Shown: positions 1 to 64,000 of the stretch, piece by piece
Numbering within the stretch: the first letter of the stretch is position 1
Layout of the letters: the number at the start of each line of letters is the position of its first letter
From: Desulfogranum japonicum DSM 18378
Lineage (GTDB): Bacteria; Desulfobacterota; Desulfobulbia; Desulfobulbales; Desulfobulbaceae
Reading direction: 5' to 3'
Assembly (NCBI RefSeq): GCF_000429945.1
Contig: NZ_AUCV01000032.1
Location: forward strand, 1-64,000
Length of the DNA stretch: 64,000 bases
Position numbers and translations under genes: made by a program
The notes under the pieces: generated by a model
The model's input: the letters and a program-made list of their open reading frames with translations, nothing else
The model's database searches: none
Told to the model about the DNA's origin: nothing

Positions 1-208
1 CGGGAACCGGCCCTCGTTTAGCCTTTTCTTCAACGGCTGGCTTCTTTCTTTTGCGGGTGGGAATGATCTTCCGGGTTTCTGGATCTAGCCGTCCAATGCA
101 TTTTCGCTTCGCTCTGGACTGCTGCTTCTTCTTATCCCAATAAGAGACTGACTCATACGCATAAGTAACTCCTGTCTTTTTATTGGTCTGATATACAATA
201 GTGGCCAT
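1..208 (-). CDS. Transposase, N-terminal fragment (cut by window edge)
   Basis: The minus strand reads from ATG at 208-206 to the window edge, giving about 69 residues that begin MATIVYQTNKKTGVTYAYES. A basic stretch with the motif KRKCIGRLDPETRKIIPTRK follows. This resembles the N-terminal, probably DNA-binding, segment of IS4/IS1634-type DDE transposases; I recognise it only by family resemblance. An AGGAGG ribosome-binding site lies 7-8 nt upstream of the ATG. The catalytic DDE domain lies outside the window, so it cannot be said whether the element is intact. Confidence 0.6.
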   Translation of the reverse strand, partial: MATIVYQTNKKTGVTYAYESVSYWDKKKQQSRAKRKCIGRLDPETRKIIPTRKRKKPAVEEKAKRGPVP

Positions 209-224
209 TCGTAATCCCTCCTGT

Positions 225-257
225 TCCTCGTTACAATAGTATGTATTGTGACGAGGA
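225..257. repeat. 14-bp inverted repeat upstream of the transposase
   Basis: TCCTCGTTACAATA (225-238) and TATTGTGACGAGGA (244-257) form a hairpin with one mismatched pair and a 5-nt spacer, 17 bp upstream of the transposase start. It may be the end of the insertion element or an operator for its promoter. The motif CCTCGTTACA recurs in direct orientation near 313, which could mark the actual element boundary. Confidence 0.5.
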
Positions 258-712
258 TTTTTGCAAGAGAAATTGGACCTATTCCGTGTATTATTAAGCC
301 ATTATCTAAAATTCCTCGTTACATTTTGCCGGGAACTCAGGACAAAAGGTAAGTCCAGGCGCATTGGGAGGGAGGGTGAGAATGCTTTTTTTACAACTCA
401 CTGTTTTTCAAAGGAATAATGCTCGCCGTGTTGATTGCATGGGTGTTTCTATTTTTCGAGCAAATTTTGAGCTGGATAAATAGCCTGTTCTTGAGGGATT
501 CTCCGGGCTGCATGTGGAGCTGGCCGGGGAGCGTAGGTCTGCTGTGCTGGTTCGCCGGGTACCCATCTTTGCACGATTTAACCGCCGTGCAGAGATGGGC
601 TGTCCGAGAATAGTATTCCCGTGATTTTGAACTTGGAGAAAAACTTATTTCTGGACAGTCTCCCGGGTTGGTTTGTTTTCTTAATGAATTCTGAAGTGGT
701 ACGGATGGTAGG
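258..712. other. Gene-poor stretch between transposase and NifX-like gene
   Basis: No convincing gene is visible. Open frames exist on both strands but lack recognisable domains, and the minus-strand one runs antisense-frame through the Gly-rich tail of the neighbouring gene. One minus-strand frame at about 470-600 reads Pro/Ala/Gln-rich sequence and could be a remnant of a small Gly/Pro-rich protein, but there is no start or homology to support it. Confidence 0.4.
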
Positions 713-1210
713 TCAGCGTCTTCTGCCTCCGCCCATGCCTCTGCCGCCGCCTCCTCCACCACCACAACGGCCCCTGCCGCCGCTCCTGCCGCATCCCGTT
801 CCTCCACCTCCCCCCATGCCCATTCCTGGCTGACCTGAGGGGGTTGTCTGGGGGGGTGAGTCGATGCTCTGTTTGGGTGAGCGCGATGGGCCTGATTGTT
901 TAAACGTGTCATAGGCCTGCTTTACTGTGCTCTGGCCACTGATACCTTCTGTAACATGTATTCCTGAACTTTGGAGAGCATCTGTTGCTTTAGGGCCGAG
1001 CCGGCCTGTGAGCAGATGATGAACACCATGATCCACAATGAGACTTGCTGCGCCGATTCCGGCGCCCTGGGCATTACCGGAGGATGTGTTTTCTACGGTC
1101 TCTGCGGTGTCTGTTTCTGTATTGAAAATAATGAAATACGGTGTTCTGCCAAACCTTTCGTCAACCAGGGATTCTGTGTCCCTGCCGGTGGATGTTATGC
1201 AAACTTTCAT
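713..1210 (-). CDS. NifB/NifX-family Fe-Mo cofactor-binding-like protein with Gly-rich tail
   Basis: 165 aa. Residues 1-105 match the dinitrogenase iron-molybdenum cofactor biosynthesis domain (NifX/NifB C-terminal type): start MKVCITSTGRD, then the ERFGRTPYF and GAGIGAASLIVDHGVHHLL segments. Residues 125-165 are a Gly/Arg tail (GMGMGGGGG and later repeats) containing two Cys. No other nif gene is nearby. Stand-alone members are common in anaerobes and are thought to carry metal clusters outside nitrogen fixation. A GGAG site 5-6 nt before ATG supports the start. The tail resembles Gly-rich small proteins often encoded beside such genes, so it may have arisen by fusion; that is inference. Confidence 0.85.
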   Translation of the reverse strand: MKVCITSTGRDTESLVDERFGRTPYFIIFNTETDTAETVENTSSGNAQGAGIGAASLIVDHGVHHLLTGRLGPKATDALQSSGIHVTEGISGQSTVKQAYDTFKQSGPSRSPKQSIDSPPQTTPSGQPGMGMGGGGGTGCGRSGGRGRCGGGGGGGRGMGGGRRR

Positions 1211-1582
1211 AGTAGCTCCATGATGTCGGGGGCTCAGAATTTCTCTACCATTTGTAGTATACCCTGAGCGATCTTGTTTCGAAATATGGAAAGTAAAATT
1301 TTTTTCAGTACCTCTAAAAAATAAAAGAGTATCTGTTGGGGTGCCGCAAGTACAAATAATAATTCTGTTGATGCCGGAAGGGGAAACGCTGGTTTTCAGA
1401 AAACCGTCACCCTTGTGCTGTTTTTTATGGGTGCGAAGTAACTTTCTTGGCTTAAAGCAGCATAATCCGAGGTGCAGGAATGTCGTTGCGCTACAGAAGC
1501 AGGGTGATAATCTGAATGAAGATAACCGTGAATTTATTGCGGGACTTCAGGTCCACAGGAGAGGGATGAAAGAAAGGTGAGT
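1211..1582. other. Intergenic, no supported gene
   Basis: This stretch lies between the NifX-like start and the tRNA terminator. A 79-codon plus-strand frame (1341-1580) has no recognisable domain and no clear ribosome-binding site, so I do not call it. The stretch probably holds the promoter of the NifX-like gene. Confidence 0.4.
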
Positions 1583-1620
1583 AAAAAAAAGGGCGCTTAG
1601 CATATTTGCTAAGCGCCCTT
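1583..1620 (-). terminator. Rho-independent terminator of the tRNA operon
   Basis: A perfect 14-bp stem (1589-1602 with 1607-1620) has a 4-nt loop. On the minus strand it is followed by eight U residues (the A run at 1583-1590). It lies just downstream of tRNA-Glu. Confidence 0.9.
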
Positions 1621-1626
1621 ATATAT

Positions 1627-1704
1627 TGGCGTCCCCAAGGGGATTCGAACCCCTGTTGCCGGCGTGAAAGGCCGGTGTCCTGGACCTGGCTAGACGATGG
1701 GGAC
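1627..1704 (-). tRNA. tRNA-Glu (anticodon TTC)
   Basis: 78 nt including an encoded CCA. The acceptor stem GTCCCCA/TGGGGAC is closed, the anticodon loop is CTTTCAC, and the T arm reads GGTTCGAATCC. It is the second gene of a minus-strand operon, 15 nt after tRNA-Lys and immediately before a strong terminator. Confidence 0.95.
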
Positions 1705-1719
1705 AGGAACGTCAAGTGA

Positions 1720-1795
1720 TGGTGGGTCGTGCGCGACTCGAACGCGCGACTCTCTGCTTAAAAGGCAGATACTCTACCGGCTGAGTTAACGACCC
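1720..1795 (-). tRNA. tRNA-Lys (anticodon TTT)
   Basis: 76 nt with an encoded CCA. The acceptor stem is GGGTCGT/ACGACCC with discriminator A, the anticodon loop is CTTTTAA, and the T arm reads CGTTCGAGTCG. It is the first gene of the tRNA-Lys/tRNA-Glu operon. Confidence 0.95.
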
Positions 1796-2402
1796 ATCCG
1801 TTCGCTGAGGCCGCATTTTATACACGAGTGAGGGGTTGGCGTCAATATAAAAAAGCATTTGTTAAACGTTTTTTTGTTTTTTTTTTCTTCAGTGTCACCC
1901 GAAATCGCACCTGATTGTTATTCTAATTATTTGAAAATAAATAGTTAATATGTTTTTGCAAGCAGCGGGGGCTTCTGTGGAAAAATGCGCAAAAAACGTA
2001 AACAAGAGCGAGAATGTTTTCGTGTAATTGATTTTTTCAGCGGTATTCGCAGGTATTGGTGCCCGTTGCTTCTCCGTTGAAGTGGAATATACCCGTGAAA
2101 AAGTCGACCTTGCTGCCGGAGCAGGGTACAATCATAAGAAATACGGGTTAATTCACTTGTTGGCAGGAGACAGGTTTGATATACCATAATTAGTGTCTGG
2201 GCGGAAATTGTCCTTTGGTCTGTTCTGGTATTATCTTCATTGGTAAGTGAGAATTTGTTATTGTGTTAGAGAAAATATTTTCTCCGCGTGCCGTACATTT
2301 GAACAGTATTTTTCATTTTTCAGACAGGCACCTGAACGTGATAGGTTTATTCTTCTGCCTTGGCAGAAACATCATTAATCGATAAAAGAGACTGGGTATA
2401 TT
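1796..2402. other. Divergent intergenic region between tRNA operon and RdgC-like gene
   Basis: About 600 bp, AT-rich, with no recognisable coding sequence. Short minus-strand frames at 1895-2187 have no domain. It should contain the tRNA promoter (minus strand) and the promoter of the RdgC-like gene (plus strand). A 16-bp perfect palindrome, GAGAAAATATTTTCTC, at 2269-2284 is a possible operator. Confidence 0.5.
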
Positions 2403-3008
2403 ATGGGGTTACTTGCCGGATCTGCATCCTTTACTCGCTTTGCTGTTCAAGGTGAGTTGCCGGAAAATTTTTGGGATTTTGTAGCAGATCGTGTTGTCGC
2501 AAACAGTTTTAAAGACATAGACGATACCATAGATGAATTTTCCATTGGTTGGGTTTCTGTGGCAAACATGTTTGACAGTGATTTTGCTTATGGTTCGTAT
2601 GCGGCTGCAGATTACGTGGTGCTGACAATGCGGACCGATGAACGTAAAATTTCTTCTTCTGTCCTGAAAAAATATACCATGAAAGAAGAAGAACGGATCA
2701 AGCTGGAGAAAGAGCTTCCCAGGCTTAGTCGTGCTGTGAAGCTGGAAATCAAGGAACGAATTAGAGCTGAGCTTGTTCGTCAATCTCCACCCATACCTGC
2801 CACCTTTGACCTTTGCTGGAATCTTGCAGAAAACAGTCTGCTCTTTTTTTCCACCAGCAAGAAAGCCATTGCACTGTTGGAAGATCTGTTTAAGGAAACA
2901 TTTGGCCTGACCTTGGTGCTGCAGATTCCCTGGCTGCTGGGACAGCAAATGGTTGATGAAAGCCAGGCCGCCCAATATGAGGATATGAGGCCTGCCGTTC
3001 TTCTGTGA
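2403..3008 (+). CDS. RdgC-like recombination-associated protein (short form)
   Basis: 201 aa. The N terminus MGLLAGSASFTRFAVQG, the segment FWDFVADRV and the repeated aromatic/charged pattern (SIGWVSVANMFD; PIPATFDLCWN; LLFFSTSKKA) match the RdgC family, whose E. coli member is a ring-shaped DNA-binding protein that limits RecA activity. At about 200 aa it is shorter than the gamma-proteobacterial protein (about 300 aa); short forms are known in delta-proteobacteria. A FimV-like TPR gene follows after 147 bp. Function in this lineage is inferred from the family only. Confidence 0.75.
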   Translation: MGLLAGSASFTRFAVQGELPENFWDFVADRVVANSFKDIDDTIDEFSIGWVSVANMFDSDFAYGSYAAADYVVLTMRTDERKISSSVLKKYTMKEEERIKLEKELPRLSRAVKLEIKERIRAELVRQSPPIPATFDLCWNLAENSLLFFSTSKKAIALLEDLFKETFGLTLVLQIPWLLGQQMVDESQAAQYEDMRPAVLL

Positions 3009-3155
3009 TGGTCTGCGTGCCTGTATCTTGCAGTATAAAACTCAATATTAACTTTTATGTGGCTGTTTTTCAGCTTATGTGCTGCTGGTTGGTTGAACTG
3101 TCGGTATCTGGTTGCCACATGGATTCTGCGAAAATAAAGAGGCTGTGGAGGAAGT

Positions 3156-5441
3156 ATGAATAATGCCATACTTATCGCTCTGGGTGTTGTAGGTGTAATT
3201 GTCCTGCTTGTTCTTGTAAAATTGTTATCCGGCAAAAAGAAGAAGCCGGCTGGCCCTGAAAAAGTGGGCGAACAGGAACAGGAAAAAGCTCCGTTGGAGA
3301 CCCCGGCGGATAAACTTGTCGAAGAACCTGAAAGTGAAACAGGGGCCATTCCAGAGCAGGCCGCCACAGATGTTGATCTGTCAGAGGAACTGGCAGAGTT
3401 GGGAGAGGGATTCGTTGCCGAAGAGGCAACTGCTCCGGGGGAAGAAGAGCAGGCCCAGGAGCCGGAGCCAACGGAACTCGATGTAGAAACCGGGGCAGAA
3501 GAAATTGTTGTGGAACTGGATGAAGATATCCTGCTCGAAGGTGAGGTTCCTGAATCGGAATTAGAGGTTGTGGCTGAAGAACAGCCTGTTGAGCCGCAGG
3601 AAGAGCTTTTTGCTGAGGAAGAATTGCTGGAGACGGAGGGCGTTCTTGAAGAAGAGCAGCCGATAGTCTCTGATGACGTGATCCCCTCTGCAGTGGAAGA
3701 CGAGACCACCACCCTGTTAGAGGAAGAAGAGCTGCTTGAGCCTGAAACTCAAGAAGAAATTTTTCTTGAAGAGGAACTGGTTCAGGTTGATGCAGAGACA
3801 GTTGTAGAAGACCTTGTAGAAGCAGAACAACTACAGGAATCGGATATCAGTGAACCTGCTCTTGAAGAGCAGTTGTCTGATGAGCTGGAAGAGGAAGAGA
3901 CTGTTATCTCTGAAGTTGAAGAAACTGAAATCTTTGCGGAAGAGGTCGCTGTTGAGCCTGAGCCTGAAGAGGCTGTTGTTGAAGAAGAAGCGGAGCCCGA
4001 GACCGCAATACTTGAGGAAGATACCTCGGCGTTGCTGGCTGAAGGTGATCTTAGTGAAGACGATCTCCTGGATCTTGAAATAGATCAGGAATATGAAGCT
4101 CCGGCATCGATTGTTCAGGATGAAGATCCACTTGCGGCACTGCTGGGCGAAGAAGAGCCTGAACTTGAAGAAGAGCTGGCTGAGGTGGAGGAAGAGCCAC
4201 TGGCCGCGGGAACGCAATTAATATCCTACAAACAGTACAGCGATCGCCTCAATGCACTGGAAGAACAGTTGCGGGCAGACCTGGAAAACGCCCATCAGGG
4301 AGAAGGAGGTAATGTTCCTGCGCATCTGCAACGTGAGTTGGTGGTGGTTAATGAAAAATTAGCCATGCTGGATGAGAGTTACGCGAAGGAAAAGGAAACA
4401 TATCAAGAGGTTCTGGCTGTACTCCAGGATATGGGCTCTGAAGTGGCAGGCGCAGATATACAGGAAGCCAGCGAGGCTTTGAAAAGTGGGAATCCGGACG
4501 TTGCAGAAACCCTGCTTGCCAAGGTTGCATTGCAGGCAACCGGCAAGGCAAAAGCGTTGGGTGCTTACTACAGCGGGAAACTTGCAGAATGCCGCATTGA
4601 TCTTCCCCTGGCCATGGAACGCTACAAACACGCCATTGAGATTGCAGGGGATAATCCGGAATATCTCTCCACCGCAGCCATGGTGGCCCGCCAACTCTAC
4701 CTGTATGGTAATGCCGTGGCATGGATGGAAAGTGCGGTTGAGGAGCTTCAGAAAAAAGCGGAAATCGATCCGGTGGAATTGGCTGTCAAAAAGCGGGACC
4801 TGGCGTATACATATGTGTTGAGTGGTCGTTCCCAACTGGCAGGACCTCTCTATAAGGAAGCCATGACAGTTTTTTCACAGCAACTTGGTCAGGATCATCC
4901 GGAAATGGCAACCAGCTGGTACCAGATTGGTGAGCTTCAGGAAACCATAGGAGAGTATGACAAGGCAATCTCGTTGTATCGTAAGGCTCTGGAAATTTTA
5001 GAGAAACAATATGGCGAAGAGCATCCTGTTCTGGCCAGTGTACTTTCCAAATTAGCGGCACTGTGCGTGGAGTTGGAGATGGAGCGTGAATCTGTGCCAC
5101 TGTATGAACGCCTGGTGACCATCCGCGAAAAAACATTGCGCCCAACGCATCCCATGGTTGCGATGAGCCTGAACAGCATGGCTGAATCATACAGATTACA
5201 GGGCATGCATGATATGGCGGAAGGCTGCTATCAGAAATGCCTGGTAATTGCAGAAGAAACATTGGGTCCGGAGCATCCGCGGGTTGGTGCTATTCTTCAG
5301 GAGCTGGCTAAAGCGTGTCAGAGCCAGCGCAAGGGTGAAGAGGCTGAGGAATATCAGAAACGGGCTACGGCAATTTTTGCCAAGGCTGTGGAAGAGCAGG
5401 AAAGAAAATCTGCAGACAATTCATTCTCACTTGAGCTTTAA
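3156..5441 (+). CDS. FimV-like membrane protein: acidic linker plus C-terminal TPR domain
   Basis: 761 aa. One transmembrane helix lies at residues 4-24 (ILIALGVVGVIVLLVLVKLL), followed by a basic KKKK stop-transfer stretch. Residues 35-350 form an extremely Glu-rich region with no hydrophobic core. Residues 365-450 look like coiled coil (LNALEEQLRADLENA). Residues 500-745 carry tetratricopeptide repeats, the later ones with the roughly 42-residue period and HP signature of kinesin-light-chain repeats (GQDHPEMATSWYQIG, GEEHPVLASVLSKLA, RPTHPMVAMSLNSMA, GPEHPRVGAILQELA). Membrane anchor, acidic spacer and cytoplasmic TPR recall FimV/TspA-type polar organisers, but there is no LysM domain, so a role in pili is only an analogy. 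A GGAGGA site sits 5 nt before ATG. Confidence 0.75.
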   Translation: MNNAILIALGVVGVIVLLVLVKLLSGKKKKPAGPEKVGEQEQEKAPLETPADKLVEEPESETGAIPEQAATDVDLSEELAELGEGFVAEEATAPGEEEQAQEPEPTELDVETGAEEIVVELDEDILLEGEVPESELEVVAEEQPVEPQEELFAEEELLETEGVLEEEQPIVSDDVIPSAVEDETTTLLEEEELLEPETQEEIFLEEELVQVDAETVVEDLVEAEQLQESDISEPALEEQLSDELEEEETVISEVEETEIFAEEVAVEPEPEEAVVEEEAEPETAILEEDTSALLAEGDLSEDDLLDLEIDQEYEAPASIVQDEDPLAALLGEEEPELEEELAEVEEEPLAAGTQLISYKQYSDRLNALEEQLRADLENAHQGEGGNVPAHLQRELVVVNEKLAMLDESYAKEKETYQEVLAVLQDMGSEVAGADIQEASEALKSGNPDVAETLLAKVALQATGKAKALGAYYSGKLAECRIDLPLAMERYKHAIEIAGDNPEYLSTAAMVARQLYLYGNAVAWMESAVEELQKKAEIDPVELAVKKRDLAYTYVLSGRSQLAGPLYKEAMTVFSQQLGQDHPEMATSWYQIGELQETIGEYDKAISLYRKALEILEKQYGEEHPVLASVLSKLAALCVELEMERESVPLYERLVTIREKTLRPTHPMVAMSLNSMAESYRLQGMHDMAEGCYQKCLVIAEETLGPEHPRVGAILQELAKACQSQRKGEEAEEYQKRATAIFAKAVEEQERKSADNSFSLEL

Positions 5442-5488
5442 GTTATGCATTTCTTGTGGGATTTTTCCATGTAGTTTCCTGTTTCCTT

Positions 5489-5634
5489 AGAAGTCTGTCG
5501 GAGAGTTGCTATTTTTTCTCAGATTAAGGCATTTTTAGGAAATCAAGCACAGTTATATAATTGATATTGCGAACATTTATTTTCTGAAAATACCACGAAT
5601 ATGGGAAAAAAGAGCTTTCACCGACAGGCTTCTT
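5489..5634. mobile_element. MITE-like element with ~30-bp terminal inverted repeats (family C)
   Basis: The left end AGAAGTCTGTCGGAGAG at 5489 is matched by the inverted right end AGAAGCCTGTCGGTGAAAG, reading leftward from 5634. Similarity continues inward through CTATTTTTTCTC versus CTCTTTTTTCCC. The 90-bp interior is AT-rich and non-coding. The structure fits a miniature inverted-repeat element; no related transposase is in the window. Confidence 0.6.
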
Positions 5635-5691
5635 AGAGTCGCAGAAGTACTCCCTGCGCAGAAAGTGCGAAGGGGGTACTTCTGCGGCTCT
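5635..5691. repeat. Long hairpin abutting the MITE-like element
   Basis: Arms 5635-5654 and 5672-5691 pair over 20 bp with two mismatched or wobble positions. An inner CGCA/TGCG stem adds further pairing, so almost the whole 57 nt folds. There is no U tract, so a simple intrinsic terminator is unlikely. It starts exactly where the family C right end stops. The rest of the gap up to 5860 shows nothing else apart from probable promoter sequence. Confidence 0.7.
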
Positions 5692-5868
5692 TGATTTCCG
5701 CCCGACATTCGTTGATATTTTTTATAAAGTTTGTGTCTATTCATAGAATTTCGTGTATTTTTGCCTGAAACAGGCTGTCTCGTGAAGTTTTTCGATAATT
5801 TTCCCCGCAGCCCTTAATTAACCGAGGTTATTTACAATCCACAGCGTCCGCTGTATAGGGTGTTTTAT

Positions 5869-6414
5869 ATGGATCTTGTTGATCTTATTCAGGAAAAAAG
5901 ATTTTTGGGGCAGGAGTTTCTTGCCTGGATGTGGTACAAGTCAGAGGAACGGGGTGGAACGGTTGAACTGCCCAATGACGGCGATATTCTGGTGGTTTTT
6001 GAGAAGCACATGTTGCTGGAATATGGCGAGGGAGATACCTCAGAAAAAGTCATCTGCCGTGGCCTGCAGACTGAATTGAAAGAGGCGAGGGCGGGCCTGC
6101 TGCTCGCTAAAAAGCCCGAACAGGCACGTATTCGAATTGCCAGGGGTGACAATGAGTATAGTGTTACTCTTTCTGCAGGAACCCTTGAGTTTCGTAATGT
6201 CCGGCTGCCCAAAACCGCTGGCACAGAGAACGACGGCAAGGATCCTGAAGGACTTGAGGCGCAGATATTGGAGCGTATTGCTCTTTTGGAAGAACTCATT
6301 TATCTTGTGAATGAGCTTTTTCGCATGTTTGTTAATATCCGTTGTTCCCAAGAGTGGAATGACGAGTTGATAAAGATACGTCAGTGGGTTTCTGAGGGAG
6401 CCTTACAACAATAA
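5869..6414 (+). CDS. Conserved protein of unknown function
   Basis: About 181 aa from ATG 5869 ([20 protein letters not shown]); a GTG at 5860 would add three residues. The N-terminal half is rich in charged beta-like segments ([32 protein letters not shown]). The C-terminal half (130-170) is a helix-rich [16 protein letters not shown] segment. I recognise it as a conserved delta-proteobacterial hypothetical protein and can assign no activity. It has no signal peptide or transmembrane segment. It sits 23 bp upstream of gatB on the same strand and may be its operon leader. Confidence 0.6.
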
Positions 6415-6437
6415 TTCTGGTTTTAGGCACAATTTTC

Positions 6438-7868
6438 ATGGAATTTGAGACGGTAATCGGGCTGGAAGTACATGCCCAGATGAAGACGCAAAGCAAAATT
6501 TTTTGTGGATGTTCAACGGAATTCGGAGCACCACCAAATACCCATACCTGCCCGGTTTGTCTGGGTATGCCAGGGTCACTGCCGGTATTGAATAAAAAAG
6601 TGGTCGAATCTGCCATTAAGCTCGCACTGGCAACGGATTCTACCATCAACCACGAAAATATTTTTGCCCGGAAAAACTATTTTTATCCCGACTTGCCAAA
6701 GGGGTATCAGATTTCACAGTTTGAACTGCCCATAGCCGAGCATGGCAAATTGGAAATTGATCTGGGAGACGGCCGAAAAAACATCGGTATTACCAGAATT
6801 CATATGGAAGAGGACGCTGGAAAACTGGTACATGACGACCGTGAGCCTGTCAGCTATGTTGATCTGAACCGGACCGGAACTCCTTTGCTGGAGATTGTCA
6901 GTGAGCCTGATCTGCGTTCACCGGAGGAAGCCGCTGCCTACCTGAAAAAACTACATGCCATTGTCCGTTATCTTGATATCTGTGACGGCAACATGCAGGA
7001 GGGGAGTTTTCGTTGCGATGCCAATATTTCTTTGCGTCCTGTGGGGCAGGATGAGTTTGGTATTCGCACAGAGCTGAAAAACATGAATTCCTTTAAAAAT
7101 GTGCAACTCGCTCTGGAATACGAAGTACGCAGACAGCGGGATATTCTGCTTGATGGTGGCCAGGTTGTACAGCAGACTCTGCTCTGGAACCCGGATAAGG
7201 GGTCAACAGAGGCTATGCGCGGCAAAGAAGAGGCTCACGATTATCGGTATTTCCCTGACCCGGATCTGGTTCCAGTGGTTGTTGAGGATGACTGGATCGC
7301 CACTGTCAAAGAAAATCTGGTCGAGTTGCCTGATACGCGACGGGACCGATTCATCATGGATTATGAATTGTCAGAGTATGATGCCGGTATCCTGACCAGT
7401 TCCCGCGAATTGGCTGATTTTTTTGAAATTGCAGCCAGAGATTGTGGAAATGCCAAGAAGCTGAGCAATTTTATCGGTACTGAGCTGCTGCGGGAATATG
7501 GGCCGGAAAACATGAGTGATTGTCCTGTTAAGCCCCAACAGATGGCACGCCTGATGATTATGATGGATGAGAACACTATTTCCGGTAAAATTGCCAAGAC
7601 CGTTTTTGCAGAAATGCTGGAAACAGGGGCAGACCCCGATGGTATTGTCAAAGAAAAGGGGCTGGTCCAGATGAGTGATGAAACGGAATTGCTGGAAATG
7701 GTCAGGGGCATCATTGCCGATAATGAAGCGCAGGTACAGCAGTTCAGAGAAGGAAAAACCAAGGTTATAGGCTTTTTCGTGGGGCAGCTGATGCAGAAAA
7801 CCAAAGGAAAGGCAAACCCGCAGATAGCTAATAAGCTCTTTCAGCAGGAGCTTTCCGAAAACGAATAA
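6438..7868 (+). CDS. gatB: Aspartyl/glutamyl-tRNA(Asn/Gln) amidotransferase subunit B
   Basis: 476 aa, normal for the family. It opens with the hallmark [20 protein letters not shown] and the zinc-site cysteines ([13 protein letters not shown]). It continues with the cradle motifs [17 protein letters not shown] and HMEEDAGKL, and ends in the helical YqeY-like tail. Within GatCAB it phosphorylates and amidates mischarged Glu-tRNA(Gln) or Asp-tRNA(Asn). gatA and gatC are not adjacent, which is usual in this group. It is followed after 15 bp by radC and hemW, a compact operon. Confidence 0.97.
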
Positions 7869-7883
7869 CCAGCAGTACCCATT

Positions 7884-8621
7884 GTGGACAAGCAGCAGTG
7901 GCAGAATAAAGGTAAGGGGCATCGGCAACGGTTACGGGATAAATTCCTGCACCAGGGTATCGATGCCTTTTCCGATGCTGAAATCATTGAATTGTTATTG
8001 ACCTTTGGTACGCCGCGTTCTGACTGCAAAGAGTCAGCCAGGGAAGCTTTGCGTCATTTTGGGTCATTACCTGCAGTGCTTGATGCTTCGCCCGGGGCCC
8101 TTCAGCAGATTAAAGGCCTGGGGGCGAAAAATATCTTTGCCTTGAATTTTATTCAGGGCGTTGCACGGAGATACCTGCGTCAGCGTATACAGGGCAAAGA
8201 CTATCTTCGGTCTTCTCGCGATGTTGCCGAGTACCTGATTCATTCCATGCGAGGGCTGGAAAAAGAAGTCTTTACAGTTATATTTCTGGATAACGCCCAT
8301 GCCGTCATTGATACCCGGGTGGTGGCTGAGGGCACAATCAATGTGAACACCATTTATCCCCGTGAGCTTATCAAGGAAGCGCTGGCATGTAATGCCTGCG
8401 CATTGATTATAGCCCACAATCATCCTTCCGGAAATCTCACCCCATCTGCCCAGGACAAAGAGCTCACCCTTTCTCTGTATCTGGTCTGTTCCTTTATGCA
8501 CATCAATCTCCTGGATCACCTCATTATCGGTAAGGGGGAACAGGTATACAGTTTTGCCGATCATGGCATCATGGCCTCCATACAAGAGCAAAGTCGTGCT
8601 GTTCGCGCACAGTTAACCTGA
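7884..8621 (+). CDS. radC: RadC family JAB/MPN-domain protein
   Basis: 245 aa from GTG 7884. The N terminus has a helix-hairpin-helix-type segment (LQQIKGLGAKNIFALNF, residues 70-90). The C-terminal JAB1/MPN-like metalloprotease fold carries the zinc signature HNHPSGNLTPSAQDKELT. The family was named after an E. coli repair phenotype that was later reassigned, so its role is still unclear. It is the second gene of the gatB-radC-hemW run and ends 1 nt before the hemW start. Confidence 0.93.
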   Translation: MDKQQWQNKGKGHRQRLRDKFLHQGIDAFSDAEIIELLLTFGTPRSDCKESAREALRHFGSLPAVLDASPGALQQIKGLGAKNIFALNFIQGVARRYLRQRIQGKDYLRSSRDVAEYLIHSMRGLEKEVFTVIFLDNAHAVIDTRVVAEGTINVNTIYPRELIKEALACNACALIIAHNHPSGNLTPSAQDKELTLSLYLVCSFMHINLLDHLIIGKGEQVYSFADHGIMASIQEQSRAVRAQLT

Positions 8622-8622
8622 G

Positions 8623-9774
8623 ATGGTGTCTGTGCCTGGGCCAGGAATATACGTACATGTGCCTTTTTGCAGGCAGAAGTGCCGCTATTGCAGTTTTGTT
8701 TCACGAGGGTATACATCGTCGGCTGTGCGTGATTATTTTCAGGCTGTCACCGCGCAGATCAGGCATATGCGCACCTGCAGATCGTGGAAGAACATGGAAT
8801 TTTCCACGGTTTTTTTCGGTGGTGGAACTCCTTCATTACTTGCCCCTGACATGCTCTGTGAATTGGTTCAGCTCATTTTACGGTCCTTTCGCGTGCCTTG
8901 CAGGCAGCCAGAAATTTCCATAGAGATCAACCCTGCCACGGTGAATGTGCAGAGCCTCAAACAATTGCGTGGTTGTGGGTTTAACAGGCTCTCCATTGGT
9001 GTACAATCCATGCAGGCCGTAGAACTTGCTGTCCTTGGCAGGGTGCATGGCGTGCAGGAAGCGATACAGACCATGCAGGCTGCCCGGGCAACAGGTTTTG
9101 AAAATTATAGTGTGGATCTGATGTATGGTATTCCAGGCCAGGATCTGTCTTCCTGGACTGAGAGCCTGCAGCAGGTGCTTGCACACCATCCCAGACATCT
9201 CTCACTGTATGAACTTACCGTAGAAGAGGGAACTCCCATGGCAGAGTTGGTTGAAAGGGGCCAACTCGTCATTCCGGACGAGGAACTCGTGCTTTCCATG
9301 ATGGAACAGATAGAGAAATACCTCATTCCTGCTGGATTGCAACGGTATGAAATCTCCAATTATGCTTTTCCCGGATATGAATGCCGCCACAATTGCAATT
9401 ACTGGCGCAATGGCAGCTATCTGGGCTTTGGTCCCAGTGCTGTTTCCGCACACCAGGGAACCCGCTGGATCACCATCAGTGATCCGGCAGCCTTCAATAG
9501 AGGTCTTGGTATTGCGCAAGATGGAACATGGGAAGAGGAACATCTGGAGCAGGAGGCATATTTTCGGGAGACTGTGATGATTGGCCTGCGAATGGTTCAG
9601 GGCATAGAGTTGGAGTCTCTTGGCAAGCGATTTGGTCTGTCCGTGCTTGATTATTATAAGGAGGTTATACCGGGACTCCTGAAGCATGGATTAATCAAGA
9701 TTGAAGAAGGCCGCCTTTTTTTGAGCCGGAAAGGGATGCAGGTGGCAAATATGGTGATGGCGGAGTTTGTATAA
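8623..9774 (+). CDS. hemW: Heme chaperone HemW (radical SAM, formerly oxygen-independent coproporphyrinogen III oxidase-like)
   Basis: 383 aa. It starts GIYVHVPFCRQKCRYCSF, where CxxxCxxC binds the SAM-coordinating 4Fe-4S cluster. FFGGGTPSLL and ISIEINPATV follow, and the HemN C-terminal domain lies at about 300-380. HemW lacks the extra N-terminal cysteine region of true HemN, and the length fits HemW, which inserts heme into respiratory enzymes. It is practically fused to the radC stop codon, implying translational coupling. Heme handling fits the multiheme cytochrome encoded at 18617-21235. Confidence 0.92.
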   Translation: MVSVPGPGIYVHVPFCRQKCRYCSFVSRGYTSSAVRDYFQAVTAQIRHMRTCRSWKNMEFSTVFFGGGTPSLLAPDMLCELVQLILRSFRVPCRQPEISIEINPATVNVQSLKQLRGCGFNRLSIGVQSMQAVELAVLGRVHGVQEAIQTMQAARATGFENYSVDLMYGIPGQDLSSWTESLQQVLAHHPRHLSLYELTVEEGTPMAELVERGQLVIPDEELVLSMMEQIEKYLIPAGLQRYEISNYAFPGYECRHNCNYWRNGSYLGFGPSAVSAHQGTRWITISDPAAFNRGLGIAQDGTWEEEHLEQEAYFRETVMIGLRMVQGIELESLGKRFGLSVLDYYKEVIPGLLKHGLIKIEEGRLFLSRKGMQVANMVMAEFV

Positions 9775-9827
9775 TCTGGAAAAAACAGTTTCATGGCGTT
9801 TGGTAAAGATGAAACAGGAGGTGCAGC

Positions 9828-10661
9828 ATGAAAGCGGAGTATACCATTTTATGTGAAAATTCAGTGGCTGATTCTCGAGGGCTCATTGGTGAACACGGCT
9901 GGTCTGTACTTATTGAAACCCCGGACAGGCGACTGCTGTTTGATACAGGCCAGGGAATGGGACTGCTCCATAACAGCCGTAAGCTGGGTAAGGATCTGCA
10001 ACATCTGGATGCCATCATTCTCAGTCATGGGCATTATGATCATACTTCTGGTCTGCCTGCGGTGCTGGAGCAAACCGGTGTAATCGACGTGTACGGACAT
10101 CCTGATATGTTTATTACCCGTTACTGGGATCAGGAGGACGGTTCTAGAGAGATAGGTATCCGCTATCGTCGGGAGTATCTGGAATCCCTGGGTATGCAGT
10201 TGCAGCCAATATCTGAATTCACAGAGATTTTTGATGGAGTATATCTTACCGGAGAGGTTCCCAGAACAACTTCTTTTGAGGTGCCGGATCCTCACATGAA
10301 ACAAAGGCTGGAGGATGGTTCTCTTCAGCAGGATCAACTGCGCGACGATCTGTCCATGGTGATTCGGGGCGAAAAGGGACTTGTGGTGGTGTTGGGGTGT
10401 GCCCATGCCGGCTTGATTAATATATTACGACATGTACAGAAGAATTTGCCCGGTGAACCAATTTATTCTGTCTTTGGCGGCACGCACCTGGGCTTTGGTG
10501 ATGCGGATCAGTTTCAGCAAACCTTGGAAGCCTTGGAATCATTCAATATTGAACAGATCGGAGCCGCCCATTGTACTGGGCTTGTCCGTTCATCTCTTTT
10601 GCACCATCATTTTGGAGACCGATTTTTTTTCGCAGCAGTAGGTTGTCAGTTCAGTTGTTGA
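9828..10661 (+). CDS. MBL-fold metallo-hydrolase (dihydropterin-phosphate-synthase-like clade)
   Basis: 277 aa. The metallo-beta-lactamase signature SHGHYDHTSGLP supplies HxHxDH. Further metal-ligand regions are GCAHAGLINIL and the C-terminal GAAHCTG. The N terminus (YTILCENSVADSRGLIGEHG and LFDTGQGMGLLHN) matches the clade annotated as 7,8-dihydropterin-6-yl-methyl-4-(beta-D-ribofuranosyl)aminobenzene 5'-phosphate synthase-like. That annotation comes from the methanopterin pathway and may not hold here. A GGAGG site is 6 nt upstream. The gene is 53 bp after hemW and probably in the same operon. Confidence 0.85.
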   Translation: MKAEYTILCENSVADSRGLIGEHGWSVLIETPDRRLLFDTGQGMGLLHNSRKLGKDLQHLDAIILSHGHYDHTSGLPAVLEQTGVIDVYGHPDMFITRYWDQEDGSREIGIRYRREYLESLGMQLQPISEFTEIFDGVYLTGEVPRTTSFEVPDPHMKQRLEDGSLQQDQLRDDLSMVIRGEKGLVVVLGCAHAGLINILRHVQKNLPGEPIYSVFGGTHLGFGDADQFQQTLEALESFNIEQIGAAHCTGLVRSSLLHHHFGDRFFFAAVGCQFSC

Positions 10662-10951
10662 TAACTAGCTGAAATCGCTTACGGTTATGATGCACATGGG
10701 AGCAAGGAACTCTATGCTCCGTGATGAGTTGTGCCAAGAGGGTTAGCATACGATTTCACGCCTGTTTTTTACACTCTTGCTTGCCTTTGTGAGCAGAGCG
10801 CGGTAAAACATCTCCACTGACTGTGAATGGCGGTTCATTTTTTTCGCGTCGCAGCCACCACCCTCGCAATAAACGTATTGGGGTGTACGTTTTGCATAGA
10901 CCGACCTTGTCTGTCGGTTCCAACCTATTTAACACATTAAGGAGTAAGATC

Positions 10952-12571
10952 ATGGCTGAGTTTGTGTACCAGGACCCGTTTCCTTTAAGTAAGGACGAAA
11001 CCCAATATCGACTGCTCGAAGGATCTCAAGAGTATGTTTCCGTTGTTGATTTTGACGGAGAACAGGTACTTAAAATTGCTCCTGAGGGACTGAAAGAACT
11101 GGCAAACAAGGCGATGCGGGAAGTTTCTTTCCTGCTGCGACCGGCCCACAATGAAAGCGTGGCGAAAATTTTAAGTGACCCGGAAGCATCAGACAATGAT
11201 AAGGAAGTCGCTCTTGCCATGCTGCGTAATGCAGAAGTATCGTGTGAATTTGTGCTGCCTGTCTGCCAGGACACCGGTACTGCCTGCGTAGTTGCCAAAA
11301 AAGGCCAGAAAGTGTGGACAGGCTGTGATGATGCCGAACAAATTTCTGCAGGCGTTTTTACTACATACACAGAAGAAAATTTGCGATATTCCCAGAACGC
11401 TCCTCTTACCATGTATGAAGAGGTGAACACCAAAACCAACCTGCCGGCACAGATTGATATTTATGCCACCCCCGGAGACGAGTACAAATTTCTCTTCCTG
11501 GCAAAGGGCGGCGGTAGTGCCAATAAAACCTATCTGTACCAGGAAACCAAAGCGTTGCTCAACCCGGGAACATTGAAAAAATTTCTGGTAGAGAAAATGA
11601 AAAGTCTGGGTACAGCTGCCTGTCCCCCCTATCACATTGCCTTTGTCATTGGTGGAACCAGTGCAGAAACCAATCTGAAAACAGTGAAACTGGCGTCTGC
11701 AAAGTATCTGGATGGTCTGCCCACAACCGGTAATGAGTATGGCCGCGCCTTCAGAGATGTGGAGCTTGAAGCCGAGTTGCTGGAAGAGGCACGAAACCTT
11801 GGATTGGGAGCTCAGTTCGGTGGTAAGAATTTTGCCCATGATATTCGTGTGGTTCGCATGTCCCGTCATGGTGCTTCCTGCCCTGTGGGAATGGGGGTCA
11901 GCTGTTCCGCAGATAGAAACATCAAGGCTAAAATCAATAAAGACGGTCTGTGGATCGAGCAGATGGATACCAATCCAGGTCGTCTGATTCCTGATGAATA
12001 TCGTGACAGGAGTTCTGATAAGGTTGTTGCCATTGATTTGAACCAGCCTATGGAAAGCGTTTTGGCAGACCTGACCAAATATCCGGTAGCTACTCCGTTG
12101 TCGCTTACAGGTACCATTATCGTCGGCCGTGATATTGCCCATGCCAAATGGAAGGAACTGCTGGATGCAGGGAAGCCGTTACCTGACTACCTGAAAAAAC
12201 ATCCGGTATACTATGCCGGTCCTGCCAAAACTCCTGAGGGAAAACCTTCGGGTTCTTTTGGGCCAACCACTGCTGGCCGTATGGATTCCTATGTGGATCT
12301 TCTGCAGAGTCAGGGTGGCGCCATGGTTATGATTGCAAAAGGTAACCGTTCTCAGCAGGTAACAGATGCCTGTCAGAAGCATGGCGGCTTTTACCTTGGT
12401 TCCATCGGTGGACCTGCAGCTCTGCTGGCTGAGGAGAATATCAAGAAAGTCGAATGTCTCGATTACCCTGAACTGGGTATGGAGGCTGTTTGGAAGATAG
12501 AGGTGGTCAACTTCCCTGCCTTTATTCTGGTGGACGATAAAGGAAACGACTTTTTTAAAGGGTTGATCTAA
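10952..12571 (+). CDS. Class I (Fe-S) fumarate hydratase
   Basis: 539 aa from ATG 10952, which follows a GGAG site. An upstream in-frame extension to 10823 has no family similarity and is rejected. Cluster cysteines lie in [13 protein letters not shown] and [12 protein letters not shown], and the C-terminal beta half contains [16 protein letters not shown]. The protein fuses the alpha and beta parts as in E. coli FumA/FumB. It converts fumarate and malate using an oxygen-sensitive 4Fe-4S cluster, fitting an anaerobe. It is monocistronic: a 290-bp leader precedes it and a strong terminator follows. Confidence 0.95.
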
Positions 12572-12706
12572 TAATTTATCAATATGCGAGTGAAGTTCGT
12601 AGTATGTGAGCTGATTTTCAGGTAAAGGTCTTTTCCAGCAAGCTGAAAGGTAATCACGTCTGTCTTGGACACAGCTGCATATACTCTCACTCCTGCGCTA
12701 TATACA

Positions 12707-12738
12707 TCCGGTCATGCCATGGTATGACCGGATTTTTT
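12707..12738 (+). terminator. Intrinsic terminator after fumarase
   Basis: TCCGGTCATGCC (12707-12718) pairs with GGTATGACCGGA (12721-12732), with one wobble pair. A T run follows on the plus strand. It ends the fumarase transcript before the nitroreductase gene. Confidence 0.85.
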
Positions 12739-12779
12739 ATTCGCAGCAAAAAAAATGAGGCAACAGGAGGATGGCTGAT

Positions 12780-13298
12780 ATGAATCCAAAGCTTGCACCT
12801 CTTTTCAGTCGGCGAAGTGTGCGGCAATTTACAACCCAACCCGTTGATGACGCCTTGATTCAGGATCTTCTGCAAGCTGCCATGGCTGCACCTTCAGCCA
12901 TGCAGAAGGATCCGTGGCGCTATATAGTTGTACGTCAACGGGAAATACTCAAAGAGATGGCAAGACTTCTACCCCACGGGAGGATGCTTCGTTCATGCCG
13001 AGTGGCATTGATAGCCTGCGGTGATAGAGGGCAGGTACATGATGGGGAAGAATCCTTTTTATTGCAGGATGTCAGTGCCTCTATCGAAAATATTCTGCTG
13101 GCTGCAACCATTCTGGGGCTGGGATCCTGCTGGGTGGGACTTCATCCTCGAAAGGAGCGAATGGCTGCATTTTCTGCTCTCCTGCAACTTCCGGAAAACG
13201 TTATTCCTGTTTCCGGTATTGCCCTTGGCTGGCCCGCTAAAAGCAAAGAAGCCCGTACCAGGTATCAGGAAGAATATGTGCATTATGAACATTGGTAA
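12780..13298 (+). CDS. Nitroreductase family protein
   Basis: 172 aa. The AGGAGG site at 12765-12770 directly touches the first ATG (12771) but is well spaced from ATG 12780 (MNPKLAPLFSRRSVRQF), so I choose the latter. RRSVRQF, the segment AAMAAPSAMQKDPW and GLGSCWVGLHP are the usual FMN-binding motifs of the family. The ending RTRYQEEYVHYEHW is typical of small clostridial/delta-proteobacterial members. It is probably an FMN-dependent NAD(P)H oxidoreductase; the substrate cannot be told. Confidence 0.9.
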   Translation: MNPKLAPLFSRRSVRQFTTQPVDDALIQDLLQAAMAAPSAMQKDPWRYIVVRQREILKEMARLLPHGRMLRSCRVALIACGDRGQVHDGEESFLLQDVSASIENILLAATILGLGSCWVGLHPRKERMAAFSALLQLPENVIPVSGIALGWPAKSKEARTRYQEEYVHYEHW

Positions 13299-13413
13299 GT
13301 TTCATATCCTTGACTCTTCGTTTGCCAAGGGCACAATGACCTTGTACACTATTTGCAGAAGATATTGTTTTCTTCCTGGTTATCCATTTCCATCCAACAG
13401 AGAGGCAAGATCC

Positions 13414-13788
13414 ATGGAACAGGATAAGCGTCGTTTTACACGAATTTTCCTACCTTTTCCCGTCATCCTCAATCTTGAACAGGGAGAATCTCAGCCGGTA
13501 AAACAGGTCAAAAACCTGAGTGTTGGTGGGTGCCTTTTGAACGTGACCCAAAGTGCAGAAGAGGGCCGTAACTGTCTGGTGACCATCTATCTCAGCGACG
13601 AGGGGGATGATGGGCCCTTTATTCAGGCACAAGGTCGGGTTGTACGGCAGGTTGATGATGATATTGCGATTACATTTACAGCCATTGATCCAGAGAGTCT
13701 CTTTCATCTCCAGCATCTGTTGCTCTACAATGCCCCAGATCCCGACCAGATAGACAGCGAAATCAAATCGCATCCGGGAATTCTGTAA
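13414..13788 (+). CDS. PilZ domain protein
   Basis: About 124 aa from ATG 13414 (MEQDKRRFTRIFLPFPVIL). The open frame extends upstream to 13021 but that part overlaps the nitroreductase in another frame. The RRFTR motif and the later NLSVGG correspond to the RxxxR and (D/N)xSxxG motifs that bind cyclic di-GMP in PilZ domains; N replaces the more common D. There is no other domain, so it is a single-domain adaptor. It lies 115 bp downstream of the nitroreductase. Confidence 0.82.
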   Translation: MEQDKRRFTRIFLPFPVILNLEQGESQPVKQVKNLSVGGCLLNVTQSAEEGRNCLVTIYLSDEGDDGPFIQAQGRVVRQVDDDIAITFTAIDPESLFHLQHLLLYNAPDPDQIDSEIKSHPGIL

Positions 13789-14167
13789 AATGCCCGGATG
13801 TAACTCTGATAAGGGTATCCGTAAGGCTGGTCTGAAAATTGGTCTGTTTTCATTTGTATAGGGAAAGGAGTTTTTGTTTCTATCCTCTTTTCCCGTTGTC
13901 TTTTTTGGTCAGTGTGCTAGATTGGTAATACCAATAAATTTGGTAAATTTGTTTGAAATAACACACTCCATGCCCGCAAACCCGTTGTATCGGTTGTTAT
14001 CTCTTGATTACACAACTCTTGAGAGGGTTGGTGGTATCTGTGTCTGACCTATCGCAGATGAGATCATGTGGTTTGGTGATCGCTTACAGCGCAGGGTTCA
14101 ATATTATCCCGGGATGAGCTTCCTGTGACTGGTTGCGTCTGAACATTTCCATCGTATGAGGTTATGT
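13789..14167. other. Long leader/regulatory region of pta-ackA
   Basis: About 380 bp without a gene. It holds a perfect GntR-type palindrome at 13921-13935, a second A/T-rich palindrome AAATTTGGTAAATTT at 13937-13951, and a small inverted repeat AACTCTTGAGAGGGTT near 14010. The distance from the operator to the pta start (about 230 nt) implies a long 5' leader if the promoter is near the operator. Confidence 0.6.
13921..13935. promoter_or_regulatory. PdhR/LldR-type (GntR, FadR subfamily) operator
   Basis: ATTGGTAATACCAAT is a perfect palindrome around a 3-nt centre. It matches the ATTGGTnnnACCAAT operator known for PdhR and LldR. It lies upstream of the acetate-forming pta-ackA operon, so control by a pyruvate- or lactate-sensing GntR regulator is likely. 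No such regulator gene is in the window. Confidence 0.7.
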
Positions 14168-16312
14168 ATGTCAAATAATCTGTATATAACAGCAGCAGAA
14201 GAGAGAAGCGGGAAATCTGCCGTGGTCCTTGGGGTGATGCAGACGATTTTGAAGGAAATCGGTAAAGTAGCATTTTTTCGCCCCATTATCAACGATCATG
14301 TCTTTGGCCGCCATGACCATGACCTCAATCTGGTACTCAAATATTTCAAGCTTGAAATTCCATATCAGGATACCCATGCGTATACGTTGAGTGAGGCCCG
14401 GCAGCTTATTACCAGCGGACAGGAGGAGTTGCTCTTTGAGAATATCCTGAAAAAATACAAAGAGCTGGAAAAAAAATATGATTTTGTTCTGTGTGAAGGA
14501 ACCGACTTCAGGGGTAAGGATGTCAGTTTTGAGTTTGACCTGAACGCTGACATCGCTGTCAATCTCGGTGCTCCTGTTCTTGCGGTCGTTTCCGGTCGGG
14601 ACAAGACTGTTGACGAAATATGTTCGTACACAGCTATTACCATGGACACCCTTGAAGAGAAAGGTGTGGATCTGGCGGCATGTATTATTAACCGCGCTCC
14701 TGGTGATTTCATGGAAGCTATTATTGACAGGGCCAAGTGTCTGGATCAGTTTGAGCGACCCATACCGTTGTATGCAATCCCAGAGAATAAGGCGTTGGGA
14801 AATCCATCCATGGATGATGTAAAACGTTGGCTGGGGGCAGAGATTCTGTATGGAGAATCCAACATGCTTACCCTGGTGGACAACTATCTGGTTGCAGCCA
14901 TGCAGATTGGCAACTTTCTGGAGTATATCAAACCTGGCAGCCTCATTATAACCCCGGGTGATCGTTCAGACATCATTATTGCCAGTCTTGCCTCACGAAT
15001 CTCTTCTTCATTTCCTGATATTGCAGGTATTCTCATCACAGGTGGCATCGACCTGCGTCCAAGTGTACAGAAACTGATTCAGGGATGGACCGGGGTGCCG
15101 GTTCCTGTGTTATTTGTGGAGTCTCACACCTATGATACGGTACAGAGCGTCAATGAACTCTATGGCCGGATCGAAGCAACTGATCAGAAACGTATAGCCA
15201 CTGCCCTTGGCTGGTTCACCGAGAATGTCAATGTCAAGGAGTTGCGTGAAAGAGTTGTCTCCCAGAAAACTGAGAAAATTACACCAAGGATGTTTGAATA
15301 TTCCCTGGTTGAAAAAGCTGCCAGTAATAAACAGCACATCGTGCTGCCAGAAGGAAGCGGAGAGCGCATTCTCCATGCTGCAGATATTATTCTGCGCAGG
15401 GGTATCGCTGAATTGACACTTCTGGGCAGACCAAAAGATATCCAGAATAAAGCGGCAAAGCTCAACATCAATATCGATAATGCCAACATTATCGACCCGG
15501 CCGCTTCGTATTACTACAATGATTTTGTTGAAACCTATTTTGATATTCGCCGCCATAAAGGCATTGTTCGCGATGTTGCCCGCGACCGTATGTCCGATCC
15601 GACCTATTTCGGTACCATGATGGTGCATAAGGGCCTTGCTGATGGAATGGTATCAGGTTCTGTGACGACCACTGCGCAGACCATCAGGCCGGCCTTTGAG
15701 TTTATTAAAACCAAACCCGGCGTATCTGTTGTTTCTTCTGTTTTTATCATGTGTTTTCAAAGCAGGGTTCTCGCTTTCGGTGATTGTGCCGTTGTTCCTA
15801 ATCCCGATGCCAATCAGCTTGCTGAGATAGCTTTGTCTTCTGCAGAAACAGCCAAGATCTTTAATATTGAGCCCAAGGTAGCCATGCTCAGTTACTCAAC
15901 GGGTATTTCCGGAAAAGGACAGGATGTGGAAAAGGTGGTCGAAGCCACTGAAATAGCCCGCCGTCTGATAAAAGAGCGCGGCCTTGACTATCCTATTGAA
16001 GGGCCGTTGCAGTACGATGCGGCGTTCGACCTGGGAGTGGCCAAGGTAAAATCACCGGATTCCGTGGTCGCCGGACGGGCAACCGTATTTATTTTCCCTG
16101 ATTTGAACACAGGCAACAACACCTATAAGGCGGTTCAGAGAGCTGCCAATGCAGTGGCCATGGGGCCAGTTCTGCAGGGATTGAATAAGCCTGTTAATGA
16201 TTTGTCCCGTGGCTGTACGGTGCAGGATATTGTCGATACCGTTGCTCTGACAGCCATACAGGCCCAAGAGGCCAAAGAAAAAGAACACAATGAGTATGAA
16301 GAAGCACTATGA
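14168..16312 (+). CDS. pta: Phosphate acetyltransferase (long form)
   Basis: About 714 aa from ATG 14168, which has TGAGG 6-7 nt upstream; ATG 14156 is less well placed. The N-terminal BioD-like P-loop domain (AAEERSGKSAVVLGV) and the central DRTGG-type domain (about 215-330) are regulatory parts of long Pta proteins. The C-terminal PTA_PTB catalytic domain (about 390-710) contains VLPEGSGERILHAA, ADGMVSGSVTTTAQTIRPA and GRATVFIFPDLNTGN. It converts acetyl-CoA plus phosphate to acetyl phosphate. Its stop overlaps the ackA start by ATGA, so the pair is translationally coupled. Confidence 0.96.
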   Translation: MSNNLYITAAEERSGKSAVVLGVMQTILKEIGKVAFFRPIINDHVFGRHDHDLNLVLKYFKLEIPYQDTHAYTLSEARQLITSGQEELLFENILKKYKELEKKYDFVLCEGTDFRGKDVSFEFDLNADIAVNLGAPVLAVVSGRDKTVDEICSYTAITMDTLEEKGVDLAACIINRAPGDFMEAIIDRAKCLDQFERPIPLYAIPENKALGNPSMDDVKRWLGAEILYGESNMLTLVDNYLVAAMQIGNFLEYIKPGSLIITPGDRSDIIIASLASRISSSFPDIAGILITGGIDLRPSVQKLIQGWTGVPVPVLFVESHTYDTVQSVNELYGRIEATDQKRIATALGWFTENVNVKELRERVVSQKTEKITPRMFEYSLVEKAASNKQHIVLPEGSGERILHAADIILRRGIAELTLLGRPKDIQNKAAKLNINIDNANIIDPAASYYYNDFVETYFDIRRHKGIVRDVARDRMSDPTYFGTMMVHKGLADGMVSGSVTTTAQTIRPAFEFIKTKPGVSVVSSVFIMCFQSRVLAFGDCAVVPNPDANQLAEIALSSAETAKIFNIEPKVAMLSYSTGISGKGQDVEKVVEATEIARRLIKERGLDYPIEGPLQYDAAFDLGVAKVKSPDSVVAGRATVFIFPDLNTGNNTYKAVQRAANAVAMGPVLQGLNKPVNDLSRGCTVQDIVDTVALTAIQAQEAKEKEHNEYEEAL

Positions 16313-17520
16313 AGGTTATTGTTATTAATTCAGGAAGTTCGTCTATCAAATTCCAGGTCCTCGATATGGAGACCGAAACAGTTCTGGCCAATGGTTTGGT
16401 GGAACGTATAGGTGAGGAGACCGGGCTCATCAAGACCACTTTTCACCCGGATTCCACGCAAAAGGCCGTGGTACGTAAGGAAGACCCCATCGCCAACCAT
16501 CAGGAAGGGATGCTGGCTGCCATTGATGTACTGACCAAAAGTGAACATGCTGTGATCAAAAATGCCAGCGAAATCGATGCTGTCGGACACAGAGTTGTTC
16601 ACGGCGGCGAGGATTTTCAGCAACCAGTGGTTATCGATCAAGCGGTCATGGATGCTATTTCAGCCAATATTCCCCTGGCGCCTTTGCATAATCCTGCCAA
16701 TCTGGATGGTATTAAAGTCGCTAAGGAACTCTTTCCAGATGCTCCCCAGGTGGCTGTTTTTGATACTGCATTTCATCAGACCATGCCCAGCCATGCGTAC
16801 ATGTACGCTCTACCCTATGAGTTGTACGAGCAGGATAAGGTAAGAAGATACGGGTTTCACGGAACATCTCATAAATTTGTTGCCAGTGAAACTGCCAAAT
16901 TGTTGGGAAAACCAGCCAAGGAGTGCAACCTGATCACTGTGCATCTGGGTAATGGCTGCTCCATGACAGCAGTGAAAAATGGCGAAAGTATAGACACTTC
17001 TCTGGGAATGACTCCACTGGAAGGTCTGGTTATGGGGACACGTTCCGGTGATGTGGACCCTGCAATTCATATGTTCCTGCACCGTAACAAAGGCATGGAT
17101 CTGGAAGCCATTGATGATCTGCTTAACAGGGAATCAGGTTTGAAAGGTTTATGTGGTATGAATGACATGCGTGACATTCATACGGCCATTGAGGACGGCA
17201 ATAAACGTGCTAAATTGGCTCTGGATGTGCAAACCTACCGTGTAAAAAAATACCTGGGCGCATATATGGCTGTTCTGGGAAGTGTGGATGCCATCGTCTT
17301 TACAGCAGGTATCGGCGAAAACGATCCTGTCGTGCGCGAGCTCTCTCTGGAAGGGCTTGAAAATTTTGGTATTGTTATAGATAAAAAAGTTAATGACCAG
17401 CGATCCAGTGAGCCGTTTACCATCAGCACTCCGGAGAGCAAGGTCAGAGTATTGGTGTTGCCCACCAATGAAGAACTGGCCATAGCCAGGGAAACCCTGG
17501 ATGTGGTGCAGACCAAATAG
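16309..17520 (+). CDS. ackA: Acetate kinase
   Basis: 403 aa, normal length. ASKHA-fold motifs are visible: VIVINSGSSSIKFQV at the N terminus, VGHRVVHGGEDF, DTAFHQTMP, RYGFHGTSHKFV, HLGNGCSMTAV, and FTAGIGENDPVVR near the C terminus. It makes ATP and acetate from acetyl phosphate, the substrate-level phosphorylation step of incomplete organic-acid oxidisers. It is coupled to pta by a 4-nt overlap. Confidence 0.97.
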   Translation: MKVIVINSGSSSIKFQVLDMETETVLANGLVERIGEETGLIKTTFHPDSTQKAVVRKEDPIANHQEGMLAAIDVLTKSEHAVIKNASEIDAVGHRVVHGGEDFQQPVVIDQAVMDAISANIPLAPLHNPANLDGIKVAKELFPDAPQVAVFDTAFHQTMPSHAYMYALPYELYEQDKVRRYGFHGTSHKFVASETAKLLGKPAKECNLITVHLGNGCSMTAVKNGESIDTSLGMTPLEGLVMGTRSGDVDPAIHMFLHRNKGMDLEAIDDLLNRESGLKGLCGMNDMRDIHTAIEDGNKRAKLALDVQTYRVKKYLGAYMAVLGSVDAIVFTAGIGENDPVVRELSLEGLENFGIVIDKKVNDQRSSEPFTISTPESKVRVLVLPTNEELAIARETLDVVQTK

Positions 17521-17570
17521 ACATTCTCTTGAGGTTGTCTGTTTTTTATTTACACTTTTCTTCACAACTC

Positions 17571-17608
17571 TTCTTCTACGCCTTTTTTGCAAAGGGGGCG
17601 TAGAAGAA
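17571..17608. terminator. Strong hairpin after ackA
   Basis: TTCTTCTACGCC (17571-17582) pairs perfectly with GGCGTAGAAGAA (17597-17608), and inner TTT/AAA pairing extends it. It lacks a clear U tract on either strand, so it may be a Rho-assisted or processing hairpin between the convergent ackA and methyltransferase genes. Confidence 0.65.
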
Positions 17609-17654
17609 ACCTCTTTGCGCGATCGCGGTTTCCCTCACAGATAGCCTACCGGAA

Positions 17655-17765
17655 TCTTCGCTTACCTGCGAAAAACCGTGCTTGCACAAATCTGAAGCAT
17701 CTGTGACCAGTTACGACTCAAAACCAATTGAAATATCAGTGGTGTTAACCCTGTGATCAGTTACG
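17655..17765 (+). repeat. Dispersed intergenic repeat, family B copy 1
   Basis: It carries the segments GCGAAAAACCGTGCTTG, CTGTGACCAGTTAC, CCAATTGAAATATCAGT and CTGTGATCAGTTAC. These recur at 48569-48809 and, inverted, at 58374-58533. Non-coding; it fills the convergent gap between ackA and the methyltransferase-like gene. Confidence 0.75.
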
Positions 17766-17766
17766 T

Positions 17767-18384
17767 TTAAGAGCATTTACGTAATATCTTCAGAAAATTC
17801 GGAATCAGCATAGGTACTTCTTTGCGGTAACGTTTATAGGGGGTACCGAATTGATGGAGCAATCTGTTTTCTTCAAGATAGGCGCCAACTGTGAAGTAGA
17901 GGGTGAGCAGGAGTCGGATACTCAGTCCTATATCGGTAATTGTCGGACTGCACCACAGTAGAGCAATTCCTGCGCTGTACCAAGGATGACGGACTATTTG
18001 AAGAATCCCATGTTGTTGAAAATTTTCTTGTTTGTTGTTTAGGTGGTCCCGACCATGCCGGAGCTGACGAATCCCTAGAAAATATTGCATATCATAAGCA
18101 AGCACCCCGCCTGCAAACAGGATAACACTGTAGACAGCCAGGCATATCTGGAAAAGACGAAACAGGCCGTGAAAGGTAAACACCACTGATTGTGGCAGCT
18201 GCACGGTATAGATGCAGAGGGGAATCAAGGTGATAAGAGAGACCCCGCAATATGCAAGCCTGAAATATGACCGGGTGACAGGAAATAGACGAAAAATAGC
18301 ATCCTTGACCGCCCGACTGATGAGAAGACTGTGCACACCGCACCAGGCTGCCCAAAGCGTTGTAACCAAGAAGAGTTCTTGCAT
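17767..18384 (-). CDS. Isoprenylcysteine carboxyl methyltransferase/NnrU-like integral membrane protein
   Basis: 205 aa with about five hydrophobic helices. The C-terminal signature IVRHPWYSAGIALLW followed by ENRLLHQFGTPYKRYRKEVP matches the ICMT/phospholipid-methyltransferase fold (RHPxY ... EExxL...F...Y..Y...V). In bacteria such proteins are usually of unknown substrate. It stands alone on the minus strand between two family B repeats. Membrane methyltransferase is the likely class; the substrate cannot be inferred. Confidence 0.75.
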   Translation of the reverse strand: MQELFLVTTLWAAWCGVHSLLISRAVKDAIFRLFPVTRSYFRLAYCGVSLITLIPLCIYTVQLPQSVVFTFHGLFRLFQICLAVYSVILFAGGVLAYDMQYFLGIRQLRHGRDHLNNKQENFQQHGILQIVRHPWYSAGIALLWCSPTITDIGLSIRLLLTLYFTVGAYLEENRLLHQFGTPYKRYRKEVPMLIPNFLKILRKCS

Positions 18385-18461
18385 GGTAACCCATTATGGG
18401 ATCTGTATTTTTTTTGTTTTATGGAACTCGGAAAGACAACTGTTTTCGTGAGCTGCTCATA

Positions 18462-18560
18462 GTGCACCTGATCTTTCCGCGATCAGCCTGGCTTACGTAT
18501 GATCCAATACGCTGCGCCAGCCTGATTGTGAAAATCTCAGGTATCCTGTAACCAGTTACG
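18462..18560 (+). repeat. Dispersed intergenic repeat, family B copy 2
   Basis: It contains CCGCGATCAGCCTGGCTTAC, ACGCTGCGCCAGCCTG and TGTAACCAGTTACG, shared with copies at 35182, 51861 and (inverted) 58374. Confidence 0.75.
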
Positions 18561-18616
18561 AATACAGGTGAATTTAAATGTATCAGTTTCCCCTATGAGT
18601 AGTTATTTTCAAGTTA

Positions 18617-21235
18617 TTACAAGTTCCTAAATTCTCCCAGTATATTGGGGTGATGCATTTCATCTTCCATTTCTGTGGTGTGGCAGACCGCACATCCAAA
18701 ATTCGATCCCATTGGCAGGGGTTCATCCTGGTATTGGAGAGGCACCAGGTTATGCAATACCGTGCCATAATCGTTGGAAGCCGGATACAAAGCATGGGGA
18801 CTGCCATGACAGGCAGCGCAGTAAAGTGCACCGCTTTCATCGGTTCTGTTGCGATACAGGGAATCCATGTCTTCGGTGTATTCATGCAGGGTGCTATCCG
18901 TTTCAGGTGCTGCAAATTCCACATGACAATGCAGGCAGTCAGGTTGGTTGCTCCAGGGACTACGGGGAGTAATGTCTGCAATCTCTCCGAATTCAACGAC
19001 GATCCGCCTGCTGTATTCGGTGGCCTGAGAGAGGCCGTTGTTTTCTTCCTGTTTGAGAAGATCCAAGGCGTGTTCGGCCAGGTTGCCATGACAATTTGTG
19101 CATTCCAGCCCTATAACGTTGTGTATTCCACGCAGCATTTGGGTTGCTCCAGTACTGGAAGAAGGATGGCAGGCCGCACAGGCATCGGTACCCTCATGAC
19201 TGAGAAAAACAGCATGAAAACCATGCATGGAAGCGGAAAGATTCATCTGCGAGCGGTAGGTATGCTCTTCAGCATGGCAATCCTGGCAGATTACAGGTTT
19301 TCCTTGGGCTGCCTGTTCAACCAGCTGGGTATTGCTGAGTTTATCATGGATGGAAAGAATATTGAGGGCAGTTGACTGCATAAATCCGGCACGATCAGCA
19401 ACGCGCCATTGTCCGCCATGGCAGGAGTTACAACCCATTTCTGTGGAGACAGGCAGAGGTACGGTTGTGGTGGCGAGCAAGTCTCCTGCCTGATTTTCAG
19501 CTTCCAGGGTAAGAAGAGGATAGGGGTCAAAGGTGTTCTGATCGGGGTATGGAACAACTCGTATATCAGTAGTTAGATACAGACCTGCCTGACCTATCAT
19601 CTCGCCATAGGATTCGGGCCCTGTGTATCCCTGGTGGACGGGGTAGGTCCATTTGAATTTCTGCAATGCCGCATCCCAGAAAACAGTGTACGCACCAGGA
19701 ATCTGGAAAGACGATTCTACCTGATAGAGTATGGTTGCATTTTCAACGACTTCGGGTGTCTCTCCGCGTCGCACCAGTTGCGCCCGCACCGTATTTCCAG
19801 GTTGTCTGAAACTCCAGTACGGCAATGCGTCTGCAAAGGTGTGCATGCCATCGCTGCTCCAGGCAAGGAGCACATATTCATCCTGGTCAGGATTAAAGAC
19901 ATGAGGCTCGGTGGTTTTTTCTGCGATATTTGGTGCTGCTACTCGATCCATCCGGCCATTAAGTCCGTAAGCCAGATACCAAGCAAGGGCTTTGCGCTCT
20001 TCATCTGTACCTATAAAGGGCGGCATGGAGGGGTACACGTGATGCATCCCCCGTATCATATTATCAAGGGAGGCGGGAGTGTAGTTTCTGCTCAGAGCCC
20101 TGATGTCCAGGGTGGGGCCATCCACTGAATGGCAGGAGGAACATAGCAGGGTAAACACTTCTTTGCCTGCAGCGAGTTGGTTGTCTGGTGTTATGGTTGA
20201 ATATTTGCTCCAGCGTGCGTGCTTCAGTAAACCTTCTGTGGATACTTTTGGGGCATCCTTGGTAAGGATGCCGTTGGAGTACATGTAGTCATATATGATA
20301 AACGGTCGCCTGCCTCCTTCCCTGATATATTCAAAACATCCCATATAAAGCAGGCCTGCAACTAAAAGCGTCAGAGCCAGAGGGCGGCTGAGTATACCCG
20401 GCATGCGAATGGCCAGCAACAGGCATCCTGCCAGCAATACTGGGGAGAAGAAAATGAATCCCTGCACAAATTGTGCTGTGGCTGGCATACGTTCAAAGAT
20501 AGTTTGCTGCAACTCTGCAGGGAGAACACCTTTATACCAGAAACCTGACATCAGAAACAGGGTGAAGGGGATAAGCAGCCAGAGGGCAGAATATCTGGTA
20601 AGTTGGATTCGTATTGCAGGGTTGCGGCTCCAGGTTGCTGTAACCAATCCGAACAACCCTGCAATGAGAATGGAAAAAAACGTCCTGAAACAGAGAGAGG
20701 GCCAGAATGTGGGGTTAAAGAAACCAGACCAGAAATTGCCATTCTCCAGCCATTGGCCAGGCGTGAGCATGAAGCCGATGATACCGTTAATCATGAATAG
20801 AGACAGCCAGGCAGCCCCGAAATAGATCCAGCCGATGAGAAGATGCTGTCTGGGGGGAAGCTTGTCGAATGTCGATGCATAGATGAACAGAGCCACTATT
20901 TCAATCAGGAAAAATACCCATTCAATGGCCCAGCCAAAAACAAAGGTATGAATAAGGACAGATGTTGCCGCCGGATTAAGCAAGGCTATGGTAAACCAGA
21001 TGCCGACTCCGGTGATTCCACCGGCGACCATGGTAACCAGGACGAAAAAGCGGGCATGTCGGCGAACAAATTCCATCATGGAACCGTTGTTTTCACGTAG
21101 CGCTTTTAACTCGGTGAGCACGAGAAAAAGGCCTCCGCCCACGGCAAAGTGAGCTATATAGACATGGAATACCGCGATAAGGGCTATCAGTAATCCGCCG
21201 CCTGCCGCTTCCAGTTGCCAGACTGGATAATTCAT
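18617..21235 (-). CDS. CydA-like quinol-oxidase membrane core fused to a monoheme and a multiheme cytochrome c (8 CXXCH)
   Basis: 872 aa. Residues 1-320 resemble cytochrome bd subunit I: H24 in VFHVYIAHFAVGGG (compare E. coli His19), two glutamates E105/E112 in AIEWVFFLIEIVALF (compare Glu99/Glu107), and a GRQPW-like motif EGGRRPF with E306 (compare Glu445). Where E. coli has His186, the b558 ligand, I align R184 (CFRTFF); no Q-loop is seen. Residues 355-425 are a class I cytochrome c with CSSCH (365-369) and a candidate axial Met near 404. Residues 600-855 hold seven more CXXCH motifs at about 602, 650, 686, 712, 767, 806 and 848, ending near the C terminus. The c-type hemes must face the periplasm. 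Role (quinol oxidation toward a periplasmic acceptor, or oxygen reduction) is inference. It overlaps its upstream partner gene by 4 nt (ATGA). Confidence 0.85.
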   Translation of the reverse strand: MNYPVWQLEAAGGGLLIALIAVFHVYIAHFAVGGGLFLVLTELKALRENNGSMMEFVRRHARFFVLVTMVAGGITGVGIWFTIALLNPAATSVLIHTFVFGWAIEWVFFLIEIVALFIYASTFDKLPPRQHLLIGWIYFGAAWLSLFMINGIIGFMLTPGQWLENGNFWSGFFNPTFWPSLCFRTFFSILIAGLFGLVTATWSRNPAIRIQLTRYSALWLLIPFTLFLMSGFWYKGVLPAELQQTIFERMPATAQFVQGFIFFSPVLLAGCLLLAIRMPGILSRPLALTLLVAGLLYMGCFEYIREGGRRPFIIYDYMYSNGILTKDAPKVSTEGLLKHARWSKYSTITPDNQLAAGKEVFTLLCSSCHSVDGPTLDIRALSRNYTPASLDNMIRGMHHVYPSMPPFIGTDEERKALAWYLAYGLNGRMDRVAAPNIAEKTTEPHVFNPDQDEYVLLAWSSDGMHTFADALPYWSFRQPGNTVRAQLVRRGETPEVVENATILYQVESSFQIPGAYTVFWDAALQKFKWTYPVHQGYTGPESYGEMIGQAGLYLTTDIRVVPYPDQNTFDPYPLLTLEAENQAGDLLATTTVPLPVSTEMGCNSCHGGQWRVADRAGFMQSTALNILSIHDKLSNTQLVEQAAQGKPVICQDCHAEEHTYRSQMNLSASMHGFHAVFLSHEGTDACAACHPSSSTGATQMLRGIHNVIGLECTNCHGNLAEHALDLLKQEENNGLSQATEYSRRIVVEFGEIADITPRSPWSNQPDCLHCHVEFAAPETDSTLHEYTEDMDSLYRNRTDESGALYCAACHGSPHALYPASNDYGTVLHNLVPLQYQDEPLPMGSNFGCAVCHTTEMEDEMHHPNILGEFRNL

Positions 21236-22305
21236 GACTGTACCCCCTTGGTCTCAGCGGTAAGAACCAGTTTTAGCATCCAGCCCACAAGAACCAGGCC
21301 ACCGAGTAAAACTGCCAGAAAAAGAAAAAGTGGCGAATATTGCGGATGGACAGGGAGATCAGATGGGGAGAACCAGGGATGGAGGTAGGCGGAACGTAAT
21401 TGATCACGCACCAGAATCATGAAAAATATTGCCGGCAGCGCACTGATTACAGCAGGGTACACTTGTTCGCGCAACGCGAATATTACAGCAAAACAGATGA
21501 AGAGTATAGATATCATGAGTAATATGGTAAACCAGGTAACTGAACCGGAAGCGGAAAGCATTCCATGGGGAATGCTGCCAAGGAACCAGGCTCCAAAGCC
21601 TGCATTAATCAGGGTGGCACCGGCAAACCATTGACATCCCCTGGTGATCATATGACTGGCTTCATGGCTCCCCTTTTTTTGCTTCCAGGAAAACCACACC
21701 GCCAGACTTAACCCGCCAACCGCCACTGCGGAAGTCATAAAATGCAGATAACGGGGCAGGAGAGTCGGGTCACCGGTATTCAAAATAAATCCTCCCGGGT
21801 TGTCAAAATATCGTGACCACTGTGCAGGATTTAGCATCAAGGTAAAATTGTTGGTAAAGAAGAAGCCTATCAGAAGCAGCAACAGGGTTATGGCACCGGT
21901 AAGCAGAAAACGGCCACCGACCAGGCAGTGGTAACGATATTTGTAAATATAGGCCAGGTAATAGGCTGCTATCAATATTCCTATTATCCAGAGCCAGTAA
22001 ACTGCCATGAGAATGGAGCTTGTATAGACCAGATGGCCGAAAAGGACTTGTACAAAGAGTAGGGGAGCAACGCCGAAGTTGACCGTCAAGGCAATGGAGT
22101 AGGGAAGGCCTTTGGCCGCAGATTCACAAACAGGAGAGTCGCCACCTGTATTCCACAGATGGGTGGCGGTGGCTATGAAGGCCGTGCCCAGCATGATATT
22201 CATGAGCACAATATGCAGAAAAAAAGTTACCAGGAGCAGCAGGTAAAACCAGCTCCAGTGTACAGGGAGAGCATCCGGGGCAGGGATGAGGGTTGCTGGA
22301 TCCAT
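21232..22305 (-). CDS. Integral membrane partner of the CydA-like/multiheme protein
   Basis: 357 aa with about eight to nine hydrophobic helices and no CXXCH. The first helix pair (FFLHIVLMNIMLGTAFIATA, H31) parallels the H24 region of the downstream CydA-like protein. The helix YWLWIIGILIAAYYLAYIYK lies where that protein has its two glutamates, but lacks them. It may therefore be a diverged CydA paralog acting in place of CydB, by analogy with CydA-CydA' pairs; this rests on visual comparison only. It is the first gene of the operon, translationally coupled to the second. It starts at ATG 22305; a GGAG site lies just upstream on the minus strand. Confidence 0.7.
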   Translation of the reverse strand: MDPATLIPAPDALPVHWSWFYLLLLVTFFLHIVLMNIMLGTAFIATATHLWNTGGDSPVCESAAKGLPYSIALTVNFGVAPLLFVQVLFGHLVYTSSILMAVYWLWIIGILIAAYYLAYIYKYRYHCLVGGRFLLTGAITLLLLLIGFFFTNNFTLMLNPAQWSRYFDNPGGFILNTGDPTLLPRYLHFMTSAVAVGGLSLAVWFSWKQKKGSHEASHMITRGCQWFAGATLINAGFGAWFLGSIPHGMLSASGSVTWFTILLMISILFICFAVIFALREQVYPAVISALPAIFFMILVRDQLRSAYLHPWFSPSDLPVHPQYSPLFLFLAVLLGGLVLVGWMLKLVLTAETKGVQS

Positions 22306-22635
22306 GAAAGACTCCTCAGTTTGTGCCGGCCAAAAATGGGAGTGATTCAGGGTGGTGATGTCGCCCGGGTAAAACGCACCGTGCAGATGACATGGTGCAT
22401 ATTCATGATGAACCCCATTATTGGATCAGCACGGATTTGCGTGTTCCTGTGCCAATGTTAACGGAAAGAAAAATGCAGACTGAGGACAGCGGAAAAAAGA
22501 AATTATCCAAACTTGTTTGTCTCCCGGCTCAGGCACGTTCTTGCCGAGTTGATGTCTTGAGCAATTTTGGGATACGTTATATTTTTTCTGGACTGCCCCC
22601 TTCTCTCTTTCCGTTTTCTACTATATGTGAGGTTA
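22306..22635. other. Intergenic region upstream of the CydA-like operon
   Basis: 330 bp without a gene, between the operon start (minus strand) and the ferredoxin stop (minus strand). It should contain the operon promoter. I see no clear FNR/CRP palindrome or strong hairpin. Confidence 0.4.
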
Positions 22636-22833
22636 CTACTCAATTTCAATACATTTTTCAGGGCAAAACGCCGCTGCCTTTAATACCTCTTCGGTAACAG
22701 GCTGTGCTGGATTGATCAGCTCTGCCTTTTCTGTAAGTTCGTTGAGCCGAAAAAGATGCGGATACATTTCAATACAGGTCATACAGGCACTGCATCGATA
22801 GGTATCAATGGTGATGGATGTTGTTGAGCCCAT
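22636..22833 (-). CDS. Single-cluster 4Fe-4S ferredoxin
   Basis: 65 aa. Cluster ligands are C14-x2-C17-x2-C20 (RCSACMTCIEMYP) and C57 in FCPEKCIEIE; an extra C61 follows. The acidic ends and small size are typical of monocluster ferredoxins of anaerobes. It lies 198 bp after purF on the same strand, separated by a GC-rich hairpin (22942-22968), so co-transcription is possible but not shown. It is a soluble electron carrier of unknown partner. Confidence 0.9.
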   Translation of the reverse strand: MGSTTSITIDTYRCSACMTCIEMYPHLFRLNELTEKAELINPAQPVTEEVLKAAAFCPEKCIEIE

Positions 22834-23031
22834 AAATTGTAATCCGGCAGCTGTAGGGGGTACTCTTTGCAGGTTTAATTCCCTTGATTTCAGTTGGTTA
22901 TACGGGGCTGTGAAGTTGTGGCGTGCCAGGAGTCTCAGCTGCAGGGCAAGGGATCTCCCCCTGCCCTGTGGAACGATCAGATATACGCTGAGTGACTCCA
23001 GGGTATGTCTTCACTCGTGTATTTGGCTCTG

Positions 23032-24489
23032 TTAAAGACAGCTGGACAGCGCATCTTTTGTAAAATTGGCGTCTGGTAAAATGGGATAATCACCATTAAA
23101 ACAGGCCAGGCAGAAATGCTCCTTGGGAAGACCGGTGGCTTCCACCATTCCATCGACACTGAGATAGGTCAGTGAATCAAGGCCCAGGTAATCGCGGATC
23201 CCCTCAACCGTATTTCCAGCTGCTATAAGCTGAGAATTGGAAGGAAAGTCAATGCCGTAATAGCAACCATGACAGGTCGGAGGACAGCTGACAACCATGT
23301 GGACTTCCTTGGCGCCTACCTCTCGCAGACTTTTGACCCTGCTGCGTCCTGTTGTGCCGCGGATGATTGAATCTTCGACAATGATAACTTTTCTGCCACG
23401 TAAGAGGCAGCGCACGGGGTTGAGCTTGACGCGCACGGAAAAGTCGCGCATGGACTGTGTAGGCTGGATAAAGGTTCTGCCCACATAGTGATTGCGGATC
23501 ATTCCCATTTCCAGGGGGATTCCCGAAGCATTGGAGTAGCCAATGGCTGCGTAGTTGCCCGAATCCGGAAAAGGCATGACAAAGTCAGCATCAATGTTTG
23601 TTTCCCTGGCAAGTATTTCTCCCATCCGTTTGCGGGCTTTGTAGACATTGAAGCCAAAGACATCGCTGTCAGGACGGGCAAAGTACACGTGCTCGAAAAT
23701 GCAGAAACTTTTTTTACAGGGTTTCCAGGGGAAGAAGGAATCAATGCCATCCTTATTCACGATAAATACTTCACCCGGCTCAATATCCCGCAGGTAATCT
23801 GCCTCTATCAGGTCCAGTGCACAGGTTTCCGATGCGACCACGTAAGCCCCGTTGGACAATTTACCCAGGCAGAGCGGCCTGAAACCATGGGGATCCCGTA
23901 CCGCAATCATGGTGTCTCTGGTCATCATCAGAAGCGAGTAGGCTCCTTTGATGGAACAGAATGTCTTTTTAATAGCCTCGGGCAGACCAAGATCGATATG
24001 TTTGGCAATAAGGTGGACAAATATTTCACTGTCCATGGAGGTCTGGAAAATGGATCCATCCTCTTCCAGTTGCTGACGGAGGGTTATGGAGTTGACCAGG
24101 TTACCGTTATGGGCCACACTCAGGGGAAGTCCTTTGTGGGTAATAAGGAATGGCTGAGTGTTGATGACGTTGGATTCACCGGTGGTGGAGTAGCGTACAT
24201 GGCCAACAGCCATGTGCCCTGTAAGTTTCTGCAGGGTTCTTTCCGTGAATACTTCCGGTACAAGTCCCATATCCTTATGGATGGCAACCTTGCGCCCGTC
24301 AGAGGCAACAATACCTGCGCTTTCCTGGCCCCTGTGTTGCAGGGCGTAGAGCCCGAAGTAGGCCAGCTTGGCTGCATCCTCGTGACCATATATGCCACAA
24401 ATGCCGCACTCGTGCTTTGGTTTGTAGGGAGATTGCTGGACAGATGAAGGAGAAATGTTTACGCTTTGCATAACTGAGTTTGTAATCAC
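23032..24489 (-). CDS. purF: Amidophosphoribosyltransferase
   Basis: 485 aa from GTG 24489; ATG 24471 is an alternative start. The class II glutaminase Cys follows a short propeptide (KHECGICGIYGHEDAAKL), and LYALQHRGQESAGIV is conserved. The PRPP-binding motif VIIVEDSIIRGTTGRS and Cys residues such as SCPPTCHGCYYGID and HFCLACF agree with the Fe-S-cluster-bearing Bacillus-type enzyme. It commits PRPP to purine synthesis. It is divergent from selD. Confidence 0.96.
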   Translation of the reverse strand: MITNSVMQSVNISPSSVQQSPYKPKHECGICGIYGHEDAAKLAYFGLYALQHRGQESAGIVASDGRKVAIHKDMGLVPEVFTERTLQKLTGHMAVGHVRYSTTGESNVINTQPFLITHKGLPLSVAHNGNLVNSITLRQQLEEDGSIFQTSMDSEIFVHLIAKHIDLGLPEAIKKTFCSIKGAYSLLMMTRDTMIAVRDPHGFRPLCLGKLSNGAYVVASETCALDLIEADYLRDIEPGEVFIVNKDGIDSFFPWKPCKKSFCIFEHVYFARPDSDVFGFNVYKARKRMGEILARETNIDADFVMPFPDSGNYAAIGYSNASGIPLEMGMIRNHYVGRTFIQPTQSMRDFSVRVKLNPVRCLLRGRKVIIVEDSIIRGTTGRSRVKSLREVGAKEVHMVVSCPPTCHGCYYGIDFPSNSQLIAAGNTVEGIRDYLGLDSLTYLSVDGMVEATGLPKEHFCLACFNGDYPILPDANFTKDALSSCL

Positions 24490-24681
24490 GCTGCGAGGTT
24501 CCTGAAAAATTGAAAAGGCACAAAGAACATTTCCTTGTGCCCATATTGTATCCTATCTGAAGCGGCAGGAGCCTCAAAAAGTTATTATCAACCAGATTAC
24601 AGGTTTTTTTTCAAGGAAATATACGGTAATTTCCATTTTATTTGTAAAAAACATCTCATTTCCAGCTTAATCACTCATATT

Positions 24682-25764
24682 ATGACTATGACACCTCAGG
24701 AACAAGCTCGACTCACCCAGACAGTAAAAGCTGCTGGCTGAGCTGCCAAACTAGGCCCGGGGGACCTGGGTCAAATATTGTGCGGTCTGGAACTTCCACA
24801 AGATCCTCGCCTGCTCGTTGGGTCACAGACCAGCGATGATGCCGGAGTCTATCAACTGGATGAGCACACTGCCCTGATTCAGACCCTGGACTTTTTTACA
24901 CCCATTGTGGATGATCCTTACAGTTTTGGCATGATTGCGGCTGCCAACGCACTGTCAGACGTCTATGCCATGGGGGGCAAGCCCTTGTTGTGCATGAACA
25001 TACTTGCCTGTCCCACACACGCCATGGATCAGTCTGTTTTCCGGCAGGTGATTGAAGGAGGCCTGGCAAAGGTCAGAGAGGCTGGGGCTCTTCTGGTTGG
25101 TGGACATTCTATTACCGATGAAGAACTGAAGTACGGACTTTCAGTTACCGGCCTGGTGCATCCCCAAAAAGTCCTGCTGAACAGTGGGGCCAGGCCAGGT
25201 GATGTCCTGCTTTTGACAAAACCCCTGGGAACAGGAATCCTGTCCACGGCTATGAAGGGTGGTCTGGGCCAGGAAGGTGATGAGCAGCGTATTGTTGAGG
25301 TGATGTCCACTTTGAACCGGCAGGCCATTGAGTGGCTGCGGCAACAACCTGAAGACGTGCAATACAAGGTACACGGGGCCACTGATATCACCGGGTTCGG
25401 GTTGATCGGTCACCTGCAGGAAACAGCCGTTGCTTCAGGGGTGCAAATTGTACTGCAAATGGATCAGCTTCCTGTGTTGTCCGGAGTCAGGGAAATGGCT
25501 GAAATGGGAATTATTCCCAAAGGAGCGTATACCAATCAGAAGTACTACCAGGCGTGGGTGGAAAACACGTTGCCGGAAATGGACTGGCGGGAAATGGTTG
25601 GATATGACCCCCAGACATCCGGGGGATTACTACTGGCCCTTGAAGAAGATGTTGCCCGTATGCTGATGGAAGCCCTTGCCCAAGAGGGGTATCCTTATCC
25701 CTGCGTAATTATTGGTTCTGTTAAAGAGGCTGCAACAGACAAGCATGTTGTGCAGCTTGTATAA
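24682..25764 (+). CDS. selD: Selenophosphate synthase, itself a selenoprotein (in-frame UGA)
   Basis: 360 aa if the TGA at 24739-24741 is read as selenocysteine (residue 20). The frame before it (MTMTPQEQARLTQTVKAAG) continues without a break as AAKLGPGDLGQIL, exactly at the Cys/Sec plus Lys active site of SelD. Downstream motifs TLDFFTPIVDDPYSFG, GAHDITGFGLIGH-like HGATDITGFGLIGH and YDPQTSGGLL complete the family. The enzyme makes selenophosphate from selenide and ATP. No good ribosome-binding site is seen; ATG 24688 is an alternative start. The stop TAA coincides with the end of a family A repeat. It is divergent from purF. Confidence 0.95.
24739..24772 (+). promoter_or_regulatory. Selenocysteine codon with SECIS hairpin
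   Basis: The TGA at 24739-24741 is followed by an 8-bp hairpin (24754-24761 with 24765-24772, two G-U pairs) and a GGA loop that begins about 20 nt after the UGA. This is the position and form expected for a bacterial SECIS bound by SelB. Confidence 0.8.
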
Positions 25765-25927
25765 GGGCCTCGGAAAATAATAAATATCGAAAAATTGCCT
25801 AGGATATCGGTTTGGTAACGTCGTCGCGTCAATGGTTCCATACTGGCTGTATTGAGCCATTGACGCGACGACGTTACCGAGTTGAGAGACAAGAAGGTTG
25901 GATAATATATTTTTTCCGTGACCCTTA
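25762..25927 (-). repeat. Family A palindromic element, copy 1 (complete)
   Basis: 166 bp. Its ends TAAGGGCCTCGGAAAATAAT and, inverted, TAAGGGTCACGGAAAAAATA are about 29-bp imperfect terminal repeats. A 65-bp core (25814-25878) has perfect 22-bp arms starting GGTAACGTCGTCGCG. The element exactly fills the space between selD and the convergent peptidase gene, and its end supplies the selD stop codon. It may act as a bidirectional terminator. Confidence 0.85.
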
Positions 25928-25929
25928 CA

Positions 25930-27075
25930 TCAAGATTGCTGCTCTGTGGCCATGGCAAGTAACAACCTGGTCAGGTCAACCATGTCCTGCAACTCAACCT
26001 GTTCGTTGGTGGAATGAACATTGGTCATGCCCGTGGCAATGATTGCCGTGGCCAGCCCATGTCCGTTAAAGATGTTGGCATCACTGCCACCGCCACCTTT
26101 CTCATAGACCAGATGCATACTCAGGCTCTCGGCAGCTTTGGCCACCCGTTGAATGACCGGACTCTCCTTTTCCAGAGCCATGATAGGAAAATCTTCCCGC
26201 ACATCGATCTGCACAGACGGAGTACCTTTGGCCTGGCCTGTGTGATCTTTCCATGTAGCGACGGTCTGCTCAAAGGCTGCTGTTATTTCTCTGGTAACGG
26301 CATCAAGCCGCTGCTGGTTATGGCTTCGTACTTCGGCCTGGATAGTTACTGTTTCCGGCACAATATTGGAGGCCATGCCACCCTGAATAGTACCAATATT
26401 GGCTGTTGTTTCATCGTCAAGGCGGCCACAGGGGCAGACAGCAATGGCTTTTGCCGCAACGGTGATGGCATTGACACCCCATTCCGGGTGTAACCCGGCG
26501 TGTGCAGCAACACCCTGTAAGGTGATGTCTATGCGGTTGAGCGCCGGAGCATGGGTAATGACTTTTGCAAAACCCGTGGAATCCAGGGCATAGCCTTCTT
26601 TTGCGCGTATCATGGCCGGATCAAGTGCTTTCGCTCCGATCAGGCCGATTTCTTCACAGGTGGTTATCACAAATTCCAGGGGGCGATGGAGAATGTTGTT
26701 CTCTTTCAAGACCCGCATGCATTCTATACAGGCTGCCAGACCGCTCTTGTCGTCACTGCCGAGAATGGTTTCCCCCTTGCTGGTGAAAACGTCGCCGGTT
26801 CGCAGTACTTCTACGCCACGGGCTGGTTCCACGGTATCCATGTGGCAGCTGAAAAAAATAGGATCCAGATCAAGGCTACCTGCAAAGCGAATTACTAAAT
26901 TGCCGCAATCGGAGCCGGTGATGGCGTTTGAAGCATCCTCAAGTATTTCATCGGCCTGCAAGCTGGTGAAGATATCCTTCAGCAGCAGAGACACCTGTTT
27001 CTCGTGACGCGACGGGCTATCTGTTTCGCAGAGTTCTATAAAATTTTTTGCCAGTCGTTCTCTATCTATTTCCAT
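25930..27075 (-). CDS. M20-family metallopeptidase (peptidase T-like)
   Basis: 381 aa. Metal-site motifs are in order: SCHMDTVEPARG (His-x-Asp), GSDDKSGLAA, TTCEEIGLIGAK (catalytic Glu), YALDSTG and NVHSTNEQVEL. A lid/dimerisation domain lies at about 180-300 (HAGLHPEWGVNAI). It resembles the PepT-like tripeptidase group of M20; the substrate is probably short peptides. It overlaps the upstream ispF stop by 14 nt, the tail of an ispD-ispF-peptidase operon on the minus strand. Confidence 0.88.
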   Translation of the reverse strand: MEIDRERLAKNFIELCETDSPSRHEKQVSLLLKDIFTSLQADEILEDASNAITGSDCGNLVIRFAGSLDLDPIFFSCHMDTVEPARGVEVLRTGDVFTSKGETILGSDDKSGLAACIECMRVLKENNILHRPLEFVITTCEEIGLIGAKALDPAMIRAKEGYALDSTGFAKVITHAPALNRIDITLQGVAAHAGLHPEWGVNAITVAAKAIAVCPCGRLDDETTANIGTIQGGMASNIVPETVTIQAEVRSHNQQRLDAVTREITAAFEQTVATWKDHTGQAKGTPSVQIDVREDFPIMALEKESPVIQRVAKAAESLSMHLVYEKGGGGSDANIFNGHGLATAIIATGMTNVHSTNEQVELQDMVDLTRLLLAMATEQQS

Positions 27076-27553
27076 GTATTGTCCTCATCAGCACAACAGC
27101 ATGGGTGGCAATACCTTCTTCCCTTCCGGCAAAGCCCATCTGTTCTGTTGTGGTGGCTTTAATATTCAGAAGATCTGGCGTTATTTTACAGGCTGCTGCC
27201 AGCTGCTGCTGCATCCCTGCCAGATGTGGAGCAAGTTTGGGACGTTGACAAATTATGGTAATATCTGCGTTGCCAAGACGCAAGTCTCTTTCTTCTGCAA
27301 GGGTAATGACTTGTTTAAGCAGGAGAATACTTGAGATGCCCCGGTACTGTTCATCGTTATCCGGGAAATGGCGTCCAATATCGCCTGCGCCCATGGCTCC
27401 AAGAATGGCATCGCACAAGGCATGACAGACCACATCTGCATCGGAGTGGCCGGCAAGACCCAGAGGGTGCTCAATGGTTACTCCACCCAGGATCAGTTTT
27501 CTGTCCGGGACAAGTCTGTGTGCATCATAACCGTGGCCGATTCGTATGTTCAT
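27062..27553 (-). CDS. ispF: 2-C-methyl-D-erythritol 2,4-cyclodiphosphate synthase
   Basis: 163 aa. The motifs RIGHGYDAHRL, LAGHSDADVVCHALCDAI (zinc ligands) and GDIGRHFPD identify IspF of the non-mevalonate isoprenoid pathway. It starts 4 nt inside ispD and overlaps the downstream peptidase gene. Other MEP-pathway genes are not in the window. Confidence 0.96.
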   Translation of the reverse strand: MNIRIGHGYDAHRLVPDRKLILGGVTIEHPLGLAGHSDADVVCHALCDAILGAMGAGDIGRHFPDNDEQYRGISSILLLKQVITLAEERDLRLGNADITIICQRPKLAPHLAGMQQQLAAACKITPDLLNIKATTTEQMGFAGREEGIATHAVVLMRTIHGNR

Positions 27554-28272
27554 AGCGATCTGTTTTCAAGGAGAAACTCGCTGAGAGCCATGTCTCCCGG
27601 AGTTGTAATTTTGAGATTGTGCTCATGGCCTTCAACCACATGGACGGGTATCTGGCAATGTTCAAGTAAAGAGGCTTCGTCAGTTCCCTGAAAACCGGTT
27701 GCCTCGGCATGGGCAAATGCCTGCTCCAGCAATGGGCGTCGTGCAGCCTGGGGAGTCTGTGCCTGCCAGAGGTGGGAACGGTCAACCGTGGCCTGGACCA
27801 AATGTTCGGCGTTCACCTGCTTGATGGTATCCTTGACAGGGATGGCGGCTATTACAGCCCCCTCAAGCATGGCACCCTGCATGGCACGTACGATGGTTTC
27901 CCGGTTAACCAGAGGGCGAGCTGCGTCGTGGACCAAAACCAGTTCAATTTCAGACGGTAAAGCAGCAAGTCCGGCTCGAACCGAATCCTGACGAAGAGTG
28001 CCGCCTGCGGTAAATTGCACTTTATGTTGTAATGTTTCCGGCAGGTGCTGCAGGATGAGCGTTTTGGTGGTATTGCCGTGTTCTGGATGGATGACAATGA
28101 CCATGCTGCTGATATCCTGCATGGTAAGGAAGGCCAGGACAGTATGAACCAGAACAGGTTTTCCGCGCAGAGAAAGATGTTGTTTGGGCACAGAACTGTT
28201 CATACGGCTGCCGATGCCTGCGGCCGGGATAATGACGCCCGTGGGCGGATATGGAGAGTGTATCGTATTCAA
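27550..28272 (-). CDS. ispD: 2-C-methyl-D-erythritol 4-phosphate cytidylyltransferase
   Basis: 240 aa. The nucleotide-binding motif is PAAGIGSRMNSSVPKQHLSL. LVHDAARPLVN and the catalytic region QTPQAARRPLLEQA are typical of IspD. It lies directly downstream of rnpB on the same strand (9 bp from the RNA 3' end) and overlaps ispF. Confidence 0.96.
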   Translation of the reverse strand: MNTIHSPYPPTGVIIPAAGIGSRMNSSVPKQHLSLRGKPVLVHTVLAFLTMQDISSMVIVIHPEHGNTTKTLILQHLPETLQHKVQFTAGGTLRQDSVRAGLAALPSEIELVLVHDAARPLVNRETIVRAMQGAMLEGAVIAAIPVKDTIKQVNAEHLVQATVDRSHLWQAQTPQAARRPLLEQAFAHAEATGFQGTDEASLLEHCQIPVHVVEGHEHNLKITTPGDMALSEFLLENRSL

Positions 28273-28280
28273 AGGAAAAA

Positions 28281-28645
28281 GGGGTGAGTTATAAGCCGAA
28301 TTCTGTTTTCGTCAGAGACGAACCATGATCATTTGACTGGGATGCCGGTCACCCGACACCTCATGCAACCTACCCGGAAGCTCGGACGGACAGCCCGGTG
28401 GCGCTTCCCTATTTGGTCTTGCACCCAGTGGGGTTTACCCTGCCTCTCATGTCACCATGAGAGCGGTGAGCTCTTACCTCGCCTTTTCAACCTTGCCTGT
28501 GGGTGCGTGCACCCCATCGGCGGTATGTTTTCTGTGGCACTTTCCTTTGGTTGCCCAAAGTTCGCGTTACGAACCACTGTGTCCTGCGGTGTTCGGACTT
28601 TCCTCTCCAGCATATTCGGCTGGAGCGATCACGCGCTCACCCCTC
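28281..28645 (-). ncRNA. rnpB: RNase P RNA (class A)
   Basis: About 365 nt on the minus strand. The P1 helix pairs GGGGTGAG (5', at 28643) with CTCACCCC (3', at 28281). Universal blocks are present: GAGGAAAGTCCGAACACC near the 5' end, ACAGAATTCGGCTTATA near the 3' end, and the P8/P9 region between. A U-rich tract (TTTTTCC) follows the 3' end. A TATAAA-like -10 box lies 20-30 nt upstream at about 28668-28673. Confidence 0.95.
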
Positions 28646-28841
28646 GAGTAAAGCTTTCCTTTGTACCAGTTTTATAGTCTTCTGTCCAGACCTGTTGACA
28701 TGGAATCCACATGCGCCCGGCTATGCGGCCAGCGCATGCAGATTTCAACGTGTAGTGCCTGCTCCTTAAAGACCTTCTCGGGGTTCCGTTGCCCGTTCGG
28801 GTGCTCTCGAACGGACAATCCCGCTGGTAGGCTGACCTGGA

Positions 28842-29426
28842 TTATCGATGGTCAATTCCCTGATTTGCCAACGCATCGGCACGGGCATTCTGAGCCCGTG
28901 GAACATGGGAAACAGACCATGATGCGAAGTGGTTGAGAAGTTCAACGACCTTGGTATACAATGGTTTAAGTGATGCGTTCTTCACTTTGTACAAACCATT
29001 GATCTGTTTGACGATCAGCTCTGAATCGAGAAATACGTCCAGCTTTATGCAGCCGATTTTTCGGGCATGCTCAAGGCCGAGCAGCAGGGCTTTATATTCA
29101 GCCACATTGTTGGTGCATTGTCCCAGATACGTACTCAGACAGGAAATTTCATCCCCTTCAGGAGAGCATATGGAAATTCCAGCTCCGGCATGACCGGGGT
29201 TGCCCCGGGAAGCTCCGTCAGTGAAAAGCCTGCAGACATCGGCAGTGGCCCCTGCATTGAACTCTGTCACGGATGGTTGTATTCCCCTGGATAACGGTTT
29301 GCCGGCAATCTGCGCCCGTATGATTTCCGGAGCTGCCCCCGGAAAAATCGATTTGATAGTGCTGTCATCGAGTTTTTCCGCAAGGGTGCGAAGTATGGTC
29401 TCCCTGCCCGGAGGATCAGTTATCAA
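28842..29426 (-). CDS. Ribonuclease HI-like protein with short N-terminal extension
   Basis: 194 aa. The RNase H core starts at about residue 62: LFTDGASRGNPGHAG (first Asp), NNVAEYKALLLGLE (Glu), FLDSELIVKQINGLY (Asp) and NARADALANQG (last Asp). The type is the RnhA/reverse-transcriptase-like group without a hybrid-binding domain. The 60-residue N-terminal part (TILRTLAEKLDDSTIKSIF) is of unknown role. It overlaps the upstream zinc-ribbon gene by 11 nt and precedes rnpB. Confidence 0.9.
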   Translation of the reverse strand: MITDPPGRETILRTLAEKLDDSTIKSIFPGAAPEIIRAQIAGKPLSRGIQPSVTEFNAGATADVCRLFTDGASRGNPGHAGAGISICSPEGDEISCLSTYLGQCTNNVAEYKALLLGLEHARKIGCIKLDVFLDSELIVKQINGLYKVKNASLKPLYTKVVELLNHFASWSVSHVPRAQNARADALANQGIDHR

Positions 29427-30144
29427 CGGCTTCTTCCTCTGGTTCCATATAGTAGAGTATACGCTGGCAGTTAGGACAAAGGTGCAGTTTTTCCCCTTTG
29501 CGGATATCGTTGAACTGCTGTGGAGGGAGGGTCATAAAGCAACCCTGGCAGACGGCGTTGATGATTTGGACAACCGCGAGGCCATCGCGTTTTTTCAGCA
29601 GCATGTTGTAGCGTTTCAGCTGATTGGCCTTGAGTTCGCCGGAGAGTTCTTCTCTTTTGCTGACAATTTTTTTGCGGTCAGCGTCTATTTTTTTCACTTC
29701 ACGCTCGACCTCTTGAACTGCTTCTGCAAGGAGTTCTTTTTCTCCGGCACAGAGATTTTCCAGTTCTTTTATTTCCTGCTCAGTCTCCTTTACCTGCTCA
29801 GCAAAGGCCTTGGCCTGTTCTTCGGTCTCTTTGAGCTGTTTTTTATTCTCTTCAATTTCCTTTAAGAGTGCCTGGTGTTCCCGACTGGTCTGCACCTGCA
29901 TCATCTTATTCTGTCGGTCTTTTATGCGGGCATTGGCATCTTCGTGGTCCATCTTCGCCTGCCGCTCATTGGCCTGGAGCGCGGTGATTTTTTCCTGGCA
30001 GACAGCTATCTCGTTTTCTTTTTCTGAGATAAGTGCTTCCTTATTGGTAATGATTTTTTCCTTGAGAGCAATGTCTGCGTCAAAGCCTGCTATTTCACTG
30101 TCTATGGTTTGCAGGTCGATAAGTTTGGCTATTTCGTTTTTCAA
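29416..30144 (-). CDS. Coiled-coil C4 zinc-ribbon protein (CT398/DUF164-like)
   Basis: 242 aa. Residues 5-180 are continuous heptad-rich coiled coil. The C-terminal zinc ribbon has NAVCQGCFMTLPPQQ and LHLCPNCQRILYY. This architecture is widespread in bacteria; it has been linked to flagellar/secretion or nucleic-acid factors in some species, but no definite function applies here. It forms a minus-strand unit with the RNase HI gene. Confidence 0.88.
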   Translation of the reverse strand: MKNEIAKLIDLQTIDSEIAGFDADIALKEKIITNKEALISEKENEIAVCQEKITALQANERQAKMDHEDANARIKDRQNKMMQVQTSREHQALLKEIEENKKQLKETEEQAKAFAEQVKETEQEIKELENLCAGEKELLAEAVQEVEREVKKIDADRKKIVSKREELSGELKANQLKRYNMLLKKRDGLAVVQIINAVCQGCFMTLPPQQFNDIRKGEKLHLCPNCQRILYYMEPEEEAVDN

Positions 30145-30216
30145 TGTTCACTCCTTGGTAGCCTATCGGGTAAAACAATTTATTTTTATGGGTGTATACA
30201 GCGTGGTGATATCTGG

Positions 30217-31062
30217 TCATGGGGATTCTGGGGTACTGATGATGGGGGGCATGACCAGAGAAAGGGGTGCCGCCTGCCTGCTAAAGCAGATAGGAAGTGA
30301 TATATTCAGGTTATCGAACTCCTTTTGCAGTCGCTTCCCGAGCACGGGAACCGCAGGCTGTTCAGTTGCAAAATGTCCTCCGTCTATGAGCCACAGGCCG
30401 GCCTCTTCAGCCCAGCGGGCAACCGAATGTTTGATCTCAGCAGTTATGAACACGTCTGCTCCCTGTTGAAGAGCTGTTTCTGCAAAATCTCCGCACGATC
30501 CTCCACAGACAGCCACTGTTTCTATGGAGTTTGGTCGTAGTCCAGCTTCAAGAAGCCAGGGAGGAGACAACGCGTTGTACAGAAGGGAGACGAACGCCTC
30601 GGCAGACATGGGCGTTGCACAGGTTCCTATTCTACCTAATCCGCACGACTGCAGGCAGTCACTCTTTCCCTGGTTGGGAATGAGCGGACGCATCCCGCCA
30701 AGGCCAAGGGCCTGGCCCAGAATATCACTCACGCCTCCGGACGTGGCATCCAGATTGGTATGGCATCCGATAAGAGCAATGTTGTGCTGCATGGCACGGG
30801 CGATAACGTTTCCGGGAAAAGTGTGCGTATGAACTGCTTTGAGGGGACGAAAAATTACAGGATGATGGGTTATGATCAGATTGCACCCGTTGCTGATGGC
30901 CTCATCTATGACGGCGGAACAGGGGTCGAGACCAATGAGGAGGCCTGTGACGGGCGTGTCCGGTGAGCCCACCAGAAGACCTACATTATCCCATGACTCT
31001 GCCAGTGAGGCAGGTGCAATATCCTGGAGTATGGTGAGAAGATCGTGTACCTTTGTTGGCAT
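30217..31062 (-). CDS. Nif3-like dinuclear metal-centre hexameric protein
   Basis: 281 aa, the short form without the PII-like insert. Motifs are ESWDNVGLLVG, ITHHPVIFRP, GCHTNLDATSGG, AVCGGSCGDF and DGGHFATEQPAVP; the His and Glu residues bind two metals. The family is sometimes labelled GTP cyclohydrolase I type 2, but its physiological substrate is not settled. It is upstream of the zinc-ribbon gene on the minus strand with a 72-bp gap. Confidence 0.92.
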   Translation of the reverse strand: MPTKVHDLLTILQDIAPASLAESWDNVGLLVGSPDTPVTGLLIGLDPCSAVIDEAISNGCNLIITHHPVIFRPLKAVHTHTFPGNVIARAMQHNIALIGCHTNLDATSGGVSDILGQALGLGGMRPLIPNQGKSDCLQSCGLGRIGTCATPMSAEAFVSLLYNALSPPWLLEAGLRPNSIETVAVCGGSCGDFAETALQQGADVFITAEIKHSVARWAEEAGLWLIDGGHFATEQPAVPVLGKRLQKEFDNLNISLPICFSRQAAPLSLVMPPIISTPESP

Positions 31063-31080
31063 AGCCTGTGTTATAAAAGA

Positions 31081-31115
31081 AAAAGAGGTACATCCCTGTT
31101 GGGGTGTACCTCTTT
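31081..31115 (-). terminator. Intrinsic terminator after the CAT tRNA
   Basis: Arms 31082-31096 and 31101-31115 pair over 15 bp with a TGTT loop. On the minus strand a U-rich run follows. It separates the tRNA transcript from the Nif3-like gene, whose own promoter must then overlap this short space. Confidence 0.85.
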
Positions 31116-31238
31116 GTTGACATTGATGTCAATGTCTTGCTGTTCTATCAGCAATAATATTCGGTAAACTCTGGTAGTGTTCAACTTCCTGGGGTATATC
31201 ATCCGGGAAAGAAATGATTACATATCTTTCCATTTATA

Positions 31239-31315
31239 TGGTGGGCCTACCTGGACTCGAACCAGGGACCGACCGGTTATGAGCCGGTGGCTCTAGCCAA
31301 CTGAGCTATAGGCCC
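31239..31315 (-). tRNA. tRNA with CAT anticodon, probably tRNA-Ile2 (lysidine type), possibly elongator Met
   Basis: 77 nt with an encoded CCA. The acceptor GGGCCTA/TAGGCCC has discriminator A, and the anticodon loop is CTCATAA. The acceptor and D arm resemble bacterial tRNA-Ile (GAT), which favours the lysidine-modified Ile2 reading AUA. An elongator Met identity cannot be excluded. It is monocistronic. Confidence 0.9.
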
Positions 31316-31412
31316 TCAAGTTAGCAAACTAGCAAACGTAAAATAATAACATAAATTTTAAACAGGTCAATATTTTTTTGCGTGTAAACCTGAAAAGACG
31401 TATCATTGTTTT

Positions 31413-33233
31413 ATGATCTATAATAATCTCATATATTTCTTGGTTGTCATTTTTCTCTTTTCAACCCAATCAGCCCCGGAAAAACCGAATTTTTCACCAG
31501 GGATGACCCTGCTGTTTTTCCTCGGTTTGATCCTGGGGTATTGGGCTTTGAGCAAAAAAGTATGCTCCGGCGCTGTGAAGGAAGGGGTGAACCGGTATTT
31601 CAGTCAGGAAAAGAAATTATCTCTTCTTGCTGTGGCTGTCTTTGCTATCATGACCTTTGTCCTTGATATCAAATATTACCTGCATCCCTTGTCTTTGCAG
31701 GGCAAATTCCCGGTACTGGAAAATCTTGCAGGTCTGGTGGTGTTTTTCTGTCTGCTCAGCATTATGTGGATGAATCAGAAATCCATGTATGAAAAGGTTT
31801 TCGGCAGACACTATGTGGCAGGAAAGTATATTTTTTCCAATATCACTGCCAATATTCCCATTGTCCTTCCCTGGCTGATCCTTTCTCTGCTGTTTGACAG
31901 TCTGCAGCTGTTACCCTTGCCGGGAGTGAACACCTTTCTTGCTTCCACCTGGGGAGACCTTTTCCTCTTTCTCGTTTTTATCTGCGTGCTTGTGGTATTT
32001 TTTCCTGTTCTGGTGAAAAGGGTCTGGGGGTGTACGCCCATACCGGATGGGCCGTTACGGGAACAGGTTGAAGGGTTTCTCCGGCAGCAGAATCTGCACC
32101 TTGATATTCTTTACTGGCCCCTGTTCGAGGGCCAGGCACTGACTGCCGGTATCATGGGTATTGTGCCACCATTTCGCTATTTAATGATTACGCCTGCGCT
32201 TGCAAAGGTGCTTACCCCCTGGGAACTTGAAAGTGTGCTGGCCCATGAAATCGGGCATGTCCGTAAGAAGCACCTGCTTCTTTATATCGGTTTGTTTCTG
32301 GGAGCCAGTCTGTTGATTAACTCACTGTTTGAACCGCTGCACTACATACTGCTCGGCTCGGAGTTGCTGTATACAGTCTGCGAATGGTTGAATCTTTCCC
32401 CGGCAAATACACTGCTGAGCCTGATTACGAGCATGATTCTTGTTTTTCTTGTTGTCTATTTCAGATATGTTTTTGGTTTTTTTATCCGTAATTTTGAACG
32501 TCAGGCAGATACCTTTGTTTTTCAGGCACAACAGACCGCTGCCCCACTGATTGCTTCCTTTGAAAAAATAGCCAGCCTGAGCGGCAATAATCGTGACGAA
32601 AAAAACTGGCATCACTTCGGCATTGGTGAACGTATTGATTTTCTGTTGCGATGCGAACAGGATAAAAAACTGATAGGGCGCCACGACCGTAAAGTCGGCT
32701 TCTCTTTACTGGCTTATGCCTGTTGTATGGTACTGCTGATAGGAGGGTTGCACAGCATTGATACCGATCAGCTTCGTAAAGGAAATGAACTCAGGTTTTA
32801 TGAAGAACTCTATGGCTATAACATGCGGAAGGACCCCGGGAACAGTCGTTTGGCCATCGAGATGGCAGATCTGTATATGGGGAGGCAACTGGAAAAAAAG
32901 GCCATTGCTGCCTATGAAAGAGCCCTGATTCTGCAACCAACAAATCCCCATGTGAACAATAATCTGGCCTATCTGTTATTGACCGCAGAGAATCGGGAGC
33001 TGCGTGATGCCGCGCGGGCCCTGACCCTCGCCCGATCAGCAGCCCTGATTGATAAGAGTGGTTTTGTTCTGGATACACTGGCAACGGCGTTCTGGGCAAA
33101 CGGCCTGGTGGAAGAGGCTGTTTTTACTGAACGTAAAGCAATGCAGGTTGATGGGCATAACAGGAACTACTACAAAACGAAGCTGGATCTCTTCCTTCAC
33201 AAAAAATGGGAGGAAGTGGAAACATTTCCCTGA
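31413..33233 (+). CDS. M48-family membrane peptidase with C-terminal TPR domain
   Basis: 606 aa. About five transmembrane helices lie in residues 1-200. The zinc-protease motif is VLAHEIGHVRKKH (HExxH near residue 278), followed by more helices and the third-ligand region NFERQADTFVF. The last 120 residues carry TPR-like helices (AIAAYERALILQPTNPHVNN, LATAFWANGLVEEAVFTER). It resembles HtpX/Ste24-type quality-control proteases with a scaffold domain; the substrate is unknown. The gene has its own promoter region after the divergent tRNA and converges with the HD gene. Confidence 0.88.
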   Translation: MIYNNLIYFLVVIFLFSTQSAPEKPNFSPGMTLLFFLGLILGYWALSKKVCSGAVKEGVNRYFSQEKKLSLLAVAVFAIMTFVLDIKYYLHPLSLQGKFPVLENLAGLVVFFCLLSIMWMNQKSMYEKVFGRHYVAGKYIFSNITANIPIVLPWLILSLLFDSLQLLPLPGVNTFLASTWGDLFLFLVFICVLVVFFPVLVKRVWGCTPIPDGPLREQVEGFLRQQNLHLDILYWPLFEGQALTAGIMGIVPPFRYLMITPALAKVLTPWELESVLAHEIGHVRKKHLLLYIGLFLGASLLINSLFEPLHYILLGSELLYTVCEWLNLSPANTLLSLITSMILVFLVVYFRYVFGFFIRNFERQADTFVFQAQQTAAPLIASFEKIASLSGNNRDEKNWHHFGIGERIDFLLRCEQDKKLIGRHDRKVGFSLLAYACCMVLLIGGLHSIDTDQLRKGNELRFYEELYGYNMRKDPGNSRLAIEMADLYMGRQLEKKAIAAYERALILQPTNPHVNNNLAYLLLTAENRELRDAARALTLARSAALIDKSGFVLDTLATAFWANGLVEEAVFTERKAMQVDGHNRNYYKTKLDLFLHKKWEEVETFP

Positions 33234-33299
33234 TACAGCTGTATAGCCCATGGAGTAGCATTTCTCTTGAAATGTTTTTTTGAGTACATGGGAGAGAGC

Positions 33300-33348
33300 C
33301 GGGTATCCTGTATAAAGTTGGGGTAGATACCCTTTTCCACGACCCTAA
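33300..33348 (+). repeat. Family A element, copy 2 (right arm plus divergent core)
   Basis: The right-arm signature GTATCCTG...TTTTCCACGACCCTAA aligns with the right arm of the complete copies. A short hairpin CCCATG/CATGGG (33247-33293) lies where the core would be, but the left terminal repeat is not recognisable. The terminal CTAA supplies the TAG stop of the convergent HD-domain gene. Confidence 0.6.
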
Positions 33349-34718
33349 AGAAGCATGGAAGGAATCGTCATTTCCCCTTTGAGACATGCCTGGTCAAACG
33401 CTTTGACAACGGTTGCGTCAAACTCCTTGCCAGAGCCACTGACGATGATTTCTCTGGCCTTTTCCTGGCTGGTTGTGTCGGTGAATGGTTTGGTATTGAC
33501 CAGGGTGTCGTAGCGATCGGCAACTGCCAGGATGTGGGCTCCAATGGGCAAAGGTGCTGCATCTGCCTGCTCTGATTTCGGATGAGCTTCTATGGTGTGA
33601 TTGGATATGAGCAGGGGGAGAATGCGTGAAAGCAGGGTTTCCTGGTCTGTTTTTGTGCTGCTGTTTTTCTGATTGTTTTCAGATGCAAGAAATGAAGCCT
33701 TTTCAAGAACTTCTCGGCTGATGTCAGGGGAACCTATATCATGCAGCAGGGCGGCTGAACGGATATCTGCAATTTCCTCATCGTTAAGGCCGCATTCCCT
33801 GGCTATTTTTGCAGCATAAATGGATACACGAAAACAATGATCTTCTGTGTTGTCATCTTGGGTGATAACATGTCTCAGAAGCAAAAGAATTCCCTGGTAG
33901 GTACGGCGTAATTCCTTTATTTTTTGCTGGTGCAACTCATAGAGACTCCCCATGAGATAGGCTGTGAGCAGGAGGATGCATCCCCAGGAAACAACGTGGT
34001 ACCATTGATTGGTCCCACCAAGTCCGGCACCGTTTTCCGTGATAAATCTCTCCGGGATATTGAGGCAGGTAATAGTGACGAGCAGGATGGATGCAAAGGC
34101 TGTCATGACTGCCTGGTTTCTACCAAAAAAGAATGCCGAGAGGATGGTGGGAACGGTAAAAAGACCCAACAGAAGGTATTGGGATGCCACTGTAAAATTA
34201 AGCAATCCCGCTGCCAGCAGCATGGCCGCAATAATGGCAAGCTCTTTTGCAAGGCCAGCATACTGGTGAAACGGAAATCCGGCCAGCGTAAAGGCATCTT
34301 TTTTTGATTCGCCTTTGTTTGTGCTGGCTTTTTTGACTGCCTGAGCAATGTCTGTTTCATTGCTTTCAGGGGGCATGTCACCGGCTTCATCTGTTGCTGG
34401 TTGTTCACTTATGGGAATAAACGCAACGTCTGCCTGGAGCTGGCGCAAGTCATTGCGCACCTTCCTGGCCGTTGCTTCCGGGACTTTTCTGGCAAGCACG
34501 ACTGGCAATTCCTCCAGTAATCCCGGAACACTTTCCGGGTGGATATTTTTGGCGTATTTCTGCAGGTATTGCGTGACTTCTGCTATCGCGCTTTGCCCAT
34601 TGATTGCCTTTAAGATGAGGCAACCGGTTCTTTGGTCGAGGTCTGAGAGATTCATGCCGCTGGTACGGTTGAATTTGTGTACAGCCTTTAATATGGTCTT
34701 TCCTGAACTTATACTCAT
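33345..34718 (-). CDS. Membrane-bound HD-domain protein (degenerate HD-GYP type)
   Basis: 457 aa. Residues 1-105 are a soluble helical domain (SDLDQRTGCLILKAINGQS; EELPVVLARKVPEATARKV). Four transmembrane segments follow at about 158-258. A coiled linker leads to an HD domain from about 275, with H294 in DNTEDHCFRVS and H326-D327 in AALLHDIGSPDIS. The late motif AHILAVADRYDTLVNTKPF matches HD-GYP proteins, but the HHExxDGxGYP block is replaced by ISNHTIEAHP, so cyclic di-GMP phosphodiesterase activity is doubtful. It may be a signalling sensor. It stands alone, converging with the M48 gene. Confidence 0.8.
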   Translation of the reverse strand: MSISSGKTILKAVHKFNRTSGMNLSDLDQRTGCLILKAINGQSAIAEVTQYLQKYAKNIHPESVPGLLEELPVVLARKVPEATARKVRNDLRQLQADVAFIPISEQPATDEAGDMPPESNETDIAQAVKKASTNKGESKKDAFTLAGFPFHQYAGLAKELAIIAAMLLAAGLLNFTVASQYLLLGLFTVPTILSAFFFGRNQAVMTAFASILLVTITCLNIPERFITENGAGLGGTNQWYHVVSWGCILLLTAYLMGSLYELHQQKIKELRRTYQGILLLLRHVITQDDNTEDHCFRVSIYAAKIARECGLNDEEIADIRSAALLHDIGSPDISREVLEKASFLASENNQKNSSTKTDQETLLSRILPLLISNHTIEAHPKSEQADAAPLPIGAHILAVADRYDTLVNTKPFTDTTSQEKAREIIVSGSGKEFDATVVKAFDQACLKGEMTIPSMLL

Positions 34719-34891
34719 CTGTTACGGCGAATTGAACTACATTTTTAGTTATAATATGTCGGGGTGTTACCTGCGGTAGCAGCCTATGATGAAATGTGTC
34801 GTATGCCTAGAAGCTTTGTTTTTCTTAGCTCGGGCAGGAAACCATCATTGCTGGACAGGCAAGTAACCGGTAGACATCTCGGATGACAGCC
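34719..34891 (-). other. Leader region of the HD-domain gene with structured appearance
   Basis: On the minus strand the leader carries GGTTAC (34864-34869) and GTAAC (34766-34770), which could close a stem enclosing about 100 nt. CAAAGC lies inside. It superficially recalls cyclic di-GMP (GEMM-I) aptamers, but the required CAAACC...GAAA half is missing, so no riboswitch is called. Confidence 0.35.
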
Positions 34892-35048
34892 TAAGGGATC
34901 TGAAAAAATATCCAATTGTATTGCTCTCTCAACGTATTCCCCTGACAGTTTCATGGATCCATGGATAGTGCGGAACCATAGAAGCAGTCAGGGGAATGAG
35001 CCGGTATCCTGCGCAATTTTTGGGATAGTTATTCTTTCCCGCGACCCA
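34892..35048 (+). repeat. Family A element, copy 3 (variant core)
   Basis: Terminal repeats TAAGGGATCTGAAAAAATAT and the right arm ending TTTCCCGCGACCC match the family. The outer core hairpin is a different sequence: ATTCCCCTGAC (34936-34946) pairs with GTCAGGGGAAT (34987-34997). The apical ATGG...GGAACCAT segment is kept. The element sits in the divergent gap between the HD and DUF1499 genes. Confidence 0.75.
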
Positions 35049-35181
35049 TCAATTGTAACTGTAAGATATATCATGCCAAATATGGAAAAAATATTGGCCG
35101 TGATTATTTCCTTACAAAATGATTATATGGGGAGCAAAGAGGTAATTCAAGGAATTGCATAAATAATTGCCTACTGATACC

Positions 35182-35292
35182 GTGAAATGTTCACAGAGTG
35201 CCTTAATCTTTCCACGATCAGCCTGGCTTGCGTATGACCCTGTACGCTGCGTCAGCCTGCTTACGACAACTACAACCCTCTGTGACCAGGTA
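35182..35292 (+). repeat. Dispersed intergenic repeat, family B copy 3
   Basis: It shares CCACGATCAGCCTGGCTTGC, ACGCTGCGTCAGCCTGCTTA and CTCTGTGACCAGG with copies 2, 5 and 6. It lies about 130 bp after family A copy 3 and ends about 35 bp before the DUF1499 start, so it may form part of that gene's promoter or leader. Confidence 0.75.
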
Positions 35293-35328
35293 TCTTATAC
35301 CATTTCAATAGCAAGTCGAGAGTCTCAA

Positions 35329-36069
35329 ATGAAAAACATTAGGTCTGGTGCATGGATGATTGTGCAAATCTGTCTGCTTTTATGCATGGCATGTTGTGTT
35401 CTGGGGGTACGCTATCAGGTGATATCCTGGAAGCTTGCAATGATAGTGGCTGGAGTATGTGTGGTGTTGACGACCGTACTGGGCTTTTTAGGCCTGATGA
35501 CAGCCCTGATGGGCATGCACCAGGGGCAGTGGTCAGGATTTATGACAGGATTTGCCAGTTTTCTTTTCTCCTGGATTCCCCTCTCTCTGGTTTTGATAGT
35601 CTGGACTGGCAGCAGAGATTTCCCGTTGATTCATGATATTACAACAGACAGTGTGTCGGTTCCAACGTATGAAGTTCTTGCTGCCCGCAGGACAGGCCAT
35701 GAAAATAGCCCTGACTATGCAGGACAGGAAATAGCCACCTTGCAGAAGCAGGCCTACCCGGATATTGTTCCACTTGTCATGGAAGGGAATCGAGGAGAAG
35801 TTTTCCAACAATGCCTGCAGGTGGCAGAATCTTTACAGTGGCAGATCGTTTCCAGTAGAAAGGAAGATGGAATTATTGAGGCTGTGGCAACTACCCGAAT
35901 ATTTCGATTTCATGATGATATTATTATTCGGTTGACCCCGGAGGAAATGGGTGTCAGGGTGGATATCCGATCTGCATCCAGGGTGGGAAAAGGCGATTTG
36001 GGTGCCAATGCCCGTCGGATACGGGAGTTTTTCTCGCAGTTGCGAGTACAAGGGGTAAGTGATGAATAA
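35329..36069 (+). CDS. DUF1499-family membrane protein
   Basis: 246 aa from ATG 35329; the longer frame to 35167 runs through a family B repeat and is rejected. Three transmembrane helices lie in the first 100 residues (IVQICLLLCMACCVLGV; MIVAGVCVVLTTVLGFLGL; FLFSWIPLSLVLIVW). A DUF1499 domain follows (YPDIVPLVMEGNRGEVFQQC, WQIVSSRKEDGIIEAVATT, DDIIIRLTPEEMGVRVDIRS, GKGDLGANARRIREF). Function unknown. Its end overlaps the surE start by 8 nt, so the pair is translationally coupled. Confidence 0.85.
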   Translation: MKNIRSGAWMIVQICLLLCMACCVLGVRYQVISWKLAMIVAGVCVVLTTVLGFLGLMTALMGMHQGQWSGFMTGFASFLFSWIPLSLVLIVWTGSRDFPLIHDITTDSVSVPTYEVLAARRTGHENSPDYAGQEIATLQKQAYPDIVPLVMEGNRGEVFQQCLQVAESLQWQIVSSRKEDGIIEAVATTRIFRFHDDIIIRLTPEEMGVRVDIRSASRVGKGDLGANARRIREFFSQLRVQGVSDE

Positions 36070-36814
36070 ACCGTATATTCTTGTGACCAATGATGATGGT
36101 GTTCATGCACCAGGAGTCAAAGCCCTGCATGAGGCTGTTTCCACGCTGGGGCACGCAATTACCGTTGCTCCTGAACGCGATAATTCCGCAGTGAGCCATT
36201 CCCTGACCATGAATCGTCCTCTCAAGGTGGAGCAGATTGCATCAGATGTGTATTCTGTAAACGGGACACCTACTGATTGTGTGACCATAGCTCTGAACAA
36301 AATTCTGGAGAGCAGGCCTGTGCTGCTTGTTTCCGGAATTAACCCCGGTGGGAACCTTGGAGATGATATCAGTTATTCCGGGACGGTGTCCGCAGCTATT
36401 GAAGGAACCATGTATGAAATTCCATCCCTTGCTTTTTCATTGGCAGGCAATCAACCCTTTGATTTTACCACTGCAGCCTCGGTCGCCTGGAAGATGGCTT
36501 CCATGGCTCTTGCCTTCAAGCTCCCTCCCAGGAGCCTGTTGAACGTTAACATTCCCAACTGTCCTGCCGGCGATATTCAGGGCGTTCTTTTTACCAGACA
36601 GGGACGGCGGAGATATAAGGACTCCATCCAGGAGACCTTTGATCCATGGGGACGTAAACATTATTGGATAGGTGGTGGAACCGTACACTGGGCAGAGGAT
36701 GAAGGTTCCGATGAAATGGCTATTCGCAATCAGTATATATCAGTAACCCCTATCCAGCTGGACCTCACAAACCATATAGGCCTGGGGTATCTTCAGCAAT
36801 ATTGGAAAAGTTGA
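36062..36814 (+). CDS. surE: 5'/3'-nucleotidase SurE
   Basis: 250 aa from ATG 36062. The metal-binding start is ILVTNDDGVHAPGVKAL. VAPERDNSAVSHSLTM, GTPTDCVTIAL and LVSGINPGGNLGDDISYSGT are all canonical SurE motifs. It dephosphorylates nucleoside monophosphates and is linked to stationary-phase survival. It is coupled to the DUF1499 gene. Confidence 0.96.
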   Translation: MNKPYILVTNDDGVHAPGVKALHEAVSTLGHAITVAPERDNSAVSHSLTMNRPLKVEQIASDVYSVNGTPTDCVTIALNKILESRPVLLVSGINPGGNLGDDISYSGTVSAAIEGTMYEIPSLAFSLAGNQPFDFTTAASVAWKMASMALAFKLPPRSLLNVNIPNCPAGDIQGVLFTRQGRRRYKDSIQETFDPWGRKHYWIGGGTVHWAEDEGSDEMAIRNQYISVTPIQLDLTNHIGLGYLQQYWKS

Positions 36815-36832
36815 AATTTCTGAATATGATCA

Positions 36833-36883
36833 TAAGGGTCACGGAAAAAATACATTATCCAATCTTGCTTATCTCTCAATTCA
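36833..36883 (+). repeat. Family A element, copy 4 (left half only)
   Basis: TAAGGGTCACGGAAAAAATA continues as CATTATCCAATCTTGCTTAT and then CTCTCAATTCAG, matching the left arm of the complete copies. The core and right arm are absent. It sits between surE and nfo. Confidence 0.75.
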
Positions 36884-36911
36884 GACAACAATATGCTATA
36901 AGGAAAAGGAT

Positions 36912-37778
36912 ATGCCGCTTTTAGGGGCCCATGAATCAGTCGCAGGAGGGTTGCATAACGCCTTTGAACGGATTGAGCAGGTTGGTGGTGAATCCCTGCA
37001 GATATTCACCCGTAATCAGAGGCAGTGGAAAGCTGCGCCTCTACGTCAGGAAGAAATTGATCTTTTCAGGGAGAGCTGGGGAAAAACCGGTACTCTGCCT
37101 GTGGCGTCTCACGCGAGCTATCTGATTAATCTGGGGTCTTCAGACAAAAAACGGGCAGGCCAATCTGTTCAGGCTCTCGTAGCCGAAGTTGAGCGCTGTC
37201 AGCAACTCGGTATACCTTTTCTGGTTCTTCATCCGGGAAGTCATGGCGGCAAAGGGGTGGAAGCTGGTTTGCAGGCTGTTGTGAAAAACCTGGATACTGT
37301 CTTTGAGCAGACCCTGGGAAAAAAGAGCGGTCAAGTTCGAATATTGCTGGAAACCACAGCGGGCCAGGGGACCGGCTTAGGAAGTCGGTTTGAAGAACTG
37401 GGATGGATACGGGCGAATTCCAGCTACGCTGAACGTCTCGGTGTCTGTGTTGATACCTGTCACATTTTTGCAGCCGGTTACGATATACGCACACCTGAAG
37501 CATACCGTGCGACCATGGCTGCCCTGGAAGAACAGGTCGGGCTGCAACACGTTCACTTCTTTCACCTGAATGACTCGAAAAAAGAGCTGGGGAGCAAGGT
37601 TGACAGGCATGAACATATTGGTAAAGGGTGTATCGGCAAGCAAGGCTTTGCCCACCTGCTGAATGACCCGCAGTTTGTCAGTCATCCCATGACTCTGGAA
37701 ACGCCCAAAGGCGATGATCTTGCAGAGGATAGAGAAAATCTGCGGGTGTTGCGTTTGCTCATGGGGCACGAAGAATAA
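36912..37778 (+). CDS. nfo: Endonuclease IV (AP endonuclease)
   Basis: 288 aa. Metal-site motifs: PLLGAHESVAGGLHNA, FLVLHPGSHGG, ILLETTAGQG, CVDTCHIFAAGYDI, FFHLNDSKKELGSKVDRHE and HIGKGCIG, ending MTLETPKGDDLAEDREN. It cleaves abasic sites in base excision repair. A purine-rich AAGGAAAAGG site precedes ATG. Family A fragments flank both sides of the gene. Confidence 0.97.
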   Translation: MPLLGAHESVAGGLHNAFERIEQVGGESLQIFTRNQRQWKAAPLRQEEIDLFRESWGKTGTLPVASHASYLINLGSSDKKRAGQSVQALVAEVERCQQLGIPFLVLHPGSHGGKGVEAGLQAVVKNLDTVFEQTLGKKSGQVRILLETTAGQGTGLGSRFEELGWIRANSSYAERLGVCVDTCHIFAAGYDIRTPEAYRATMAALEEQVGLQHVHFFHLNDSKKELGSKVDRHEHIGKGCIGKQGFAHLLNDPQFVSHPMTLETPKGDDLAEDRENLRVLRLLMGHEE

Positions 37779-37784
37779 TACCTG

Positions 37785-37811
37785 TTCAAAAATTGCCCAG
37801 GATATCGGCTC
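37785..37811 (-). repeat. Family A element, copy 5 (right-arm fragment)
   Basis: TTCAAAAATTGCCCAGGATA followed by TCGG matches the inner right arm of copy 1 (TCGAAAAATTGCCTAGGATA). Only about 27 bp are left, in the convergent gap between nfo and the FN3 gene and in inverse orientation to copy 4. Confidence 0.55.
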
Positions 37812-37815
37812 ATTC

Positions 37816-39957
37816 TTATGGTGCCTGTGGTTCGGTTTCGCTCTCCATAGGAAGTTTGTGTTCTTTCGGATGGTATTGAATGGTTACCGGCTCAGAAGCT
37901 TCGCTCACCAGACCATCCTTATCCACAGCTTTGACCTGAAAATTGTATTCTCTGTCCGGTTCAAGATCAAGCTCCAGAGTGACGCCGGTTTTCTGTGTTT
38001 TTTGTATTTCCCGATTCAGGAATCCTACACTGATAACAGAATAGTAAGCGATATCCAGTTCCGTATTGGCATCCCAGGTCAGGGTGAGCCCCTTGTCTGT
38101 AATGTTGCCGGTAAGACCTGATGGGGCAGTTGGAGGCGGTTTTGTTGAGCAGGAGACCGGATTTGAGATCGGGCCCTTGAGCTTGTCATAATCTATTGCC
38201 CGTATTCCGTACCAATATCTTTGGCCATCGGCCAGAGAAATATCCGTAAATGATTGACGTTCGGCAGACACATCGCCTACCTTCAAGGTGACAGTGTCTG
38301 GAAGTGTTCCACGAAAAATTTCATATCTACGAATATCCGGAGCTCTGTTACCAGACCATTGCAGTTCCACTTTTTTCAGGGAGGATTGCGAGCAGGTGAT
38401 CCCTTCAACCATTGCCGGGGCCGGTTTAGTGGTTGCTGAGACGGCTTTGCTGTTTTCTGAAGCTGTTCCAACCACGTTGACGGCCTGCAAAGTGTAAAAA
38501 TAGGTTGTGTTATCCTGGAGAGGATCCAGGTAACCACCCTCGTCAACATATTGCAGCTGGTGGCGACCATCGATATTGGCAATCTGTTCAAAAGGACCCG
38601 CCTCGTCCATTGCCCTGAACACCATATATTCTCTGGTGTGAGGATCGCTGCTTCCTGCCCAGGAAAGTGAAACCTTTCTGGGTTGGTTACTGATTGCTTT
38701 AAGGTGCTGCGGAGGCGGCGGGGCACCCTTGGTAGTGGCAAAGACAACATCGCTGTCTTCACTTTCCACGCCAACATTGTTCTGGCTGCGGATGGTGTAA
38801 TAATAGGTGGTGTTGTCGGCAAGTTTGCCGTACCGTTCATAGGATCTGGCACTGCCTCTATCTACATAACTCTGCCTGTCACGGTCATCAATTTCTGCTA
38901 TACGCTCAAAAGGACCTTCCTTTGAACCTGCTCTGTAAATTGTGTATCCTGTGACATTGGGATCCGGTGAGGGCTCCCATGAAAGCAATATTCTGCGCAG
39001 GCCGTTCCCTGTGGCCAAGATGGTACTTATGGGTTTCGGTTTGCCTATGGTAGTAATGGAGAAAGGCTGTTGTGGAATGGATGCCAGCCCTTCTTTGTTG
39101 TAGGCGCTGATGGTATAAAAATAGGTGGAATCGTCTTCCAGATCTGTATCTTCAAGAACAATCGGTGTGGTATTGTTAGCTATAATTGAACCTACAGGGG
39201 TAAACATATCTGTTGCTGCTTTTGCGCGAAAAAGTTGATAACCAGTGTGAATGAATGGCGGTGCAGGTTGAACAACTATCCGGGCTTTACGTATAAGCCC
39301 CCGTACAGAGATGATTTTGGGCGCAGGAATACGTGAAGAAAATATCGCACCCTGATAAATCAGGGCTTCAATGAGTTGTTTTAGGGCATCATCCAGGGCT
39401 GTCACCAGAGATGCATCGCTGGGATAGGCGTTGCCAGAGTAGTGGGTGAATGTAATGTGAATATCCCAGATGACCTGGTCTGTCTGAATGTCAAGCAGAT
39501 TGATGGTAAGAAGAGACTGTTTACCCGGTAAAGCTGTCGTAAGGATACTTTCCGGAAGATGGGTAAGGGTTGCGCTGAGTATGCCCCGCGTACGTAAAGA
39601 TTTACCGACCTGGAGAAGGTATTCATGGGATTGTTTGCCTTGAGCGTGTTGAATGTGGTGTTCTTCCAGAACACTTTTTACATGTTCAAGTGGAATCAGC
39701 TCGTAAAGTCCTGCGTGGTTCAGTTTTTCCCAGAAAAAGGTGGTCAGTTTATCGATATCTTTCTTTGAGCTGGAAAACGGTAGAATGGCGACATGTTGTA
39801 ACAGGGTTGTTTTTGTCTGAGGGTAAGTTTGAACCTGGATATCTGTTTTGGTTTCCGGTGATGCCGGGCTGCTGAAACAGAGCGCAGGCATAAAAAAACA
39901 GATATACAGAAATATGAATAACACTCTGGTCTGTATGGAGTGCGATATTATCAACAT
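37816..39957 (-). CDS. Exported fibronectin type III repeat protein
   Basis: 713 aa. Signal peptide at residues 11-30 (LFIFLYICFFMPALCFSS). Residues 45-195 look like a LpoB/CsgG-type alpha/beta domain (HVAILPFSSSKKDIDKLTTF; GILSATLTHLPESIL). Five FN3-like domains follow at about 207-305, 310-410, 413-510, 515-605 and 610-695, with repeats such as NTTYYYTIRSQNNVGVES and NTTYFYTLQAVNVVGTAS. The C terminus is acidic, with no sorting signal or anchor seen. It is probably periplasmic or surface-linked and could bind envelope glycans or proteins. It is downstream of mtaD on the minus strand, 12 bp away. Confidence 0.8.
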   Translation of the reverse strand: MLIISHSIQTRVLFIFLYICFFMPALCFSSPASPETKTDIQVQTYPQTKTTLLQHVAILPFSSSKKDIDKLTTFFWEKLNHAGLYELIPLEHVKSVLEEHHIQHAQGKQSHEYLLQVGKSLRTRGILSATLTHLPESILTTALPGKQSLLTINLLDIQTDQVIWDIHITFTHYSGNAYPSDASLVTALDDALKQLIEALIYQGAIFSSRIPAPKIISVRGLIRKARIVVQPAPPFIHTGYQLFRAKAATDMFTPVGSIIANNTTPIVLEDTDLEDDSTYFYTISAYNKEGLASIPQQPFSITTIGKPKPISTILATGNGLRRILLSWEPSPDPNVTGYTIYRAGSKEGPFERIAEIDDRDRQSYVDRGSARSYERYGKLADNTTYYYTIRSQNNVGVESEDSDVVFATTKGAPPPPQHLKAISNQPRKVSLSWAGSSDPHTREYMVFRAMDEAGPFEQIANIDGRHQLQYVDEGGYLDPLQDNTTYFYTLQAVNVVGTASENSKAVSATTKPAPAMVEGITCSQSSLKKVELQWSGNRAPDIRRYEIFRGTLPDTVTLKVGDVSAERQSFTDISLADGQRYWYGIRAIDYDKLKGPISNPVSCSTKPPPTAPSGLTGNITDKGLTLTWDANTELDIAYYSVISVGFLNREIQKTQKTGVTLELDLEPDREYNFQVKAVDKDGLVSEASEPVTIQYHPKEHKLPMESETEPQAP

Positions 39958-39969
39958 ATTGCTTGTTTC

Positions 39970-41280
39970 CTATTGGTTGCCAACGTGTTGAGCCAGTTCC
40001 CGTACCTTGGCCATAACCTCAGCCAGGTCACAGGTTTGGAGAACTCTGTCCCGGACCACGATATTGCCGTTGATCAGTACGGTCTGTACATCTGCCGGAT
40101 CACCGCTGTATACCATTGTGTCGGTGGTATAAAACGGCTGCAGGTGGGGACGATGTATGTCTGCCAGTAGAATATCTGCCTTTTGTCCCGGAGCGAGTCT
40201 GCCGATGTGCATTGACGGCAGGAGTGCCGTTGAACCACCATCCGTGGCACAGCTTAAAATTTCCCGTGCAGGAACAGCAACCGCATCGTTACATACCATT
40301 TTCTGTACTTTGGCACAAAAATCCATCTCGCGAAATATATCAAGACTATTGTTGGATGCGCTGCCGTCGGTTCCCAGCCCCACACGTATATTTCTGTCAA
40401 GCATTGCCCGTAACGGAGCCATGCCGGAGGCAAGTTTTGCATGGCTTTGCGGACAGATGACAATGGAGCAGTTGTTTTCTGCGAGAATATCCAGGTCCGC
40501 TGGCGTGCACCAGACGCAGTGAACACACACTGTATTGGCATCCAGTATACCCGTTTCAAGCAGGTGGCGGGTTGGGGTCTCTCCGAGGGGAGAGGGAATT
40601 ATTTCGATTTCGTATTGCGTTTCAGCAAGGTGAATGAAAAGCGGCACTCCTGCATCATTTGCCAGTTGCTTTGCCTTTACAAGATTCTTTGGAGAACATG
40701 TATACGGAGAATGGGCAAACAGGGCAGGGGTGATAAGCGGGTTTTTATCTTTCCAGGTAGAGATGAATTCTGCACAGGTCGTCAGCCCTTTGGTTGGATC
40801 GGGAACCCCCGGCACAGGAAAATCAACCAAAGCCTGGGCTGCAACGGATCTCATCCCAACTTCGGCAAAAGCCTTGGCTGCGGCATGCTCAAAAAAATAG
40901 CCATCTGCTACGGTGGTAATTCCGCCCAGTACCATTTCCGCTGCGGCAAGTTTCGAGCACCAGTAGACCATCTCTTCTGAAACCCATTGTGCTTCAGCTG
41001 GAAATATATATGTATGAAGCCATGTGGACAGGTCCAGGTCATCTGCCAGGCCGCGAAACAAGGTCATTGCTGCGTGACTGTGGGCGTTGACCAGGCCGGG
41101 AAGAGCCAGCTGGCCATGGGCGTCCAGGGTTGTCCTGTCGCGTCCCGCATGATATGCCTCCATGGGGCCGATGTCTGTAATAGTATCCCCGGTTATGGTA
41201 ATATATGAAAGAGACGGCACGGCAGAAAGGGCCATGTCTTCAACGGGGAGACAGTTGGTGATGCTGATATCTGAGTTCAT
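39970..41280 (-). CDS. mtaD: Amidohydrolase, 5-methylthioadenosine/S-adenosylhomocysteine deaminase-like
   Basis: 436 aa from ATG 41280 (MNSDISITNCLPVEDMALS). A longer open frame to 42120 only mirrors ychF and is rejected. Motifs: LPGLVNAHSHAAMTLFRGLA, PLFIHLAETQYE, VCVHCVW and GLGTDGSASNN (metal ligands and catalytic Asp). It likely deaminates methylthioadenosine, adenosylhomocysteine or a related purine; the exact substrate is not fixed by sequence. The FN3 gene follows on the same strand. Confidence 0.88.
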   Translation of the reverse strand: MNSDISITNCLPVEDMALSAVPSLSYITITGDTITDIGPMEAYHAGRDRTTLDAHGQLALPGLVNAHSHAAMTLFRGLADDLDLSTWLHTYIFPAEAQWVSEEMVYWCSKLAAAEMVLGGITTVADGYFFEHAAAKAFAEVGMRSVAAQALVDFPVPGVPDPTKGLTTCAEFISTWKDKNPLITPALFAHSPYTCSPKNLVKAKQLANDAGVPLFIHLAETQYEIEIIPSPLGETPTRHLLETGILDANTVCVHCVWCTPADLDILAENNCSIVICPQSHAKLASGMAPLRAMLDRNIRVGLGTDGSASNNSLDIFREMDFCAKVQKMVCNDAVAVPAREILSCATDGGSTALLPSMHIGRLAPGQKADILLADIHRPHLQPFYTTDTMVYSGDPADVQTVLINGNIVVRDRVLQTCDLAEVMAKVRELAQHVGNQ

Positions 41281-41550
41281 AACTGCTTGCAAAAGTAGGA
41301 AGAGATGGTGTATCACAGGTTGGCAGAATTTCAAAGGCCATACAGCAACTATACCCGAGCACTGTAACAAGAGGCAAGAGATGGTTCTTTTTTCTTGTTT
41401 GAAAGTAATATGTTGGAGTTGTGTCGACCTTGTTGAATGACTTGCAAACAACCACACCTGCGCAAGTCTGGAGCACCCCTTTGCTCGAAGAGTGTTCATG
41501 TGAATAACAGCAATTATCAGCCCTGAGAAGGGAAATTTTAAGAGGATATC

Positions 41551-42648
41551 ATGGGATTTCGATGTGGCATTGTTGGGTTGCCCAACGTGGGCAAGTCCAC
41601 AATTTTTAATGCGTTGACAGCTGCGGCAATAGATGCGGAAAACTATCCTTTCTGCACCATCGAACCGAATGTAGGGGTGGTGGCTGTGCCTGATGTCCGT
41701 CTGGATACGCTGGCGGAATTGGCCAAGACCAGGAGCAAGGTGCCTACTCAGATGGAGTTTGTGGATATAGCCGGGCTTGTAAAAGGTGCCAGCCAGGGCG
41801 AAGGGTTGGGAAATCAGTTTCTGGGACACATTCGCCAAGTGGATGCCATCCTCCACGTCGTGCGGTGTTTTGAAGATGATAATATCGTGCATGTTGATGG
41901 CAAAATTAATCCTCTGCAGGATCGCGAGGTCATTACCATGGAGCTTGTCATGGCTGACCTGGAAACTGTGGAAAAAAGGTTGGTTAAAACGCGTAATCAA
42001 ACGAAATCCGGTGATAAAAAGGCTATTGCCGAGGTCGCGTTCCTGGAAAAACTGGCAGCAGTTCTCAATGAAGGCAAGCCGGCAAGGGTGGTTGCACCTG
42101 AAAATGAAAACGATCAGCACCTTTTACGGGATCTTTGCCTGCTGACCACCAAACCAGTGCTCTATGTCGCCAATGTCAGCGAAGATGATGTGGTAGACGG
42201 GAATCAATTTGTTGCTGATATGCAGAAAGCCGCTGAAGAAGAGGGCGCCTCCCTGGTGACAATCGCGGGAAGTATTGAACAGGAACTAAGTCTGCTTGAT
42301 AAAGAGGAACAGAAGGAGTTCCTCCTGGATATGGGCATGGAGGAACCGGGACTCAACCGCCTGATTCATGCCGGCTATGAGTTACTGAACCTGATAACAT
42401 ATTTTACGGTTGGCGAGAAAGAAACCCGGGCCTGGACAATTACCAGAGGAACCAAGGCGCCACAGGCTGCAGGAAAAATACACTCGGATTTCGAGCGAGG
42501 TTTCATTCGGGCAGAGGTTATTGCCTATGAGGATTATGTAAAGTGCGGCTCAGAGAATGTGGCTAAAGAAAAAGGGTTGATGCGGTCTGAAGGCAAAGAG
42601 TATGTGGTTAAAGATGGTGACTGTATACTTTTCCGTTTTAATGTGTGA
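41551..42648 (+). CDS. ychF: Obg-like ribosome-binding ATPase YchF
   Basis: 365 aa. G1 motif GLPNVGKSTIFNAL, Switch/G3 FVDIAGLVKGASQGEGLGNQ, coiled-coil insert, and a C-terminal TGS domain (TITRGTKAPQAAGKIHSDFE). The NxxE-type specificity loop region (LYVANVSEDD) agrees with ATP preference. It has its own promoter region, divergent from mtaD (270-bp gap, no other feature seen). Confidence 0.97.
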   Translation: MGFRCGIVGLPNVGKSTIFNALTAAAIDAENYPFCTIEPNVGVVAVPDVRLDTLAELAKTRSKVPTQMEFVDIAGLVKGASQGEGLGNQFLGHIRQVDAILHVVRCFEDDNIVHVDGKINPLQDREVITMELVMADLETVEKRLVKTRNQTKSGDKKAIAEVAFLEKLAAVLNEGKPARVVAPENENDQHLLRDLCLLTTKPVLYVANVSEDDVVDGNQFVADMQKAAEEEGASLVTIAGSIEQELSLLDKEEQKEFLLDMGMEEPGLNRLIHAGYELLNLITYFTVGEKETRAWTITRGTKAPQAAGKIHSDFERGFIRAEVIAYEDYVKCGSENVAKEKGLMRSEGKEYVVKDGDCILFRFNV

Positions 42649-42708
42649 TCAATACAACGGCTTGTAACGTATAAGGATCTGTGTACAGGGAATGAAAATA
42701 CTGGTGTT

Positions 42709-43794
42709 ATGGACAGGAAGAAGGTTGAAAAGAAAGTATTTATAAAGGAACTTGTTGAAGGCCAGCAAGTTCGGGAACTGTTTGCGGTCAGCCGCAAAAA
42801 TCTGGCTGAAACCAAAAACGGAAAACCTTATCTGGCATTAAGCCTGATGGACAAGACAGGTGAAATCGAGGCCCGCCTGTGGGATGATGCAGAGCATTTT
42901 GCGCCTTTGGCAGAAGAAGGTGCGTTTGTTCTGGTTACAGCGGTCGTGAAATCGTACAGGGAGCAACTGCAACTCGGTGTGACCTCACTGGAGCAATTCA
43001 GTTCGGAACAGGTTTTTTTAGGGCATTTTTTCCCTTCCAGTGATCGTGATCCTCAAGATATGGAAAAGGAACTCAAGCTGCGTATCCGGGCGATACGGGA
43101 TGTGGGACTGCATAAACTGCTTGCGGTAATATTCCAGGGCGATGTGCTGGAACAGTTTCTGAAAGCACCGGCTGCAAAAAAAATGCATCATGCCTATATC
43201 GGAGGTTTGGCTGAACACTCCCTGTCCATCGCAGCGATGGCTGAGAAAACAGCAGAACACTACCCCCTGTTGGACAAAGATATGCTCGTTGCCGGCAGCC
43301 TGCTCCACGATCTGGCGAAAATCAGGGAGTTTGATTTTTCCAGCCTGCCGTTTAATTATACGGATCAGGGGAGGCTGGTCGGGCACCTTGTCCTTGGCGT
43401 TGAAATGGTTCGGGAGGCGTCGTCTGTCATATCAGAGATGTCGCAGGAGCGCACCGATCAACTTTGTCACCTTATTCTCAGCCACCACGGACAGCTTGAA
43501 TATGGATCCCCTGTACTACCTATGACGCCGGAAGCCATGCTGCTGCACCATCTTGATGATATGGACGCAAAAATGAATTATGTGCAAAGGCTACAGAGCA
43601 ACATGAAAGAACCCGGATGGCAGTGGACCGAGTATCAGCGGCCCCTTGAACGTTTTCTCTATCTCAATGCCGATGCTGAAGAAGAACAGTGCCAGGTGGG
43701 CACTGTTTCACAGCCCTGTGAAGCTGCAAAACAGAACGTGCGTAAACTGTTGACCACACAGGAAGCTGAAAAACGGCAACAGTCGCTGTTTTAA
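42709..43794 (+). CDS. YhaM-like 3'-5' exoribonuclease (OB fold plus HD domain)
   Basis: 361 aa. The N-terminal OB-fold nucleic-acid-binding domain (residues 5-110: ETKNGKPYLALSLMDKTGEI) is followed by an HD domain with HHAYIGGLAEHSLSIAAMA, GSLLHDLAKIREF and HLILSHHGQLEYGSPVLP. This order defines the YhaM family. It starts 60 bp after ychF and leads the run into holB and ricT. Confidence 0.9.
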   Translation: MDRKKVEKKVFIKELVEGQQVRELFAVSRKNLAETKNGKPYLALSLMDKTGEIEARLWDDAEHFAPLAEEGAFVLVTAVVKSYREQLQLGVTSLEQFSSEQVFLGHFFPSSDRDPQDMEKELKLRIRAIRDVGLHKLLAVIFQGDVLEQFLKAPAAKKMHHAYIGGLAEHSLSIAAMAEKTAEHYPLLDKDMLVAGSLLHDLAKIREFDFSSLPFNYTDQGRLVGHLVLGVEMVREASSVISEMSQERTDQLCHLILSHHGQLEYGSPVLPMTPEAMLLHHLDDMDAKMNYVQRLQSNMKEPGWQWTEYQRPLERFLYLNADAEEEQCQVGTVSQPCEAAKQNVRKLLTTQEAEKRQQSLF

Positions 43795-43833
43795 CTGTGC
43801 CGCTATCCGTCGATTGGTGAGCCTTTAAGACCT

Positions 43834-44808
43834 ATGTTTGCACATATTCTCGGCCAGACAAAAGCTGTAACCTTTTTTCAAAGGGCTATCAGCAGCGACC
43901 GTCTTTCTCACTCCTATCTCCTCCATGGACCTGATGGGGTGGGAAAACGTCTTCTGGCCGAACAGATTGCAGCGGTGTTGCTATGTCAGCGTGAGCAAGG
44001 GGAGAAACCATGCGGTAATTGTCCTGGCTGTCAGAAATACCTTTCCGGCAATCATCCTGATCTCCTCCGCATTACGCCAGACGGGCCAACTATAAAAATC
44101 GCCCAGATACGTGGACTGAAACAGGCTGTAACCTATGCTCCTTTTGAAAAAGGGTATCGCATTATTCTGATTGAAGACGTACATACCATGCGCAGGGAAG
44201 CCGGCAACAGCCTGTTGAAAATACTTGAAGAGCCTCCGGCGCAAAATATCTTTTTGCTGTTGTCCGCTTCACTTGAAGTTGTTCTGGCAACCATTCGGTC
44301 CCGCTGCCAGCTCATCCCTCTGTATAGCTTGCCGTTTGATCTCGCAGCTCGGATTATTCAACAGAAAGATCCGGAGCTACCTCCGGATGAAGCCTTTATG
44401 CTTGCCCAACTTGCAGACGGTTCACCCGGTAAGGCGTTGAGCTTAAACAGCAGCAGCCTGTATCCCCTGTATACAGAATCTCTTGAGGCATTACTTGCAC
44501 AAAGGCGCAGTGAAGCAGAAAAAGTGGAGGCTGGCCTTGCCCTGGCCGCAAAATGGACCACCCTGAAAGATGATTTGCCCTACCTCTTTCACCTGTTCAG
44601 AATTTTTTTTAAAGATGCCATGGTACCCCTGGTATTCGATCAACCTGGAACCAGTCGTATGCTCTGGCTGGACAAGGCCAGAGAACGGTGGAATTTCCGC
44701 CAGCTTTCTGCTAAGATAGATAACATTGATTATGCAGAACAGGCTCTGCAACGCAACTGTAATAAGGGCTTGGCCTGCGAAGTGCTTGCTCTGCAGCTGC
44801 TAACCTGA
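43834..44808 (+). CDS. holB: DNA polymerase III subunit delta'
   Basis: 324 aa. Clamp-loader AAA+ motifs: Walker A HGPDGVGKRLLAEQI, zinc cysteines CGNCPGCQKYLSGNHPD, ILIEDVHTMRREAGNSLLK, and sensor 1 region VVLATIRSRCQLI. Delta' is the ATP-inert stator in E. coli. The downstream ricT gene is 13 or more bp away, the usual holB-ricT-metG order of Firmicutes and Desulfobacterota. Confidence 0.94.
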   Translation: MFAHILGQTKAVTFFQRAISSDRLSHSYLLHGPDGVGKRLLAEQIAAVLLCQREQGEKPCGNCPGCQKYLSGNHPDLLRITPDGPTIKIAQIRGLKQAVTYAPFEKGYRIILIEDVHTMRREAGNSLLKILEEPPAQNIFLLLSASLEVVLATIRSRCQLIPLYSLPFDLAARIIQQKDPELPPDEAFMLAQLADGSPGKALSLNSSSLYPLYTESLEALLAQRRSEAEKVEAGLALAAKWTTLKDDLPYLFHLFRIFFKDAMVPLVFDQPGTSRMLWLDKARERWNFRQLSAKIDNIDYAEQALQRNCNKGLACEVLALQLLT

Positions 44809-44833
44809 AATCAAACGATTATTGCCGACATAC

Positions 44834-45748
44834 ATGATACCTCCCTCTGAAAATGATACTGCTGTTCCAGCCGAGACGGAACAAGTGAACGAGGATACTG
44901 GCACAAGTTATTATTACAAGTTTCGTTTTCGCATGGACGGGAGAGAGTTCACTGCCTGTTCACCTGATCAGGAATACCCCAAAGGTGCCTCTGTAATGAT
45001 TAAGGTGGAGCATGGCTATGAGCCTGCAACCATTATCCGTAAGGCAGCAGGGCCGGGGGAAAGCAAAGATCGTCCGGTAAGCTTTCATATCGCCCGGGAA
45101 CTTGATGCCGAAGAACTGGAGCGTTTTCTTGAGCTGCCTGAAGTTGAGCAGGAAGCTTACAGCTATTGCCAGAAACAGGTTGAGAAGCTTGATTTGCCCA
45201 TGGACCTGGTCAGAGTCGAGCAATTTTTTAATGGATCAAAAATTATTTTTTACTTCACCGCAGAGAATCGGGTCGATTTTCGGGAACTGGTAAAAGTTCT
45301 GGTTCAACAGTTCCGCACCCGGGTTGAAATGCGGCAGATCGGAGTTCGTCATGAAACCCAGATGCTTGGCGGGCTGGGCTCCTGTGGCAGGGAACTGTGC
45401 TGCTCCGGTTTCCTGAATAAGTTTGAATCTGTTTCCATTAAAATGGCCAAAACCCAGGACCTTCCCCTGAATCCATCGAAAATATCCGGGCTCTGCAATA
45501 GATTGTTATGCTGCCTGACCTATGAGTATGACAATTATCGTCATATGAAAAAGGGAATGCCAAGAACCGGCAAAAGTATCCGTTTTGAAGATGATGTATA
45601 TAAAGTGATCAGGCAGGTACCGCTTTCCGGCACGTTGATCGGCATCAACCGGAAAGGGGAAGAACGGATTTTCCAGGAAAAAGAGTGGCGGAATGCTGAA
45701 ATAGTTCAAAAACCGCAGCAGGGTAAAGGCGGAGGAAAGAAAAAATAA
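44834..45748 (+). CDS. ricT: PSP1-domain protein RicT (YaaT)
   Basis: 304 aa from ATG 44834; a TTG at 44822 is in frame, and neither has a clear ribosome-binding site. The PSP1 domain covers about 80-190 (DLPMDLVRVEQFFNGSKIIF). Cys-rich motifs LGSCGRELCCSGFL and LCNRLLCCLTYEYDNY bind an Fe-S cluster in the B. subtilis Y-complex, which promotes RNA maturation. The C-terminal tail is Lys/Gly-rich. It follows holB and precedes metG. Confidence 0.93.
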   Translation: MIPPSENDTAVPAETEQVNEDTGTSYYYKFRFRMDGREFTACSPDQEYPKGASVMIKVEHGYEPATIIRKAAGPGESKDRPVSFHIARELDAEELERFLELPEVEQEAYSYCQKQVEKLDLPMDLVRVEQFFNGSKIIFYFTAENRVDFRELVKVLVQQFRTRVEMRQIGVRHETQMLGGLGSCGRELCCSGFLNKFESVSIKMAKTQDLPLNPSKISGLCNRLLCCLTYEYDNYRHMKKGMPRTGKSIRFEDDVYKVIRQVPLSGTLIGINRKGEERIFQEKEWRNAEIVQKPQQGKGGGKKK

Positions 45749-45899
45749 ACGTCCTGTACAGGTGTATCGCCTAATATAACCGGTAATTATGTCAACTCGG
45801 TAAAATAATCAAAGAATAGTGTTCAGGGCCCTGCGGGTAGGGGATACTTCCCGGTACGCAGAGCATCTCCTTTACTTCAGATATAAATAAACAGTTGTT

Positions 45900-47837
45900 A
45901 TGAGTACATACGTCACCACTCCCATATATTATGTTAATGCGCTCCCCCATTTAGGCCATGCCTATACCACCATTGTTACCGATACCTACAGCCGGTTCAG
46001 AAAGCTCTGTGGTGATGATGTCCGTTTTCAGACCGGTACAGATGAACATGGTGAAAAGATTGTTGAGGCAGCTGTCAAGGAAGGTGTTTCACCGCGCGAA
46101 TACGTAGACAGAATATCGACAGCATTCCAGGGAACCTGGCCATCACTTTCCGTGGAGCCAGATTACCTTATACGGACAACCGATGCTGACCACATGCAGA
46201 CAGTCCAGGATATTCTGCAGATGGTATATGATAAAGGTGATATTTATTTTAGTGAATACAGTGGGTTATACTGTAAAGGCTGTGAGCGATTTCTGACGGA
46301 AAAGGAACTGGTTGACGGGAAATGCCCTGATCACCAGGTTGCGCCGGAGGAAATCAGTGAGCAGAATTATTTTTTCAGAATGTCCAAATACCAGGACTGG
46401 CTGATAAATCATATCAAAGAGAATCCTGAATTTATTACCCCGGAACGGTATCGCAATGAGGTGCTTTCTTTTCTCAGTGAGCCATTGGAGGATCTGTGTA
46501 TTTCCAGGCCGACTTCCAGGCTTACCTGGGGAATCCCGCTCCCGTTTGACGAGAATTTTGTGACCTATGTCTGGTTTGACGCTTTGATCAATTACCTAAC
46601 AGGCCTTGGTTATCCGAACGGGGAGCTTTATGCAAAATACTGGCAGGATGCAGAGCACGTCATTGCCAAGGATATACTGAAACCCCACGCCATTTATTGG
46701 CCAACCATGCTGCGATCCATGGATGTACCAGCGTACAAGAGGTTGCATGTGCACGGGTACTGGAATGTGGATGAGACCAAAATGTCTAAATCCATAGGAA
46801 ATGTGGTCCGTCCAAAAGACCTGGTGGAAGCATATGGTGTGGATACACTGCGTTATTTTGTTCTTCGGGAGATGAGCTTTGGATTGGACAGCTCTTTTTC
46901 AGCGGATTCCATTATCGCCAGACAAAATTCTGATCTGGCAAATGATCTTGGCAATCTGTTTTCCAGATCCTTGACCATGATCGATAAGTATGCGGGGCAG
47001 AAGGTGCCGCAGATTGAGCAGAGCCTTGAGGAAGAGGCAGAGCAGGAACTGCAGCAGGCAATTCAAGATATGCTTGTAGCGTATGAAAAGCATATGAATA
47101 GCTTTAATTTCCACAAGGGGCTGCAAAGTGTGTGGGAGGTTATCAGTCTGCTGAATAAATATATCGTGACCAATGCACCATGGGATCTGGCCAAAGATGA
47201 TTCGCAGCAGGGCAGGTTGAATGTGGTACTGTATACCCTGCTGGAGGCGTTGCGAGTTCTGGCAATTGTTCTGAAACCGGTTATGCCGTCTGCTGCAGAC
47301 AAAATGGCTGCGGCATTGTCGTTGGAAAATTTCGACCAGGCAACGCTTACCGACTGCACGTGGGGAGGGATGACAGCAGGGCAGGCCTTGGCTGCTCCAG
47401 AACCACTTTTTCCACGTCTTGAGAAAAAGAAAAAGGAACAGAAGCAGCAGGCTCAATCAAAAGCGAAAAAGAAACCAGCAACCAAGGCTGAACAATTAGA
47501 CGGGGTCATTACCTTTGAACAGTTTGGCCAGGTAGAGCTTCGCGTGGCAACTGTTATTGCTGCGGAAAGTATTCCAAAGGCTGATAAACTGCTCAAGCTC
47601 ACCGTTGAAGCACCTGAAAAGCGGACCATCGTGGCAGGCATTGCTGAGTACTATGCGCCTGAGGATCTTCCCGGCCGTCAGGTTATCATTGTAGCTAACC
47701 TGAAACCGGCCAAGTTGCGAGGTGTTGTTTCTGAAGGCATGGTACTGGCTGCCAAACAGAAGCTTGAAGATGGAACAGAACAACTCACCTTGGCTACCGT
47801 GGCTGAAAAGATGGCTCCGGGGAGTCGGGTAGCGTAA
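45900..47837 (+). CDS. metG: Methionyl-tRNA synthetase
   Basis: 645 aa. Class I signatures PHLGHAYTTIVTDTYSR (HIGH) and TKMSKSIGNVVRP (KMSKS). A zinc knuckle lies in YCKGCERFLTEKELVDGKCP. The helical anticodon domain is followed by a Lys-rich linker (about 505-530) and a C-terminal OB-fold tRNA-binding domain starting VITFEQFGQVELRVATVIAA. A full-length MetG1-type enzyme. Confidence 0.97.
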   Translation: MSTYVTTPIYYVNALPHLGHAYTTIVTDTYSRFRKLCGDDVRFQTGTDEHGEKIVEAAVKEGVSPREYVDRISTAFQGTWPSLSVEPDYLIRTTDADHMQTVQDILQMVYDKGDIYFSEYSGLYCKGCERFLTEKELVDGKCPDHQVAPEEISEQNYFFRMSKYQDWLINHIKENPEFITPERYRNEVLSFLSEPLEDLCISRPTSRLTWGIPLPFDENFVTYVWFDALINYLTGLGYPNGELYAKYWQDAEHVIAKDILKPHAIYWPTMLRSMDVPAYKRLHVHGYWNVDETKMSKSIGNVVRPKDLVEAYGVDTLRYFVLREMSFGLDSSFSADSIIARQNSDLANDLGNLFSRSLTMIDKYAGQKVPQIEQSLEEEAEQELQQAIQDMLVAYEKHMNSFNFHKGLQSVWEVISLLNKYIVTNAPWDLAKDDSQQGRLNVVLYTLLEALRVLAIVLKPVMPSAADKMAAALSLENFDQATLTDCTWGGMTAGQALAAPEPLFPRLEKKKKEQKQQAQSKAKKKPATKAEQLDGVITFEQFGQVELRVATVIAAESIPKADKLLKLTVEAPEKRTIVAGIAEYYAPEDLPGRQVIIVANLKPAKLRGVVSEGMVLAAKQKLEDGTEQLTLATVAEKMAPGSRVA

Positions 47838-47913
47838 GACCAGAAAAACATGAATAGTAACCATCCTGAAAGAGGATTTTCAGGGGGGAGACATAACCAT
47901 TTGGTAATACACT

Positions 47914-48210
47914 ATGATCATATTAAGTAATTTTATTCTTGCTGTGGCGAAATTGGCGGACATTGTTTTGGGAGCATATATCTGGATCATTATAGGACGT
48001 GCTGTAATTTCGTGGGTTAATGCAGATCCTTACAATCCCATTGTGCGTTTTCTTATTCAGGTCACCGAACCCGCTCTGACGAAAATACGTCGCTATCTTC
48101 CACCAATGGGAGGCCTTGATCTCAGCCCTATGGTTCTTATTCTGGCGGTTATTTTTGTACAGAGCTTTCTTGTCTCTACAATGCAACAGGTAGGAATGAG
48201 TATGCGCTAA
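47914..48210 (+). CDS. YggT family membrane protein
   Basis: 98 aa. Two hydrophobic segments (residues 5-30 and 70-92) bracket the conserved amphipathic part IIGRAVISWVNADPYNPIVR and TEPALTKIRRYLPPMGGLDL. Family members are linked to osmotic tolerance and cell-division positioning; the function here is unknown. It is followed after 28 bp by the YggU/DUF167 gene, a common pairing. Confidence 0.92.
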   Translation: MIILSNFILAVAKLADIVLGAYIWIIIGRAVISWVNADPYNPIVRFLIQVTEPALTKIRRYLPPMGGLDLSPMVLILAVIFVQSFLVSTMQQVGMSMR

Positions 48211-48238
48211 CATGCTGCTCATAGTGGATCATGATTGA

Positions 48239-48550
48239 GTGATAACCGTGCAGTGTCTTACTTCCTTAACAGCAGATTCTTTTCTCCTGAAACTGCATGT
48301 GCAGCCTCGGGCCAAGACAAACGGCCTTACCGGTTTCCATGGTGATGCGTTGAAGCTGCGTCTCAATACTCCCCCGGTGGATGGGAAAGCCAATAAGGCC
48401 GTAGAAGCGTATCTGGGAAATCTGTTTGGGGTACCCAAAAGTTCTGTAAACCTGAAAAGCGGCCATCAAAGCCGAAGTAAACAGGTAAAGATAGAGGGCC
48501 TGGGTGTTAAGGAGGCTGAGGAGATTTTGAGAAAGGCGCTGGATAGTTGA
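48239..48550 (+). CDS. DUF167 (YggU) protein
   Basis: 103 aa from GTG 48239. The conserved block LKLHVQPRAKTNGLTGFHGD, LKLRLNTPPVDGKANKAVEA and NLKSGHQSRSKQVKIEG is diagnostic of the small DUF167 fold. Function unknown. It follows yggT and ends before a long repeat-filled gap. Confidence 0.92.
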   Translation: MITVQCLTSLTADSFLLKLHVQPRAKTNGLTGFHGDALKLRLNTPPVDGKANKAVEAYLGNLFGVPKSSVNLKSGHQSRSKQVKIEGLGVKEAEEILRKALDS

Positions 48551-48568
48551 GAGATAACTACATAGGGG

Positions 48569-48809
48569 GTAACTGATTCCCAGGTACTTCACGGAGTCTC
48601 CCTCTGGTCGCTTACCAGCGAAAAACCGCACTTGCCCAAATCTGAAGCACCTGTGACCCGTTACAATTCAGAACTGATTGAAATAACGGTGTTGTTAACC
48701 CCGTGATCAGGTTCCATAGGGGATGTGGCTAAACGTGACAAATCCCCAGCATTTGTAACTGTTTACAAGCTGCTTGCGGAAATATCAGGTGCCCTGTGAG
48801 CCGTTACCT
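48569..48809 (+). repeat. Dispersed intergenic repeat, family B copy 4 (composite)
   Basis: The first part (48620-48715) matches copy 1 (CAGCGAAAAACCGCACTTGC, CTGATTGAAATAACGG, CCCCGTGATCAGG). The second part (48770-48809) matches the end of copy 6 (GCGGAAATATCAGGTGCCCT, GTGAGCCGTTACC). The gap 48551-48832 therefore holds repeat sequence and no gene. Confidence 0.7.
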
Positions 48810-48832
48810 TAAGAGAAACATTGAGGAGACAG

Positions 48833-49537
48833 ATGCCAAGTATGTCCCATTATCCACAGAAGACCATAGTACTTGCGAACTGGAAAGTTCATTTTTCGCC
48901 CCAACGTGCGGCACAATGGTGCGATGAGTTTCTTGCTGCATACCGTCCACTTGAACACGTCGAAGTTGTACTTGCTGTTCCATTTTTCTATCTGCGTGAG
49001 ATCGCTGAACGTCTACAGGGAATTCAAGGGGTATCTCTTGCAGCCCAGACAGTTTCTCCATTTCCACAGGGGGGCTATACTGGTGCTACTCCGGCTGCCT
49101 GGTTGCAGGGAGTTGTAAAATATGTACTTGTCGGTCATCAGGAGCGACGCAAATATTTTCACGAATCTTCACAGGATGTTGCGCGGCAGGCTCTTGAATG
49201 CCTGGCAGAAGGTTTGCAGCCAATAGTCTGTGTTGATCAGGACACTTTGTCTTCGCAGGTAGCTCCATTTGATTATGAACAGCAGGATCAACTTATCTGG
49301 GCCTATACCCCGAAAGATGCTGTTTCTTTGGAACGATCACACTCTTACGGAGCTATTGAAGAAACTGTCCGCTCCATGCAAACCCGTGTTGGAGGGCAGC
49401 CCATTCTGTATGGTGGAGGGGTAACGAGTTCAAATTGTCGGGATCTTGTAGATATAGACTGTATTGCTGGCGTTATGATGGGCCGTGGTTGTCTGGATGC
49501 GACGGAATTTCTGAAAGCGTTTGCCAGCATTTTATAG
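48833..49537 (+). CDS. Triosephosphate isomerase-like protein lacking the catalytic Glu
   Basis: 234 aa from ATG 48833 (GAGGAG 4 nt upstream). The TIM start IVLANWKVHFSP retains Asn16 and Lys18, and VGHQERRKYFHE retains His102. However, the AYEPVWAIGTG block that carries the catalytic Glu reads AYTPKDAVSLER, with Thr159 at the Glu position and no phosphate-gripping loop 6. The late YGGGVTSSN and IAGVMMGRGCLD are near canonical. Isomerase activity is therefore doubtful; it may be a diverged paralog with another role. The gene has its own terminator and is preceded by repeats. Confidence 0.8.
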   Translation: MPSMSHYPQKTIVLANWKVHFSPQRAAQWCDEFLAAYRPLEHVEVVLAVPFFYLREIAERLQGIQGVSLAAQTVSPFPQGGYTGATPAAWLQGVVKYVLVGHQERRKYFHESSQDVARQALECLAEGLQPIVCVDQDTLSSQVAPFDYEQQDQLIWAYTPKDAVSLERSHSYGAIEETVRSMQTRVGGQPILYGGGVTSSNCRDLVDIDCIAGVMMGRGCLDATEFLKAFASIL

Positions 49538-49542
49538 AAATA

Positions 49543-49580
49543 CAAAAGGGATAGCGGTTGATTAACCGGTATCCCTTTTG
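49543..49580 (+). terminator. Intrinsic terminator after the TIM-like gene
   Basis: CAAAAGGGATA (49543-49553) pairs with TATCCCTTTTG (49570-49580), with an inner CGGTT/AACCG stem and a GATT loop. The whole 38 nt is a near-perfect hairpin with T/A-rich base pairs at the foot. Confidence 0.8.
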
Positions 49581-49636
49581 CGGTAACTGATTTGCTGCAT
49601 GCCTACGCCGAAAAGGCAACGTTGGTTACAGCCATA

Positions 49637-49699
49637 TAAGGGTCACGGAAAAAATAAACTATCCAATCTTTGGATATTTATTGTTTTCCGTGACCCTAA
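49637..49699. repeat. Family A element, copy 6 (core deleted)
   Basis: 63 bp made of the left arm TAAGGGTCACGGAAAAAATA joined directly to a right arm ending TTTTCCGTGACCCTAA. The two arms form one near-perfect palindrome with only a few nt between them. It lies in the convergent gap between the TIM-like gene and htpX. Confidence 0.85.
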
Positions 49700-49756
49700 A
49701 CCTTTCCCTGATTATTCAATACATCTCTGTAGCAGTAGAGGCAACCATATTGGCAT

Positions 49757-50590
49757 TTACATAGACAGCAGTCGTCGTATCCGTTCATCCATGGGAGGGT
49801 GGGTGGAGAAAAGATTGGCTATGGTGCTGCCTTTAAGTGGATTGACAATATACATTTGAGCAGAGGCCGGATTGACATCCATGGGATGCTGCTGGTTCGC
49901 ATTTGAGAGCTTGTTCAGCGCACTGGCCAATGCTTTGGGGCGACCGCAAATTTCTGCTCCTGTAGCATCGGCAATGTATTCCCTGCTTCTTGATATGGCC
50001 ATCTGTATTAATGAAGCAGCAATGGGGGCAACAATCATCATAACAATGGCAACCAGAGGATTGCCTCCATCCTCATCATCTCTGCCACCGCCAAAAATCA
50101 TGGCCCATTGCGCCATGGTGGCAAGATATGAGATTGCACCGGCCATCACTGCCGCTATGCTGCCGATGAGAATATCCCTGTTTTTTATATGGCCAAGCTC
50201 ATGGGCAATAACGCCTTCCAACTCTTCCTGGTTCAGTATGCGCATGATTCCGGTCGTTACGGCAACTGCTGCATGGTCAGGGTTTCGGCCTGTCGCAAAC
50301 GCGTTGGGGGTAGGGTTTTCTATAATGTATACTTTGGGTTTGGGCAGGCCCGCGCGTGAAGACAGAGAGGCAACCATGGCATGTAGTTCAGGGGCTTCGC
50401 CTGGGGAGACTTCCCGTGCTCCATTCATGGCCAGAGCCATTTTATCTGAATTCCAGTAGGCAAAAAAGTTGAGTCCCAAGGCCAGCAGAAGGGCAATGAC
50501 CATGCCCTGTTGCCCCCCCATAGCCTGACCGCCGATCATCAAGAGTGCCGTCAACGCGGCCATTAGCATAAAGGTTTTTGCAGTGTTCAT
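49757..50590 (-). CDS. htpX: Protease HtpX homolog
   Basis: 277 aa from ATG 50590; an in-frame upstream stretch to 50776 is not part of the family. Two N-terminal transmembrane helices (TFMLMAALTALLMIGGQAMG; MVIALLLALGLNFFAYW) precede PTPNAFATGRNPDHAAVAVT. The zinc motif is VIAHELGHIKNRD, with two further helices and the third ligand in SREYIADATGAEICG. It is a membrane quality-control metalloprotease. Confidence 0.96.
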   Translation of the reverse strand: MNTAKTFMLMAALTALLMIGGQAMGGQQGMVIALLLALGLNFFAYWNSDKMALAMNGAREVSPGEAPELHAMVASLSSRAGLPKPKVYIIENPTPNAFATGRNPDHAAVAVTTGIMRILNQEELEGVIAHELGHIKNRDILIGSIAAVMAGAISYLATMAQWAMIFGGGRDDEDGGNPLVAIVMMIVAPIAASLIQMAISRSREYIADATGAEICGRPKALASALNKLSNANQQHPMDVNPASAQMYIVNPLKGSTIANLFSTHPPMDERIRRLLSM

Positions 50591-51081
50591 AGCTGAGTCG
50601 TTAGTATAAATGTTAGTATTGTTGTCTGATATTACGCACTTTTTTAATGCTTTATAAAATAAGAAACTTGTGGAAGCAGTCAAGCGAATTCGGTATGGAG
50701 ATCCTTGAGAGAAGACATGATGATTCTTTGTGCCTGGGAGAAAGAGCAGTATGTGGAATAGCTCGTTGTAGGGCACGGGAAAAATAAATTATCCAATCTT
50801 GCTTGTCTCTCAACTCGGTAACGTCGTAGCGTCAATGGTTCAATACGGCCAGTATGGAACCATTGACGCTACGACGTTACCACATCGATATCCTATGCAA
50901 TTATTGGATATTTATTATTTTCCGCGGCCCTAAAGAAATAATCCTGGAGTTGGATGATGTTGCGAAAATTTTTTCTGGTGTGATCAACTCAAGAATATGA
51001 GATGGAAGCCACACCAGAAGAAGATATTTATGCCTGCACCACGATCATTTGACCTGTTTAGTGCATCGACAAGAGGCAGTG
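50591..51081. other. Intergenic region between hpt and htpX
   Basis: About 490 bp on the htpX promoter side. It contains complete family A copy 7 (50769-50933). The remaining 175 bp next to htpX and 145 bp after hpt show no gene or strong hairpin. Confidence 0.5.
50769..50933 (+). repeat. Family A palindromic element, copy 7 (complete)
   Basis: 165 bp. Terminal repeats TAGGGCACGGGAAAAATAAA and, inverted, TTAGGGCCGCGGAAAATAAT. The 65-bp core (50817-50881) has perfect 22-bp arms starting GGTAACGTCGTAGCG, closed by an apical TTCAATAC/GTATGGAA stem and a GGCCA loop. Relative to copy 1, stem position 12 changes from C-G to A-T on both arms together. Confidence 0.88.
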
Positions 51082-51615
51082 TCAGGTATGCAGTGAATAG
51101 ATGGCTGACAGATTGCGATATTTTTCTGCGTAATCCATGCCATATCCAATGAGAAAGCCCTCTTCCACTGTAAAACCCGGATAATCAACATGCACATCCA
51201 CATTGCGACGTTCGGTTTTATCAATAAGAGCACAGATTTTCACCGATGCAGCGCCCTGATCTGCAAAGTAGTCGCGGAGCCACGCCAGAGTAGATCCGGT
51301 ATCTACAATGTCTTCCACCAGGAGAATGTCTTTTCCCCTAAGATCTCCTTCAGGAGCTTTTCGCAGACATATTTCCCCTGAAGAGGATATAGAAGAGCCA
51401 TAGCTGGCAACGCGAATAAAATCTATCTCCATATCAAGGGAGATAGCCCTACAAAGGTCTGCGGTAAATATAAAGGCGCCATTAAGCACCCCCAGGATCA
51501 GCAGACTCTTATCTGCATAATCAGTGGTTATCTGTTTTCCCAGATCAACTACTTTGCTTTGTATCTGTTCCGGGCCAATGACCAGTGAAGCCTCTGTATC
51601 CATAGGGGTATTCAT
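51082..51615 (-). CDS. hpt: Hypoxanthine phosphoribosyltransferase
   Basis: 177 aa. The PRPP motif is ILLVEDIVDTGSTLAWL. LLILGVLNGAFIFTADLCR and FLIGYGMDYAEKYRNLSAIY are typical of the 6-oxopurine salvage enzyme. It is flanked on both sides by family A elements. Confidence 0.95.
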   Translation of the reverse strand: MNTPMDTEASLVIGPEQIQSKVVDLGKQITTDYADKSLLILGVLNGAFIFTADLCRAISLDMEIDFIRVASYGSSISSSGEICLRKAPEGDLRGKDILLVEDIVDTGSTLAWLRDYFADQGAASVKICALIDKTERRNVDVHVDYPGFTVEEGFLIGYGMDYAEKYRNLSAIYSLHT

Positions 51616-51696
51616 CTCCGCACAAATTTTATTTTACCGGTAACTGCTTACTATGTATCTGATCTTCCAGAGATTATTCTGGATTACGTGTGCCCT

Positions 51697-51860
51697 GAGG
51701 GCCACGGAAAAAAAATTATCCAATCTTGCTTGTCTCTCAACTCGGTAACATCGTCACGTCAATGGCTCAATACGGGCAGTAAGGAACCGTTGAGATGACA
51801 ACGTTAGCAAATCGATATCTTATGCAATTTTTGGATATTTATTATTTTCCGCAACCCTAA
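51697..51860 (+). repeat. Family A palindromic element, copy 8 (decayed core)
   Basis: The arms are well kept (GAGGGCCACGGAAAAAAAAT at the left; GGATATTTATTATTTTCCGC at the right). The 65-bp core at 51744-51808 has several mismatches between its arms (GGTAACATCGTCACG versus GCTAACGTTGTCATC). It lies upstream of hpt and directly abuts family B copy 5. Confidence 0.82.
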
Positions 51861-51925
51861 AATGCTGCGCCAGCCTGCTTGTGAAAACTCCAGGCAGTCT
51901 GTAATCAGTTACAAACACAGGGGAG
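51861..51925 (+). repeat. Dispersed intergenic repeat, family B copy 5 (partial)
   Basis: ATGCTGCGCCAGCCTGCTTG, AAAACTCCAGGC and CTGTAATCAGTTAC match copies 2 and 3. It starts at the very last base of family A copy 8, as if truncated by it. Confidence 0.7.
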
Positions 51926-51962
51926 TTGTCAAAGTTAGTCAATTCCCCTGTGGGTGTTACTT

Positions 51963-54248
51963 TTACCATTCTTTTAGCTGTTGCTCTGCCTCTTTGCGAA
52001 ATGGAAATGGCTTGTCGCTTTCCAGGGATTTTTTCAATTCCTGAATTGCTTCCACCCGTTTTCCTTCTGCATTTAAAGCAAGGGCAAGGTGATATCGCAA
52101 AATTGGATTATCTTCATCTTTTGCCACTGCCTGGTTGAATTCATTCCGCGCCAGGCTGAACGAACCGCGTTTGTAATGTACCCAGCCTAAAGTGTCAATG
52201 ATGTTTGGACTGTCTGGTTGCTCCTGTTTGGCGATCATCGCAAGGCGCAGAGCCTCTCCAAGGTCCGGGTCGGCACTTTCCGCAATCATCCATGCAAGAT
52301 TGTTGGCAGCAGGGGCAAAGTTTGGCGATACAGAAAGGAGTTTTTTGTAGGTTTCCTTGGCCTCTTCAGGCTTGCCGGTCTGCTCATACAGCGTGCCAAG
52401 GGCCATTAGCACAGGTACGGAATCCGGATTTTTTTGGAGAAGTCCCTGATATTCGCTGAGAGCCTGGTCGGTTTTACCCTGTTTTCTGTATATGAGAGCA
52501 CTTTTGGAGTATGGTGCAGGATTTTGTGGTGCCAGTTCCTGGGCTTTCTTATATGCTTTTAATGCTTCATCAAATTGTTGCGCTCCCATCATGAGATCGC
52601 CGAACAGAATATTCAGGCTGGCACTGTCAGGGGCTTTTTCAAGCTGTTCCTGGGTCATCTTCAGGAGTGCCTCTTTACTTATGCCTTCTTCTTTAGCCAT
52701 TTGAAGGATAAAGATAAATGCCTTGGCGTTGCCAGGCTGTAAGGCCAGAATTTTTTCAAAGGCCTCTTTTGCTTTTTCTGGTTGTTTCAAGCCAATGTAT
52801 GCGAGGCCGAGGTTGCCAAGAATTTCCACGTTATCAGGGACTTTCTGGTCAAGTTCTGAAAACATTTTTTCAGCGTTCTCAAACTCCTTGGAAAAAAGAG
52901 CGCTTTTGGCAAGTGTGAGAGCTGCCTGGAAATTTCGTGTGTCAATTTTTAAAGCCGTGGCAGCTTCCTTCTTTGCTCCTTCAAAATCACCTTCCTGGAG
53001 GAGTAAAAGGCTAAGCAGGGAGTGGGCTTTGGAATACACCGGATCTTTGGCAATCGCTTCCAGAAGTCCGTTTTTGGCCAGTTCCGTCTCCTTGAGATTA
53101 TAATGCGCCATTGCTTTGATAAAATACACTTCTCCCCAATTGGGGTAATCGTGAATCAAAGAGGTCGTAATATCAAGGGTGCTGTTAAATTTGCCTTCTT
53201 TCAGATCAAATTTGGCCTCAACGAGCTTTGCTATGCCGTTTTTCGGATTTGAAGCTAAAACTGAATCTATTTTTTTCTGGGCTTCATCATATCTGCGCTG
53301 ATCAAAATAGAAATTAGCCAGTTTCGCTTCCACATTTTCAGGCTGTTCTGCTTTGTCAATGGCTTCGATATAAAGCTTTTCAGCTTCTTCAGGTTTATAT
53401 TGTTTTATAAGAAAGTCTGCGACAGCCACCTTCAGATTTGCATCTTCAGGTGCTATTTCCATGGCTTTGTTCAGGTACTGCTCGGTTTCCTTGACGTTAT
53501 TTTCCCGAAGATAAATGGAGGCAAGCTGCAGATAGGGTTGGGGCGAATCAGGAAAGGTTTTTGCCATTTCATGTAAAACCGTTTTGGCTTTGTCGTATTG
53601 TTTGCTGCTCACATAAAACGACACCAGTGTAATGTATGTTCCCTGGTTTTCCTTGTTGAGTTCAACCGCACGTTTAAAGCTTGCTTCAGCATTGTCCATT
53701 TTTTTCAGAGCGGCATATGCCCGTCCCTGGATAAGGTACAGGCGGGGATTTTCTTTGGCAATACTAATGGCCTTGTTGATGGCTTGCATGGCTTTGTCGT
53801 TTTGCCCGTCCATGAGTTCCAGGTTGGAAAGCAAGGCCAAGGCATCAACGTTTTCAGGCTCTTTCTGCAGCACAAACTCAATGTGAGTCCTGGCGTCATC
53901 TTTTTGCCTGCTGAGCAGAAGGAATTCCGCAGTCTTTATACGTGCATCCAGGTTATCCGGATTTAGCGATGCGGCTCGCTGCAGTTCTCCAAAAGCCTGC
54001 TTGAATTTTTGGTCTTTCAGGTAGAGCAGGCCGAGTTGGTACCTTGCGTCTGCATGTTTAGGGTCAAGCTGAACGACATTGCGGAATTCAATGATAGCCT
54101 CATCGTCTTTTCCTTCGTTCAAGTAGACCTGAGCTTTTTTATAATGTGTTTCCAACTTCTTAGTGTCATCGGTACACCCGTTGCACAGGAGCAGACACAC
54201 TGCGCAGAAGATAGTGAAAAAAAGGGGTTTTTTGTGGTAAAATAGCAT
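51963..54248 (-). CDS. PrsT-type TPR lipoprotein of an exosortase/EPS system
   Basis: 761 aa. Lipoprotein signal with lipobox-like LLLCNGC (Cys near 25), then about 17-20 tetratricopeptide repeats through the rest of the chain (KAQVYLNEGKDDEAIIEFRN, LDPKHADARYQLGLLYL, ending QELKKSLESDKPFPFRKEAE). Size, lipobox and tandem TPRs match the PEP-CTERM-system TPR lipoprotein PrsT, placed near exosortase/EPS genes. It is divergent from the polysaccharide export gene at 54463 and is probably a periplasmic scaffold. Confidence 0.85.
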   Translation of the reverse strand: MLFYHKKPLFFTIFCAVCLLLCNGCTDDTKKLETHYKKAQVYLNEGKDDEAIIEFRNVVQLDPKHADARYQLGLLYLKDQKFKQAFGELQRAASLNPDNLDARIKTAEFLLLSRQKDDARTHIEFVLQKEPENVDALALLSNLELMDGQNDKAMQAINKAISIAKENPRLYLIQGRAYAALKKMDNAEASFKRAVELNKENQGTYITLVSFYVSSKQYDKAKTVLHEMAKTFPDSPQPYLQLASIYLRENNVKETEQYLNKAMEIAPEDANLKVAVADFLIKQYKPEEAEKLYIEAIDKAEQPENVEAKLANFYFDQRRYDEAQKKIDSVLASNPKNGIAKLVEAKFDLKEGKFNSTLDITTSLIHDYPNWGEVYFIKAMAHYNLKETELAKNGLLEAIAKDPVYSKAHSLLSLLLLQEGDFEGAKKEAATALKIDTRNFQAALTLAKSALFSKEFENAEKMFSELDQKVPDNVEILGNLGLAYIGLKQPEKAKEAFEKILALQPGNAKAFIFILQMAKEEGISKEALLKMTQEQLEKAPDSASLNILFGDLMMGAQQFDEALKAYKKAQELAPQNPAPYSKSALIYRKQGKTDQALSEYQGLLQKNPDSVPVLMALGTLYEQTGKPEEAKETYKKLLSVSPNFAPAANNLAWMIAESADPDLGEALRLAMIAKQEQPDSPNIIDTLGWVHYKRGSFSLARNEFNQAVAKDEDNPILRYHLALALNAEGKRVEAIQELKKSLESDKPFPFRKEAEQQLKEW

Positions 54249-54462
54249 GATGTCTCCGTTTCTGTGGTAGATGAAAAATGCCAGACACTCTCAACTTTAG
54301 CAAAATTGTTAGAAAAATAAAAGTTTTCCAGGCCTCTTACCTGTGAAGAAAACAACTATTCGGGATTTTGTTGCAGCATTGGTTGCAGTGATTGTGATAA
54401 AGATGGTAGAACATGGATAACATTATAGATTGTACAAACAATATTTAATAGGGGTGGTCAAC

Positions 54463-55242
54463 ATGATTTCCGCCAAAAAAATCCTTGGTCTTTTTTTGTG
54501 TATCGGTGTGCTGGTTAGCAGTATGTCATCTTTTAGTTTTGCAGCTGAATCCAGTGGTGATTTGCCTGTACCCACTGCAACTAAAGAAAAACTGCGTAAA
54601 GAAATAGTCGGGGCTGCAACCAAGAATGCAGACCGTGAATACATTGTCGGGTATCGTGATATCATCTATGTCGAGATTTACGGCGAAGGATCCATGGCGG
54701 TGGGGGTGGAAGCCCCTGCAAGCAGTTCCGCTGGTGAGGGTGATGAAAATACTCCAAGTTTTTTACGGGGTAGGGGAACTGGCGCCGAAGTACGTATGGA
54801 CGGAAGAGTTTCACTGCGTCATATCGGCGATGTATATGTCGTTGGCATGACCCTGAGCCAGATAGCGGATTATCTGAAAGAATTATATAGTTCCATTTAT
54901 GAAAATCCAAGTGTAACAGTTACCCTGGTGCAGGGTAACAGCAGGCAATACACATTGATGGGACAGGTAAAGACGCCAGGACTTTATCACCTTGATTTTC
55001 CATTAACACTGGTTAAAGCCATCGCAAAGGCTGGCGGGTTTAATGAGTGGGCGAATAATGAGGTTACAGTGATTCGACAGGATGACCATCTTGTGCCGCA
55101 TGAGGAAAAGAAAGGCAGTACCGACAAGAAAAAGGATAAGGGCGGCCAGACCTTTGAATTTGACTATAGTGATTTTCTCAAAGGAAAACACCTGGAAAAG
55201 AATATCATCATTCAGCCTGGTGATGTAATTGTGGTTCATTAA
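54463..55242 (+). CDS. Polysaccharide export outer-membrane protein (Wza/SLBB family)
   Basis: 259 aa from ATG 54463 (GGGGTGG 6 nt upstream; the frame opens earlier at TTG 54430). Signal peptide at residues 5-27 ending FSFAAES. The export domain begins EYIVGYRDIIYVEIYGEG, with a low-complexity loop at about 80-105. It is followed by an SLBB domain (QYTLMGQVKTPGLYHL; NNEVTVIRQDD) and a Lys-rich loop. The ending IIIQPGDVIVV is the usual family terminus. There is no lipobox Cys. It likely forms or gates the export channel; the beta-barrel gene follows after 22 bp. Confidence 0.9.
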   Translation: MISAKKILGLFLCIGVLVSSMSSFSFAAESSGDLPVPTATKEKLRKEIVGAATKNADREYIVGYRDIIYVEIYGEGSMAVGVEAPASSSAGEGDENTPSFLRGRGTGAEVRMDGRVSLRHIGDVYVVGMTLSQIADYLKELYSSIYENPSVTVTLVQGNSRQYTLMGQVKTPGLYHLDFPLTLVKAIAKAGGFNEWANNEVTVIRQDDHLVPHEEKKGSTDKKKDKGGQTFEFDYSDFLKGKHLEKNIIIQPGDVIVVH

Positions 55243-55264
55243 GTTCAGCATGAGGACATTCACG

Positions 55265-56749
55265 ATGCAGAAACACATTTATCCCCTTATGGCACTGTCC
55301 CTTCTCGTTGGTTCCCCTGCAATGGCAAGACAAACCATAATTTCAGGCAGCGTACATACCGGTGTGGATTACTGGGAACGAAATTATGATGATGACGCTC
55401 AAGAAAATGCAACTGCAGATGATGGTGACAAACGCCAGATTGGGATCGGACCTGATATCATTATTGTTTCTGAAAGCATCCGTGATTCATTGTCTTTCAG
55501 GTATGCACCAATCATCAAGTATGATGACACGAACGATGAAACCGATATTGATCATTATCTGAGTTTGGCAGCAACAAGAATGCTCAGCCAGAGATGGGCT
55601 GTTAAGGTGAACAATGATTTCAGACTTTCCGATGACCCGTATTTTTCAGCTGAAGAGTTTGCCGACACCTCCTCTGTGATTACAGAAGACATGGAAAGCG
55701 ATTCTCCTGCATCTGAAGGGGAAGATGCTTCGCAGCAAGAGTCTGAGGTTAGTCAAAGCGATGTGGATGAACTTTCCAAAGATAACGGCCGGAGTCGTTA
55801 CTGGACGAATAATCTGGCACTGAAGACAGAATACATTTTTAGCGAAAGAACTCTTCTGGAACTGGGCTATGCGTTTAGTGTCTTGCGCAATGAGTCATCA
55901 GATGATGACGCCTATGATGAGTATGATCGGCATGCGTTTTCTGCAAATGCAACATACGCCTTCAATCGCAAATGGGCGACATCTCTGGCAGGTATGTATT
56001 CCCGTGGACTTTTTGATGACGCTGAAAACCCGGAAGATGGTTCCCTCATTTCCGATGACTTGGATTCGTACAGGTTCCTTTACCGGCTGGCCTACGAACC
56101 AAACGCCAAAGATTCTTACCCATTTTTGTACGATTTCAGGACCACCAAGTATGAAAATGATTATCGCAGGGATACCCTTGCCCACAATGTGTCCATGGGC
56201 TGGAACCATGCTTTTAACCAGCGTACCCAGATGAAACTGGGTGGTGGCCCTTCATATGCCGAGGCAGAGGATCTTGATGGTGAATGGGGGTATAATGCGT
56301 ATTTTAATCTCAGCAGAACCTACGAACACGCGCAGCTTTCACTTTCTTTGAATAAACGCTATGACACGCAGAATTTCACAGGTAATGGTGATTCCGGCCT
56401 GAAAGATACCTTTGACGCTCAGCTTCGTTTCCAGCAGCAGCTCACCCAGGCTCTGGGGTTTAATGTGTATGGCAAGTACAAATGGGAATCCAACCTGGAT
56501 CCACAGGATGAATATCTTGATGCCGTTAACAGAAATGATATCTCTGATGAAGAATCTACAGGAGATGTCACTTACGATAAAAACACCTATGAGATGGGTG
56601 TAGGCTTTGATTACGCATTTTGGCGCTACTATTCTGTGGGTGTAAAATACGCGTATTTTGTCTCAGATGGTGACCTGAGTTCAGATCAGTATAATGACCA
56701 TAGGGTTATGCTGACTTTGAGTGCTGCCAAGGATCTGTGGCGCTGGTAA
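55265..56749 (+). CDS. Outer-membrane beta-barrel protein of the EPS/exosortase locus
   Basis: 494 aa from ATG 55265, preceded by GAGGA. Signal peptide MQKHIYPLMALSLLVGSPAMA. Amphipathic beta-strand repeats with aromatic ends follow (SLSFRYAPIIKYDD, WAVKVNNDFRLSDDPYF, YSVGVKYAYFVSDGDLSSDQ), ending in a strand with terminal W (AKDLWRW). A strongly acidic insert covers about residues 125-175 (EDMESDSPASEGEDASQ), probably an extracellular loop. Uncharacterised barrels of this kind are regular neighbours of EPS-type exosortases. Confidence 0.82.
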   Translation: MQKHIYPLMALSLLVGSPAMARQTIISGSVHTGVDYWERNYDDDAQENATADDGDKRQIGIGPDIIIVSESIRDSLSFRYAPIIKYDDTNDETDIDHYLSLAATRMLSQRWAVKVNNDFRLSDDPYFSAEEFADTSSVITEDMESDSPASEGEDASQQESEVSQSDVDELSKDNGRSRYWTNNLALKTEYIFSERTLLELGYAFSVLRNESSDDDAYDEYDRHAFSANATYAFNRKWATSLAGMYSRGLFDDAENPEDGSLISDDLDSYRFLYRLAYEPNAKDSYPFLYDFRTTKYENDYRRDTLAHNVSMGWNHAFNQRTQMKLGGGPSYAEAEDLDGEWGYNAYFNLSRTYEHAQLSLSLNKRYDTQNFTGNGDSGLKDTFDAQLRFQQQLTQALGFNVYGKYKWESNLDPQDEYLDAVNRNDISDEESTGDVTYDKNTYEMGVGFDYAFWRYYSVGVKYAYFVSDGDLSSDQYNDHRVMLTLSAAKDLWRW

Positions 56750-56772
56750 AAGGACAAACTGTATTCGCTATT

Positions 56773-57429
56773 ATGAACATTTCTCTGATCCGTGTAGCCT
56801 TTATCTGCTGCCTGTGTGTTGGTATGTTTTTCCTGCTTCAGGATGTGCAGGGGGTGCAGCGAACCCCCATTAAGCAGTCGCTGCAGTATTTTCCGAAAAC
56901 ATTGGGCCAGTGGCAGGTCAAGAGTGAGATGAAGTCCAGTGCTGCGGTTATCGGCATGCTGGGGGTGGATGATTACCTAGACTATAACTACCAGAATACT
57001 GCCGATGATGTTGTGAATTTTTATGTAGCCTATTATGAGGCTGTAGGAGGAGGGCGCGGATATCATTCTCCTAAGAACTGTATACCAGGCGGAGGCTGGG
57101 GAATTGATAGCGTAAATACCGTTACCATCAAAGGGCCAAACCTGCCTGAACCTGTGACTGTCTCAGAACTTATAATACGTAATCGTAATGAATATCAGGT
57201 TGTTTATTATTGGTTCCAGAACAGGGGGCGCATAATTGCTTCAGAGTATTGGGAGAAAATATACCTTGTGCTTGATGCCATAACCATGAAGCGCCGTGAC
57301 GGAAGTTTTGTACGCCTGATAAGTTATGCACCCGGTGGTGACCTCGATACTGCCAGGGAAAGATTAAATCAGTTCGCACCAATGGCAATGCAGGAGTTAG
57401 AGAACTTTCTACCAGGTGCCCCGCAATGA
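56773..57429 (+). CDS. EpsI-family exosortase-associated protein
   Basis: 218 aa from ATG 56773; a GTG at 56737 overlapping the previous gene is possible. One N-terminal transmembrane helix (VAFICCLCVGMFFLLQ), then a periplasmic EpsI (DUF3485) domain: TLGQWQVKSEM, VVNFYVAYYEAVGGGRGYHS, PKNCIPGGGWGI and VVYYWFQNRGRIIASEYWEK. The conserved Cys in the PKNCIPGGGW block is the family hallmark. In other loci this domain is fused to the exosortase C terminus; here it is a separate gene overlapping the exosortase start by 4 nt. Confidence 0.9.
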   Translation: MNISLIRVAFICCLCVGMFFLLQDVQGVQRTPIKQSLQYFPKTLGQWQVKSEMKSSAAVIGMLGVDDYLDYNYQNTADDVVNFYVAYYEAVGGGRGYHSPKNCIPGGGWGIDSVNTVTIKGPNLPEPVTVSELIIRNRNEYQVVYYWFQNRGRIIASEYWEKIYLVLDAITMKRRDGSFVRLISYAPGGDLDTARERLNQFAPMAMQELENFLPGAPQ

Positions 57430-58289
57430 TGAACAATGGCTCAACAACATCTTACACCAAGATAGATCTTGCTTTTCTTGTTTTGGTTCTGGGCGTAATT
57501 CTGGGGGTTTATTTTCCAGTTCTGACAAAACTCATAAATGATTGGGGAATAAACGATAATTATTCCCATGGTTTCTTTGTTCCTTTTATTTCCGCGTACA
57601 TGATTTTCAGCATTCGGGAGAAGATCAAAGAAAAGCAGATTTCACCTGCTAATTGGGGGCTTCTGATTTTACTGGGTGGTTTTGCTCAGCTCTATCTTGC
57701 TTCAGTGGGATCAGAATTATTCCTCCAGAGAACTTCACTTATCATTGTACTGCTGGGATATTGCTTGTTTTTATTAGGGGTACGGATCACCTGGGTGGTG
57801 ATGTTGCCATTGGTGTATCTTATTTTTATGGTTCCGTTACCTGCAATCATTTGGAACAAAATCGCCTTTCCCCTGCAGCTGTTTTCCAGCCAGATCACAG
57901 AATATGTGATACGTCTTGCAGGTATACCAATATTACGTGAAGGAAATGTTCTCCACCTGGCGTCAACCAGCCTTGAAGTTGTTGATGCCTGCTCTGGACT
58001 TCGTTCTCTCAATACCATGTTTGCTCTCAGTATTGCTTTTGCCTGGTTTTCCACTTTGACAAAGCTGGGTAAATGGCTGTTGTTTTTTGCTGCAGCCCCC
58101 ATAGCCATAACAGCTAATATGGTCCGTTTAACTCTTACCGCATTCCTTGCCGCCCATTACGGAGAAAAGGCAGCCCAGGGCTTCTTACATGAGTTTTCAG
58201 GGATGTTTACCTTTATTCTAGGTTTGCTTTTGCTGATTCTTGTTCGTAGATTTCTCCCTGAAAGAAAACAGGCTGCGCAAAGTCAGTGA
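57426..58289 (+). CDS. Exosortase (EPS-type transpeptidase-like membrane enzyme)
   Basis: 287 aa with about eight transmembrane helices. The catalytic triad motifs are all present: EVVDACSGLRSL (Cys), ITANMVRLTLTAFLA (Arg) and GFLHEFSGMFTFILG (His). NYSHGFFVPFISAYMI near the N terminus is also typical. It should cleave C-terminal sorting signals of exported proteins and couple them to envelope glycan. No substrate with a recognisable PEP-CTERM-like tail was seen in the window. Coupled to the EpsI gene. Confidence 0.93.
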   Translation: MMNNGSTTSYTKIDLAFLVLVLGVILGVYFPVLTKLINDWGINDNYSHGFFVPFISAYMIFSIREKIKEKQISPANWGLLILLGGFAQLYLASVGSELFLQRTSLIIVLLGYCLFLLGVRITWVVMLPLVYLIFMVPLPAIIWNKIAFPLQLFSSQITEYVIRLAGIPILREGNVLHLASTSLEVVDACSGLRSLNTMFALSIAFAWFSTLTKLGKWLLFFAAAPIAITANMVRLTLTAFLAAHYGEKAAQGFLHEFSGMFTFILGLLLLILVRRFLPERKQAAQSQ

Positions 58290-58942
58290 TGTGGTTACAC
58301 TTGAGTCCTTGTCCTGAAGATGGATTTTTGTTCAAACAGGGTAAGTATATATAGGGGAAGTGACTAAGGCAGACGTAACTGATCATGGGGGTAACAACAC
58401 TGATATTTCAATTCGTGTTGAGCTGTAACTGGCTACACGGAGCCTGAGTTTTCGTAAGCAAGCTGGGGTAGCGTTGGGGAATACGTAAGCCAGGTTGATC
58501 GCGGAAAAAACAGGTGCTTTGTGAGCCGTTACCTAACAGGTTATCTGGGGCCAGATGGGTGAAATGATATACCACCGTGAAAGTTTGCCATCGCGTTTAT
58601 CACAGGCGGGTAGGCAACATCCATCATGAAACGCAGTCGCACAAACTCTTTATAATCGTTACCAAAATATAGAAATGCTGACATATTCTCATGTCTGTAA
58701 GCGGTTATCTGTGATTCTATGAGCACTGATGGCAGACATCCTTGAATCTACCTGTGAACGATAAACAGATGCCAACTTGTTATTAGATATGATTTCCCTC
58801 GATAGGCGGCGTTTTACTGCAGATGATTGATTCATGAATAAAAGGCTGTGGGTATTGGGTGTAGAATTTTCTCACCAATGCTGATATTGGAATGATTTTG
58901 ATTAGATGTAACTCTCTGATTCAGAAGATAAGGCAATAGAGA
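58290..58942. other. Long gap inside the EPS locus
   Basis: About 650 bp without a supported gene. The first half contains family B copy 6 (58374-58533). A 61-codon minus-strand frame (58541-58726) has no recognisable domain. The final 200 bp are AT-rich and probably carry the promoter of the glycosyltransferase gene, which marks a separate transcription unit. Confidence 0.5.
58374..58533 (-). repeat. Dispersed intergenic repeat, family B copy 6 (inverted, most complete)
   Basis: Read on the minus strand it runs GGTAACGGCTCACAAAGCAC, TTTCCGCGATCAACCTGGCT, CCAGCTTGCTTACGAAAACT, CCAGTTACAGCTCAACACGA and ATTGAAATATCAGTGTTG, ending ATGATCAGTTAC. This joins segments seen separately in copies 1 to 5. 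The ends GTAACGGCTCACA and TGATCAGTTAC are imperfect inverted repeats. Confidence 0.78.
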
Positions 58943-60112
58943 ATGGACTGGCTGTACGCAATTGGTTTTTGGGGATGCGCGTGTTTTGTTATGTACACAT
59001 ACCTGGGCTATCCTGTATATCTTTGGTTGGTCAGTCGTCTGTATCCTCAAAAAATTCATAAACAGCTTCTTGAGCAAGTGCCAGCAGTTTCAGTGGTTGT
59101 TGCTGCCAAAAATGAAGAAGCAAATATAACTGCCAGATTGCAAAATCTCTGCGACCAGGATTATCCATTGGAGCAAATGCAACTCATTGTTGTTTCTGAT
59201 GGATCAAATGACCGTACCGTCGAGTTGCTCAAAGATTTTCGTACACAGCTGGCTGGTAAAGCGCTGTCACCTGAAATCGTGATAATCGAGCTTCCTGAAT
59301 CCAAAGGAAAACCCAATGCCCTGAATACAGCCGTTCAAAAGGCTCAAGGTGAAATTCTTGTTTTTACTGATTGCCGTCAGAAGTTTGCCACTAACGCCTT
59401 GCGTGAACTGGTAGCAAATTTTTCTGATCCGACTATAGGCTGTGTCAGTGGCGAGCTTCTTTTTTATCAACAGACAGACCCCACGCTGGAAGTCGAAATG
59501 GGAGCATATTGGAAATATGAAAAAGCAGTTCGTAAACTGGAAAGTGCTACAGGTTCTGTAATGGGCGCAACCGGGGCAATCTATGCGATCAGAAAAAATT
59601 TGTACAATGAAATTCCGGCAAGTACTTTGATTGATGATGTCCTGATACCGTTACAGGTAGTGGGCCATGGAAAACGGGTAATTTTCGACTCCGGTGCAGT
59701 TGCCTATGATGTTGTATCTCAAAATATTTTCCAGGAATGGCATAGAAAAGTTCGCACCCTGACAGGCAACTGGCAGTTGCTTTCGCTGAAACCCGGTTTG
59801 CTCAATCCATGGCATAATCCCTTTGCCGCGAGATTCTTCTGGCATAAGGTTGCGAGATTACTCGTGCCATTTGCTTTGCTGGGGGCTTTGATTTTCAGTA
59901 TGTTACTTGATGGCTTGGTATATAATTTCATATTTTTCATCCAGGTCTTGTTTTATGGTATAGCCGGTCTTGTTTGTTTTATCCCAGCATTCAGGGATAA
60001 TGCGGTACTCAAAATTACCTACTTTTTTTGCGTCCTGAACCTGGCTGTAATGTATGCACTATATATCTGGTTGAGTGGCGGAAGTAAGACTATCTGGAAG
60101 AATAAAAAATAG
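58943..60112 (+). CDS. Family 2 glycosyltransferase with membrane anchors
   Basis: 389 aa. N-terminal transmembrane helix (GFWGCACFVMYTYLGYPVYL), then the GT-A domain: VSVVVAAKNEEANITARLQ, VVSDGSNDRTVELL, GKPNALNTAVQKAQGEILVF, TDCRQ at the metal site, and a processive-type EWHRKVRTLTGNWQ (Q/RxxRW region). Three to four C-terminal helices follow (LLVPFALLGALIFSMLL; VLFYGIAGLVCFIP). It likely polymerises or initiates the exopolysaccharide at the cytoplasmic face. It precedes the UDP-GlcNAc 2-epimerase gene. Confidence 0.92.
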   Translation: MDWLYAIGFWGCACFVMYTYLGYPVYLWLVSRLYPQKIHKQLLEQVPAVSVVVAAKNEEANITARLQNLCDQDYPLEQMQLIVVSDGSNDRTVELLKDFRTQLAGKALSPEIVIIELPESKGKPNALNTAVQKAQGEILVFTDCRQKFATNALRELVANFSDPTIGCVSGELLFYQQTDPTLEVEMGAYWKYEKAVRKLESATGSVMGATGAIYAIRKNLYNEIPASTLIDDVLIPLQVVGHGKRVIFDSGAVAYDVVSQNIFQEWHRKVRTLTGNWQLLSLKPGLLNPWHNPFAARFFWHKVARLLVPFALLGALIFSMLLDGLVYNFIFFIQVLFYGIAGLVCFIPAFRDNAVLKITYFFCVLNLAVMYALYIWLSGGSKTIWKNKK

Positions 60113-60238
60113 TATAACCTCATAAATGTACGCGGTAATCGACACCATGTATCGCCCTGGTTTGCAGGGAACAGTTGCTCGAAAACAGGAAAGCAGTAGA
60201 ATATCAACCATCTCAGATGTGAATTGAAATAGCAGAAA

Positions 60239-61402
60239 ATGGATACACGACAAACTCTTAGAATGATGTCTATAGCTGGCGCAAGACCAAATTTCATGAA
60301 ACTTGCAGCCATTGCCCATGCCGTGGAAGAATATAATGGCTTAACTGAAAAGCAGGTAAACATTGAACATATGATCGTGCATACCGGGCAGCATTATGAT
60401 TCTAAGATGTCGGCTAATTTTTTTGCTGATCTGGGAATTCCGGAGCCAGATGTGAATCTGAATATAGGATCTGGATCTCATGCCTGTCAAACAGCCGATA
60501 TCATGAAGGCTTTTGAGCCAGTACTCCTTGAAAATATGCCCGATGTGTTGTTGGTTGTAGGTGATGTCAATTCCACCATAGCTTGCTCTCTGGTAGCTTC
60601 AAAGATTGCCTATCCCCATGAAGCACGGCATAGAGTGAGGCCTGTGATAGTACATGTTGAAGCTGGTTTACGCTCAAACGACAGATCTATGCCTGAAGAG
60701 ATTAATCGCGTATTAACCGATGCGATCAGCGATTTTCTTTTTGTAACAGAACAAAGTGGTTTGGATAATCTTCGTGCCGAGGGGGTTGCTGCGGATAAAA
60801 TGCATTTTGCCGGCAATGTGATGATTGACACCTTGATTAATCATCTGGAAAAGGCAAAAAAATCAAAAGTTAAAGAGAATCTTGGAGTTTCAGGAGAGTA
60901 TGTTGTGGTGACGTTACATCGTCCCTCCAATGTTGACACCAAAGAATCATTGGCTCCTTTGATTGCTCTTCTTGAGCAGGTAGCTGAAAAATGTAAGGTG
61001 GTTTTTCCTGTTCACCCGAGAACTCTCAATAAACTTGATGATTTTTCCCTGTTGCAACATTTGCGTGATAACGAAAATGTCATATTATCCGGTCCCCTTG
61101 GTTATCTTGATTTTTTGAATCTCATCTCTGAAGCTCGCGCTGTAATTACTGATTCCGGAGGGATTCAGGAAGAGACAACATACTTGCAGGTGCCTTGTAT
61201 TACACTGCGTGAAAATACCGAAAGGCCGGTTACCGTATCCGAGGGATCCAATTACCTGGCCGGACTTGATATCGATGTCATCTGGTCTACCTTTTGTTCT
61301 GTTCTCGAAGGCAGAGGCAAGGCTTCCAGGATACCTGATTTGTGGGATGGTCGTTCCGGATTCCGTATTGTTGCCCAAATTGTAGAAGATTGTGCGGTAT
61401 AA
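60239..61402 (+). CDS. wecB: UDP-N-acetylglucosamine 2-epimerase (non-hydrolysing)
   Basis: 387 aa. Motifs: MSIAGARPNFMKLAAIA, VHTGQHYDSKMSANFF, VEAGLRSNDRSMPEEINRV, VTLHRPSNVD and TDSGGIQEETTYL. These are characteristic of the enzyme making UDP-ManNAc. ATG 60239 is taken; ATG 60266 is also possible. The stop shares one base with the following sulfotransferase start, so the sugar precursor and a sulfate-transfer step are coupled. Confidence 0.93.
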   Translation: MDTRQTLRMMSIAGARPNFMKLAAIAHAVEEYNGLTEKQVNIEHMIVHTGQHYDSKMSANFFADLGIPEPDVNLNIGSGSHACQTADIMKAFEPVLLENMPDVLLVVGDVNSTIACSLVASKIAYPHEARHRVRPVIVHVEAGLRSNDRSMPEEINRVLTDAISDFLFVTEQSGLDNLRAEGVAADKMHFAGNVMIDTLINHLEKAKKSKVKENLGVSGEYVVVTLHRPSNVDTKESLAPLIALLEQVAEKCKVVFPVHPRTLNKLDDFSLLQHLRDNENVILSGPLGYLDFLNLISEARAVITDSGGIQEETTYLQVPCITLRENTERPVTVSEGSNYLAGLDIDVIWSTFCSVLEGRGKASRIPDLWDGRSGFRIVAQIVEDCAV

Positions 61403-62382
61403 TGGAGTCTGTTGAGTCCGGTTTTAAACCAATTTTTATTGTAGGTGCACCACGTTCCGGGACAACCATGCTGGCTGTGCTGTTGAATCGCCATTCTCAT
61501 ATTGCCATTCCGCCTGAAACGCAATTTTTTTCTGAGTATATTCAAGAAACCGACGTCACCTCTTTTGCCCGAAAAAGCAGGCTCGGTAATGTAGAAGACG
61601 CGGCGTCGTTCAACAGAATCTCAGACCTGGGGCTTTCTGTTGAGGAGATAATGGCAGAGTATGAATTGCTGCCAAATGAGCCAGCCTGTCTTCTGCAAGC
61701 TATTTTAGCCGCTTACACGGCTAAGTGTGGAAAAAAGCGCGCTGGTGAGAAATCCCCTCGTCATCTGGAGTATGTTCCACACATCTTATCTTTGTATCCC
61801 GAAGCAAAGGTGATTTGTATTGTTCGTGATGGCCGAGATGTTGTCCGTTCTCTGGTGAAAACACCATGGGCAGAGCCTGGCAACCCCCGTCGGAAAGGCT
61901 TGTTCTGCATGCAATGGACGGAATACGCGAACAAAATTATAGAATATCGCAATACCTTGCCATCAGAAAAATTTCGAGTCTTTCGGTATGAAGATGTATT
62001 GACCAGCGGTGAAGAGGTACTGCGTGAAATTTGTCAGTTTATCGACGAGCGTTTTGAAATTGAGATGTTGCAAGCCGGTCAGGGGTCAGGTGTCGTGCCG
62101 GGATGGGAAACACGGTGGAAGGGGAAGGCTGAAGATGGCCTTGATCCGAGCAGAGCCGGAGCTTGGCGAAGACAGGCGTCCACCAGGGAAATTTGTTGGT
62201 TGAATATGTTCATGGGAAAAGAGCTTGGGCTGATGGGGTACAAAGATACAACCCTGAAAGAATGCTCAATTTGGCTGCGCTGCCTTATATGGTTGCAGAT
62301 ATTGCCGTATAGACGGATCATGCAACCCGTCTCCCTGCTGGGATTGAGGCTGATCAGGGTATTGAAAAGTAAACAAAGCTGA
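61402..62382 (+). CDS. Sulfotransferase family protein
   Basis: 326 aa from ATG 61402 (overlapping the previous TAA). The PAPS 5'-phosphosulfate loop is FIVGAPRSGTTMLAVLLNRH. The 3'-phosphate region is VICIVRDGRDVVRSLVKTPW, with FRVFRYEDVLTSGEEVLREI downstream. The C terminus ends in basic hydrophobic helices. It is predicted to transfer sulfate from PAPS to a sugar or lipid-linked sugar, so the EPS may be sulfated; the acceptor is unknown. Confidence 0.85.
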   Translation: MESVESGFKPIFIVGAPRSGTTMLAVLLNRHSHIAIPPETQFFSEYIQETDVTSFARKSRLGNVEDAASFNRISDLGLSVEEIMAEYELLPNEPACLLQAILAAYTAKCGKKRAGEKSPRHLEYVPHILSLYPEAKVICIVRDGRDVVRSLVKTPWAEPGNPRRKGLFCMQWTEYANKIIEYRNTLPSEKFRVFRYEDVLTSGEEVLREICQFIDERFEIEMLQAGQGSGVVPGWETRWKGKAEDGLDPSRAGAWRRQASTREICWLNMFMGKELGLMGYKDTTLKECSIWLRCLIWLQILPYRRIMQPVSLLGLRLIRVLKSKQS

Positions 62383-62501
62383 TATGTCTATCCGGGCATT
62401 CTTTTTTCTCCATTTTCATGGGATTGAAGAGTAAACCAGCGCTCGTTTTTCTGAAATGATACTCCTGTGTATTTTTTAAGAATATTCTCTCCAGGTATGT
62501 T

Positions 62502-64000
62502 ATGTGCGGAATTTGTGGCTATGTAAACAACAACAGGGCACTTGCTGAAAAGACTTTGCAAAACATGTGCAGTGAACAGAGTCATCGTGGTCCTGACGGT
62601 TCTGACGTTGTTGTCTTTACGGAAACAGCTCCTTTTTGCGGCTTAGGCCATGTTCGTTTGAGCATTATCGATCTTGCTGGCGGTTCCCAGCCCATGTGCA
62701 ATGAGGATGGAACCATATGGATAAGTTACAATGGCGAAGTGTATAACCATAAAGAACTCCGTGAAGACCTGGAAGCCAAAGGGCATGTGTACAAGACCAA
62801 CAGCGACACCGAAACACTCCTCCATCTGTATGAAGAATACGGAGAAGAGTCGCCAACGTATCTGCGTGGCATGTTTGCCTATGCTATTTGGGATACAAAT
62901 GTAAGAAAATTGTTCCTTGTTCGCGATCGATTAGGCATAAAACCCCTATATTACGCACTGAATAAGGAGGGGATCGTTTTTGGTTCAGAAGTGAAATCCA
63001 TACTTCGGTCCGGCTTGGTTTCCCCCGCGTTGGACGAATCAAAATTGGCAGAGTATTTCACCTTTGGCTATCTGACGGATGAACAAACCCTGTATCGAGG
63101 TATTACCAAGCTTCTTCCCGGGCACACAATGACTTTTACGGGCAATGGGGAGCCTTGTGTAAGGCAGTACTGGAATGTTGAATATGGTCAACATGCTTCG
63201 GTCTCTGAGAACGATGCCATTGACCAGATAGAGCAGTTATTTCGTGAATCTGTTGAATTACGTATGATGAGCGATGTGCCATTGGGAATGTTTTTGAGTG
63301 GAGGCATTGATTCAAGTGCAATTGCCGGGGTGATGGCCGGCCTATCGGATCAGCCTGTAAAAGCATTTACCATTGGCTTTGACAGTCAATATTACAGTGA
63401 AGCAGGGTATGCGAAAAAGGTAGCTGCGCATAACGGGATGGAAATGCATGAAGTTCGGTTAAACGCACAGAATTTTCTTCAATCAATCGAAAAACTTATC
63501 TGGCATAATGATATGCCTATCCATTTTCCAGCCTCAGTGGCATTGTATTTTGTGTCTGAAAAAGCGCGGGAGCATGTCAAAGTGGTTTTAACAGGAGAGG
63601 GAAGTGACGAACTTTTTGGCGGATATGGTCGATACCGTATGTGCGATTTAAATCTTAAGATTGGTAAATTTTTTGACCCGGTTATCCCCAATAAACTACG
63701 CGATAGCATTAAAAAGAACTTGTGGAACACTCCCCTGCCTTTGAAATTGAAAAAGGCTGTAGCGCATAGCTTCCTCTACCATTCCCTGAATCCAAGAAAT
63801 AGTATTTTTGACAATTACTACAATATCAGTCTGTCTGGAGCCATGGCTGAGATCGTAAATTTTGATCTGATTAACAGTTACACTACAAAAGATCCTTATG
63901 TTAACTATCTGGCTCACTTTGACAGATATCCTGCAGAAGATACGATCAGTAAAATGTTGTATACTGATAAAAAAACCTATCTTGAAGAACTGTTAATGAA
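62502..64000 (+). CDS. asnB: Asparagine synthase (glutamine-hydrolysing), 3' end beyond window
   Basis: At least 499 codons, open to the window end. The class II glutaminase begins directly with the nucleophile (MCGICGYVNNNRALAEKTL). SHRGPDGSD, GHVRLSIIDLAGG and SYNGEVYNHKELREDLEAKG follow. The synthetase domain has the ATP loop FLSGGIDSSAIAGVMAG and the motif LTGEGSDELFGGYGRYR. AsnB homologs of this kind are standard members of exosortase-linked EPS loci, where they may amidate a sugar acid rather than aspartate; that is inference. It starts 119 bp after the sulfotransferase. Confidence 0.95.
   Translation, partial: MCGICGYVNNNRALAEKTLQNMCSEQSHRGPDGSDVVVFTETAPFCGLGHVRLSIIDLAGGSQPMCNEDGTIWISYNGEVYNHKELREDLEAKGHVYKTNSDTETLLHLYEEYGEESPTYLRGMFAYAIWDTNVRKLFLVRDRLGIKPLYYALNKEGIVFGSEVKSILRSGLVSPALDESKLAEYFTFGYLTDEQTLYRGITKLLPGHTMTFTGNGEPCVRQYWNVEYGQHASVSENDAIDQIEQLFRESVELRMMSDVPLGMFLSGGIDSSAIAGVMAGLSDQPVKAFTIGFDSQYYSEAGYAKKVAAHNGMEMHEVRLNAQNFLQSIEKLIWHNDMPIHFPASVALYFVSEKAREHVKVVLTGEGSDELFGGYGRYRMCDLNLKIGKFFDPVIPNKLRDSIKKNLWNTPLPLKLKKAVAHSFLYHSLNPRNSIFDNYYNISLSGAMAEIVNFDLINSYTTKDPYVNYLAHFDRYPAEDTISKMLYTDKKTYLEELLM

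Follow-up and report, generated by a model that had tools for sequence, protein, structure and literature searches.

A predicted cytochrome-c-driven reductase of the cytochrome bd superfamily, composed of two CydA paralogues with a multihaem extension, in Desulfogranum japonicum

Two adjacent genes of Desulfogranum japonicum, here termed A and B, would in our view probably encode a cytochrome-c-driven reductase of O2 (or NO) which belongs to the cytochrome bd superfamily and combines two CydA paralogues with an added multihaem input, a reading drawn from sequence comparison that we hold with moderate confidence. On the evidence of sequence and structure prediction, A has a CydA fold, the ligands of two high-spin haems and periplasmic c haems, and lacks a Q-loop, while B has a CydA fold, carries no c haem and holds invariant histidines at the places of H19 and H186. 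Numbers such as H19 and E445 follow the residue numbering of E. coli CydA.

The window analysed comprises positions 1–64,000 of the forward strand of contig NZ_AUCV01000032.1 (assembly GCF_000429945.1) from strain DSM 18378, a bacterium related to sulfate reducers. Its open reading frames of at least 80 amino acids were listed, and the list places both genes where an earlier note on this DNA had put them (Table 1). The stop codon of B and the start codon of A share the bases ATGA, which makes translational coupling of the two likely. The next gene downstream, of the NnrU family, is possibly a member of the same operon.

Table 1. Coordinates of genes A and B, their domains and key residues, and the downstream gene (positions in the window)
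Feature	Position	Strand	Details and basis
Gene A: CydA core, class I cytochrome c, beta domain and heptahaem tail	18617..21235	-	872 aa; ORF, Pfam, CXXCH count
A membrane core, CydA-like, residues 1–320	20276..21235	-	eight predicted helices, N terminus outside; AF2, VIA-align, positive-inside rule
A class I cytochrome c, about residues 340–426, CXXCH 365	19958..20218	-	Pfam, AF2; VIA matches to cytochromes c over 350–427
A beta-strand-rich domain, about residues 450–593	19457..19888	-	secondary structure of model
A heptahaem tail, residues 600–870	18626..19438	-	Pfam, CXXCH positions
A His24, aligned with active-site haem ligand H19	21164..21166	-	alignment
A Phe183, at the place of b558 ligand H186	20687..20689	-	alignment; ligand lost
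A Glu306, aligned with haem b595 ligand E445	20318..20320	-	alignment
Gene B: CydA paralogue (CydA'-like)	21232..22305	-	357 aa; ORF, AF2, profile and structure comparison
B His31, aligned with A His24 (H19 place)	22213..22215	-	His in the 115 of 116 B sequences having that column
B His188, aligned with the b558 histidine position	21742..21744	-	His in 116/116 B; aligns with His of cable-type CydA
B Met296, invariant	21418..21420	-	116/116 B
ATGA overlap, B stop/A start	21232..21235	-	four bases; read from sequence
NnrU-family membrane protein, next gene downstream	17767..18384	-	PF07298, E 3e-7

The open reading frame, the Pfam matches and the motif count of A agree with the earlier description of a CydA core joined to a class I cytochrome c, with seven further CXXCH motifs in its tail. 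Pfam assigns Cyt_bd_oxida_I (PF01654) to residues 17–203 (E 1e-10), cytochrome CBB3 to 353–421, cytochrome c7 to 598–690 and the MtrC/MtrF II/IV domain (PF22113) to 711–860. The CXXCH motifs lie at residue 365 and, in the tail, at residues 602, 650, 686, 712, 767, 806 and 848. A and B were modelled with AF2 as single chains. The model of A has a mean pLDDT of 81.8, and its core (about residues 4–320) matches CydA chains with Z scores of 26–28 in VIA-align; structure prediction, which the earlier note had named as able to overturn the CydA-like character of the first 320 residues, upheld it. The basic residues of the loops (positive-inside rule) assign the N terminus, and the whole chain beyond helix 8, to the periplasmic side, a predicted topology that bears out the suggestion that all c haems are periplasmic. 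Both models predict a short connection from helix 6 to helix 7.

The CydA fold, the PF01654 match and the ligands H19 and E445, together with E99/E107, place A in the cytochrome bd superfamily. The 41 aligned A sequences are spread over the phylum. Histidine occupies the H19 column in all 41, in 6/6 C23-type, 7/7 cable-type and 12/12 canonical sequences and in all 52 rows of a further alignment, A3; glutamate fills the E445 column in 41/41 A, 12/12 canonical sequences and 52/52 rows of A3. Five residues of A (His24, Glu105, Glu112, Glu306 and Arg309) are invariant in both alignments (41/41 and 52/52), and by sequence comparison the proton-channel glutamate pair has two aligned counterparts in A.

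The quinol and b558 sites of canonical CydA are not retained. The H186 column contains histidine in 12/12 canonical sequences, 0/41 A and 0/6 C23-type sequences, and phenylalanine in 52/52 rows of A3. Methionine is likewise absent from the M393 column of the 41 A and six C23-type sequences, but it occurs in one of the 52 rows of A3 and within four columns of that place in 10 of the 41 A, so that loss of this ligand is less certain than that of H186. The segment from H186 to E445 spans 121–123 residues in A against 189–202 in the 12 canonical sequences, about 70 fewer, and neither lysine nor glutamate occurs at the K252/E257 columns (0/41); on these grounds A has no Q-loop. The Trp441 column holds Glu302 in all 41 sequences, and thus the active site of A differs from the canonical one. 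With neither a Q-loop nor aligned b558 ligands, A falls outside the canonical qOR quinol oxidases, and the earlier statement that this is not the classical bd oxidase holds.

Gene B encodes a protein with nine predicted membrane helices and no CXXCH motif, for which searches of Pfam and NCBIfam gave no family match. Its AF2 model (mean pLDDT 89.7) matched bd structures in VIA-align with Z scores of 24–26, the CydA chain being the better match in 10 of 10 bd entries, whereas in Foldseek the first match by E-value was a CydB chain. With larger profiles, hhalign supported the paralogy of B at 98.3% (E 2e-14). A profile of B recovered 51 of the 52 A cores (E < 1e-3), and among 1946 ORFs collected for the analysis it matched none outside the A and B types; when A cores were reversed or shuffled, the best E was 9.4. 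The reverse test was weaker, the A-core profile finding 10 of 55 B sequences at E < 1e-3 (best 1.5e-6). By sequence profile B did not match canonical CydA (best E 0.93), the CydB profile did not find B, the B profile did not find CydB, and comparison with the sequences of solved structures returned only chance matches. Small profiles from canonical CydA and CydB alignments (up to 30 sequences) were uninformative in hhalign, with probabilities of 0.7% for B–CydA and 5.4% for A–CydA. The larger profiles and the structure comparison, used in their stead, make B a distant CydA paralogue; it is not CydB. The earlier note had proposed a membrane partner instead of CydB; this stands as regards CydB, but the profile and structure comparisons make the partner a relative of A. 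The second subunit is therefore that of a CydAA' organisation and not the CydB of a canonical qOR, and the pair looks like a CydA–CydA' heterodimer, its putative physical association being suggested by the gene pairing. Met296 of B could be a further haem ligand.

The pairing recurs. Among the best 80 of at least 567 relatives in named genomes, 63 A loci encode eight CXXCH in one ORF, four encode one and seven encode two or three, the remaining six being cut at contig ends or split over frames. In the same 80 loci B adjoins A in 69, lies elsewhere in the genome in five and is a contig-edge case in six. This agrees with the tight pairing that had been proposed. Separation of the two genes, which the earlier note had named, if regular, as evidence to the contrary, occurs in the five unlinked cases, and B is still present in those genomes; a normal cydB, the other such sign, does occur near the pair in some loci, but as part of a cydAB gene pair of its own and not as the partner of A. 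In the host genome the single match to PF02322 (CydB) is on another contig beside a canonical cydA. The host also encodes one haem-copper oxidase, and with this and cydAB it need not rely on A–B for oxygen.

Canonical cydA was found within 11 of these 80 loci (1.06 Mb examined). In nine of the 11 a cydAB-Rrf2 group lies on the opposite strand facing B-A, with the Rrf2 regulator between cydAB and B-A; these nine have one gene order, look like one lineage and so are not independent. A flavodiiron ODP protein is encoded in three loci, one of them also with cydAB, so that 13 loci contain a canonical cydA or flavodiiron gene and 67 contain neither. NnrU-family relatives lie downstream in 14 of the 80. 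Rubrerythrin, which had seemed a more regular neighbour from an earlier cluster count, was rejected as such: in the 80 loci it gave a single full match, at the locus of the query itself, and three weaker matches. Nor does A appear to replace haem-copper oxidases: among 57 relatives, these exceeded the cut-off in five of the 24 genomes where A matched strongly (E up to 1e-100) and in nine of the 33 others, which shows no association.

In the arrangement that we favour, A and B would form one membrane complex in which a pair of CydA paralogues replaces the usual CydA and CydB. Electrons from periplasmic c-type cytochromes would enter the heptahaem tail of A, pass to the class I haem c after helix 8 and from there directly to the two active-site haems of A, where O2 (or NO) would be reduced, the protons coming from the cytoplasmic side. 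B would be the partner, probably with one or more b haems. The likely role is to remove O2 or NO, perhaps conserving some energy, in organisms whose life is mostly anoxic. The earlier note had left two electron directions open, and we favour that from cytochrome c to the membrane haem site; the draining of quinol electrons is the weaker proposal since no known quinol site is left in A.

An opposite flow would make the complex a quinol:cytochrome c oxidoreductase, in which B or a new site oxidises menaquinol and electrons leave by b haems and the c haems of A for periplasmic or extracellular acceptors. Both histidines are kept in B, so a quinol or other site there is possible, and that at the b558 position (116/116 B) would suit such a path, as would the match of the tail to the MtrC/F domain of extracellular-electron-transfer cytochromes. 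However, a pure quinol:cytochrome reductase would not need the oxygen-site ligands and glutamate pair that A keeps so strictly, A has no Q-loop, the helix 6–7 stretch is short in both proteins and oxygen reductases are among the neighbours in some loci; we consider this explanation unlikely. The literature does contain related proposals, in that published models of cable bacteria have a CydA homologue move electrons from the cytoplasmic face into the periplasm (PMC12093952) and a quinone role has been raised for bd-like proteins of Nitrospina (PMC3578206).

Reduction of NO, or of another small oxidant, rather than O2 would leave the architecture and electron path unchanged. The neighbouring NnrU-family and Rrf2 genes are compatible with it, as are the flavodiiron proteins, a family that reduces NO or O2. 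NnrU is not known to have an established biochemical role, however, canonical cydAB is the most frequent of the oxidase neighbours observed and the ligands kept in A are those of the O2 site, which leaves an NO-specific enzyme improbable. Very improbable indeed is a degenerate CydA core that merely anchors the haem tail and relays its electrons: A lacks Trp441 as well as the aligned b558 ligands, but five active-site residues are invariant in 41 sequences across the phylum and the core is kept where the tail is missing.

A tree was computed from 72 rows (every second octahaem row of A3, all rows with fewer haems, and other loci), for which the program output warns of long branches meeting. The A core persists in relatives without the tail, and from inspection of the tree by eye we suggest that the tail may have been gained and then lost several times. 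Periplasmic haems have been added in other branches too: Geobacter-type A has two or three CXXCH, and in a second system of the host genome a dihaem cytochrome accompanies a CydA-like protein with one haem and a B-like protein in which CXXCH occurs twice. The sister of A, in the same clade, comes from probable cable bacteria. In eight such genomes the CydA homologue is fused to a class I cytochrome c. Seven of these proteins were aligned and all lack a Q-loop; they retain the equivalents of H186 and M393 (7/7), lack that of E107 (0/7) and have no multihaem tail. An adjacent B was found in none of the eight loci, and the B profile, which found B in 38 of 198 and in 8 of 8 other genomes, found it in none of 13 cable genomes; that search also missed the cable CydA, although in a small set the profile does match it (E about 1e-5 to 1e-6), and a B of strongly diverged sequence may therefore have escaped it.

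The cable-type sister is apparently the protein that publications on cable genomes list as an orphan "CydA". These papers annotate a lone quinol-oxidase subunit A and describe many genomes as lacking a complete terminal oxidase, with Cox or CydBSA in a few (PMC10030654, PMC11247825, PMC12093952). We tentatively extend our proposal as follows: duplication may have split the haems, with the active-site pair in A and a b558-type haem in B, an eight-haem periplasmic wire may have replaced quinol, and the cable protein may be a stand-alone, cytochrome-c-fed relative from the same branch. As such it would be a candidate for the missing oxygen-reducing enzyme of cable bacteria.

The biochemically known cytochrome bd is an oxidase of quinol. 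If the favoured reading of A–B is correct, one bd branch is fed by periplasmic cytochrome c and has the low-spin haem histidine in a paralogous partner, absent from the catalytic subunit; the active-site unit of bd would then be separable from its electron input. It also offers a checkable identity for the gene annotated in cable bacteria as a lone quinol-oxidase subunit A. Because B has no Pfam or NCBIfam match and is easily overlooked, A-type genes may stand elsewhere as orphan cydA.

Comparison with known systems indicates both shared and distinct features. A shares the core fold, active-site haem ligands, glutamate pair and GRxP motif with canonical CydAB (qOR), and differs in the absent Q-loop and aligned b558 ligands, the fused c haems and the CydA paralogue as partner. 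A search of titles and abstract openings found no description of a multihaem CydA fusion. In the bd superfamily, members of the OR-C family carry a fused haem c. The family was reportedly treated by Murali, Gennis and Hemp in 2021. Other accounts describe it as having a CydA core without a quinol site (PMC10839748, PMC13189123). A has both features, and A–B is probably of the OR-C branch, judged against such descriptions; relative to these, A–B would differ in its eight c haems and in the b558-type histidine of B. Accounts of the OR-N CydAA' of Nitrospira and Nitrospina propose two CydA-type subunits, a lost quinol site and a cytochrome c donor (PMC10839748, PMC12342949, PMC3578206), all of which A–B resembles. 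Six proteins that we infer to be OR-N-like nevertheless differ from A in length (614–627 aa), in lacking an E445 equivalent and CXXCH motifs, and in their position in the tree, where the two form separate clades with supports of 100/99 and 100/84. The cable orphan CydA is like A in its CydA core with class I cytochrome c, its lack of a Q-loop and its clade, and unlike A in its b558 ligands, its E107 position, the missing tail and the B undetected in 13 genomes. Finally, A shares with MtrC/OmcA-type cytochromes the PF22113 match in its tail and a strand-rich domain before the haems, but its seven-haem tail is attached to an inner-membrane bd core.

Genes A and B, which encode the 872-aa CydA-core/cytochrome c/heptahaem-tail fusion and its 357-aa membrane partner, overlap in an ATGA that is common to their ends in the window sequence. 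Pfam and a motif scan place eight CXXCH motifs in A: seven lie in the tail, and the other belongs to the class I cytochrome c domain. The AlphaFold2 model of A (mean pLDDT 81.8) shows eight long membrane helices and a cytochrome c region, with a strand-rich domain at about residues 450–593 and then a haem tail with short helices. Residues ~4–320 superpose on CydA chains with Z of 25.9–28.4 (VIA-align, 10 bd entries). Basic residues in the loops indicate an N-out topology for both proteins, which would place the C-terminal part of A in the periplasm.

Coordinates of the A–B genes and their neighbours in the window
Feature	Position	Strand	Basis
Gene A	18617-21235	minus	ORF
Gene B	21232-22305	minus	ORF
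NnrU-family membrane protein, next gene downstream of A	17767-18384	minus	
Candidate short ferredoxin-like frame upstream of B	about 22640-22835	minus	by eye

We aligned 41 A sequences with six second-system sequences (C23-type, after contig 23 of this genome), seven cable-type, six OR-N-like and 12 canonical sequences, using what we take to be the E. coli CydA residue numbers (H186, M393, K252/E257, W441 and E445). H24, E105, E112, E306 and R309 are kept in all 41 A sequences and in all 52 rows of A3, an alignment of A sequences. At the columns of the b558 ligands, histidine (H186) and methionine (M393) are both absent from the 41 A and six C23-type sequences; a methionine lies within four columns of the M393 place in 10/41 A sequences, and at that place in 1/52 rows of A3. 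The K252/E257 columns of A hold neither lysine nor glutamate in this alignment, the W441 place is Glu302 in 41/41, and the stretch from H186 to E445 measures 121–123 residues in A versus 189–202 in canonical sequences. Because the quinol site is lost and the oxygen site kept, electrons would enter from periplasmic cytochromes at the heptahaem tail, pass to the class I haem c and then to the active-site haems of A, and reduce O2 or NO. What sequences and models establish of this route is limited to its parts, a predicted topology and conservation.

The AlphaFold2 model of B (mean pLDDT 89.7) has nine long helices, and neither Pfam nor NCBIfam gave a match to this protein. The top Foldseek match by E-value is a CydB chain; in VIA-align CydA is the best chain in 10/10 bd entries (Z 23.9–26.4). 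CydA and CydB have a common fold, and the choice between them was therefore decided by sequence. Of 52 A cores, 51 are matched by a profile of B at E < 1e-3 (best 4e-11). Among 1946 ORFs of at least 150 aa this profile matches nothing other than A- or B-type proteins, and its best E against A cores that were reversed or shuffled is 9.4. The reverse search is weaker, the A-core profile matching 10 of 55 B sequences (best 1.5e-6). An hhalign comparison scores 94.9%, and one with 116 B and 54 haem-c CydA sequences scores 98.3% (E 2e-14, 273 columns). A CydB profile matches no B, and a sequence comparison of B with canonical CydA gave no match (best E 0.93).

H188, M296, W163 and R300 are invariant in the 116 B sequences, and H31 is present in all 115 that have its column; the residue that aligns with E445, at position 301, is Asp or Glu in 105 of 116. 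H188 aligns with the b558 histidine in the large-profile hhalign (116 B, 54 haem-c CydA) and, weakly, in hhalign of small profiles. Helix 3 of the window's B has no glutamate; A has a glutamate pair there.

Pairing and haem counts refer to the best 80 of at least 567 relatives in named genomes. A and B are adjacent in 69/80 loci, with B upstream in 62 and downstream in seven, the latter being those with two or three haems in A. Of the 11 others, six begin too close to a contig end to show B; one of these (L093) has the end of a B gene at the contig edge. In the remaining five (L095, L096, L115, L116 and L125) B is unlinked, on another contig or, in the complete 8.0-Mb chromosome of Desulfonema magnum, far from A, with A at about 0.76 Mb and B at about 5.77 Mb. 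B is also present in 17/17 further A-type loci of relatives, so that every testable A-type locus had B in the locus or the genome. Across the phylum, the B profile matches in 38/198 genomes and canonical PF02322 in 48/118.

The 80 loci are related to one another, and their neighbour counts are thus not independent: canonical cydA occurs in 11, nine of which carry cydA, cydB and an Rrf2 gene on the opposite strand, facing B–A, and NnrU relatives lie downstream of A in 14. DUF4492 was found by BLAST in 7/9 facing loci (Pfam confirmation was looked at for L087). A flavodiiron protein is encoded upstream in L079, L084 and L097, all with HEAT-repeat genes; L097 also has cydAB and a rubredoxin-reductase-type gene, and part of a cydB lies in L079. 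In all, 13/80 loci have cydA or a flavodiiron gene. A protein of ~230 aa is encoded just upstream of B in L079, L082, L084, L097, L164, L167 and L177, including where B is unlinked from A; its HEAT repeats were identified by Pfam in L079 and L164 and elsewhere by similarity or eye.

The 80 A genes comprise 63 octahaem and four monohaem forms, seven with two or three CXXCH and six cut or split. In L033, from a single-contig relative, A (7774–10430) lies in two frames near a G run, reflecting a sequencing error or a real frameshift. The haem-c CydAs cluster together in the tree, separate from canonical and OR-N-like sequences (support 100/84). Monohaem forms branch at the base of this cluster and occur again within the octahaem group; our reading is that the tail was gained and then lost more than once. 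A separate multihaem protein is encoded nearby in 2/7 Geobacter-type loci, that of L112 having eight CXXCH. Elsewhere in the genome from which the window comes, contig 10 encodes a stand-alone six-CXXCH protein (L040, 7093–8316) homologous to A 453–854 (28% identity), and contig 23 carries a second operon of A–B type (L041, 6268–10099), comprising a dihaem cytochrome c with a SoxA/TsdA domain, a 450-aa CydA–cytochrome c and a B-like protein of 513 aa that has fused cytochrome c domains and two CXXCH. Separate operons in the phylum (L264–L269) encode an OR-N-like CydA of 614–627 aa that is missing the E445 equivalent, followed in 5/6 by di- and monohaem cytochrome genes.

Cable-type CydA is the exception to A–B co-occurrence in the wider clade. 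Passages in published accounts (PMC10030654, PMC11247825, PMC12093952) describe cable genomes with a CydA homologue and no complete bd oxidase, and Cox or CydBSA in a few of them; a passage in PMC11976967 describes a cable-specific gene for a multihaem protein fused to a truncated globin. A truncated-globin model matches 12/73 genomes of the window's family, all within two genera, and the globin frame has five CXXCH in three of four stretches examined and was not seen in the fourth. We infer that both genera, with 13 genomes that include one not matched by the globin model, are cable bacteria. Each of the 13 has a PF01654 gene that matches weakly, and a match of canonical strength is absent from all of them; in the eight examined the gene encodes a CydA–cytochrome c, 421–447 aa long except for one of 574 aa that has two CXXCH. 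This lone homologue is a cytochrome c fusion without a Q-loop (L239–L243, L274–L276), and by its sequence does not fit annotation as a quinol oxidase subunit.

A profile search, which could miss a very divergent B, detected none in the 13 probable cable genomes. Their CydA keeps both b558 ligands (7/7) and has the second glutamate in 0/7. The form without a detected B thus retains these ligands and the forms with B have lost them, as predicted if the role of that haem was transferred to B; simple ligand loss in A would give the same pattern. Membership of A–B in the bd superfamily is secure, and its place in the OR-C branch is likely; an octahaem A paired with a CydA-type partner may already be included in the 2021 superfamily paper.
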